From a virus: a DNA stretch of 34,073 nt. Made by a program: the position numbers and the translations under genes. The stretch is taken from IMG/VR virus record IMGVR_UViG_3300025132_000014, positions 1-34,073 of that record. The stretch is one strand, 5' to 3'. Below are positions 1 to 34,073 of the stretch, piece after piece (position 1 is the stretch's first letter; each line of letters begins with the position of its first letter). Below the pieces are notes generated by a model. It was not told where the DNA came from. It did no database searches and worked only from the letters and a program-made list of their open reading frames with translations.

Positions 1-99
1 CCATCACTTATCTCAACACCTGTTCTCTGTTTTGCTTCACCAAACCTATCAGGTAATACCTTCTGCACTTTCCACCTTACATGAGAAGCATAATCTCTT
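1..99. repeat. 99-bp terminal direct repeat, left copy
   Basis: This segment is identical to the last 99 bases of the window. The small terminase ORF continues in frame when the two ends are joined, so the sequence is a circular (or circularly permuted) genome with one end written twice. A length of exactly 99 fits an assembler k-mer overlap better than a biological terminal repeat, because it lies inside a gene. Short packaging repeats of T7-like phages usually sit between genes. Confidence 0.9.
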
Positions 100-347
100 A
101 AAAGGTTAGGGTCATACCTCTTTCTGCCATGTAGACTGTCCTGGTACATATCTTCTACATCTTCTAATGCTTTTTCAGCAGACTTTCTCTGTGCAGACTT
201 AACTGTGTCGGATAAATCATTGTCTTTGTCCATGTGGCGGTAAAAGGTAGCTCTGCTTACATTGTTATCTTCACATGCCTTAACAAGCGTGTAGCCGTCT
301 GTAATCGCCTTTACTATCTTGTTTTTCTTGTAGTTGCTAATTGTCAT
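1..347 (-). CDS. terS: Terminase small subunit (N-terminal 115 codons; gene split by the window ends)
   Basis: TerS recognises the phage genome and delivers it to the large terminase for packaging. The ATG is at 347-345 and the frame is open to base 1, continuing in the copy at the right end to a TAA at 33925-33923. The joined gene encodes 132 residues. The N-terminal 40 residues read as a helix-turn-helix: a stretch KACEDNNVSRATFYRHM followed by a charged helical region, as in TerS DNA-binding domains. The reading frame overlaps terL by about 26 bp, and the TerS-TerL order supports the call. There is no good Shine-Dalgarno sequence ahead of the start. A possible small ORF ends 7 bp upstream. 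The family assignment rests on HTH plus position rather than on catalytic residues. Confidence 0.8.
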   Translation of the reverse strand, partial: MTISNYKKNKIVKAITDGYTLVKACEDNNVSRATFYRHMDKDNDLSDTVKSAQRKSAEKALEDVEDMYQDSLHGRKRYDPNLLRDYASHVRWKVQKVLPDRFGEAKQRTGVEISD

Positions 348-354
348 TGTGTGT

Positions 355-504
355 TTATAGGTCAGTTAATATATATATAAAGTGGCTCGGTGCCTCTGGG
401 TGGGTGTCATTCAAAATTGCCCCCCCTATGTTTTGCCGTAGCTGTTCTATTATTATTTTATTTGTTACACCTGGTTTATTTATTCTTTGTTGTTCTCTTT
501 GCAT
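355..504 (-). CDS. Possible 49-residue protein upstream of terS
   Basis: An ATG at 504-502 opens a 49-codon minus-strand frame beginning MQREQQRINKPGV and ending in ILTDL, with the stop 7 bp before the terS start. The composition is that of a soluble charged peptide and I recognise no family. Co-orientation and tight spacing with terS favour a gene. Against it, no ribosome-binding site precedes the ATG, and a 77-codon plus-strand frame crosses the same bases. It could be the first gene of the late transcript or a chance ORF. Confidence 0.35.
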   Translation of the reverse strand: MQREQQRINKPGVTNKIIIEQLRQNIGGAILNDTHPEAPSHFIYILTDL

Positions 505-610
505 TGTAAAAACTTTTATAATGTTTCTTTCTTTGCTGTGTCTATCTGTATCATGTCTATGTATAAAAATATAGTATTTTATTCTTTCCCATATATATAG
601 TCTTTCATCT

Positions 611-671
611 TTAATTAATTTATTTCACTTTTTTTATAATTATTAGTTGACGCTATTAAACCAATGGTTTA
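611..671 (+). promoter_or_regulatory. Candidate promoter and palindromic operator for the small-gene module
   Basis: A perfect TATAAT lies at 635-640, with a weak -35 (TTAATT, 611-616) 18 bp upstream. A second -35-like TTGACG sits at 647-652 with only a poor -10 (TAGGCT, 670-675) at 17 bp. Directly after comes a perfect 15-bp palindrome, TAAACCAATGGTTTA (657-671), placed where a bound repressor would block either promoter. The first gene of the rightward module starts at 706. The rest of the 348-705 interval is AT-rich, with long pyrimidine runs on the plus strand. The promoter is inferred from sequence only; the palindrome is seen directly. Confidence 0.5.
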
Positions 672-705
672 GGCTTCTATTAATTATAACTACACGAGGT
701 ACACA

Positions 706-885
706 ATGACTTATCAAACAACATTGCTAATAGCTTTGGCACAATTCTTTTTTATAATGCCTTTTAGCTTTTACTTACTATCTTTAAACATGCCTGGTTT
801 ATTCTTCATTCTTTTAATGGCTTCTGGCATGTTCACGATAATAACTTTATATTATCCATTATTTACAATTCATAACAACAAATAG
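706..885 (+). CDS. Small two-segment membrane protein (59 aa)
   Basis: An ATG at 706 is preceded by GAGGT at 696-700 with a 5-bp gap. The product is 59 residues, nearly all hydrophobic. One membrane segment lies at about residues 7-26 (ALAQFFFIMPFSFYLL) and a second at about 29-52 (PGLFFILLMASGMFTI), followed by a short polar tail. I recognise no family. It is the first gene after the palindromic control site, so it would be transcribed earliest in the rightward module. Short phage membrane proteins made early can act as superinfection-exclusion proteins or antiholins, but nothing in the sequence shows which, if either, applies. Confidence 0.65.
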   Translation: MTYQTTLLIALAQFFFIMPFSFYLLSLNMPGLFFILLMASGMFTIITLYYPLFTIHNNK

Positions 886-893
886 AGGTAACA
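871..893 (+). promoter_or_regulatory. Recurring leader, copy 1 (CATAACAACAAATAGAGGTAACA)
   Basis: First copy of a leader found ahead of several genes in this module. It consists of CATAACAACAAA, a purine-rich ribosome-binding core (GAGGT) and AACA just before the ATG. It overlaps the 3' end of the preceding gene, whose TAG lies inside it. Confidence 0.6.
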
Positions 894-1331
894 ATGATTA
901 ACAACAAACAAATCAAATTAATAAACACACTATATGACAGCTTGCAATTTATGAATAATATTACTTGGACTAAATACAGAGATAATATTTATAAGTATGA
1001 ACTGCAACAAGAAAAGCAACACAGAAATGGTTGGTGTTGTGGTAGAAACTACGGCAAATTTACTGCTAATCTTTCAGCCAAGTATTTTACAATTAAGCAT
1101 ATGGTAGATTGTATTAACGCTTATAAAAAATTTATAAAAGAATATGATAAAAGCAAACTTCACACAATAAAAGATTATTTACATATTAAAACAAGTATAA
1201 TAATGGCTGAAAGTTTTATTTTAAATCATGATGAAAAGTCTTTTAAATGGTATGAAGAAAATTTAACAGAGATAATAAACTTTAGATTATTAGACTACTG
1301 CGAATTGGTAAAAACAAAAGAAGTAGCATAA
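894..1331 (+). CDS. Uncharacterised 145-aa protein
   Basis: The start follows leader copy 1 at ideal spacing. The product is a lysine- and asparagine-rich, mainly helical 145-residue protein with few hydrophobic stretches and no signal peptide or membrane segment. It has a local cluster around residues 46-50 (NGWCCGRNYG) with adjacent cysteines, which might bind metal but does not form a recognisable zinc motif. I do not recognise a family. Codon use is extremely AT-rich, like the rest of this module and unlike the recombination genes. It is probably an early host-takeover or regulatory protein by position only. Confidence 0.7.
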   Translation: MINNKQIKLINTLYDSLQFMNNITWTKYRDNIYKYELQQEKQHRNGWCCGRNYGKFTANLSAKYFTIKHMVDCINAYKKFIKEYDKSKLHTIKDYLHIKTSIIMAESFILNHDEKSFKWYEENLTEIINFRLLDYCELVKTKEVA

Positions 1332-1341
1332 ATAAACCTAT

Positions 1342-1415
1342 TGTAGCTGGGCATGTTCCAGCTACACAAGATTTGTTTATTGCAAATCATAACAACAAAA
1401 AGAGGTATTTTAACA
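1342..1415 (+). promoter_or_regulatory. Intergenic module: two hairpins plus leader copy 2
   Basis: A perfect 9-bp stem, TGTAGCTGG (1342-1350) with CCAGCTACA (1358-1366), is followed by a second stem, GATTTG (1370-1375) with CAAATC (1383-1388). Directly after comes CATAACAACAAAAAGAGGT and then TTTTAACA before the ATG at 1416. There is no uridine tract after the first stem, so it looks more like an RNA processing or stability hairpin, or an attenuator, than a classic terminator. Confidence 0.6.
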
Positions 1416-1643
1416 ATGATTTACAATGATATTATGACAAGTGATAATTTTGAAACTGATTATTATAAAGGGTGGTTAATTATCTACGACAAGGTAATTA
1501 AAAAGAATTATCCAATACAATTAATTGATACAAAAACTAAAAGAAACATAACAAAAAAACATTTTAAAGAATGTCTTTTATTATATGGATATGAAAAAAC
1601 TTGTAATGTTTTTAAAAAACTTTCTGCACAAAAAAAATTATAG
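1416..1643 (+). CDS. Uncharacterised 75-aa protein
   Basis: I place the start at the ATG directly after leader copy 2 (AGAGGT at 1401-1406). An in-frame upstream ATG at 1353 lies inside the hairpin and lacks a ribosome-binding site. The 75-residue product is basic and helical, with YKGWLIIYDKVIKK in the middle and a lysine-rich tail. No domain is recognisable. The next gene begins only 13 bp after its stop and carries its own AGAGGAG, so the two are probably co-translated. Confidence 0.65.
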   Translation: MIYNDIMTSDNFETDYYKGWLIIYDKVIKKNYPIQLIDTKTKRNITKKHFKECLLLYGYEKTCNVFKKLSAQKKL

Positions 1644-1656
1644 AGGAGTTTTAACA

Positions 1657-1812
1657 ATGCAAAAAATAAACAAGTATATAATAAATCATATAAAAGAAAC
1701 TTCAGAAACTGGCTATAAACAAAGAATGTTTATAATAAAAGAAATTATTTGTTTTCTTTTATTTCTTGGCATAATAGGACAGCTTATTTTTATCTTTCTT
1801 ATAATGCCATAA
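1657..1812 (+). CDS. Single-pass small membrane protein (51 aa)
   Basis: The start at 1657 follows AGAGGAGTTTTAACA, the short form of the local leader. In-frame upstream ATGs from 1585 lie inside the preceding gene. The first 26 residues are polar and basic (QKINKYIINHIKE); residues of about 27-50 form a strong hydrophobic segment, EIICFLLFLGIIGQLIFIFL. An N-terminus in the cytoplasm is expected from the positive charges. Function unknown. It is the second membrane protein of this early module. Confidence 0.6.
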   Translation: MQKINKYIINHIKETSETGYKQRMFIIKEIICFLLFLGIIGQLIFIFLIMP

Positions 1813-1820
1813 TAAAAACC

Positions 1821-1845
1821 AGGCGGTTTACTAGCTAGACCGCCT
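1821..1845 (+). terminator. GC-rich intergenic hairpin (terminator-like)
   Basis: A perfect stem AGGCGGT (1821-1827) pairs with ACCGCCT (1839-1845) around a loop containing the palindrome TAGCTA. It is followed by TTTAAC, only a weak uridine run. It lies 9 bp past a stop codon and before leader copy 3, in the same position as the other intergenic hairpins of the module. Confidence 0.55.
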
Positions 1846-1874
1846 TTAACTAGCTTGTATGAGCTTTAAATCGT

Positions 1875-1899
1875 CATTAAACAACAATGGAGTAACAAC
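1875..1899 (+). promoter_or_regulatory. Recurring leader, copy 3
   Basis: The sequence CATTAAACAACAATGGAG followed by TAACAAC ends one base before the ATG at 1900. It keeps the ACAACA-(A/T)-GGAG-TAACA order of the other copies. Confidence 0.55.
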
Positions 1900-2151
1900 A
1901 TGACAAGAAAAACTAATTATCAAGAAGAAAGAGAAAGACAGACTAAAAAAAATAACATTGGTATGTCTAAACTTACAGAGAAACAATTACAATCTATAAA
2001 AAAGACTCATGAAACATTGTCTACTACTTTGGACATGTTAAGAGAATGTCAAGACATGTATTTATCAGACATAAGACAGGTTGTCGGTCTTATTAACATC
2101 TTGGATAAATGTTATTGGCAATTAAACAATAACTTTAATTTAGATAATTAA
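1900..2151 (+). CDS. Helical 83-aa protein, unknown function
   Basis: The ATG follows GGAGTAACAAC. The 83-residue product starts with a very polar arm (TRKTNYQEERERQTKKNN) and then a predicted long helix with hydrophobic heptads (LTEKQLQSIKKTHETLSTTL, then MLRECQDMYLSDIRQVVGLI). It ends in an asparagine-rich tail. No membrane segment or known domain is seen. It could be a small helical DNA- or protein-binding factor. The hairpin and leader on each side set it apart as its own expression unit. Confidence 0.65.
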   Translation: MTRKTNYQEERERQTKKNNIGMSKLTEKQLQSIKKTHETLSTTLDMLRECQDMYLSDIRQVVGLINILDKCYWQLNNNFNLDN

Positions 2152-2165
2152 GCAAATGCACCAAG

Positions 2166-2233
2166 TAAGACAGGTTAGTTCCTGTCTTATCTGGTTTATT
2201 TGATAAACCATAACAACAAATAGGAGTAACAAC
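2166..2233 (+). promoter_or_regulatory. Intergenic module: two hairpins plus leader copy 4
   Basis: A perfect 9-bp stem, TAAGACAGG (2166-2174) with CCTGTCTTA (2181-2189), is followed by GGTTTA (2193-2198) pairing with TAAACC (2204-2209), then CATAACAACAAATAGGAG and TAACAAC before the ATG at 2234. The architecture repeats that at 1342-1415 with different stem sequences. The GGTTTA/TAAACC half-sites are the same as in the palindrome at 657-671. Confidence 0.6.
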
Positions 2234-2515
2234 ATGAATAACCATATACCATTATGTTCCGCTTATATATTTTATAAATGGAATGAGACAGATACTTATG
2301 ACAATGTTTTAGACAAATGCCATGATAATGAAGATACAATTCATACAATGGTATCATTTTATTTAGATAGAGTTGTTTTAAGTAAAACTGATTGCAAAAT
2401 ATTTGATCCTAAAAAACATATATTAGAAATGTCGTATTCAAGTTTTGTTAAAATGATGAACAAATCAGATAACAATGACCTTTATGATTGGGAGACTGAA
2501 CATGAAAGTAATTAA
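2234..2515 (+). CDS. Uncharacterised acidic 93-aa protein
   Basis: The start follows leader copy 4. The 93-residue product is acidic, with many aspartates (WNETDTYDNVLDKCHDNED) and a C-terminal run MNKSDNNDLYDWETEHESN. It contains no membrane segment and only isolated cysteines. Small acidic early phage proteins sometimes mimic DNA or bind host enzymes, but there is no direct evidence for that here. Its last 14 bases overlap the HTH gene that follows, suggesting translational coupling to that regulator. Confidence 0.65.
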   Translation: MNNHIPLCSAYIFYKWNETDTYDNVLDKCHDNEDTIHTMVSFYLDRVVLSKTDCKIFDPKKHILEMSYSSFVKMMNKSDNNDLYDWETEHESN

Positions 2516-2810
2516 CCTGGAATTAGAGAAAGCAAGAAAAGAAATTGTATCTCTAAAAAATGCAATACTTGGTTATCAGAATGAAATCAATGTATTGAGA
2601 GACAAGCTAACTCATAAAGCTAATTACAACAGCAGCATGACAAAAGAGCAATACAAAGCTATCAGAACCAAGCTGCAATATTCACAAGATGAGTTTGCGA
2701 ACTTACTTGGCATAGATAAAATGTCTGTTTCCAGGCATGAGAGAGGAGAAAGAGCTATAAGCAATACTCTTTCAATTCTTATCAATAGAATCTATCGAGA
2801 TGAAAAATAA
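2502..2810 (+). CDS. Coiled-coil plus XRE-type HTH transcriptional regulator
   Basis: The start at 2502 is chosen because GGAGA lies 6 bp upstream. A longer in-frame ATG at 2475 lies inside the previous gene without a ribosome-binding site. Residues of about 1-36 form a heptad-rich coiled coil (LELEKARKEIVSLKNAILGY). Residues of about 46-98 are a classic Cro/CI-type HTH: YKAIRTKLQYSQDEFANLLG, then IDKMSVSRHERGERAIS, with the recognition-helix pattern S-V-S-R-H-E. The coiled coil probably mediates dimerisation. A palindromic target such as TAAACCAATGGTTTA upstream of this module is a reasonable guess. No peptidase or LexA-like domain is present, so it would not be RecA-cleavable. Confidence 0.8.
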   Translation: MKVINLELEKARKEIVSLKNAILGYQNEINVLRDKLTHKANYNSSMTKEQYKAIRTKLQYSQDEFANLLGIDKMSVSRHERGERAISNTLSILINRIYRDEK

Positions 2811-2831
2811 CAACAACAATGGAGATAAGTA
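2806..2831 (+). promoter_or_regulatory. Recurring leader, copy 5
   Basis: AATAACAACAACAATGGAGATAAGTA precedes the ATG at 2832 and overlaps the TAA of the HTH gene. Unlike the other copies, no hairpin stands ahead of it. Confidence 0.5.
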
Positions 2832-3065
2832 ATGAATAAAAAACTACATACTATATTTAAATCTTTAGATAAAAATATTAAAGATATAAATAGGGCATCT
2901 TGTGTGCTTTTATCAAACTCAAATCTTGATACAGATAAGGTAGATGTAAGTAAAATAAACAATGCCAGTTTTCTAGCATATAAAAAAGTTAGAAAACTTG
3001 CAGAGTTGTTAGATTTAGAACAAAGCATTTATTATAGCGATAAAGCGAAACAAAGGATGAATTAA
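2832..3065 (+). CDS. Uncharacterised 77-aa protein, last gene of the small-gene module
   Basis: The start lies 7 bp after GGAG. The 77-residue product is helical, polar and lysine-rich, and it contains AYKKVRKLAELLDLEQSIYY near the C-terminus. No domain is recognised. It directly follows the HTH regulator and is the last gene before the iterated-repeat region. A partner for that region, such as an iteron-binding or accessory protein, is possible by position only. An opposite-strand ORF over the same bases lacks a ribosome-binding site and is treated as a shadow. Confidence 0.6.
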   Translation: MNKKLHTIFKSLDKNIKDINRASCVLLSNSNLDTDKVDVSKINNASFLAYKKVRKLAELLDLEQSIYYSDKAKQRMN

Positions 3066-3080
3066 GGGGGAAAAATGCTA

Positions 3081-3216
3081 CTATTCATAGTATGCTATGA
3101 ATTGCATGCTATGAATAGTAACTATGAACTGCATGCTATTCATATTTTTTTTAAATTTAATTGTTTTTGAATTGCATGCTATGAATAGAAACTATGAATT
3201 GCATGCTATGAATAGC
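3081..3216. repeat. Iterated GCATGC-centred repeats around an AT-rich core (candidate origin or regulatory array)
   Basis: Four elements of the form CTATGAATTGCATGCTATGA (third and fourth with AATAG following) have GCATGC centres at 3104-3109, 3131-3136, 3174-3179 and 3201-3206. Spacing is 27, 43 and 27 bp, so they form two equal pairs. The second unit is an interrupted palindrome (ATGAA..GCATGC..TTCAT). CTATTCATAG at 3081-3090 is the inverse of the CTATGAATAG at 3109-3118, 3179-3188 and 3206-3215. Between the pairs lies a run of almost pure A/T (about 3138-3168). Paired iterons around an easily melted segment are the layout of iteron-type origins; a repressor-binding or partition array is the alternative. 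Confidence 0.7.
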
Positions 3217-3280
3217 ACCATCAGAGATGGATTTTACAAAAGAGAAATTTCCTGTCAATAAAAAAATGACGAAAGAGCAA

Positions 3281-3317
3281 AAAAAAAGAGAAAGCTATTT
3301 CTGGCTCTCTCTTTTTT
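3281..3317. terminator. Intrinsic terminator (works in either direction)
   Basis: A-rich left arm (A7 then GAGAAAGC, 3281-3295) pairs with GCTCTCTCTTTTTT (3304-3317) around the loop TATTTCTG, with one mismatch in about 14 pairs. The T-run on one side and A-run on the other make it usable on both strands. It separates the rightward small-gene and repeat region from the leftward operon that ends at 3390. Confidence 0.75.
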
Positions 3318-3320
3318 CTC

Positions 3321-3340
3321 ATCATAACAACATTGGAGTC
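3321..3340 (+). promoter_or_regulatory. Orphan copy of the recurring leader, no gene behind it
   Basis: ATCATAACAACATTGGAGTC matches the gene leaders of the module but is followed by no ATG and by a TAA within about 15 bases. It follows a hairpin, as the intact modules do. It looks like the remnant of a lost cargo gene at the module's right border. The rest of 3341-3389 holds nothing I can recognise. Confidence 0.45.
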
Positions 3341-3389
3341 ATTCACTCGCAATAAATATTCTACACTATAAACGAGAAAGTTTGCAAGT

Positions 3390-3647
3390 TTATTTTAAAC
3401 ATTCCGAACCAGTTGCAGAGTAACCAGCAATATCTACCCAGCTATCCTGATGGTCTGGCGTTTCTATCAATCTTGCTATCTTAACTGCAACCATGCACAA
3501 AGCCACATCAGTAGCTTTAACTTCTTTCTCGAGTATAACAGACCAGAGAGCAGCTATTCTCTCATGGTTAGTCTTAATATCGCCATAATCTTTACCTCTA
3601 TGAGAAACAACCTTTAATGCTTCTTTTAATAACTGCTCTCTATTCAT
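3390..3647 (-). CDS. DUF6378-like phage protein
   Basis: The 85-residue product matches my recollection of the DUF6378 group found in many phage genomes. Shared features are an N-terminal helix ending HRGKDYGD, a central ATDVALCMVAVKIARL helix and a C-terminal DSWVDIAGY. The D-x-x-L-C/M and DSW-D-x-A-GY pattern resembles all-alpha MazG-type nucleotide hydrolase folds, though function is unproven. I start at 3647, where GAGG lies 9 bp upstream, rather than at the in-frame ATG at 3662. The start overlaps the stop of the preceding gene. It is the last gene of the leftward methyltransferase operon. Confidence 0.75.
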   Translation of the reverse strand: MNREQLLKEALKVVSHRGKDYGDIKTNHERIAALWSVILEKEVKATDVALCMVAVKIARLIETPDHQDSWVDIAGYSATGSECLK

Positions 3648-3894
3648 CTTTATAAACCTCATGTATCTTTTTACTTACATAACCATGCACAAACTTTTCC
3701 GCACTTCTTCCAATTCTTTCCATATCAGTAAGCTCTTTAAAAAATATCCAATATCCCTCAAGAGAAAGCTCAACCATTCTTTCATTGTTAAGATTCTTCA
3801 TAAAAGGCATTTGCTTTACACTATTAACAAAACTTTCTTTTGTCTTGTATGACCTTGCATACTTGCGGAGTAACATAGCATCTCTATTTGTCAT
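3640..3894 (-). CDS. Uncharacterised 84-aa basic protein
   Basis: The start at 3894 (MTNRDAMLLRKYARSYKTKE) follows GGA by 8 bp and overlaps the stop of the zinc-ribbon gene. An ATG 12 bp upstream at 3906 has no ribosome-binding site. The product is basic and helical, with an aromatic patch GYWIFFKELTD and the tail KFVHGYVSKKIHEVYKDE. No known domain. Tight overlaps on both sides show it belongs to this operon. Confidence 0.65.
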   Translation of the reverse strand: MTNRDAMLLRKYARSYKTKESFVNSVKQMPFMKNLNNERMVELSLEGYWIFFKELTDMERIGRSAEKFVHGYVSKKIHEVYKDE

Positions 3895-4039
3895 CTTTTT
3901 TTCCATGAAAAACTAATACAAAAGACTCACATTCTTTGTTTGGACAAGATAAATTAGTCTCAATTAAATGGTCGTTATCTTCTTCTGTGCCGAAGTCTCC
4001 ACCCCAAATTAATTCTGTATCACAAGCATAACATTTCAT
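3884..4039 (-). CDS. Small zinc-ribbon protein (51 aa)
   Basis: The start at 4039 forms an ATGA overlap with the stop of the preceding nuclease gene and has GGGAG 8 bp upstream. A longer in-frame start at 4069 is inside that gene. The product has two cysteine pairs, C-Y-A-C near residue 3 and C-P-N-K-E-C near residue 33, spaced like a small zinc ribbon, with an acidic linker between them. Such proteins bind nucleic acid or proteins. Here it sits between a nuclease and unknown genes in a DNA-modification operon, so a DNA-linked role is plausible but not shown. Confidence 0.7.
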   Translation of the reverse strand: MKCYACDTELIWGGDFGTEEDNDHLIETNLSCPNKECESFVLVFHGKKDDK

Positions 4040-4416
4040 TTTATTTTCTCCCTCACAATAAAAAACCAAGTGTCAATATCAACCTCACAAACGAGGTCTT
4101 TTGCACCAGAAAAATTATGTTCAAAAACATTTAATCGTAGCACACATTTAATAGGACAATTATTATATTTATAAATAAGAACTGGCTCCCTATCTCCGCA
4201 ATTACTTATAGTTTGCTGCCACCAGCTTTCTTTATAACTATTAGATCCAGACTTTTGATATGCTTTACATTCAATACTCCAACCAGGTATTTCTATATCA
4301 GCACCACCAACTTGATACTGGTCTAGGTTTCTCTTGGCTTCATAACCCAAAGAATCTTTAATGAGAGAGCAAATCTTTCTCTCAAAAGCTGCACCTTTAT
4401 CCCTGCTATTCGCCAT
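4036..4416 (-). CDS. PD-(D/E)XK nuclease, Holliday-junction-resolvase-like
   Basis: From the ATG at 4416 the product has 126 residues. The N-terminus SRDKGAAFERKICSLIKD carries the glutamate (E12) found in archaeal-Hjc-like and phage resolvases. It is followed by KRNLDQYQVGGADIEI with D40 and then WSIECKAY with E49-x-K51, a complete PD-(D/E)XK metal site. Such enzymes cut branched recombination or replication intermediates. The start lies within the end of the methyltransferase gene (ATGGCGAATAG). Sitting beside a C5 methyltransferase, it could instead be a cognate restriction nuclease, but its small size and the conserved N-terminal motif favour a resolvase. Confidence 0.8.
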   Translation of the reverse strand: MANSRDKGAAFERKICSLIKDSLGYEAKRNLDQYQVGGADIEIPGWSIECKAYQKSGSNSYKESWWQQTISNCGDREPVLIYKYNNCPIKCVLRLNVFEHNFSGAKDLVCEVDIDTWFFIVREKIK

Positions 4417-5362
4417 ACTCTGCAATCTTAATCGCATAAAATAATTCTGCTGCTACCTGTGGCACAATACTATTCCCTAACGCCATCAACTTTTTTGTCC
4501 TGTCTCTTTGGTTTTGGACAACTCTTGGGATGTCTTTTGGTTCTTCGGAGAAATGTCCAGATAATGCTTCGGATAACCCATCATCCATGTAACCCAATCT
4601 GCGTTGAGTTGTAGTGGTTTCTTTTCTTTGTTGCTTAAATACTGAACTGCTACATCTAGTGTGTCGTAACTGATCTTCCCATTTCTTATCCTTCCCCCTT
4701 CGTAACCCCCCTTGTAATCTCTTGTTGATGGTGTTGGGTACATCATCATGGTTTTCTGATCTACTTGCTCCCTCAAATTGCCTGGTCGTTTCCTGCCCTT
4801 TCTGTGTCCTTCCTGCAACTTCTTCGTTGCTTCCTCTGATCTTGGTGGCAAGTGATCCATTGTGTTCGGAGTTGCCAGTAATGAATACTCTGTGTCGTAT
4901 GTGTGGGGCATTTTTACTTGCAGCTGGAATAACAACCGATTGAACGGAGTAACCTTCGTTTTCCAAATCAGTTTGCACTTGTTCGAATAAAACCCCTTCG
5001 TTGATATTAATAAGACCGACAACATTTTCTGCAATGACCCATTTCGCTTTGCAATCCTTAATAATTCTAAACATTTCATCCCAGAGCCACCGATCATCTT
5101 CTGTTGCTTTTTGTAGTCCTGCTTGGCTAACTGGTTGGCAGGGAAATCCTCCTGCAACGATATCAATTCTTCCAAGTCCAGTTGCATTTATTGTCCTAAC
5201 ATCATCATATATCGGTACATCTTTCCAATGTTTGCGAAGTACCTGCTGACAGAATTCATTCTGTTCACAGAAAGCAATTGTTTTATATCCACCAACAAGT
5301 TTTTCTGCTGCGTAACTAAACCCACCAATTCCACTAAACAAATCAAGTAAACGCATAACCAT
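4406..5362 (-). CDS. dcm-like: C5-cytosine DNA methyltransferase
   Basis: The product of 318 residues methylates cytosine at C5 using S-adenosylmethionine. All core motifs are present: I (DLFSGIGGFS, from residue 7), IV with catalytic PCQ (C75), VI (ENV, 112-114), VIII (R156-x-R158) and X (GNSIVPQ, 296-302). The target-recognition region between VIII and X is short. Phages use such enzymes to evade host restriction. The start at 5362 has AGGAAG 5 bp upstream and lies just after the HTH stop. The odd feature is that bases 4486-5187 encode a second protein-like sequence in another minus-strand frame, annotated separately. Third-position GC rises from about 5 of 30 codons near the N-terminus to about 8 of 20 within the overlap. 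Confidence 0.93.
   Translation of the reverse strand: MVMRLLDLFSGIGGFSYAAEKLVGGYKTIAFCEQNEFCQQVLRKHWKDVPIYDDVRTINATGLGRIDIVAGGFPCQPVSQAGLQKATEDDRWLWDEMFRIIKDCKAKWVIAENVVGLININEGVLFEQVQTDLENEGYSVQSVVIPAASKNAPHIRHRVFITGNSEHNGSLATKIRGSNEEVAGRTQKGQETTRQFEGASRSENHDDVPNTINKRLQGGLRRGKDKKWEDQLRHTRCSSSVFKQQRKETTTTQRRLGYMDDGLSEALSGHFSEEPKDIPRVVQNQRDRTKKLMALGNSIVPQVAAELFYAIKIAEYGE
4486..5187 (-). CDS. Overprinted gene inside the methyltransferase: TPT-motif phage 'methyltransferase-associated' protein
   Basis: A 233-residue frame lies wholly inside the methyltransferase gene on the same strand, shifted by one base. It looks like a real protein. From memory it matches a family of separate phage proteins often labelled DNA methyltransferase, with these features in order: LQEDFPANQ, SGMKCLELL, CKLIWKTKVTPFNRLLFQL, a LLATPNTMDHLPPRSEEA block, a YPTPSTRDYKGG block and LNADWVTWMMGYP. 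The ATG at 5187 has AGGA 6 bp upstream. None of the methyltransferase catalytic motifs is in this frame. The family hallmark SG-x-KCLELL is exactly the shifted reading of the methyltransferase's DRWLWDEM. Function unknown. The alternatives are a chance ORF or a frameshift product; the ordered motif match argues against chance. Confidence 0.6.
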   Translation of the reverse strand: MQLDLEELISLQEDFPANQLAKQDYKKQQKMIGGSGMKCLELLRIAKRNGSLQKMLSVLLISTKGFYSNKCKLIWKTKVTPFNRLLFQLQVKMPHTYDTEYSLLATPNTMDHLPPRSEEATKKLQEGHRKGRKRPGNLREQVDQKTMMMYPTPSTRDYKGGYEGGRIRNGKISYDTLDVAVQYLSNKEKKPLQLNADWVTWMMGYPKHYLDISPKNQKTSQELSKTKETGQKS

Positions 5363-5363
5363 A

Positions 5364-5576
5364 TCATCTTCCTACCATCTTCTCCTGATGCTCTTTCATA
5401 AAGTCATTTGCCTTTACCTGTCCTTGTGTTGCCATCTCTATCTTATTTAAAGAATCTGGTCTGGGAAACCTGTCACATTTTAATATCCGACAAATAGTGC
5501 TTCTCTTTAAGTCGCATAATTTAGCAAACTTATATTGAGAAATACCTTTTTGTTTTAAGTAATCTTTTAAATACAT
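5364..5576 (-). CDS. Cro-like HTH regulator
   Basis: The 70-residue product is almost entirely an XRE/Cro-type HTH: MYLKDYLKQKGISQYKFAKL, then CDLKRSTICRILKCDRFPRP, with a recognition helix RSTICRIL. It probably autoregulates the divergent region next to it. No Shine-Dalgarno sequence precedes the ATG, so the message may be leaderless or nearly so, as with lambda cI. It is the first gene of the leftward operon, ahead of the methyltransferase (stop 2 bp before that start). It has no cleavage or oligomerisation domain. Confidence 0.85.
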   Translation of the reverse strand: MYLKDYLKQKGISQYKFAKLCDLKRSTICRILKCDRFPRPDSLNKIEMATQGQVKANDFMKEHQEKMVGR

Positions 5577-5596
5577 AAATTATTATTAATATATAG

Positions 5597-5635
5597 TTGA
5601 CAATAAAGCAAGTATAAACTACTTATATTTATAAG
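5597..5635. promoter_or_regulatory. Divergent control region with consensus -35 and two inverted repeats
   Basis: A perfect TTGACA (5597-5602, plus strand) is followed by two inverted repeats that overlap by 3 bp: AAGTA/TACTT (5610-5614 and 5620-5624) and CTTATA/TATAAG (5622-5627 and 5630-5635). The best -10 match, TATATT (5624-5629), is 21 bp from the -35, longer than usual, so the promoter may need an activator. The repeats fit a dimeric HTH repressor and lie between the Cro-like gene and the rightward recombination operon. Confidence 0.55.
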
Positions 5636-5655
5636 ATGTTATGAAAGGGGTTTGA

Positions 5656-6543
5656 ATGACATTACCACAATACAGAGAAAAGTTAGGCAGTTACCACGAA
5701 TCAGCAAGTAATGGTAATATGCCTAAAGACCAAATGGCATTGAAGTTATATTGCCGTTCACAGCTTAAAGTTTCTTTTCCAGATGCAACACGAATGATGT
5801 CTGGTAGAATAGTTCAATTAGGCGTAGACCACCACAAAGGTTTAATAGATTTTAGTCCAATACAAGGACAACAAGAGGGTGTTGAGATAAATGAAGCAAT
5901 AAGACATGCATTGACAGATTATCAACTATACAACCCTCGCACCTTTGATGACGGCAAAGACAAGGAGGAGTTAGAAACTTTCCAAGAATACATACCAGAT
6001 ATGATAAAGGTAGCCGTTGAGGGATTGAATGAATATTTCCAGAATGTCAACACTATTGATGGAGAGTATGGCAAAGAATACAAAGAGCCAAGAATAGATG
6101 TTCCTATATTATTATATCAGGATTATTCAGGTGGTGGTAAGCAGATAGACTTAAAATGTCATTTACCATTACGAAACCCACCAAAGAAAGATGGCACAAG
6201 AACTTGGAGAGTTCCTAAACCAAAGACAGAACCATCAGATAATTGGGTTAAGCAACAGGCAGTCTATTGGAAAGCAACAGGACAAAAACCAGCTTTACTT
6301 TCTGTTACTGCATCAGATTATAACATCATAGATGAAACGAATTGTGAGTTATTACAAGAAGATAATCTTCAAATAGCTTATAATGAAATGGTAAAATCTT
6401 GGGAAGTTACTCAGAATTTACTTAAAGCAAGCAATGGTTCGTGGAAAACTTTATGTAGTCTTATTCAACCAGACATGAATGAGATAGCCAGGATGCACGG
6501 ACCAGAGTTTGTTCAAATCGCAAAACAACTTTGGGAGTATTAA
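5656..6543 (+). CDS. RecB-like PD-(D/E)XK exonuclease (recombination partner)
   Basis: The 295-residue product has a RecB/Cas4-type nuclease core: GGGKQIDLKC with D165-x-K167, followed by WVKQQAVYWKATG carrying the Q-x-x-x-Y motif (Q200/Q201 to Y204) typical of the RecB nuclease family. The N-terminal helical region (QMALKLYCRSQLKVSF, then GRIVQLGVDHHKG) matches the usual entry helices. Nucleases of this type make single-stranded tails for an annealing protein, and an ERF-like annealing protein is encoded two genes downstream. AAGGGG precedes the start. First gene of the rightward recombination operon. Confidence 0.85.
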   Translation: MTLPQYREKLGSYHESASNGNMPKDQMALKLYCRSQLKVSFPDATRMMSGRIVQLGVDHHKGLIDFSPIQGQQEGVEINEAIRHALTDYQLYNPRTFDDGKDKEELETFQEYIPDMIKVAVEGLNEYFQNVNTIDGEYGKEYKEPRIDVPILLYQDYSGGGKQIDLKCHLPLRNPPKKDGTRTWRVPKPKTEPSDNWVKQQAVYWKATGQKPALLSVTASDYNIIDETNCELLQEDNLQIAYNEMVKSWEVTQNLLKASNGSWKTLCSLIQPDMNEIARMHGPEFVQIAKQLWEY

Positions 6544-6891
6544 ATGACAGAACTATATAAACTTTACAGAAATGATACTGATACAACTAGCATTGAAGCA
6601 GTTGAAAGTATTGATGTGTCAAAAATGGAGAGAATTGTCTATGAAGTCATAGATAGTTACGGACAATCTGGGTGCATACAGGATGATGTATTAAAAAAGC
6701 TACCTCAATTTAGATATTCATCCATTACTGCTCGTTTTAAGGCACTAGAGGAGAAGAACTTAATTGTTAGGTGTGATACCACCAAAAAAGGAGACTCTGG
6801 TCGTAGTCAGCGTTATATGATGTCTAAAAGATATTACGATTTAGAGGATTTAACAGAAGAAGAAAAATTACAAGGGATGTTAGGGGTATAA
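6544..6891 (+). CDS. Winged-helix DNA-binding protein
   Basis: The start ATG directly abuts the stop of the nuclease gene. After an N-terminal arm (TDTTSIEAVESIDVSKMER), residues of about 27-100 read as a winged helix: VYEVIDSYGQSGCIQDDVLK, then SSITARFKALEEKNLIV as recognition helix, then a wing with TKKGDSGRSQRYM. Phage proteins of this layout occur in replication and recombination modules, sometimes as replication-initiation or loader-associated factors. No helicase-loader domain is present. It could bind the origin-like repeats at 3081-3216, but that is inference. Confidence 0.7.
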   Translation: MTELYKLYRNDTDTTSIEAVESIDVSKMERIVYEVIDSYGQSGCIQDDVLKKLPQFRYSSITARFKALEEKNLIVRCDTTKKGDSGRSQRYMMSKRYYDLEDLTEEEKLQGMLGV

Positions 6892-6892
6892 A

Positions 6893-7057
6893 ATGGATTA
6901 TAATGAAAGAGAGCAGAGGTTAGACCTATTGCAAATAAAGTTAGACAAGATAAAAGAAGAATTAAAGTCTATTCAGAAAGAAAAGCAAACTCTTTTGGAG
7001 AGTTTAAATCATTGTAACATTTTGTTAGAAAAGTTGACAGGAGAAAGCAATGACTAA
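6893..7057 (+). CDS. Small coiled-coil protein (54 aa)
   Basis: The ATG at 6893 lies one base after the previous stop, and the frame runs to TAA at 7055-7057, overlapping the annealing-protein start by 8 bp. The product is a continuous charged coiled coil: REQRLDLLQIKLDKIKEEL, then KSIQKEKQTLLESLNHC. Tight packing on both sides supports a real gene. It may be a partner of the annealing protein or a spacer ORF for coupling. Confidence 0.7.
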   Translation: MDYNEREQRLDLLQIKLDKIKEELKSIQKEKQTLLESLNHCNILLEKLTGESND

Positions 7058-7739
7058 TTTAAACAAAACTATGGATGCAGTAGCAGAACTGCACAAATCG
7101 CATGGTGTAAGACAAAAAGGTGGTAAACTTTATACACAGGTTGTTCACAGAATGGAAGCGTTTAGAAAGCAACATGGCACAGAGTTTGGTGTTGATACAT
7201 CTATACTTGTAAATGATGGACAAAAAGTTGTAGTAAAAGCAATTATAACAGACAAAGATAGTCGTATAGTTGGTGCTGGTATGGCTGAAGAAATACGAGG
7301 GCAAGGTCTTGTCAACACAACATCTGCATTGGAAAATGCTGAAACATCTGCTATTGGTAGAGCATTAGCTAGTCTTGGACTTGCTGGTGGTGAGTATGCA
7401 AGTGCAAATGAGATGGATGCAGTTGTTCGCAAAACTGATGTCATTAAAGAGACACCTCAAAAAGAGGTAAAGAATGAGGTGGTGGAGCAAACCCCAGATA
7501 AAACAACTCCACCATCTCAACCAAAAGATGCGGTTGAGGATTACGAAAAAATAATTAATCGTATAAAGCAAGCTAGGTTTGTAGATAACAAAGAAGCAGG
7601 CCAGTTAAGGTTATTACAAGAGAGATTTCAAAAAGATTATGAAGGTGTAATAATGAATCTACCAAAAGAAATTCAACAAAAAATATTTAAATTATTTACG
7701 GATGCTGAAAATCAATTAAAATCACAAATAAGGAGATAA
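7050..7739 (+). CDS. erf-like: ERF-family single-strand annealing protein
   Basis: The 229-residue product carries the ERF hallmark ENAETSAIGRALASLGL near residues 96-112, followed by AGGEYASANEM, and an upstream beta-rich part (VVVKAIITDKDSRIVGAGMA). The C-terminal third is a proline/glutamate linker and a helical domain. ERF proteins form rings on single strands and anneal complementary DNA, promoting phage recombination or genome circularisation. GGAG at the end of the coiled-coil gene serves as its ribosome-binding site. The RecB-like nuclease and the SSB-tailed protein in the same operon support the assignment. Confidence 0.9.
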   Translation: MTNLNKTMDAVAELHKSHGVRQKGGKLYTQVVHRMEAFRKQHGTEFGVDTSILVNDGQKVVVKAIITDKDSRIVGAGMAEEIRGQGLVNTTSALENAETSAIGRALASLGLAGGEYASANEMDAVVRKTDVIKETPQKEVKNEVVEQTPDKTTPPSQPKDAVEDYEKIINRIKQARFVDNKEAGQLRLLQERFQKDYEGVIMNLPKEIQQKIFKLFTDAENQLKSQIRR

Positions 7740-7740
7740 A

Positions 7741-8094
7741 ATGGCTAATCAATATAAGAAAGTATTTACCTGTAAGTTATTTGAAAACGACAGGATTATA
7801 TCTAACAGAACACATAGCAACAGTAATTGGGTTCCTATGGTGGGAGGAGAAAAAGCAGATATTGTTTTAAAAGAGGGCAAAAGGTATTCAGCAAGTTTAT
7901 TTAAAAATGATAAAGGTGGACTTGATTTTTCTTTATCTGAAGTAATAAACACATACGAAGGCGAGATGGATTCTATATCTGGAGCAGTATCGCAACCAGG
8001 TATGAAATCCATAGCTGAAGTCATGGAATCTAATCAAGTTGAGCAAAAGAAAGAAGAAGAAAAGAAATTAGATGAGGATGAAATTCCTTTTTAA
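7741..8094 (+). CDS. SSB-like protein with acidic DEIPF tail
   Basis: The start comes 1 bp after the previous stop, with AGGAGA just ahead. The 117-residue product has a beta-rich first half (YKKVFTCKLFENDRIISNRT, then GKRYSASLFKNDKGGLDFSL) compatible with an OB fold. It also has a linker and a C-terminus DEDEIPF, nearly identical to the acidic tip of bacterial SSB (DDDIPF) that recruits host repair proteins. The canonical SSB signature is not obvious, so it is probably a divergent phage SSB. Its stop overlaps the stop of the convergent late operon. Confidence 0.8.
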   Translation: MANQYKKVFTCKLFENDRIISNRTHSNSNWVPMVGGEKADIVLKEGKRYSASLFKNDKGGLDFSLSEVINTYEGEMDSISGAVSQPGMKSIAEVMESNQVEQKKEEEKKLDEDEIPF

Positions 8095-8234
8095 GACTTC
8101 TTTTTTTTCTTTGATTTCATTATCTTTTTTTGCAAAGCACTAGGCAATGTCTTTTGCTTTGCAGTTAAACCATTACCTTTTTTCTTTGGTGGTCTGCCTT
8201 TTTTACTTCCGTATGTTCCTTTACCCATTGGCAT
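8091..8234 (-). CDS. Lysine-rich 47-aa protein (last late gene)
   Basis: I take the ATG at 8234 (MPMGKGTYGSKKGRPPKKK), because AAAGGA lies 7 bp upstream. A longer frame from 8372 would lie wholly inside the neighbouring DUF6321 gene. The product is strongly basic, with a GRPPKKK AT-hook-like stretch and a poly-lysine tail. Proteins with this GKGTYGSKKGRP start are common at the ends of phage structural operons in my recollection. A role in binding packaged DNA is plausible. Its TAA overlaps the TAA of the convergent SSB-like gene. Confidence 0.75.
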   Translation of the reverse strand: MPMGKGTYGSKKGRPPKKKGNGLTAKQKTLPSALQKKIMKSKKKKKS

Positions 8235-8238
8235 AGCT

Positions 8239-8535
8239 TTATCCTTTCTTATTTTTATTGCGGTTAGAAATTGCTTTAGCTTTTCTTTTAGCATCTGCTT
8301 TACTACTTGCACCCCATGCACGAAGCGACAAAAGTAATCTTGTAGGTTTCCCATTCTTTTTTTCAGGTCCACGCATACCTCCCATTCTAGCGAGAAAACT
8401 TGCTCGTCTTGGATTATCTCCCTTTTTAACAGGAGCTTTTAATTTACCACCTTTATAACTAGCACGACCTTTGGCATTCAGTCCGCCTTTGGGATTCTTG
8501 CCTTCTTTTCTTTGCCATGCTGGAGTTCTAGCCAC
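8239..8535 (-). CDS. DUF6321 protein
   Basis: The frame starts with GTG at 8535, with GAGGA about 9 bp upstream inside the lysozyme gene. The 98-residue basic product begins MARTPAWQRKEGKNPKGGLN and continues with a KGRASYKGG block, then RRASFLARMGGM, the order seen in the DUF6321 family of marine and other phages. Function unknown. Its basic charge and late position suggest a virion or DNA-condensing protein. It overlaps the lysozyme gene by 8 bp. Confidence 0.85.
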   Translation of the reverse strand: MARTPAWQRKEGKNPKGGLNAKGRASYKGGKLKAPVKKGDNPRRASFLARMGGMRGPEKKNGKPTRLLLSLRAWGASSKADAKRKAKAISNRNKNKKG

Positions 8536-8977
8536 TACTTACATTCCTCATTCTTTCACATAATCTTTCTGCACGATTAGTAACTTGTTTATACCATTTG
8601 CTATCTTTCATTTGATTAGCAGCTTCTTCCCATTCACGATTGTCTACTGCTCTTTTCATTTTGTGAAAACGAGATAGTCTTGGTCTACCCATGTTAAACA
8701 TCATATTAGCTATTATGTGTTGAGCTTCCTGCGGTAATTCATCAAAGTCATAATACAACTTTTTGCACTCATCAATAGTTACATTAATATCTTCTTCAAA
8801 TAGTTCGTTTACTCTTTCTTCACCTATTTCTGTCCCAACTTCTAATTCGTATTCAGGGTCAGAATCTTTAATTAAATGTCCCACTCCACAAGTTGGTAGG
8901 GAAAGGTGGTCTAAATATATTTCATATTTTACACCTTCGTCAGCTATTATTTCTTCTCTTAATACTACTGTATTCAT
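8528..8977 (-). CDS. T4-type lysozyme (GH24 endolysin)
   Basis: The 149-residue product cleaves the peptidoglycan glycan chain. The catalytic triad is intact with T4 spacing: E14 (ADEG), D23 and T29 (TCGVGH), corresponding to E11, D20 and T26 of T4 lysozyme. The C-terminal lobe has the usual FNMGRPRLSRFHKM helix. There is no signal peptide or N-terminal anchor, so release depends on a holin, for which the 3-TM protein encoded nearby is the best candidate. The start forms an ATGA overlap with the stop of the preceding lysine-rich gene. Confidence 0.93.
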   Translation of the reverse strand: MNTVVLREEIIADEGVKYEIYLDHLSLPTCGVGHLIKDSDPEYELEVGTEIGEERVNELFEEDINVTIDECKKLYYDFDELPQEAQHIIANMMFNMGRPRLSRFHKMKRAVDNREWEEAANQMKDSKWYKQVTNRAERLCERMRNVSSG

Positions 8978-9129
8978 TTTCTTTTCTTTGCAGTTTTAGC
9001 TGATTGTTTAAATGCTTTAGCTGTTGGAGCACCTTTACTACCAGGTTTCCGCATCTTTTCTTTGCTTCCTGCTTTTATTCTTTTTCTTTTAGCATGAATA
9101 TTAGCGTATAATCCCTTTTTCTTTTTCAT
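8974..9129 (-). CDS. Lysine-rich 51-aa phage protein (GLYANIHAKRKR family)
   Basis: AAGGAG lies 6 bp before the ATG at 9129, and the TGA overlaps the lysozyme ATG. The sequence has GLYANIHAKRKRI followed by KMRKPGSKGAPTAKAFKQSA, which I recognise as a very widespread small phage protein of unknown function. It is almost wholly basic and probably binds nucleic acid. Short length hides it from ordinary gene-finding cutoffs. Confidence 0.85.
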   Translation of the reverse strand: MKKKKGLYANIHAKRKRIKAGSKEKMRKPGSKGAPTAKAFKQSAKTAKKRK

Positions 9130-9235
9130 TTGCATCTCCTTCAGTTTCGTATTCTATAACACCTCTGCATTTAAAACATATATAAGTGCCGTCTGGTTGC
9201 TTTTGCAATGTGTAAGCAATACACAATGGGCACAT
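9101..9235 (-). CDS. 44-aa zinc-ribbon protein
   Basis: The product has two CxxC knuckles, CPLC at residues 2-5 and CFKC at 20-23, with a beta-turn (QPDGTY) between, a minimal zinc ribbon, and then an acidic/lysine tail. Its start is 1 bp after the stop of the upstream 34-aa gene, and its end overlaps the lysine-rich gene by 29 bp. The ribosome-binding site is weak, so translational coupling is likely. Function unknown. Confidence 0.7.
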   Translation of the reverse strand: MCPLCIAYTLQKQPDGTYICFKCRGVIEYETEGDANEKEKGIIR

Positions 9236-9236
9236 T

Positions 9237-9341
9237 TTATCTTTTTCTTTTTCCAACGCCTAACAACTCACAATGTTTCATATAAAAATAATTACCTATT
9301 TTATTAAAAAATTTTGATAAATTCAAATAAAAACTAATCAT
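9237..9341 (-). CDS. 34-aa small protein (KFFNKIGNYFYMKH)
   Basis: The ATG at 9341 forms an ATGA overlap with the stop of the preceding 36-aa gene, and the frame ends 1 bp before the zinc-ribbon start. The peptide has an amphipathic N-terminal part, FYLNLSKFFNKIGNYFYMKH, a pattern I recall from small late proteins of similar phages, and a basic end GVGKRKR. It is probably membrane-associated. Precise packing on both sides is the main evidence that it is a gene. Confidence 0.6.
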   Translation of the reverse strand: MISFYLNLSKFFNKIGNYFYMKHCELLGVGKRKR

Positions 9342-9448
9342 TTCTTTTTAACCTTTTTTAAAACACTTTTTAATGTTTTAGCTTGTTTTGCGTGTGATTT
9401 ACTAGCTTTGTTTAAACCTTTAATAACTTTTTTTATTTTTTTCTTCAT
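9338..9448 (-). CDS. 36-aa lysine-rich peptide
   Basis: The start at 9448 overlaps the holin stop (ATGA), and the stop overlaps the next start in the same way. The sequence runs GLNKASKSHAKQAKTLKSVL and ends in KKVKKK. The KASKSHAxQAKTL pattern is found in small phage proteins encoded near lysis genes. It could form a basic amphipathic helix. Function unknown. Confidence 0.7.
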   Translation of the reverse strand: MKKKIKKVIKGLNKASKSHAKQAKTLKSVLKKVKKK

Positions 9449-9840
9449 TTTGTTAATCCTTTATACTTTTCAAAACTACGGAGTCCGCCCAATCCAAGCA
9501 TGCCCATAAGTACAGTCATTAAACTTCCCATGTCAAAGGTAGGCAATTCTGGTATATTTATTTTAAGATAAGCACAAACAAATATAGTTACTGGTGCAAG
9601 GACAAAGTGCCAACATAAAGCAATACCACAAGTCCAACCAATAAAAGGTCTCCACCCAGCAACAAATATAGACTTATGTTGTGCTTCTGCTTTGTTAATT
9701 TCAATTTGACCTTTAGCTAATTCCTGTGCATGTTTCTCTGCCATAGTAGCCAGGTCATGTGCCAATTTGTTTTTGACATCTTTGTCCTCAATAAACTTAC
9801 CAACAAGTTTACTTACTGGACCTATTAGTGCTGTTAGCAT
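9445..9840 (-). CDS. Holin of the 3-TM type
   Basis: The start at 9840 follows AAGGGAG by 6 bp; a longer frame to 9879 overlaps the previous gene. The 131-residue product has a polar, helical N-terminal half (EDKDVKNKLAHDLATMAEKH), the family motif FVAGWRPFIGW near residues 59-69, and hydrophobic segments at about 64-92 (two spans) and 104-120. This is the layout of the Holin_3TM family (PF11351), also found in gene transfer agents. It would open the inner membrane to let the lysozyme out. It sits four tiny genes upstream of the lysozyme gene. Confidence 0.88.
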   Translation of the reverse strand: MLTALIGPVSKLVGKFIEDKDVKNKLAHDLATMAEKHAQELAKGQIEINKAEAQHKSIFVAGWRPFIGWTCGIALCWHFVLAPVTIFVCAYLKINIPELPTFDMGSLMTVLMGMLGLGGLRSFEKYKGLTK

Positions 9841-10045
9841 TATTATCTCCCTTGTGTTCATGACCCATCCATATTCCAAATACTCCAGTCATCACTCCCA
9901 TAACAACTGAAACAAAAGCTGATTGGCTTGCAGTTGGGTCTGTTAAATTCATAAACCATTCAGCACATCTCCAAGACATTATCGTACTTGCTAACATCAT
10001 AAAGCGTGGCAAAATTTTCCATTTCAAAAATGTATCTACATTCAT
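9809..10045 (-). CDS. Two-span membrane protein, possible second holin
   Basis: The 78-residue product has a basic start, one membrane span at about 12-33 (LPRFMMLASTIMSW), a short loop containing DPTASQSAFVS and a second span at about 42-60 (VVMGVMTGVFGIWM), then a polar tail. The P-x-x-x-Q-x-AFVS-x-x-x-G pattern is familiar from a small phage membrane family encoded beside lysis genes. It may be a holin, antiholin or pinholin. It overlaps the 3-TM holin gene by 32 bp. Confidence 0.75.
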   Translation of the reverse strand: MNVDTFLKWKILPRFMMLASTIMSWRCAEWFMNLTDPTASQSAFVSVVMGVMTGVFGIWMGHEHKGDNNANSTNRSSK

Positions 10046-10248
10046 CTTAAAATCTCATTCAATCCAAAAACCTCAAGTAACATAAAAGTAAGAAACAATA
10101 ACAACACGCCACCTGCTATAAGTTTACCAGAAAAGTTTGTTGAACCTATCCGTATAGCCACAAATTCATTGCCAAGTATTCGTAGTATAAGTTCAAAACT
10201 ATTTTCTCCTATCTTTAAATCAATAGGTTTTTTCTTATCATCTGTCAT
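10042..10248 (-). CDS. Single-span membrane protein (68 aa)
   Basis: I start at the ATG at 10248, which shares a base with the previous stop (TGATG) and has GAGG 8 bp upstream; the codon before it in frame is TTG. An N-terminal polar part (DDKKKPIDLKIGENSFELIL) is followed by a strong span near residues 46-60 (LIAGGVLLLFLTFMLLEVFG). No family is recognised. It is part of the membrane/lysis gene series. Confidence 0.7.
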   Translation of the reverse strand: MTDDKKKPIDLKIGENSFELILRILGNEFVAIRIGSTNFSGKLIAGGVLLLFLTFMLLEVFGLNEILR

Positions 10249-10442
10249 CAATACAACCTCATAGATTCATTTACAGTAACTAATTTGCAAAAACAATCAT
10301 AGTTTTTTTCATCTTCACCAATTTTAATTGTTTGATTATCAAGAAAATTTTTAAAATAATCACAGTTGTTCACATTGGCAAAATGAGTTTGCCCTGCTGG
10401 AGCACCAGCTAAATAACACATTAAAAGAAAAGCAGGTTTCAT
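10248..10442 (-). CDS. Small exported cysteine-containing protein (64 aa)
   Basis: The N-terminus MKPAFLLMCYLAGAPAGQTH looks like a short signal peptide. The mature part has C-x-x-x-F and CFC motifs (NNCDYFKNF, YDCFCKL), suggesting disulfides in the periplasm. I recall similar short proteins in marine podovirus lysis regions. A spanin-like role is possible, but no lipobox is clear, so function is unknown. Confidence 0.65.
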   Translation of the reverse strand: MKPAFLLMCYLAGAPAGQTHFANVNNCDYFKNFLDNQTIKIGEDEKNYDCFCKLVTVNESMRLY

Positions 10443-10780
10443 TTTACACTCTGTCTTAAACTATCTAAAACATCATCAATAGTTGGTTCTTTTGAATTTG
10501 GATTGTGCAAGCACTTGTACTGACGAGGACACCCAATAAAAGTATCTGTAAACTCCAGTTCATAAGTTTTATTTGCTCCTTGATATATGCAAGCTAACTT
10601 GCCTTTATATGTTTTTTGATGTTTTAATCTACAAGTTACATACACTTTTTTGTTTTTCCTGTATTGTTTTTGTTGCCACGACCACTTTGGTTGACCTTTG
10701 TATTTGTATTCTTTTCCGCCAGAATTAAGTGTGGTTGGATATAACATAAGTAAAAATGCAATAACATAACTACCACCCAT
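10439..10780 (-). CDS. Exported basic protein with cysteines (113 aa)
   Basis: A hydrophobic N-terminus (YVIAFLLMLYP) serves as signal peptide or anchor. The rest is basic and beta-rich, with cysteines in YVTCRLKHQ, LACIYQG, GCPRQYKC and the C-terminal helix IDDVLDSLRQ. Four cysteines in the exported part fit two disulfides. The same kind of protein recurs beside lysis genes in related phages from memory, without known function. The ATG lies inside the stop region of the upstream gene. Confidence 0.65.
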   Translation of the reverse strand: MGGSYVIAFLLMLYPTTLNSGGKEYKYKGQPKWSWQQKQYRKNKKVYVTCRLKHQKTYKGKLACIYQGANKTYELEFTDTFIGCPRQYKCLHNPNSKEPTIDDVLDSLRQSVK

Positions 10781-11255
10781 ATTTATTTTTTAACATTAGT
10801 AAAACAAATATAATAAAACCAATAATTGTTGTGCAAAGTATAATTATACCTACCACACTAATAATTTGTTCCTTTAATTGTTGTCTTTCATATATCATTT
10901 TTTGCCTGTCTTTTCTTATTTTCCCTTCCATAGCTAATAATTCATTGTATGAATTTGGACCAAATGTAAAATTTAAAAATGTTTTAAGTTCTTGTCTTTG
11001 TTGTTGAAGTTTCTTTTTTGCAGCGTATGCTTCTAATGCTTGTTGCTCTATTGAACTTGCATACAAAAGTTTCTTAAATAATGGAGGATTTTTAGCTTGT
11101 TTTTCTGCATTATCAACATCTGATACAGCACCCATCCAACGCCCAATGTCGCCAGTCATACTTTCTAAATCACGACCTAACTGGAACCCAGCTTTAATTG
11201 TATCAAATGCTTTAGTGGCAATTCCTACTGCTGCTGTAATTGTTAATGGGTCCAT
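10770..11255 (-). CDS. Helical phage protein with C-terminal membrane anchor (161 aa)
   Basis: The N-terminus is hydrophobic-helical (MDPLTITAAVGIATKAFDTI), followed by a helical body with a glutamine-rich coiled coil (YAAKKKLQQQRQELKTFL) and a second coiled coil (AMEGKIRKDRQKMIYERQQL). A C-terminal membrane span follows (SVVGIIILCTTIIGFIIFVL). Proteins of this shape occur in myo- and podovirus late regions. The anchor suggests action at the inner membrane around lysis or DNA entry. Function unknown. Confidence 0.7.
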   Translation of the reverse strand: MDPLTITAAVGIATKAFDTIKAGFQLGRDLESMTGDIGRWMGAVSDVDNAEKQAKNPPLFKKLLYASSIEQQALEAYAAKKKLQQQRQELKTFLNFTFGPNSYNELLAMEGKIRKDRQKMIYERQQLKEQIISVVGIIILCTTIIGFIIFVLLMLKNKYGW

Positions 11256-11271
11256 TTAAGTATTCTTTCAT

Positions 11272-11439
11272 TTATCTAACTAATAAACCAACCAACATCA
11301 CTATAGCAGTTCCAGAAGTTGCAATCAGTATTCTTTCTATTCTGGCTACTCTTTGCATTATTTCTGTAAACTTCATGTTAGACACAGCTATGTGCCTTTC
11401 AAGAGTTACATTTATTTCTTGTATTTTTAATCTAGTCAT
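11272..11439 (-). CDS. 55-aa coiled-coil plus single-span protein
   Basis: GAGGAG precedes the ATG at 11439, which overlaps the stop of the preceding gene (TAATG). The first 35 residues are a charged helix (MTRLKIQEINVTLERHIAVS, then FTEIMQRVARIERIL) and the rest a short membrane span (TSGTAIVMLVGLLV). The layout resembles XhlA-type holin accessory proteins. A plus-strand ORF over the same stretch has no ribosome-binding site and is considered a shadow. Confidence 0.7.
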   Translation of the reverse strand: MTRLKIQEINVTLERHIAVSNMKFTEIMQRVARIERILIATSGTAIVMLVGLLVR

Positions 11440-11990
11440 TAGCTCTCCTCTGGGAAGTCATGTATAGCTGCATTGCCAGTAGGTTTTCCGTCTTTATCTA
11501 CTGGTGTATCAAAAAGTTTTTTGAAATCTGCTAGTGTTTTGCAATCTGTAATAGATTTTTCTATTGTATCACAAGCAGTTCTTACTTTATCTCTAAAGGT
11601 AGTTGTTGCTGATGCGATAGCTGTACCTTTTTCTGCTTTGCGAGTTACCTCCCAATCAGATTTAGATAATAAATCGTTTGCCCTTTGTTTTGTTATTTTA
11701 ATCCATTGTGTTTTAAGTCCTTGATTTACAATAACATTTCCATCTGCATCTTTAACTTTATTACCATCTGAATCAGTAGCATCTTCATCAGCTAACTTTC
11801 TTTCAACATCTTTACTCCAATAAAATCTATTATCAAAAGAAGTATCAACATCGTCTGTCCAGGTTACACTCCAGTCTTTTTTGTTCTGGTCAGTCCAAGC
11901 TGTTGCCCAATTATAAGGATGTTTAAATCCATTCTTATCTGTCCATGAACTACCGACATTGATTACATTTCCGTCATGTTTCCATACCAT
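11439..11990 (-). CDS. Tail-fibre-associated protein with tail-assembly-like C-terminus
   Basis: The N-terminal half is rich in tryptophan and aspartate (SSWTDKNGFKHPYNWATAWT). The C-terminal half contains KQRANDLLSKSDWEVTRKAE followed by ATTTFRDKVRTACDTIE, a pattern seen in tail-fibre assembly and tail-chaperone proteins (R-x-x-LL-x-x-SDW, then a helix with FRDKVR). It directly follows the large fibre gene, so a fibre-folding or host-recognition role is likely. Confidence 0.65.
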   Translation of the reverse strand: MVWKHDGNVINVGSSWTDKNGFKHPYNWATAWTDQNKKDWSVTWTDDVDTSFDNRFYWSKDVERKLADEDATDSDGNKVKDADGNVIVNQGLKTQWIKITKQRANDLLSKSDWEVTRKAEKGTAIASATTTFRDKVRTACDTIEKSITDCKTLADFKKLFDTPVDKDGKPTGNAAIHDFPEES

Positions 11991-12002
11991 TATTTTCTCC
12001 TA

Positions 12003-14489
12003 TTAAAAAGCATTGGCATATTTAAAAGGCATTTCTGCCCATGCCATATATATGAATGTATGTGCTGAATTGAAACTTGTTGACGACCTTCTGGCTTTGA
12101 ACCCGTTAGATAAAAAATCTATATCGTCATCAGTACCTTCTCCTGCAGTAGTATTTGCCATTGTGTGTATATCTATTATGTTACCTGGGTGTCTATCGCT
12201 ATCAAACATAATCCATGAACCAGCACTGTCAATATTTTTACAAATTAAAAGTCTCGGTTTAAACCCTAAATGAACGTAAGCCCCATCTGTACTAGCCACA
12301 CCTTCATAGCTTCCAAATTTTGAGAACCCATCAATTTCTGCCCAAATATACCCTATTTGATTTGCACTACTTTCGTTTGTAGTTACATGACTACCTACAG
12401 AAAATACAGTTGACGTTGGTGCAGTATAATTCCATATGGCAGAAGAATCATCTTTTGCCATAGTGTCATTCAAATACATATAATCTGTTTCTGGGTCTGT
12501 TGCAGTAAATTTATGATGAAAAACTGTCCACCCATGATTTGTTGTCCTATTTTTAACCCATATACAAGCAGGTTTCTTCCCTAAACCATGAGCTATTGTC
12601 CCTGCACTTGCCGTACCCGTCCAAGTAACGATTGAAAATCCCGAAGTTGTATTTGCTTGATAAACACTATCTATTGTACCAACCCCAGTAGCACTTGCAT
12701 CATTCGTAGTCGTATTCCCACCATTTGCACGCCATCCCCATGTAACATAATTTTCACCACTATGATTTAGTCCATCCCACGATACATCAATTTGAAAACC
12801 ATTAGTTTGAAAACCAAGATAATCTGTGCCAGTAGCTTCAACATTATTCGCAGATGAATATAAATATTTATCATCTCCTCTAGATGTGTCCCAAAAAGTT
12901 TTCCCATAACCACCACCCGTTGTACCTCGCATAGCTACCCAAACCATATCTGGACTCATATTAAAAGTAATATTGTTAGTACTATCATTCCCCGTGTATA
13001 AAACAATGTCAAAAAAATCATCGGCTTGGTCATCAGCATTAGGGCTTATGGTTAGTTCAGATAAATTAGATGAACATAATGCTAGAAAGCCACTTTCTAT
13101 ATAATTAAAGTCTCCAATACTATTGGAATCAGATGCACCTTGAGAGGTAATAGCACCTGCAAAACTTCCGTCTTGACCGAAGTTTGCAATAATAGTTGTT
13201 CCATTATAATCATGGCAACCTATATACCAAGTATAACCAGTAGCAGTAAATGTATATGTAGGGTTTGAACCAGCAGATGGGTCGCCATTGTTATTACCAC
13301 TTGAGTCATACCAAATTGTAGTAGAACCACTTACATCTCTACGACCAAACCATAATTTACCATTATCTATATCAAAACAAAGTAAACCTATATCTCCAGT
13401 ATCAAAATTTGTTACGTCAAAAGTATTTGAGCCATTGTTCTTTGCTCTAGCTCTAAAATCCATTCCATAATCATTTGCTTGAGAACCAATATAATTACTA
13501 CTTGATGCAAGTCCTAATGAATCTTCACGAACTACACCAAAAATTCCTCTGTCATCTCCAGATACAAAATAAAATTCTGCATACCATTTACCAGTAGTTA
13601 ACCCTATTGTTGCATAACTTCTGTCATAATCTGTTCCAGCACCAGTAAGTTTTAAATTGCCTTCTGAAAGTGTTGGCGAACCCATTATATGTAAAGGATT
13701 TAATATTGCCATATTATTCTCTGGACTGTCTGGCATATTTGAATCATGTGCAGATAAATTAGTAGATGTAAAATGTTTTGCATTTCCACTTGTATCTGCA
13801 CCTATTGTTGATGTTGATGCAGTACCAGTTCCAGTTTGTTTAAATTGTAGTCTATAACCATTTGTGCCAAATGTTAATCCACTTGTATCTGTAGGAATCC
13901 AAACACCATTTTTTGTTTCTCCAAAACTAGATGGTGTTAGTTGTGAACCATCAATTTGAATACACTCTGCTAAATAACCATCAAAATATAAACTTGAGGT
14001 TTCTCTTCTTCCCCAATAAATTTTATCATTGTTTATAAATATTTCTGCATCTTCACTAGGATTGGCAGATGTACCAAAAGCTGTTTCTTGAACACCATTA
14101 ACATACACTTTAATTCTATTATCTGCTGTCCCTTGTGTAGAATCAAATGCAACCACTATATGATACCAAGCTCCAGTATCTCGAAATACTCTGGTTGTTG
14201 TTCTCATTACTGTGTCGCCAATTTGAACTGTAAGAGTATTTCCAGATAAAAATCCTATTTGATTTCTATCTGTACCACTACCACCATAGTTTGACCATAC
14301 TCTCATATCATCACTTAAATCACCTCGTTTACACCAAAAACTAATTGTTCCTGTAGTATTAGAACCACTAGATAAACCTGACAAAGCCAAATCAGGACTA
14401 TCCCCTTGTTCAAATCTTAATGATTGAGTAACTGCACCATTAAAAAAGCTACTACTTGATTTTGCAAATAATATTTCTGAACTAAACAT
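12003..14489 (-). CDS. Large tail fibre with LamG and SPRY-like domains and DUF7483-type C-terminus
   Basis: The 828-residue product has three visible parts. Residues of about 20-215 form a LamG/concanavalin-like sandwich (GTISFWCKRGDL, then WYHIVVAFDSTQG). Residues of about 260-440 resemble a SPRY-type sandwich (KWYAEFYFVSGDDRGIFGV, then GLLCFDIDNGKLWFG). The C-terminal 350 residues carry repeated blocks such as GLGKKPACIWVKNR and GFSKFGSYEG, ending PFKYANAF, typical of DUF7483 marine phage fibres. It probably binds surface glycans. It follows the T7-type fibre gene by only 4 bp, so two adhesins are made in series. Confidence 0.85.
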   Translation of the reverse strand: MFSSEILFAKSSSSFFNGAVTQSLRFEQGDSPDLALSGLSSGSNTTGTISFWCKRGDLSDDMRVWSNYGGSGTDRNQIGFLSGNTLTVQIGDTVMRTTTRVFRDTGAWYHIVVAFDSTQGTADNRIKVYVNGVQETAFGTSANPSEDAEIFINNDKIYWGRRETSSLYFDGYLAECIQIDGSQLTPSSFGETKNGVWIPTDTSGLTFGTNGYRLQFKQTGTGTASTSTIGADTSGNAKHFTSTNLSAHDSNMPDSPENNMAILNPLHIMGSPTLSEGNLKLTGAGTDYDRSYATIGLTTGKWYAEFYFVSGDDRGIFGVVREDSLGLASSSNYIGSQANDYGMDFRARAKNNGSNTFDVTNFDTGDIGLLCFDIDNGKLWFGRRDVSGSTTIWYDSSGNNNGDPSAGSNPTYTFTATGYTWYIGCHDYNGTTIIANFGQDGSFAGAITSQGASDSNSIGDFNYIESGFLALCSSNLSELTISPNADDQADDFFDIVLYTGNDSTNNITFNMSPDMVWVAMRGTTGGGYGKTFWDTSRGDDKYLYSSANNVEATGTDYLGFQTNGFQIDVSWDGLNHSGENYVTWGWRANGGNTTTNDASATGVGTIDSVYQANTTSGFSIVTWTGTASAGTIAHGLGKKPACIWVKNRTTNHGWTVFHHKFTATDPETDYMYLNDTMAKDDSSAIWNYTAPTSTVFSVGSHVTTNESSANQIGYIWAEIDGFSKFGSYEGVASTDGAYVHLGFKPRLLICKNIDSAGSWIMFDSDRHPGNIIDIHTMANTTAGEGTDDDIDFLSNGFKARRSSTSFNSAHTFIYMAWAEMPFKYANAF

Positions 14490-14493
14490 TTAG

Positions 14494-16266
14494 TTATCCA
14501 AAGTTAAGTTGTGCAGGCATAAGTAAAATTGAATTGTCTGCTTTGATAACATAACCTACAACATCATAGTCATTGTTGGCTGAAGATAATGTAAGACCTG
14601 CTGATTCAGCAGTTTCATAGTCACCATGTAAACTAACTGTTCCTGCACTACTACTGCTTGGTTGAATAAATATTATAAAACCAGTTTGACCTACTTGTGA
14701 TGCTTCAGTAGTAGCTGCTGCTAAAGTATTTGAACCACTAGCTAATGTAATAATAAAGTTTTGATATGTGTCATAGTCAAGCACACCACTTGTTGCTGAT
14801 AAAGCAGCAGTATATGTGCTAGGTAATTGTGCCTTTGTAAAGGTATTTTGTGCATTAGTTGTAACAATATTTGCACCTGCTAAAGTTGTAGCACCAGTTC
14901 CACCTTTTGATATTGCTACTTGACCTGATAATTGTGCAACACCAATTGTTTTATTTGTTAAAGTTTGAGTTGCAGATGCACCTACAAGTTCTTGATTACT
15001 TCCTGCAGGTAAAGTTAATTCATTTGTAACACCTGCACTATGAGGTTGTGCTTTAACTATTTGACCATGAGTATTGCTTTCACAATTAAATTGTATAGAA
15101 CCAGAATTGTCATTACCTTTTACAGTAACATGACCAGTACCATTAGGTGCTAATTCTAAATCTGCATTAGATGTAGTTACTATATCCTGACCATTCATAT
15201 CAAGATTGCCACCTAATTGTGGCGTAGTGTCATCAACAACATTTGTTAAACTACCAGCACCATCTGCACCAGAATATGAAAAATCTACTCTTATTCCATC
15301 TGTGTTACTAAAAGTTCCATTAGATGCTAAATGCGAAACAGGAACCTTTGTATAACCAGAAGCATCTGTAATTGCACCAGTAACCTTATACAAAGCAAAT
15401 GTTGAAGCGGTGCCTTCTTTTTCTATATGTATTGTTCCTCTTGCTGTTGCATTGCTTATATCATCAAAAGTTTGCACAAATGTTGAAATATCAGCACCAT
15501 TGTCGTCTGCATCATCAAAAAACATAACTGAAACAGAACCTAATGTGCCATGATTTAATGCTAGTTTTCCTGCACCTGGGTCTGCGTCTGATGTGCTGTT
15601 ATTAAATGTCATCTGTAACCCAGCAGAATTACCTGTTGCACCAGTATTTCCTGTTACTAAACCAAATGCTAAAGCAAGAGCACCAGATGATGCTGTGTAT
15701 GTTGCAGAAGCCGTTGGAGTGCCACCAGCAGATACGGCTGAAACGGATGCTGTTACAGTATCTACTTTACCTTCTGTAACAGTTAAATCTCCATCACCAT
15801 CAAAGCTTAATAATTTGTTTGCTCTTGCGGTGGCTGAAGTTGTGAATTCTGATGAAGATATTGTGTTTGTTTTAGATACTTTAATAGACCTTGCTAATTC
15901 TTCTTCAATTTCCTGTGATATAAAAGTTAATTTATCTAAAGCATCTTCGTGTGTAGCTGCTGGGAATGGGTCATTAGCAACATAATCAGTAAGTTGAGTT
16001 CTTGCGGTTGACCTTAATAATACAACTGTTTCGCCACTTGCAGGTGTGTTTCCAGTTGTAAATGTAACATTACCTCCGCTTGCATTTCCTACATTAGATA
16101 CTGTGTAATGTGTTGTTTTTGTTTTAGTAACCTCTGCTCCAGTAGAGTCTGTTCTTATAATTACAGTTATATCATCATCATCAAATATTTTAAATCCATA
16201 AGCAAAAACAGTTGTGCTTGCATTTCCTGAATAACTGTTCCTTGTGGTTGTGCTACTTACTGTCAT
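14494..16266 (-). CDS. Tail fibre with T7 gp17-like N-terminal attachment domain
   Basis: The first 150 residues match the T7 tail-fibre attachment domain in outline: SGNASTTVFAYGFKIFDDDD, then VVLLRSTARTQLTDYVAND and FPAATHEDALDKL. The rest is low-complexity, threonine/glycine-rich, with the usual fibre repeats LTNKTIGVAQLSG and SKGGTGATTLAGAN, likely a triple-stranded shaft. GAGGT precedes the start. The N-terminus docks to the portal/tail tube complex. The shaft or the next gene's product would carry receptor binding. Confidence 0.9.
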   Translation of the reverse strand: MTVSSTTTRNSYSGNASTTVFAYGFKIFDDDDITVIIRTDSTGAEVTKTKTTHYTVSNVGNASGGNVTFTTGNTPASGETVVLLRSTARTQLTDYVANDPFPAATHEDALDKLTFISQEIEEELARSIKVSKTNTISSSEFTTSATARANKLLSFDGDGDLTVTEGKVDTVTASVSAVSAGGTPTASATYTASSGALALAFGLVTGNTGATGNSAGLQMTFNNSTSDADPGAGKLALNHGTLGSVSVMFFDDADDNGADISTFVQTFDDISNATARGTIHIEKEGTASTFALYKVTGAITDASGYTKVPVSHLASNGTFSNTDGIRVDFSYSGADGAGSLTNVVDDTTPQLGGNLDMNGQDIVTTSNADLELAPNGTGHVTVKGNDNSGSIQFNCESNTHGQIVKAQPHSAGVTNELTLPAGSNQELVGASATQTLTNKTIGVAQLSGQVAISKGGTGATTLAGANIVTTNAQNTFTKAQLPSTYTAALSATSGVLDYDTYQNFIITLASGSNTLAAATTEASQVGQTGFIIFIQPSSSSAGTVSLHGDYETAESAGLTLSSANNDYDVVGYVIKADNSILLMPAQLNFG

Positions 16267-16315
16267 GGCTACCTCATTTTTTGTTTATACATTCTTTTGT
16301 TCTTTTAGACAACAT

Positions 16316-18850
16316 TTATCTAACAATCCTACTGGTTTGACTTGGTGGAATATAATACTCTTGTTCAAAATCTTTTTGCAATTTATACTGCATATCTCTT
16401 AAAAAACCAGGTTTAGCTAATTCTTGTAAATCATTTATAAACAAATAATCTAAAGCTAACTTTGTATAAAATAAATTTAAATATGGTGTGTTTTGTATTG
16501 CAAACCTTAAAGCTCTTTGTGTAGGTACATCACCTCTAACGGCTTGAGACATCATAACAGCTATGTCGTTTATTGCTGCAGCGTTAGGTCCTCCTAATGT
16601 TTCCATAAAACTACGCCCATATCTGTTGTATTCATTAAATAAAAAATCTCCATAAATGCCTGCACCACCACCTTGTAAAAATGCTTGTTGTAACAATTTT
16701 GTATTAAAATCTCCATCACCAAGAAAAACATCTCTTGGTTCTTTACCTTTTAATATGTCTTTTAATGTAATAGACAAATAACCCATAACTGTAGACCCAA
16801 CCATCATTTTTGTAACGCCATACATACCTGCTGATGCTTTTTGTCTAGCTAAACCTTTTGTTACATAAGTAATTGGGAAACCTTTTAATTGCATAATAGC
16901 TCTTAATGCTTCACCTAAAACTGTTCCTCTCTTTGTGCCTACATTCATAAATGCTCTTTCTCTAGCACCAGGCGTAGGTATTGCTGCATCTGCTGAATCT
17001 GCATAATACATAGCAACTTTTGTTCTTAAATCATCTTTAAATTTTTGTCTCATTTTATCAGTTATGTCTAATTTGCCTTCTGCATCCCTAATAATAGGGT
17101 CTATTAAATCATTTGTTAAATTATCTACCATTCCAGGTATTACATAGTTTCTATTATCTGCTGCTTTGCCAGTTATATTTTTAAATAAACTCCATTCTCT
17201 TTCTGTTACATCATACAATTTTAACAATCTTTGCGTTTCTTCTGGTATTTTATCAAAACTTTTACTAGAATAATTAGCTAAATCAGCAGCTAACATTCTT
17301 GCTAAACCAGTTTTTTGTGCATTGTTCCACCATTGCATACCATTTAATCTAAAATAAAGATTATGTGCTTTAGCCATTTTTCCTGGTCCACTATCGTTAG
17401 CACCAAACCTTGCATGCACATCATTTAAAAAATTTTCTACACCAACTAACAATAAATAACCCAATTCTTTTCTTTCGGCTCCTTGAAATCCCTCTAATAC
17501 ATCCATAAAAGCTCTGCCATAAGAAGCAAACACACCTCTTTCTGTATTTGCGTTTATGTAAGCTGCTTTAGTAGATATATCTGAAAATGAACTAATTGTT
17601 GCAAAACCTAACTTTGCCATGTTTTGTATCATTCTAACACCAGCAGCAATCCCTGCAAAACTAACATCAAAACCTAAAAAGTTTTTAGCTATCCCTTTTT
17701 GTCTTGTTGTGCCATCCAACTCTGCAAAATAATTTTTTAAAAGACCTTCGTTGAATTTTTGCAATATAACTGGGTCTTTAGTATTTCTTACATCATCTAA
17801 TACTTTTTCAAACATATTTTTTGGGTTTGTGCCAAAAGTTTCTAACAATGCTATACTTTGTGCATCATGTGTAAAACCACTTAACACACCTTCAGCTAAT
17901 GTCATTCTACTGTATTTTTTTGCGTATTTAAAAGATGAAGCACCATCTCTAAAGTGAAGCACTCTTGCACCACTTAAAGATTTTGCTAGATTTTTTTGGC
18001 CTTTAAAACCTGTTTTAAAATAATTTAATCCTTCTATAGTATCTAAATTAGTTGTTTTTGTATGATTACCTGATACTAAATTGTCATAAATATTTCCAAG
18101 ATAGGTGCTTACATCTTCATTAACTGGCTTGTTTATTGTGCTTTTTTCAATATCAAGTAAACCTTCTGTAAAAGTAATCCATTCTGCTTTTGATTGTTTT
18201 ATGTTTTTTATGTTTCCAATCATAAGCAAACTATCGTGCATCTGTCTAATTACATAATTTTCAATTTCACCTATGTTTGCACCAGCTCTGTTTTTCCTGT
18301 CTAATATGCTTTTTTGTTGTTTTCTAATTATCATTGCTATGCTTTTTGCGTTGGCATCACCAGAAGAACCCAAGCCATCAAACAACTCTGTATATATTTT
18401 TTCATCAATCGCACCGCTAGTAAATATTTTTACTAAATTTTGCTTTTGCAAAGAAACAGCTAAATTACCAGCATAATCTACCATAATTGCATGACCCATA
18501 GCATCAACACTACTTAATCTATTTTTAGCATCTCCAACTAACATACCAGCCAATACCGCTTGTGGATTTTTAGGGTTTTCTCTTAATTTTGTTGCTATTT
18601 TTGAGTAAATTCTACCATTTATTAAAGCGTTTCTTTTTTCAATTTTTGCAGCAATTTTAGAATTAATTGCCAATTCTTTTGCTCGTAAAGCAAGTTTGGC
18701 AATAGTATCTTCGCCAACAGAACCTTTGTGTTTTTTTAACCAATCATTTAAAGTCTCTACAATAGTTTCTGCTTCTTCTAAAGATATGTCTGCTCCTTTT
18801 TTCTTTTTTACAGCAGCTATAACTTCTGCTGAACATACTTTTATACTCAT
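16316..18850 (-). CDS. Large internal virion (ejection) protein, polyvalent-protein type
   Basis: The 844-residue product is mainly helical. The N-terminus (EEAETIVETLNDWLKKH) is followed by a long basic region, and the C-terminal third contains PTPGARERAFMNVGTKRGTV, then LRAIMQLKGFPITYVTKGLA. That block is typical of the C-termini of giant ejection proteins in marine T7-like phages. Hydrophobic stretches around MMVGSTVMGYLSITL may insert into the host membrane. It occupies the T7 gp16 position but shows no lytic transglycosylase domain. It overlaps the next ejection gene by 4 bp. Confidence 0.75.
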   Translation of the reverse strand: MSIKVCSAEVIAAVKKKKGADISLEEAETIVETLNDWLKKHKGSVGEDTIAKLALRAKELAINSKIAAKIEKRNALINGRIYSKIATKLRENPKNPQAVLAGMLVGDAKNRLSSVDAMGHAIMVDYAGNLAVSLQKQNLVKIFTSGAIDEKIYTELFDGLGSSGDANAKSIAMIIRKQQKSILDRKNRAGANIGEIENYVIRQMHDSLLMIGNIKNIKQSKAEWITFTEGLLDIEKSTINKPVNEDVSTYLGNIYDNLVSGNHTKTTNLDTIEGLNYFKTGFKGQKNLAKSLSGARVLHFRDGASSFKYAKKYSRMTLAEGVLSGFTHDAQSIALLETFGTNPKNMFEKVLDDVRNTKDPVILQKFNEGLLKNYFAELDGTTRQKGIAKNFLGFDVSFAGIAAGVRMIQNMAKLGFATISSFSDISTKAAYINANTERGVFASYGRAFMDVLEGFQGAERKELGYLLLVGVENFLNDVHARFGANDSGPGKMAKAHNLYFRLNGMQWWNNAQKTGLARMLAADLANYSSKSFDKIPEETQRLLKLYDVTEREWSLFKNITGKAADNRNYVIPGMVDNLTNDLIDPIIRDAEGKLDITDKMRQKFKDDLRTKVAMYYADSADAAIPTPGARERAFMNVGTKRGTVLGEALRAIMQLKGFPITYVTKGLARQKASAGMYGVTKMMVGSTVMGYLSITLKDILKGKEPRDVFLGDGDFNTKLLQQAFLQGGGAGIYGDFLFNEYNRYGRSFMETLGGPNAAAINDIAVMMSQAVRGDVPTQRALRFAIQNTPYLNLFYTKLALDYLFINDLQELAKPGFLRDMQYKLQKDFEQEYYIPPSQTSRIVR

Positions 18851-20565
18851 TTTGCGTTCCTAAATAAACATGTTTTGGCAACTTCTGTTGCTGTATCATA
18901 AGTTTGTTCTGCCCTTACAACCAATTCGTCTGCTTCTTTTATAAGACTATTCATTTCTGTTGATTGAAACTCTGCTGGTGTTTGCTCATTTTCTAATGTT
19001 AATGATTCTATTTCTTTGTCTAATTCTAATTCTCTAACATTAATGTCAAAAGTATCGTCTATACCTGCATTTTCTCTAACTTGTGCTTCGTATTCTTCTA
19101 AATTGCCTATATTATATCTTTCTTCTTGGATTTTCATGTTTGCTTCGTCTATGCTGTCATCTACAGTTCTTGATGTAACATCAAAACTTTCCATATTTTC
19201 TGACTGGAATCTAACATTTTCATCTGAAGCAGCGTTTTGTAAAATAGATTCTATTTCTGCAACTTCTTCGTCTGTTCTTTTTGTATAATCAATTCCTAAT
19301 TGGTCTAATTCTTCTTGTTTTTGTTGTGCAAATGTATATTGGTCTGCTAATTCCATTTCGTTTCTACTAAAAACAAGCTCCCCTTTTTGTTCCGCATCAA
19401 GCAAATCTAACAAATCTCTGGGCGTAACTCCGTCAATGCCGTAATCTGTATCAAATTTATTATGAAAAAAACCAGCTTCTTGAACAAGTGTAGCCATGTA
19501 ATCAATATCCATGCCGTCTTTTTTTAACAATGTAAATGTTGATTTGTCCATTATAGTTTTAATATCCGCTACTAATGGGTCTTTAGAATTTATGCCACCA
19601 TTTTTTTTAATAAAATCTTTAAGTGTTTGAGGTTTTTTAACATTTAACATTGGAGGTAATTTAGTTTTACCAGTTCTAGTTACTTGGTCTATAGTCTTTG
19701 GCTTTACTTTTTGAGCTTCAACTTTTGCCGCTTTATCAAGAAACTTTACATTGTCTCTTTGTGTTTTTAGATTTTTATTAGAATTTTTTTGTATATCAGA
19801 ATTTATCATACCAGCTACCTCAACTGGCTGGTCATTTAAACTTTGTGTTATAGCTGTTTTTAATGCTCTATCCTTTGCAGCAGGACTTCTTCGTTCTATA
19901 ATATCAGCTATTTTTCCAAAGCCAACATGCAACCCACCACCTAATAAACCCCCAAATGTAACATTTAAAAAACTATCCATTAAGTTATAATCTGCATCTT
20001 GTTCTAAATACGCTTGACCGACTACTATCGGCTCTACAACAGTTGCACCTACAGAACCTTCAACAACACCTCTAATTGCTCTTGCTCTTGTTTTGCCAAA
20101 TCTAGTTACTAAATGTGCGTATCTTGCGGCTGGGAATACTGGTATAAAAGCACTTGCTACATTTAGTGGGTCTAAAACAGAACCAGCCAACATAGTTCCA
20201 AATTGTGCCGCACTTAACCCAAAACCGCCTTTACTTCTGGACAAAGTTTGTTTTATAGCAGCTCTTTTATCATAGTTTTCTGCTAATAATTGTGCATAAC
20301 CTTCTTTAATTCCGTTTTCAGGAGCCGTCAGTCCATCTCTATAATACACGCTATCTTTATACTCATCAGGTGTCATTATATTCCCTTGAGTGCCACGCCT
20401 AAATTGCATATCTAAAAATCTATCTAATGCGTTTGTAGGGTTGTAATATAATGTTTCTTGTAATGTAGCACCTAATACATCTAAAGTTCCTACTTTTGTA
20501 GTATTAAAATACTCTGCGTGCCTTCTAGGGTTGTATTGAACTTCAGGAATATAAACATTAGTCAT
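18847..20565 (-). CDS. Internal virion protein (second ejection protein)
   Basis: The 572-residue product has a hydrophobic central part (FGTMLAGSVLDPLNVASAFI, then LNVTFGGLLGGGLHVGF) framed by helical segments. The acidic C-terminus is rich in glutamate and asparagine. The phrase GSVLDPLNVASAFIPVFPAA is characteristic of ejection proteins that line the channel through the cell envelope. It starts with overlapping ATG after the coiled-coil ejection gene. No catalytic motif is visible. Confidence 0.75.
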   Translation of the reverse strand: MTNVYIPEVQYNPRRHAEYFNTTKVGTLDVLGATLQETLYYNPTNALDRFLDMQFRRGTQGNIMTPDEYKDSVYYRDGLTAPENGIKEGYAQLLAENYDKRAAIKQTLSRSKGGFGLSAAQFGTMLAGSVLDPLNVASAFIPVFPAARYAHLVTRFGKTRARAIRGVVEGSVGATVVEPIVVGQAYLEQDADYNLMDSFLNVTFGGLLGGGLHVGFGKIADIIERRSPAAKDRALKTAITQSLNDQPVEVAGMINSDIQKNSNKNLKTQRDNVKFLDKAAKVEAQKVKPKTIDQVTRTGKTKLPPMLNVKKPQTLKDFIKKNGGINSKDPLVADIKTIMDKSTFTLLKKDGMDIDYMATLVQEAGFFHNKFDTDYGIDGVTPRDLLDLLDAEQKGELVFSRNEMELADQYTFAQQKQEELDQLGIDYTKRTDEEVAEIESILQNAASDENVRFQSENMESFDVTSRTVDDSIDEANMKIQEERYNIGNLEEYEAQVRENAGIDDTFDINVRELELDKEIESLTLENEQTPAEFQSTEMNSLIKEADELVVRAEQTYDTATEVAKTCLFRNAK

Positions 20566-23140
20566 TAAAATATTTTTCCTTTAGTATTGTCCGTATTTTT
20601 TTTTCTTTATCAGCAATAAGACCACCTTCTGAAAAAATAGGGATGGTTTCTGCAATGTCGCTAAATTTTAACTTTACAGGTCTTAATGTAAGCAAACCTT
20701 GCTCATCTTCCGATTCAAACATAACTGGATTGCCTGTTTTATCTAGTAAAAATACTGATTCATTATTACTTGAAGTCATCCAATATCCATCTTTGACAAC
20801 TTCCTTTGCGTATTGGTTAGAGGTATCACCTGCTATGCTACTCACATTGTCTATATAAAATTGCGTATCGTCTTTTAAAAAAGTCTGTAAAACCTTTCTA
20901 AAATCGTTACTGGGAGAAGAAAGTGAAGTTTGTTGTTGTATTAAAACTTCTTTAGGTATTCTTATTATTCCATCATTTATAGTTTCAAATTCATACAATC
21001 TATTTACTAAAGTGTTTGCCGCTTTTGTTGCTGCTTGGGTCTCTGATGCTCCAAGCATGTGATAATGATTTGCTAATTTTGTAACCTCGTTTTCCATTTG
21101 TTGTGTATGAATAACTCTACTGTCTTTGGCGGCACCAGGTGCAAACTCGTAATCAGTAGTTACTTGACCATGAACGCTAAACGCATAATTTTTAAATTGG
21201 TTAGTTACCTCTTTATCTATTAACTCTCTTGACTTTTTGTTTATTTTTTTAGCTTGTTCTATTATTTCAGGATTATTTGCTACACCTAAATCAATAACTC
21301 CTAAATTTATATTGCCACTAGCATCCAAGCTATTTACTATTATTTCGTCTGACAGTTGTATTTTGTTATTAACACGCAAATTATTAATAAACAAAAGTCT
21401 TTCTTCAAACGATAAATCTTTTACAAACTCTTGAAACATAGTTGCTTTTTCTTGTGCTCCTACTTGTAGTTTAAAATCACTTAAAAATTTAGTTTCTTGT
21501 GCTGATGTAAAAAACTTTAAGTCAAGTGTGCTAACTCCTGCTCTGCGTTGTTTTGCCAAAACCTGACTTCTTGTAATGTCTACATTTCCATCTTTTTGTA
21601 GTAGATTTTCAAAAAAACCATAAGCATCATTATTAATTTGTTTCGTTCTTGCTATTTGTAATTTTTGCAAACTTTCTTTGGTTTCATTCAAAGATAGTTG
21701 TTTTTCCATATCACCTTTAGAATTGGATATTTGCAAATTTAAATCTGCTATTTTTTTGTTAAAATCTGCGTTTGTAGAATACTTTAATTCTTCATACATA
21801 ACTAAAGAATCATTTAAAGACCTTAAGACAGAATCAAATTGTTTACTAGCTGTTCCAGTTTCATCAACTAAACCAAGATAATTTTTTGTTTCTTTAATTT
21901 TTTTCTTTGTGGGTTCTGTAATTTCGTTATTTATTAAAACAGATTGCTTTATTTGTTCTGTGTTACTTTTCACAATTATCTGTGCGTTTCTTTGTGCTTC
22001 CCTAATTTCGCTTTGTAATTTCTTAAGAAGTGTAAACTTTGTTTGCTCTGTAATGCCTGCGTATTTACCAGATTTGGTTTCTATCAGTTTTTCTTCGTTT
22101 TTTAGTTTTAAAAGACTTGTAGTATTATTTATAAACTTACTTAATGCCTTTACATTGTCTTTTGTTTCTGCTGTTTGATTATTTGATTGCAAACCATTGA
22201 TTTCACTTAATAATTTTATTCTGTTGTCTTTGTCGTAACCACTTATATTGTAACTTTGCTTACCAACTTTTATGATATTTGTTTTTGGATTAGAAACTTG
22301 TTTTTTTACATTTTCTAATGTATCTGCTGTAAATTGATTTTCCATTAGACTTGTTAATATACCATCAGTATTTTTGTCTATGTTATCGTTATACTTACTT
22401 TCATAAGCATTAGATATGTCCATTCTTTGACTAGTAGTAAGTGTTAAATCTTCATTTAATTGTTTGTTTGCTTTTGCAAGAGATTCCACAGAATTAATTG
22501 TTTCAGCTTTATATGCGTAATCACTTAACTTAATTTCTTGTTTTGCAGCATCTAAATTTTTGTAATCTAAAAATGCTGTCTCACCACTATCATAAGCTCT
22601 TGCATATTCTAACTCCATATCCCTTATTAACTTTTCTCTTAATGGATTGCCAGGAGCTAAAGTTCTTATCTCCCCAATAAAGCCGTTAATTAATTCATTT
22701 GACCTTATTGAACCTTGCTCTCTACCCCTGTTAAATGAGCTTTGCTTGCCAACTTGCAATTTACTATCTTTAAAAACAAGAAGATTTGTTTCAATGTCTC
22801 TAGTTTGATTAGGAGTTAAATTATATTTTGCATAATTTTTTTTAAAGCCATCATTAAATTTATTTAATTCTTTTTGAAAATCTGCAGATGTAGTGGATTT
22901 ACTATTTCTTATTAATTCATTAGCACCATCATTATATTGAGTTTTTAACTCTTTATAAGCTCTTTCTGTTTGAGCTTTTTTTTCTGCCATTTGAAACTCA
23001 AACTGCACTTTTTCTGCTTTCTTAAAAAAATCTACTGTTTCTAAAGCGGAGCCAACAAATGCCTGTGTATCTGCTTTCAAACCCAACTGTGTCGTTGGTT
23101 TTCTTACACCTTTGCCTTGTTGATATACTGGTATTCTCAT
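20558..23140 (-). CDS. Internal virion protein, coiled-coil rich (T7 gp15-like position)
   Basis: The 860-residue product is helical and polar throughout, with long coiled coils (FKKAEKVQFEFQMAEKKAQT, then QSEIREAQRNAQIIVKS in a lysine-glutamate context). It has no membrane segment or signal. Its size, position after the gp14-like gene and composition match the gp15-type ejection protein that forms the periplasmic tube. A C-terminal beta-rich part (YWMTSSNNESVFLLDKTGN) is less usual and may be an interaction domain. Confidence 0.75.
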   Translation of the reverse strand: MRIPVYQQGKGVRKPTTQLGLKADTQAFVGSALETVDFFKKAEKVQFEFQMAEKKAQTERAYKELKTQYNDGANELIRNSKSTTSADFQKELNKFNDGFKKNYAKYNLTPNQTRDIETNLLVFKDSKLQVGKQSSFNRGREQGSIRSNELINGFIGEIRTLAPGNPLREKLIRDMELEYARAYDSGETAFLDYKNLDAAKQEIKLSDYAYKAETINSVESLAKANKQLNEDLTLTTSQRMDISNAYESKYNDNIDKNTDGILTSLMENQFTADTLENVKKQVSNPKTNIIKVGKQSYNISGYDKDNRIKLLSEINGLQSNNQTAETKDNVKALSKFINNTTSLLKLKNEEKLIETKSGKYAGITEQTKFTLLKKLQSEIREAQRNAQIIVKSNTEQIKQSVLINNEITEPTKKKIKETKNYLGLVDETGTASKQFDSVLRSLNDSLVMYEELKYSTNADFNKKIADLNLQISNSKGDMEKQLSLNETKESLQKLQIARTKQINNDAYGFFENLLQKDGNVDITRSQVLAKQRRAGVSTLDLKFFTSAQETKFLSDFKLQVGAQEKATMFQEFVKDLSFEERLLFINNLRVNNKIQLSDEIIVNSLDASGNINLGVIDLGVANNPEIIEQAKKINKKSRELIDKEVTNQFKNYAFSVHGQVTTDYEFAPGAAKDSRVIHTQQMENEVTKLANHYHMLGASETQAATKAANTLVNRLYEFETINDGIIRIPKEVLIQQQTSLSSPSNDFRKVLQTFLKDDTQFYIDNVSSIAGDTSNQYAKEVVKDGYWMTSSNNESVFLLDKTGNPVMFESEDEQGLLTLRPVKLKFSDIAETIPIFSEGGLIADKEKKIRTILKEKYFND

Positions 23141-23143
23141 AAT

Positions 23144-23644
23144 TTACCCCATCATAGTAGCTGCTCTTGAGCCACTCTCAATTAAGTTTGCGTATGCTTG
23201 TGTTTTTATTTGTGAAGCTCTTGCTCTGCCTGAAGCTCTTGCCATAGCTGCTTCGGCTGTTTTCTTTTGTTGTTCTATACTACTTGCATATCTAATTGCT
23301 ATAGCATCTAATTCCGTTCCCATAGCTGCATCCCTTAATGCAAGTAAATTACTGCCACCTAGTTGTGTGCCTGATTTACTTATAGCAACTCTTTGAGCAG
23401 ACATAAGCTGTTCAGAGTTTTGTCTTAATTGTTTTTCTTCATCTCTTGCTTGTCTTTCTAATAGTATTCTTTCGTTTTCTTTAACTTTAGCATCATATTC
23501 AGCAGTTAGTTTTGCTGTTTTTGCAGCAGCTTGACTTGCTTTAAAACCCATGATTGCTGTTATTCCAGTAGATGCAACTGCAACATTATTACCACTTGAG
23601 CTTTGTCTTTGTGATGCGTTTGCGTCATTTGAGTAAGTTGCCAT
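23144..23644 (-). CDS. Internal virion protein A (T7 gp14-like)
   Basis: The 166-residue product starts with a hydrophobic helix (VASTGITAIMGFKASQAAAK), continues as a coiled coil with ERILLERQARDEEKQLRQNS and a repeated alanine-rich segment (EAAMARASGRARASQIKT). This is the usual layout of gp14 family proteins: a GF-x-AS-x-A-A start, central LGGSNLLALRDA and alanine/arginine-rich end. It acts in the outer-membrane part of the ejection channel. The preceding GNAT gene abuts it. Confidence 0.85.
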   Translation of the reverse strand: MATYSNDANASQRQSSSGNNVAVASTGITAIMGFKASQAAAKTAKLTAEYDAKVKENERILLERQARDEEKQLRQNSEQLMSAQRVAISKSGTQLGGSNLLALRDAAMGTELDAIAIRYASSIEQQKKTAEAAMARASGRARASQIKTQAYANLIESGSRAATMMG

Positions 23645-24069
23645 TACATTACCCTCGCAAATCTAAAATAATCAGAACCATCTGGACCAAACTTTTTCAT
23701 AAGACCTTCATTCTCAAACCCTAACCATTCTACATACCTAACTGCTTGCTTATCATCTACATGCACACTTGCTTGCACTCTGGTTAGTTTATTTTCTTCT
23801 ATCACATGTTGTAACAACTGACTAGAATATTTAGCAACAGCAAAAGGTTTATTGTAAGCCATACTTGACATAAGAAACCATGCTTCGCCTACATTTTGCC
23901 ACAATCCATATACGCCACCAATCATTAAAACTTTACTTTCTAACAATGCTGTATAAGCACTTAAACAACTTTCTTTTACCATAGCTAACTTTGAGCTTTC
24001 AGGGAAATGAAATTGTGTTTCTATCATATCTAAATGTTCTTTCTCAAACTTTTTAAACTTAAGCGTCAA
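23644..24069 (-). CDS. GNAT-fold acetyltransferase-like virion gene
   Basis: The frame begins at TTG (24069), inside the end of the tail tube B gene, with AGAAGG about 10 bp upstream. A later ATG would remove the first beta strand. The 141-residue product has the GNAT order: first strand and helix (LKFKKFEKEHLDMIETQF), a VLMIGGVYGLWQNVGEAWF strand pair and a C-terminal QASVHVDDKQAVRYVEWLGF, the usual alpha-beta end with 'GF-x-x-EG'. A gene of this fold lies here in many T7-like marine phages, in the gp13 position. Enzymatic activity is not certain. Confidence 0.8.
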   Translation of the reverse strand: MTLKFKKFEKEHLDMIETQFHFPESSKLAMVKESCLSAYTALLESKVLMIGGVYGLWQNVGEAWFLMSSMAYNKPFAVAKYSSQLLQHVIEENKLTRVQASVHVDDKQAVRYVEWLGFENEGLMKKFGPDGSDYFRFARVM

Positions 24070-26791
24070 ATGTATTAGACCTTCTCATTATAGCCAATAT
24101 AGTCATTGGCAATGGTTGTGTTTGTCTTATTACTATTTTTGCATCATTTTCATAACCTGATGGAAACGATATTTCTTTGTCTCCTGTAAACAAAGGCACA
24201 GCTTCATCCATAGCCATACTACTGTCTCTAAAAGGTAATCTGTCTAAATTATCTGTGTCTGGTCCTAACTCTGCTCCAACTGTATTTAAAAATCGTGCTG
24301 TTACGCCATGTATTCTTTTAATTTTACCTTGTGCAACGCCATCTTCTGCTCCAGCTTCCATTCTTAATGTTTCCACTAATGAATTATAACTATACCCAAT
24401 ATGAACTTTAGATGCACTTCTATCTAATGTTATTGTTCCACCGCTTACAGTTTTATCTGCATGTGCGGAACCATCAGCTAGAATTTGCACAGTTTCACCT
24501 TCTAAATGATTTAAACTTGTAATTGTTGTTGTAGCTGTGCTGTCGTAAGTTAATCCATTATCTACAAAAAAAGCATCTGCAACTAAATCATTAAAATATA
24601 AAGATTTAATATAAGCAACACTTCTGGTTTCTGTGCCATTAATAGTTCGTTTAACACTCACATAAACCTGGTCTTCTGCACCACTTGGTATAGCTGTTAT
24701 GCTTTCTACTACTGGTGCTGACTGATTTGTAGTAGCTAATCTTGTTGTATCTGATGTTGTTATAGATAAATACCCATAAGCACTAGGCGTTGTTTCTTCT
24801 ATTGTAACTACATTAGAAGCAGGGTTAGCTACAGTAAAATCCGCATGTGCATTAATAGCTGTATAAATATTATCTGCTGTTGTATCGTTGTTTGTGTTTG
24901 GTCTAAAACCTAAAGAACTTGATGGACTACTAGAACCAGCCGCTTCACTTGTAAATGTAACAGTTGTACCATCAGACTTTGTAAAAGTAATAGTTGTTCC
25001 TGTTGCTATGTTTGCATAATCTGTAACAGTTATAGTTGCTGTGCCAGACCTACCTCCCATTTTATGTTCATGCCAACCTATAGTCGCATTAGCTCTGTCA
25101 TAAGTTAATCCAATTAAACGCCCATCTGTATGCACAAACCACAATAATAACTCTGGCTCTTGTTGCCACACCATATCACTTAATCCACCTCTAGCTAAAT
25201 GGTCTGCTAATACTGTCAAATCAACACCTAATAAACCATCTGTATCTAAATCAAAAGTTATTTCTTTTACCTTTTCAGCACCTTTTTGTATTAATATTGT
25301 GCTATTACCTGCTCTTAATGGCTTAACATTACCAGTTCCAAACGTTGTCTCTCTTAATACATTAACATTAGTTGGTGTTACTGGTTCTGAACCAGAACCT
25401 CCTGATAAAGTAAATTCAGCACTTGTTGTAAGTAATTGTAAAAATCTTGCAGGTAATAAATGTTTAATAACATTAACTTGGTCGGAAGCTATGGTTACAT
25501 TAATAGCATCATCTGCATTTGTGCCAGGTGTATGATTTTCAAAATCAGCACTTACAGAACCAAATATAGTTTGTGGCTGGTCTGTGGTACTTGCAAAATA
25601 TAATCTTTCTTCATAAAAAGCTACTGCTCTAGGAAAACCAGTCGTGGCACTAAAGCTACCTAATGACCATAAAGTTGTTGGATTGCCACTCCCTACAACA
25701 CTAGCAGGCAAAACACCTGCACTATTTTTAAATGTTGCAGTTACTACTGTAGCACTTGTATAACCTGTTATTTTAACATAGCCAGACCCATTGTGCTGAA
25801 ACTCCCATGTTATATCACCATACGCTTTTGAGCCACTAGTATGAACAGGCGGTGTTGCACCACTTGTATCGGTTCCTGTATCAGTTTTTTTATAAACATT
25901 ACCATTAAATCTAACTAAAACATTTTGTGCATAACTTGTGCTTGCTGCCCAAGCATCATGTTCTGCTTCAACTATTTCCCTAAATCTTATTAACCTTCCT
26001 ACATCTGTACTTGCAAACAAACTTGCTGAAGCTGTAATTGTTACTGAACCTGTGTTGGCAGACGAATACAATGTTGTGGTTGTTATGTTTTCATCTAAAT
26101 AAGGTCCATCTGTAAAGTCTATATCTGTCAATGTCCAAGATGTATGACTAGTTCTTGTTAGCTTTGCTGGTTCATGGCTTTCATGTGAAAGAAATAAAAC
26201 ATCAGCAGATTGTGCATAATTAATATTTGAAAGTTGTGCTGTCGTATAGGTAGTTGTAACCTCTACTATTTTACCAGTAGTTCCTCCGCTACCATATGCT
26301 GTATAGCCAGAACTATCTACGCCACTTAACTGAAATGTATTAGTTGTTTTACCAGCTACAGTAAATTCTAAATTATTTACCTGTGTCATTCCCACAACAC
26401 TTGTTATAAATACTCTATCACCATTATTTAAACCATGAGAGTTAGAAGTTACAACTGCTGGGTTTGCATTTGTAATTGCACTAATAGCGGTTGTTGCTTC
26501 TGTAACTAATCCACCATCCTTATATATTCTTATATAATTATTGCCAAACTCTAATACATACGCCTGTGTATCACTAAACTCAAAATTAATTAATCTAACT
26601 TGTCCGTTGTCTTTAGTTGTTCCTGAAAAGTATGTGCCTGGTCTCCTCGTAATACCGCCTTGAGGAAAGACTATCATGTTTTCTAATTCTTTGACGGCTT
26701 CGTTATATTTCTGTAAATCAACCCTACCTTCTAGTCGTGGCGATATTTCACCTGCTCTAAAATTGGTGATTATAGAAGATACTCTTGCCAC
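24059..26791 (-). CDS. Tail tubular protein B (T7 gp12-like nozzle)
   Basis: The GTG start (26791) has AAGG 7 bp upstream. The 910-residue product begins NFRAGEISPRLEGRVDLQKY, followed by ELENMIVFPQGGITRRPGTY, the diagnostic N-terminus of the gp12/nozzle family. The middle is beta-rich with repeated immunoglobulin-like stretches. The later WHEHKMGGRSGTAT and VESITAIPSGAEDQVYVSVK blocks are typical of the long marine-phage version. It forms the tail nozzle together with the gp11-like adaptor encoded upstream. Confidence 0.93.
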   Translation of the reverse strand: MARVSSIITNFRAGEISPRLEGRVDLQKYNEAVKELENMIVFPQGGITRRPGTYFSGTTKDNGQVRLINFEFSDTQAYVLEFGNNYIRIYKDGGLVTEATTAISAITNANPAVVTSNSHGLNNGDRVFITSVVGMTQVNNLEFTVAGKTTNTFQLSGVDSSGYTAYGSGGTTGKIVEVTTTYTTAQLSNINYAQSADVLFLSHESHEPAKLTRTSHTSWTLTDIDFTDGPYLDENITTTTLYSSANTGSVTITASASLFASTDVGRLIRFREIVEAEHDAWAASTSYAQNVLVRFNGNVYKKTDTGTDTSGATPPVHTSGSKAYGDITWEFQHNGSGYVKITGYTSATVVTATFKNSAGVLPASVVGSGNPTTLWSLGSFSATTGFPRAVAFYEERLYFASTTDQPQTIFGSVSADFENHTPGTNADDAINVTIASDQVNVIKHLLPARFLQLLTTSAEFTLSGGSGSEPVTPTNVNVLRETTFGTGNVKPLRAGNSTILIQKGAEKVKEITFDLDTDGLLGVDLTVLADHLARGGLSDMVWQQEPELLLWFVHTDGRLIGLTYDRANATIGWHEHKMGGRSGTATITVTDYANIATGTTITFTKSDGTTVTFTSEAAGSSSPSSSLGFRPNTNNDTTADNIYTAINAHADFTVANPASNVVTIEETTPSAYGYLSITTSDTTRLATTNQSAPVVESITAIPSGAEDQVYVSVKRTINGTETRSVAYIKSLYFNDLVADAFFVDNGLTYDSTATTTITSLNHLEGETVQILADGSAHADKTVSGGTITLDRSASKVHIGYSYNSLVETLRMEAGAEDGVAQGKIKRIHGVTARFLNTVGAELGPDTDNLDRLPFRDSSMAMDEAVPLFTGDKEISFPSGYENDAKIVIRQTQPLPMTILAIMRRSNTFDA

Positions 26792-26792
26792 T

Positions 26793-27389
26793 TTACAACC
26801 TTGCGTTTGTGTAGGTGTCCGCCTGTAATTGTTCTGGATAACCCTCTAGTGCATCCATGCTTCTTGCTTCACTTAACCTTGCTTGGTATAAAGCATACAT
26901 TGATTGTGCTAAAGAATTACTACCAGTAATAGCATAAGCTGTTTCTGACGCTAACCTATGTGCTATTGTGCTACTTAACAAAGGGTCATACTGCTCTGTG
27001 TCTGTTACCCTAGCAATATATATAATACTACAGGTTCCCTCGTTAGATAAAACTTTTCTGCCCTCAATCTTAAACATAACATTGCTGTCATAAGCAGCTA
27101 CATCATTGTTTACATTTGAGTTCCAAAAAGAAACAACCCTCAAACAATAAGGGTCGGTTGGCAAACTAAACTGATAAGCAAAACCAAAAGCAGGGGTATC
27201 TGTGTCTAATGCTAATGACGCCCTTTGAATGGAAACATTCCATGTGTGTGCTCTGAAAACAGCATCTCTTACTGTTTCAAATCTTCTGTTACATAATCGT
27301 GCTTCTTTTGAATTTTCTGTAAGTGCTGTAATTGTTGCTGCACCTAATAAATCCATTGCTTCGTTACAAATATCTACAACTGATGGCAT
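26793..27389 (-). CDS. Tail tubular protein A (T7 gp11-like adaptor)
   Basis: The 198-residue product matches the gp11 family in order: CNEAMDLLGAATITALTENS, then RLCNRRFETVRDAVFRAHTW, AYQFSLPTDPYCLRVV and the C-terminal LASETAYAITGSNSLAQSMY helix. It makes the ring connecting portal and nozzle. It abuts the nozzle gene and follows the hairpin after the capsid genes. Confidence 0.93.
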   Translation of the reverse strand: MPSVVDICNEAMDLLGAATITALTENSKEARLCNRRFETVRDAVFRAHTWNVSIQRASLALDTDTPAFGFAYQFSLPTDPYCLRVVSFWNSNVNNDVAAYDSNVMFKIEGRKVLSNEGTCSIIYIARVTDTEQYDPLLSSTIAHRLASETAYAITGSNSLAQSMYALYQARLSEARSMDALEGYPEQLQADTYTNARL

Positions 27390-27407
27390 TTAAAACTCCT
27401 GAAAGTA

Positions 27408-27429
27408 AGGAGCAGAATTAACTGCTCCT
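27408..27429. terminator. Hairpin between capsid and tail genes
   Basis: A perfect 8-bp stem AGGAGCAG (27408-27415) pairs with CTGCTCCT (27422-27429) around AATTAA. On the minus strand it follows the decoration gene and is followed by a short pyrimidine stretch, so it probably acts as a partial terminator or mRNA stabiliser that keeps capsid transcripts more abundant than tail transcripts. Confidence 0.7.
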
Positions 27430-27437
27430 AACTAATT

Positions 27438-27920
27438 TTAGTTTACAACATAGTGTATGATAAAAGACATATCACCTAATGTTCCACCTGTTGCATTAAA
27501 AGTTACCGCAACATAGTAGTAACCACCTGGGTCGGTAGAAGCACCAGCGTCTTGCCAAAGTTGATTGCCAATAGTATTAATATTAGCTGCTTCGGTTCTC
27601 AAATCCGCTACTGCCGTTGTACCATCTGCCACAGATGAAGCATATAAATCCTCATCAACAACAGTTCCAGTTGTTTGATACAAGCCAACATTGAATGTGC
27701 AACTTCCGCCTAACCCATCTGCTGCAACTTGTAGTGCAGTTATAGATGCGTTACTTGGTATAGGTGCAAGCATGACAATATCATCATCTGTGCTATCACC
27801 AGCCGCTAGAGCTATAGTGCCTTGAGCAACACGCATCACGCCATGTAACTCGTGGGCATCACTTGCAACTTGAGGACTAGCTTCAAAGTTAGATACAAGT
27901 GTGGAGTTTTTAGTAGTCAT
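27438..27920 (-). CDS. Probable capsid decoration or head-fibre protein
   Basis: The 160-residue product is threonine-, alanine- and glycine-rich, predicted beta. It contains GVMRVAQGTIALAAGDSTDD, LQVAADGLGGSCTFNVGLYQ and GGYYYVAVTFNATGGTL, ending IIHYVVN. It follows the capsid gene by 14 bp and comes before the hairpin, as decoration genes do. I recognise similar proteins from marine phage structural modules but cannot name a family. Confidence 0.65.
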   Translation of the reverse strand: MTTKNSTLVSNFEASPQVASDAHELHGVMRVAQGTIALAAGDSTDDDIVMLAPIPSNASITALQVAADGLGGSCTFNVGLYQTTGTVVDEDLYASSVADGTTAVADLRTEAANINTIGNQLWQDAGASTDPGGYYYVAVTFNATGGTLGDMSFIIHYVVN

Positions 27921-27933
27921 ATTTTACTCTCCC

Positions 27934-28797
27934 TTACGCTGATTCATCACAGTCAATTTGGATAATTTTAGCTTCTTCCATACGAGTAGCACCTACACTC
28001 ATGCAGTAATAAACTTGAGTTGAGTAACCTTTGTCGGCTCTCTCATCTATTCTTGCATTAATGTCTTTGCCAATTCCTAAAGCTAAACCATCTTCCGCCC
28101 ATGCAAAACATGAACGAATATTGCCTGACTTTGACAATCTGTTTGACACGATAAATTTAAAGCCCATAAAGGTGTCTACTTCACCCTGAACTAGAGCTTT
28201 TACTGTATTGAAATCAGAACTTGTTACTGAAGTAGTATTAAGTAATGCTTCAACCTGATTAGGACCAACCGCAATATATCTTGGTATAGATGGGTCAACA
28301 TCTCCTAAATCTAATAACTTTTTAGCTTGTATTAGTTTAGCGACTGACATATCTGCACTTCCATTTGCAATCTGATTATCAGATGAAAATGATGTTGAAG
28401 TTGAACCTGTTTCGCCTGTAAAGGCAGTTCCAAGAGCTGCTGTAATGATAACATCATCCATTGCTCTACCCATTGCTGAAGCCGCAGCCATAGCATAGCT
28501 AGATGTTGGGTCAATTAACATTTTTACTTTGTCTTGGTCGTCTATTAAATCCGCATACTCGTAATCAGCTAGACTCACTCTACGCCTTGCATGGGGTGTA
28601 TCTATCTGTGGAGTGTCGGCATGTCTGCTGGTTCGCAACTGTGCTGTTGCAACACCAACTTGGTCAAAAAAAGCATTTTTCCCAGTAATGTTTTCTACAC
28701 GAACTGCATCTCTCAAACGGCTTCCCATTTGTTGAGATAGCATCTGCACATTCGCAGAATACTGTTGGACAAATGCTGTAGTTACTGAAGTTGACAT
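27934..28797 (-). CDS. Major capsid protein
   Basis: The 287-residue product is of HK97-fold type by context and motifs: N-terminal SVTTAFVQQYSANVQMLSQQ, LRDAVRVENITGKNAFFDQVG, a DTPHARRRVSLADYEYADLI segment and C-terminal GIGKDINARIDERADKGYST, the pattern of capsid proteins from short-tailed marine phages. GGGAG lies upstream of the ATG. Scaffold gene ahead and decoration gene behind support it. No maturation protease is encoded nearby. Confidence 0.9.
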   Translation of the reverse strand: MSTSVTTAFVQQYSANVQMLSQQMGSRLRDAVRVENITGKNAFFDQVGVATAQLRTSRHADTPQIDTPHARRRVSLADYEYADLIDDQDKVKMLIDPTSSYAMAAASAMGRAMDDVIITAALGTAFTGETGSTSTSFSSDNQIANGSADMSVAKLIQAKKLLDLGDVDPSIPRYIAVGPNQVEALLNTTSVTSSDFNTVKALVQGEVDTFMGFKFIVSNRLSKSGNIRSCFAWAEDGLALGIGKDINARIDERADKGYSTQVYYCMSVGATRMEEAKIIQIDCDESA

Positions 28798-28847
28798 AAT
28801 TGTCTCCCTTAATAAAGTTACATTTGAATTTTACAGCGTGCTACCCT

Positions 28848-29060
28848 TTAACGGACACTCCTAGTCTTTTTAGCTGTCTTAAAGCTATCGTCTATCCGAT
28901 TGTCTTTAGGACTTGTTTCCAAGCTACCCTGTGTTACCCATTTATAATATATATCAGCTTGTCGTTCTGGATGCAATAAATCTCTTTGCGTTCCAAATTC
29001 AACGGCAAACCTTAAACATTCTAAACGAATCTCTTGTTCTGGTGTTAATCCTTTATCCAT
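28848..29060 (-). CDS. Small 70-aa protein between scaffold and capsid genes
   Basis: The start overlaps the scaffold stop. The 70-residue product has a helical first part (DKGLTPEQEIRLECLRFAVE), a middle with HPERQADIYYKWV and a basic tail (FKTAKKTRSVR). The tail resembles the internal interaction ends of scaffold or head proteins, but I recognise no family. It probably belongs to head assembly by position. Confidence 0.65.
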   Translation of the reverse strand: MDKGLTPEQEIRLECLRFAVEFGTQRDLLHPERQADIYYKWVTQGSLETSPKDNRIDDSFKTAKKTRSVR

Positions 29061-29898
29061 GAACTAATCCCATCAATTCCTGCATGCGTTCAACAGCACG
29101 CTGTCTGCCAATAGGGTCTTTCCTATTCCAGTAAACATGTTGTTTGTCATTCATAATACTATCTATTTCCTGTTGTGCCATAGCTGGTGTAAAGTTTACA
29201 TTCTTTGTACTATCTGAAACTGTATCTTCGCTTGTTACAGTTTGCTTAAAATCGCCCATAGCAGCAAATGCTTTTATAAAAGCTGGATGATTACCTATTA
29301 AGGTTCCATCTTCTAATTTCATTTGTAATAATTCTGTATTACCAAACTGCTCTACAACATCTTTTGCTAATGTTACTTTAGATTCAAACTCATTACCCCA
29401 CTCTTTTTGCAACTCTAATGCAGTCTTCTCTGCTTGCTTCTCTGCTTCCTGTTGCAATCCTTCCTGTGTTTGAGCTACTGAACTTTTGTAATAATCTAAA
29501 ACGCCCTGTGCTTGTTGCGGAGTTAATCGCAATGTATGTGCAATATCTGCATATTGTGTGGCTATTTCTTCCGTAATAACATTTCCATCAACAGGCAATT
29601 CATAACCACTTGCGGTTTCTGGTCTGCCTAACTTATTGTAAATGTTATCTAATTCCTCATCTGTTGGGTTTTTTGGCAATGGAATTTTGTCTGCACCAAT
29701 TAATTTTTGTGCGTTTACATAACTCCTTGCTAAATTACCAACATCTTTTATTGGTGATAAACTTGGATGTTCTCTTAATTCTTCTGGTATCATTTCTATA
29801 AAACTGTTACCAGAACCACCTTGAGCTACCTCTGCTGGAGTTTCCAACACAGACGGCTGAGTCGGTTGGTCTACCTGTTCAGCTACTTGTTCTGACAT
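29053..29898 (-). CDS. Capsid scaffold protein
   Basis: The 281-residue product is acidic and glutamine-rich, with IPEELREHPSLSPIKDVGNL, then ARSYVNAQKLIGADKIPLPK and NPTDEELDNIYNKLGRPETA, the standard N-terminal half of T7-like and marine-phage scaffold proteins. The helical C-terminal part (EKQAEKTALELQKEWGNEF, then IGRQRAVERMQELMGLVHG) is the capsid-binding end. It would be removed or expelled during head expansion. AGGAAG precedes the ATG. Confidence 0.92.
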   Translation of the reverse strand: MSEQVAEQVDQPTQPSVLETPAEVAQGGSGNSFIEMIPEELREHPSLSPIKDVGNLARSYVNAQKLIGADKIPLPKNPTDEELDNIYNKLGRPETASGYELPVDGNVITEEIATQYADIAHTLRLTPQQAQGVLDYYKSSVAQTQEGLQQEAEKQAEKTALELQKEWGNEFESKVTLAKDVVEQFGNTELLQMKLEDGTLIGNHPAFIKAFAAMGDFKQTVTSEDTVSDSTKNVNFTPAMAQQEIDSIMNDKQHVYWNRKDPIGRQRAVERMQELMGLVHG

Positions 29899-30106
29899 TT
29901 TCTTCCTCTTTCATCATGTTATAAATATGTAAGATTACTGCCCTTTTACCTTCTTCAAAAGCTGTAGCGTTGGCATCTCCTGCTACATAACTTGAAGCAC
30001 GCCAGTTACAGCGTAACTCCAAATCCTCTAAAACCTTTTTTCCAGCATGGTCTTTAAACACATCCCTATACATTACTTTAAGTTGTGTCATATTCTCATT
30101 GCTCAT
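29879..30106 (-). CDS. Bbp19-like small head-region protein
   Basis: I start at the ATG at 30106 (MSNENMTQLKVMYRDVFKDH); the longer frame starts at TTG (30115), inside the portal gene. The product, 75 residues, has YRDVFKDHAGKKVLEDLELR, then CNWRASS and AFEEGKRAVILHIYNMM, the V-L-x-D-L / F-x-EG-x-R pattern of the Bbp19 family found between portal and scaffold in T7-like phages. Function unknown. It overlaps both neighbours. Confidence 0.75.
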   Translation of the reverse strand: MSNENMTQLKVMYRDVFKDHAGKKVLEDLELRCNWRASSYVAGDANATAFEEGKRAVILHIYNMMKEEENVRTSS

Positions 30107-31691
30107 TAGCACCAACCATTCTTACTGCTTGTGCTGCTTGACCAACAGTAGCAACATCTTCTTGCTCCATCTGTCTTGCCATCTGTTCTTGTTGCATTGC
30201 TGCTCTTTCTTCTCTTTCTTCATCAATAGCTGATTGTGGCTTTAATACTTTTTTTGGAACCCCTAAAGATTCAGTTAGATAATTAACTAACCCATCTGGA
30301 TTGATATGGTCTCCTACTGGTAAACTTTGTGCTAATGGCATTAATATTTCTAATGCTCTAATAACTCCGTTTACTGAACTTGATTTTTGTGCTCTTGCAA
30401 GTGGAGATACATATTCTATATCTACATCAACACCTTGCAACACCTCTGGTGGAATTGATAACATTTCTGCTCGTAACATTAATGCAAACGCCCTGTCTAT
30501 CAAAGGTCTTAACATTTCATTCATCAACCTACCAAGAACAGGACCTATGACTCTCATTCTTTCTTCTTGTCTTTGTATAACTTCTGTAGCTGTCATGTTA
30601 GGTGTGGAACCACTTAACAACTGGTCAACAAAAAATGCTGCACGAATTGCTTGCCTTCTTTGTTCTTCCATCTGTAACCCAATCGGTATGTTAGCACCTG
30701 TGTTTAATGGCGTTATTGTATCTCTTGAACCAGACCTGTAAAAGTTTAGACCGCCTGGCTGCGTTCTGATAGGGAGGAGGAATCCATCATCAGGAACTAA
30801 TAGAGGTGGGTCTATCATTTTCTGTGCAGCTTGAATAATTGTTTTAGACATTAAATTTAACATTTTTACATCTGGCAACGCAACCATAGCAGGCGACCTA
30901 CCCATGACTTCCCCTGTTGCCTTGAGGAAGCGTGGAACCACATAAGGCAATTCCTGAAACCCACTTTCAGCAATTATCATTTTTGTTTCCATGCAAATAT
31001 ACATAGAAGCAAACGGCATGTTTTTATTATCTTTTTTACTTGGGTCTCTGTCTTTTCTTGGCATTACCGCATGTAAAATTGTAACTTCTTCATCTGGTTT
31101 TGTTTTAAATGTTCTTTGTATAAATGTTCCAACATTGTCTATCCCAAACCTTTGAACAGCTTGTCTTGCTGATAATTCATATTTTCTAAATACTGTATCT
31201 ACAATACCAAACTGGTCCTCTGCTACATAAAATTCAGATACGTGGCGTGTTGAAAACCTTAATGTATTGTTTTCCATTTCTACAAACATACATCCTGTGC
31301 CAAACACAACTAAATCTACATACATCTCATGCACTTCAGTTTCAAAGTTTGACATTGTAAAAGCACGCATCATTCGTTGAGAACTATCTTCTAACCATCT
31401 CTGCACTTCTTCATCTCTGCCAAGTTCTTCATCTTTCATTGTTAAATGAAACCAGGCACTTGCACCTGATGTAAGCATCCCATGCAATGAACTGGAAAGT
31501 AAATCTACTGATTGTAAAGCTGTGCCATCAAAGATAAGCTCCATTTTCTTTTCGCCACGACTTCTCTTTTTAACTATATCGGCTTTTCTTGGCAGCATAT
31601 AATCTGCAAGTTCCTGATAATGGTTGTTCCAATTATCTCGCTGACCCTCAATGTGTTGGAATCTAGCGACTATATCTTTTACATCCATCAT
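30096..31691 (-). CDS. Portal protein (T7 gp8-like head-tail connector)
   Basis: The 531-residue product forms the dodecameric portal at one vertex, through which DNA passes. It shows the gp8-family order: RDNWNNHYQELADYMLPRKA, FDGTALQSVDLLSSSLHGML, TSGASAWFHL, a central GEVMGRSPAMVALPDVKMLN and AIRAAFFVDQLLS followed by MTATEVIQRQEERMRVIG. The glutamine/glutamate-rich C-terminus (QQEQMARQMEQEDV) is a disordered or coiled-coil tail. It starts with tandem ATGs. Placement between TerL-side genes and scaffold is canonical. Confidence 0.95.
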   Translation of the reverse strand: MMDVKDIVARFQHIEGQRDNWNNHYQELADYMLPRKADIVKKRSRGEKKMELIFDGTALQSVDLLSSSLHGMLTSGASAWFHLTMKDEELGRDEEVQRWLEDSSQRMMRAFTMSNFETEVHEMYVDLVVFGTGCMFVEMENNTLRFSTRHVSEFYVAEDQFGIVDTVFRKYELSARQAVQRFGIDNVGTFIQRTFKTKPDEEVTILHAVMPRKDRDPSKKDNKNMPFASMYICMETKMIIAESGFQELPYVVPRFLKATGEVMGRSPAMVALPDVKMLNLMSKTIIQAAQKMIDPPLLVPDDGFLLPIRTQPGGLNFYRSGSRDTITPLNTGANIPIGLQMEEQRRQAIRAAFFVDQLLSGSTPNMTATEVIQRQEERMRVIGPVLGRLMNEMLRPLIDRAFALMLRAEMLSIPPEVLQGVDVDIEYVSPLARAQKSSSVNGVIRALEILMPLAQSLPVGDHINPDGLVNYLTESLGVPKKVLKPQSAIDEEREERAAMQQEQMARQMEQEDVATVGQAAQAVRMVGANEQ

Positions 31692-31695
31692 ATTC

Positions 31696-31917
31696 TTACC
31701 CTAATAAAGTTGGTGAACCGCCTGTGCTACTCATGCTAGTAGATGTTTCATCTAAATTACCAGCGACTATAGTGCTACCCCTACCTCTGCGTTTTTTTCT
31801 TTCTGTCGTTTCTGCTTCCTGTGCCAACGCTGTAGCTGTTTCATAATCTGTTTGTGTCGGCTCTGGTGGCGGTGGCGGTGGTGGCGGAACATAAACTTTA
31901 GGTTTTAAAAACGACAT
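31696..31917 (-). CDS. Polyproline head-region protein (73 aa)
   Basis: The N-terminus has a run of eight prolines after SFLKPKVYV, then an acidic helix (TDYETATALAQEAETTERKK) and a KRRGRGSTIVAG basic turn. Proteins of this form (MSFLKPK-V-PPP...) sit just upstream of the portal gene in many podoviruses from memory. Function unknown. The GRGSTIV segment is reminiscent of conserved ends in small connector proteins. Confidence 0.75.
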   Translation of the reverse strand: MSFLKPKVYVPPPPPPPPEPTQTDYETATALAQEAETTERKKRRGRGSTIVAGNLDETSTSMSSTGGSPTLLG

Positions 31918-31926
31918 TGTAAGCTC

Positions 31927-32262
31927 CTATGTAATAGCTTTTTCTGATTTAGGTCTTTGCACAACACCATAACCTTCTATTATTGTTCCTGCTTGACCTG
32001 ACCTTTTAGTTCTTCGTGTTGCATATCTTGTTGTGATTGTTTCATCATCTGGCACAACTTCAGGTGTTACTTCTGGTGTAACCTCTGGTGTTTCTGGAGA
32101 AGGAGCACCTCTGTCATACTTATCCATTCCTGTAACAGTATCAACTGTTTCTCTTGCTATTTTTTTTGTTGGCTTCTCTATTAATTCTTCAAACTGTTCG
32201 CCTATTGTTTTTTGAACAGCTCTACCTGCTCGTTTTATAAATCTTACTGGAGAACCACCCAT
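31927..32262 (-). CDS. Small head-region protein with TPEV repeats (111 aa)
   Basis: The 111-residue product has a basic amphipathic N-terminus (FIKRAGRAVQKTIGEQFEEL), then a proline/glutamate linker with tandem repeats of TPEV (three in a row, ending VVPDDE) and a basic C-terminus. The linker suggests two short binding motifs joined flexibly. It lies between the acyltransferase and polyproline genes. No family is recognised. Confidence 0.6.
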   Translation of the reverse strand: MGGSPVRFIKRAGRAVQKTIGEQFEELIEKPTKKIARETVDTVTGMDKYDRGAPSPETPEVTPEVTPEVVPDDETITTRYATRRTKRSGQAGTIIEGYGVVQRPKSEKAIT

Positions 32263-32263
32263 A

Positions 32264-32659
32264 TCATTTCCCTTTCCATTTATGCCAAGATATTTTTAAA
32301 TTATTAACTCTGAACCATAACGCTTTGTTATAACCTTTGTTATTTAATAAATACTTAAAATATTTAACACCTTTAAAGGTATAATCTTTTTTTGAAATAA
32401 AATCAATCATCCAAACATTTTTTCCTTGACTTTTATATCCTTCAATCGGAAACCTTTGTGTTTTTAAATATTCTTCTATTTGTGTTTCTGTTGGAAACCC
32501 CCATGTGCCAAACACAACTGGTTCATTATTTTCAGTTATAATACTATACTGGCTTAATTCTAATGGTGTTACAATACATCTGTCTATTTCTTCTGGACCC
32601 CAAGTTTTATGAATAGCACTTGTCTGCATTATTTTTAAAGCATCACGCAAATCTTTCAT
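32264..32659 (-). CDS. HlyC-like toxin-activating lysine acyltransferase
   Basis: The 131-residue product follows the RTX-toxin acyltransferase pattern. It has S-A-I-H-x-x-W at 14-20 (H17), a proline at 32, QY at 37-38, EPVVFGTW at 46-53 and WMID at 83-86 (D86). The spacing H17 to D86 is 69 residues, the same as catalytic H23 to D92 of HlyC. The second half of the family domain is shorter and basic (NLKISWHKWKGK). HlyC enzymes transfer fatty acids from acyl-ACP to lysines. Here the gene lies between terL and head genes, so a virion protein or host protein would be the target. It starts 4 bp into the terL end. Confidence 0.8.
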   Translation of the reverse strand: MKDLRDALKIMQTSAIHKTWGPEEIDRCIVTPLELSQYSIITENNEPVVFGTWGFPTETQIEEYLKTQRFPIEGYKSQGKNVWMIDFISKKDYTFKGVKYFKYLLNNKGYNKALWFRVNNLKISWHKWKGK

Positions 32660-33948
32660 TGCATTGCAAATGGATTATACTCATTAACGGCAACAGTTTG
32701 TGGTGCTTTTGTCATAGTCGTTCTGTTTTCTAAACCAACAGCTAAATAACGAAAAGCATCCGCAGCGTGGGATGTAAAATCATGTCTTGGTTGGTCTCTA
32801 AATATTTTTTTTCTTTCATCCCATTCTTGTCTGTATTGCCGTAGCATTTCCAAACCCTCTGAACATTTGTCTCTATCAAAATAACATTTAGGCAACATCA
32901 TTCTTGCAGCGTTAATACCATCTGCTATCTTCATTCTTGGAATAACCCTAAAACGAATACCTAAACTAAAAGCAGTCTCTAATCTTGATTTCCCTGAACC
33001 CAGTTCTCTAACTTCAATATCATGCGGTGCCAGATGGTCTCCCCAATGATAATCTTTTTTTCGCAATACTTCTGCATAATGGTCAAGTCCAACCCCACTA
33101 TTTTCATAATAGTCAATAACATTAACCGCACCTCCTCTATAAATTTGTGCAAACCAAATTGCCGTTGAATCATTTATTCCTAAATCCCAAGCTGTATGAA
33201 CTGGCAAAGCAGGGTCATATGGCACTCTTGTAATCTTTCCGTTATCTTCAGCATCTGCCAATAACTTCCCATAGTAAGCACCAATAATCGCTGCGGTAAA
33301 ACTACATTCATACTCTTGTTCAAACTGCTCTGGTGTCATCTGCAATCTTGCAGCGTCTAATTCCATTTCCTTAACATAACCAGTATCACTTGCTTTTGCT
33401 ATACGCCAATACCATTGGTCTGAACCTTCCTCACTTTGCTCTTTTGCCTGTTGCAGTATTTCAAAAAAATGATTATGACCTGCTGGTGTACCTAAAAATA
33501 TAGCTGCACCCTCTCTGTCCGATAGTGCTGGTCTTACAACCTCCCCCCATACTCTAGGGTTTTGCATGCCATACTCATCAAATACACATAAATCTAAATA
33601 AATACCTCTCAAAGCATCAGGGTTTTCTCCAGATAAAAGCATAATCCTTCCGCCATTAGGAAAATCAGCACGCAGTTCAGTTTCATTAAAGGTAACGCCA
33701 GGTATAACACCTGCATAATATTTTACATAATCCCAACTTATTCTTTTTGCTTGGGTAAAAGTAGGAGCTACTAACGCAACTCTTGGTCTTGGGAGTGGAC
33801 AAGTCAACGCATGTTTTATCATGTGATTAACAGCAAACACAGTTTTGCCAAATCTTCTGTGCATAACTAGCACATTCCAACGCTTGAGACTTTCGTGCAT
33901 CTCCGCCTGTAAGTCTCTTGGCTTATATGGAATCTTTACTTGAGCCAT
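32656..33948 (-). CDS. terL: Terminase large subunit
   Basis: The 430-residue product is the DNA-packaging motor ATPase and nuclease. An ATPase P-loop lies at 30-36 (HRRFGKT), a non-classical Walker A of the terminase kind; Walker B with catalytic glutamate is at 120-125 (LCVFDE). The nuclease part shows WDLGINDSTAIWF (D255, D260) and a late HAADAFRYLA acidic residue. Length is shorter than T7 gp19 (about 586) but usual for this marine group. The start overlaps terS. Confidence 0.95.
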   Translation of the reverse strand: MAQVKIPYKPRDLQAEMHESLKRWNVLVMHRRFGKTVFAVNHMIKHALTCPLPRPRVALVAPTFTQAKRISWDYVKYYAGVIPGVTFNETELRADFPNGGRIMLLSGENPDALRGIYLDLCVFDEYGMQNPRVWGEVVRPALSDREGAAIFLGTPAGHNHFFEILQQAKEQSEEGSDQWYWRIAKASDTGYVKEMELDAARLQMTPEQFEQEYECSFTAAIIGAYYGKLLADAEDNGKITRVPYDPALPVHTAWDLGINDSTAIWFAQIYRGGAVNVIDYYENSGVGLDHYAEVLRKKDYHWGDHLAPHDIEVRELGSGKSRLETAFSLGIRFRVIPRMKIADGINAARMMLPKCYFDRDKCSEGLEMLRQYRQEWDERKKIFRDQPRHDFTSHAADAFRYLAVGLENRTTMTKAPQTVAVNEYNPFAMQ

Positions 33949-34073
33949 CAGTTTCCCAAACTACTCTTAAAGTGCCATCACTTATCTCAACACCTGTTCT
34001 CTGTTTTGCTTCACCAAACCTATCAGGTAATACCTTCTGCACTTTCCACCTTACATGAGAAGCATAATCTCTT
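33923..34073 (-). CDS. terS: Terminase small subunit (C-terminal part, continues at base 347)
   Basis: This is the C-terminal end of the TerS frame that starts at 347 and crosses the artificial break. The last residues are ...VVWETDGSSKDSI followed by TAA. The stop lies inside the start of terL (ATG at 33948-33946), a tight overlap that would couple translation of the two packaging subunits. Confidence 0.8.
   Translation of the reverse strand, partial: RDYASHVRWKVQKVLPDRFGEAKQRTGVEISDGTLRVVWETDGSSKDSI
33975..34073. repeat. 99-bp terminal direct repeat, right copy
   Basis: Right-hand copy of the repeat at the start of the window. Both copies encode the same C-terminal part of TerS on the minus strand. 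Removing one copy gives a closed molecule of about 33,974 bp. Confidence 0.9.

What the first reader, a model, noticed from the sequence alone, without database searches (positions are those of the whole stretch)
4486..5187. Overprinted protein inside a C5 methyltransferase gene
Seen: two long frames on the same strand both look protein-coding over about 700 bp. One holds every C5-methyltransferase motif. The other (233 codons, ATG with AGGA 6 bp upstream) holds ordered motifs (LQEDFPANQ, SGMKCLELL, KLIWKTKVTPFNRLLFQL, TPNTMDHLPPRS, PTPSTRDYKGG, LNADWVTWMMGYP) of a protein family I know as separate phage proteins. Family hallmarks are literal frame-shifted readings of methyltransferase motifs: GGFPCQP gives EDFPANQ, and DRWLWDEM gives GGSGMKCL. 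This suggests the whole family arose by overprinting of a dcm gene and then spread, sometimes as a standalone gene. By hand count, third-position GC is about 5/30 codons at the methyltransferase start but about 8/20 and 9/20 in the two frames inside the overlap (about 13/32 near the end, so not clean).
Basis: partly seen in the sequence, partly recalled or inferred. Interest (0 to 1): 0.87.

Follow-up and report, generated by a model that had tools for sequence, protein, structure and literature searches.

The report
Hidden second subunit inside methyltransferase gene
This phage DNA-methylation gene is read in two frames: one gives the catalytic body of the enzyme and the other, never noticed in most annotated genomes, very probably gives a second subunit that recognises the DNA, an arrangement known from one old bacterial enzyme but seen here across many phages and bacteria.

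Summary
A 233-codon frame (window 5187-4486, minus) lies inside a 318-codon C5-methyltransferase gene (5362-4406) and is kept open by selection. Synonymous shuffles never reproduce it (0/20,000). The frame is open in relatives from phages, prophages and many bacterial phyla, and always overlaps a methyltransferase in the same relative frame. In 65 independent pairs, the methyltransferase frame is conserved outside the target-recognition region but neutral inside it (dN/dS 0.89), where the other frame is conserved (0.27). AlphaFold leaves exactly that stretch of the methyltransferase disordered. Methyltransferases with motif IX in the main frame never carry the second frame, and those with the second frame lack motif IX.

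Best reading: a two-subunit C5-methyltransferase. Alpha carries motifs I-VIII and X. Beta, started internally, carries the target-recognition modules and a motif-IX-like end. This works like M.EcoHK31I (alpha I-VIII and X; beta IX); homology to that enzyme could not be tested. The likely new parts are the recognition modules lying in the beta frame, their cassette-like shuffling, and how widespread and unannotated it is.

The parts
4406..5362 (-). Alpha: C5-cytosine methyltransferase frame (motifs I-VIII, then a long linker, then motif X)
   Evidence: PF00145 E=2.3e-43, aligned only to profile 1-221/324; matches M.HhaI 12-168 only; profile match to canonical enzymes ends at motif VIII
4486..5187 (-). 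Beta: 233-aa overlapping frame (+1 relative to alpha), target-recognition and motif-IX-like subunit
   Evidence: PHROG 1008 E=3.1e-27; open in relatives; beta-frame dN/dS 0.27 in the recognition stretch
5194..5197 (-). AGGA ribosome-binding-site-like sequence, 6 nt before the beta ATG; in-frame TAA directly precedes the ATG
   Evidence: Sequence; Shine-Dalgarno-like 5-mers or longer before beta starts in 81/148 loci against a null mean of 13, maximum 23
5132..5152 (-). Alpha motif IV GGFPCQP (catalytic Cys); beta reads EDFPANQ across it
   Evidence: Translations; P74 and C75 invariant in the alpha alignment
4883..4909 (-). Alpha motif VIII APHIRHRVF, the last part of alpha that matches canonical C5 enzymes before motif X
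   Evidence: R156/R158 invariant; end of HhaI and profile alignments
4553..4858 (-). Alpha residues 169-270: linker read through the recognition region, predicted disordered and neutrally evolving
   Evidence: pLDDT <50 throughout; alpha dN/dS 0.89 [0.75-1.05] across 65 pairs
4609..4878 (-). Beta recognition modules (LLATPNTMDHLPPRS..., MYPTPSTRDYKGGYEGGRIRNGKISYDTLDVAVQ...)
   Evidence: Beta dN/dS 0.27 [0.24-0.30]; modules shuffled between close relatives
4552..4608 (-). Beta motif-IX-like end LNADWVTWMMGYPKHYLDI
   Evidence: Only stretch aligning to canonical C5 enzymes, onto motif IX, but weakly (E=0.066; E=0.024); nearly invariant in the beta alignment
4448..4486 (-). Alpha motif X (LMALGNSIVPQVA), starting where beta stops
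   Evidence: pLDDT 84-95 helices; G296, N297 nearly invariant
5364..5576 (-). Upstream small HTH repressor-like gene in the same run of genes
   Evidence: HTH_3 E=3.6e-5; phage repressor families
4036..4437 (-). Downstream PD-(D/E)XK / resolvase-like nuclease gene, overlapping the alpha end by 32 nt
   Evidence: PF24608 E=1.1e-9; phrog_244 E=4.3e-19

Best explanation
The locus encodes a two-polypeptide C5-cytosine DNA methyltransferase in overlapping frames. Alpha (318 aa) carries the AdoMet-binding and catalytic motifs I-VIII and motif X. Its own reading of the region between VIII and X is only a translated, disordered linker. Beta (233 aa) is translated from an internal ATG with its own ribosome-binding site, in the +1 frame. 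It carries the target-recognition module(s) and the motif-IX-like end, that is, the small domain that alpha lacks, and would join alpha to make an active enzyme. Recognition modules are exchanged between phages like the TRD cassettes of multispecific phage methyltransferases. In a phage with no linked restriction enzyme, the likely use is to methylate its own DNA against host restriction. Shown here: both frames are open and selected, with selection switching frame at the recognition region, and motif IX and beta are mutually exclusive. Inferred: assembly of alpha with beta, DNA recognition by beta, motif IX identity, and biological role.
For: (1) Selection switches frame: alpha/beta dN/dS are 0.16/0.76 upstream of beta, 0.21/0.49 over motifs IV-VIII, 0.89/0.27 over the recognition region, 0.34/0.26 over the beta end and 0.20/0.83 downstream; intervals do not overlap where it matters. 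Pair sign test in the recognition region is 50:1 for changes at the beta wobble, against 1:52 upstream. Canonical enzymes show no switch, with the third codon position at 0.51 both before and after motif VIII. (2) Alpha model: catalytic core and motif X helices confident, residues 169-270 all below pLDDT 50; Foldseek to M.HhaI covers about 164 residues. (3) Complementarity: none of the methyltransferases with motif IX in the main frame has beta, and all 13 loci with beta in that sample lack it there (variant motif IX sequences read). (4) Beta overlaps alpha in the same relative frame in all 184 ORFs of 179 sequences and in Enterobacteriaceae hits. (5) Internal starts have Shine-Dalgarno-like sites in 81/148 loci against 13 expected, and beta is constrained from its start on, which argues for an internal start. 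(6) In L129 and L130 alpha stops about 10 residues after motif VIII and the beta frame runs on through the recognition region, the IX-like end and motif X: alpha's own reading of that region is dispensable. (7) Modules such as PTPSTRDHKGGYEGGRIRNGKISYDTLDVAVQ are swapped or moved among close relatives and recur in Salmonella phages and N15. (8) A published precedent for the motif split: M.EcoHK31I (PMC3404938).
Against: Motif IX similarity of beta is weak (hhalign E=0.066 and 0.024, probability 1-2%). Beta alone folds poorly (pLDDT 66, pTM 0.34) and has no PDB fold match or PDB sequence match; this is expected for an obligate subunit but is no support. No complex was modelled, and no protein or methylation data exist here. 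In the beta-end region alpha is also constrained (0.34), so part of that block serves both frames. A few loci have one frame broken (L273 beta; L163, L281 alpha).
Confidence: 0.86

Rival explanations
1. Programmed ribosomal frameshifting: one polypeptide of alpha motifs I-VIII joined to the beta recognition region, instead of or besides a separately started beta.
For: Both frames stay open together for about 100 codons before the recognition region, so a shift could occur there; the neutral alpha linker fits.
Against: Shine-Dalgarno-like sites precede beta starts far above chance and beta is constrained in the part before any such shift (0.49 against 0.76-0.83). A shifted product would lack motif X, which is kept in the alpha frame.
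Confidence: 0.06
2. Beta is an independent protein (for example a regulator or anti-restriction protein) that overprinted a dcm gene and has nothing to do with DNA recognition by alpha.
For: No significant profile or fold link to known recognition domains.
Against: Alpha has no folded or selected recognition domain of its own; beta and motif IX are mutually exclusive; no standalone beta; motif X joins beta in L129/L130.
Confidence: 0.06
3. Shadow frame: the second frame is similar in relatives only because methyltransferase motifs are conserved, and it is not translated.
For: In the first half the hallmarks are literal shadows of motifs IV-VIII, and alpha dominates there.
Against: 0/20,000 synonymous permutations keep the frame open; the recognition region is conserved in beta and neutral in alpha; canonical enzymes have a median open run of 0.20 of the gene in this frame against 0.76 here.
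Confidence: 0.02

Closest known systems
M.EcoHK31I (two-polypeptide C5-methyltransferase, YGGCCR)
   Same: Large subunit with motifs I-VIII and X, small polypeptide with motif IX (PMC3404938). From memory, not checked: the small polypeptide is read from another frame inside the large-subunit gene (Lee et al. 1995, not held).
   Different: That paper assigns the predicted recognition domain to the large subunit; here selection and the alpha model put it in the small one. Here beta length varies with several shuffled modules and the window has no linked restriction enzyme. Sequence homology untested.
M.AquI (split C5-methyltransferase)
   Same: Two polypeptides; catalytic motifs I-VIII on the first. 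L129/L130 match its layout with motifs IX and X on the second.
   Different: In the window motif X stays on alpha and the genes overlap along nearly all of beta.
Multispecific phage C5-methyltransferases (SPbeta/phi3T/rho11s type)
   Same: Variable number of exchangeable recognition modules between motif VIII and the end (from knowledge of that family; mosaic seen).
   Different: There the modules are in the main frame of one polypeptide.
PHROG 1008 ('DNA methyltransferase') and the 'g50 internal gene' of Paenibacillus larvae phages
   Same: Same protein family as beta; the overlap was noticed by annotators.
   Different: No function as a recognition subunit is stated; most records annotate only alpha.

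Membership tests
C5-cytosine DNA methyltransferase (PF00145), alpha | Motifs I, IV (PCQ), VI (ENV), VIII and X | tested here: met
   PF00145 E=2.3e-43; motif residues invariant or nearly so in alignment; fold match to M.HhaI
C5-cytosine DNA methyltransferase (PF00145), alpha | Recognition domain and motif IX in the same polypeptide | tested here: not met
   Profile match ends at motif VIII; no motif IX in beta-bearing loci; region disordered and neutral
M.EcoHK31I type (alpha I-VIII and X; beta IX) | Large subunit has I-VIII and X but not IX | tested here: met
   definition from PMC3404938
M.EcoHK31I type (alpha I-VIII and X; beta IX) | Small polypeptide carries motif IX | tested here: inconclusive
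   Only beta stretch aligning to canonical enzymes falls on motif IX, not significant
M.EcoHK31I type (alpha I-VIII and X; beta IX) | Small-subunit gene lies inside the large-subunit gene in another frame (recalled from the literature) | tested here: met
   that EcoHK31I itself has this is from memory
M.EcoHK31I type (alpha I-VIII and X; beta IX) | Both polypeptides needed for methylation | not testable with these tools
   Needs expression and a methylation assay
M.EcoHK31I type (alpha I-VIII and X; beta IX) | Sequence homology to EcoHK31I/EaeI proteins | not testable with these tools
   Their sequences could not be identified in the held collections; founding papers not held
M.AquI type | Motifs IX and X both on the second polypeptide | tested here: not met
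   Motif X is in alpha in the window; the layout is met only in L129 and L130
   0 standalone of 184 ORFs in 179 sequences; all Enterobacteriaceae hits overlap alpha

The most novel reading that the evidence does not exclude
A widespread, mostly unannotated class of phage and prophage C5-methyltransferases keeps its DNA-recognition domain in a second, overlapping frame. Each half overprints the other: beta is newly read across motifs IV-VIII and alpha is newly read across the recognition region. Recognition cassettes are traded between phages as DNA modules that must stay open in both frames.
Probability: 0.65. Interest if true: 0.75.

Novelty: new variant of a known kind. Interest (0 to 1): 0.62.

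Why it matters
Many phage, prophage and bacterial genes annotated simply as 'DNA cytosine methyltransferase', including gene 58 of the well-studied phage N15, appear to hide an unannotated partner that would set the enzyme's specificity. Cloned alpha genes would look inactive, and specificity predictions from alpha would be made on a meaningless linker. It also offers a long and widely conserved overlapping gene pair in which the selected frame switches along the gene, which makes it a good test case for how overlapping genes arise and for methods that detect them.

Tried and rejected
Pfam and NCBIfam scans of beta: nothing. PDB sequence searches with beta: nothing. Foldseek of the beta model: no match, model of low confidence. 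Profile comparison of beta with canonical enzymes: only a weak motif IX alignment. Literature: the founding M.EcoHK31I papers are not held; searches for overlapping methyltransferase genes found nothing pertinent. An EcoHK31I-like restriction system in E. coli was sought through similar DNA: only prophage-type loci were inspected. Shadow-frame artefact rejected by the selection and permutation tests. The recognition region of canonical enzymes was used as a control and behaves normally.

Full report
OBSERVATION. The window is a 34-kb virus record with terminase, head-tail, tail and lysozyme genes. On the minus strand, a small HTH gene (5576-5364), a C5-methyltransferase gene (alpha, 5362-4406, 318 aa) and a PD-(D/E)XK nuclease gene (4437-4036) follow each other. 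Inside alpha, in the +1 frame, lies a 233-codon ORF (beta, 5187-4486) with AGGA 6 nt before its ATG and an in-frame TAA just before the ATG. Permuting synonymous codons of alpha never keeps the frame open that long (0/20,000; 8.1 stops expected, 0 seen).

RELATIVES. tblastn finds beta in 113 phage records and in IMG/VR and GTDB contigs. Across 179 sequences, all 184 beta-like ORFs overlap a methyltransferase ORF in the same relative frame (some contigs are redundant). Among 295 Enterobacteriaceae genomes 23 have beta, and all the loci examined overlap alpha. No standalone copy was seen. Annotators of Paenibacillus larvae phages recorded it as 'g50 internal gene' or as a second 'DNA cytosine methyltransferase'; most records list only alpha, including phage N15 gene 58, which has an unannotated 215-codon beta. 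PHROG 1008 is the family (E=3.1e-27); Pfam and NCBIfam have no model for it.

SELECTION. In this overlap the alpha wobble base is the beta second base, and the beta wobble base is the alpha first base, so the two frames can be told apart. In 65 non-overlapping pairs of relatives, alpha/beta dN/dS are 0.16/0.76 upstream of beta, 0.21/0.49 across motifs IV-VIII, 0.89/0.27 in the recognition region, 0.34/0.26 at the beta end and 0.20/0.83 downstream. In the recognition region 50 of 51 pairs have more changes at the beta wobble; upstream 52 of 53 have more at the alpha wobble. Sixteen pairs of canonical enzymes show the ordinary pattern on both sides of motif VIII, and their +1 frame is open over a median 0.20 of the gene, against 0.76 in beta-bearing genes. 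So beta is a selected protein, and in the recognition region it is the only selected reading.

ANATOMY. Alpha matches M.HhaI only over motifs I-VIII. AlphaFold gives a confident core and motif X helices, with residues 169-270 entirely below pLDDT 50. In a sample of PF00145 genes, every one with motif IX in the main frame lacks beta, and all 13 with beta lack motif IX (the sequences missed by the motif pattern were read by eye and carry variant motif IX, apart from one truncated gene). The beta end, LNPxWVEWLMGFPxGW, is the only part that aligns to canonical enzymes, and it falls on motif IX, but weakly. In two unrelated bacteria (L129, L130) alpha stops about 10 residues after motif VIII, and the beta frame continues through the recognition region, the IX-like end and motif X; a sequencing error in one of them cannot be ruled out, but the same layout occurs twice.

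MODULES. Close relatives of the window share the beta start and end but differ in the number and identity of 'PTP...' modules, and the same module occurs at different places in different phages. Counts range from 1 to 6 by a simple pattern. The module KGGYxGGRxRNGKxSxDxLDV recurs in Salmonella P2-like phages and N15. This is how recognition cassettes of multispecific phage methyltransferases behave.

TRANSLATION. Shine-Dalgarno-like sites precede beta starts in 81 of 148 loci against 13 expected, and beta is constrained between its start and the recognition region (0.49 against 0.76-0.83 outside; difference 0.29, 95% 0.17-0.40). Internal initiation is favoured over frameshifting.

COMPARISON. 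The split of motifs (alpha I-VIII and X, beta IX) is that of M.EcoHK31I (PMC3404938). I recall, but could not check, that its small subunit is also read from another frame inside the large-subunit gene (Lee, Kam and Shaw 1995). The present family works like it; membership by sequence is untested. PMC3404938 places the predicted recognition domain of M.EcoHK31I in the large subunit; the present data argue for the small one in this family.

ORIGIN (inference). The simplest history is a single-chain enzyme whose stretch from after motif VIII to before motif X fell out of frame, with an internal start then reading it. Beta then overprints motifs IV-VIII and alpha overprints the recognition region. 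No ancestral single-chain form was found here.

VERDICT. It is not a free-living overprinted family but very probably the missing subunit of the same enzyme: a variant of a known kind, far more common than its annotation suggests.

Noticed in passing
L250:1681-2328 (phage N15 gene 58 region): The classical phage N15 has an unannotated 215-codon beta frame inside gene 58, annotated only as a cytosine methyltransferase.
   Followed up: yes
L129:2751-4050 and L130:2238-3522: Natural variants in which alpha ends just after motif VIII and the beta frame carries the recognition region, IX-like end and motif X, like M.AquI.
   Followed up: partly
L005:1219-2162 (uncultured phage KM23-C739): Alpha is broken by a frame change near its start in the deposited record, so annotators called beta 'putative cytosine-specific methyltransferase' after a short alpha fragment.
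   Followed up: partly
L253:1489-2658 (E. coli ECCTRSRTH03): A beta-type alpha gene in a prophage is annotated as two incomplete pseudogene pieces.
   Followed up: no
window 4036-4437: A PD-(D/E)XK/resolvase-like nuclease gene overlaps the alpha end by 32 nt; E. coli prophage copies have a VRR-NUC nuclease gene just upstream of alpha (L254).
   Followed up: partly
window 5656-6543: A divergently oriented 295-aa ORF with no Pfam or PHROG match at E<=0.001.
   Followed up: no
window 3390-3662: DUF6378 protein (E=5.9e-30) downstream of the nuclease gene.
   Followed up: no
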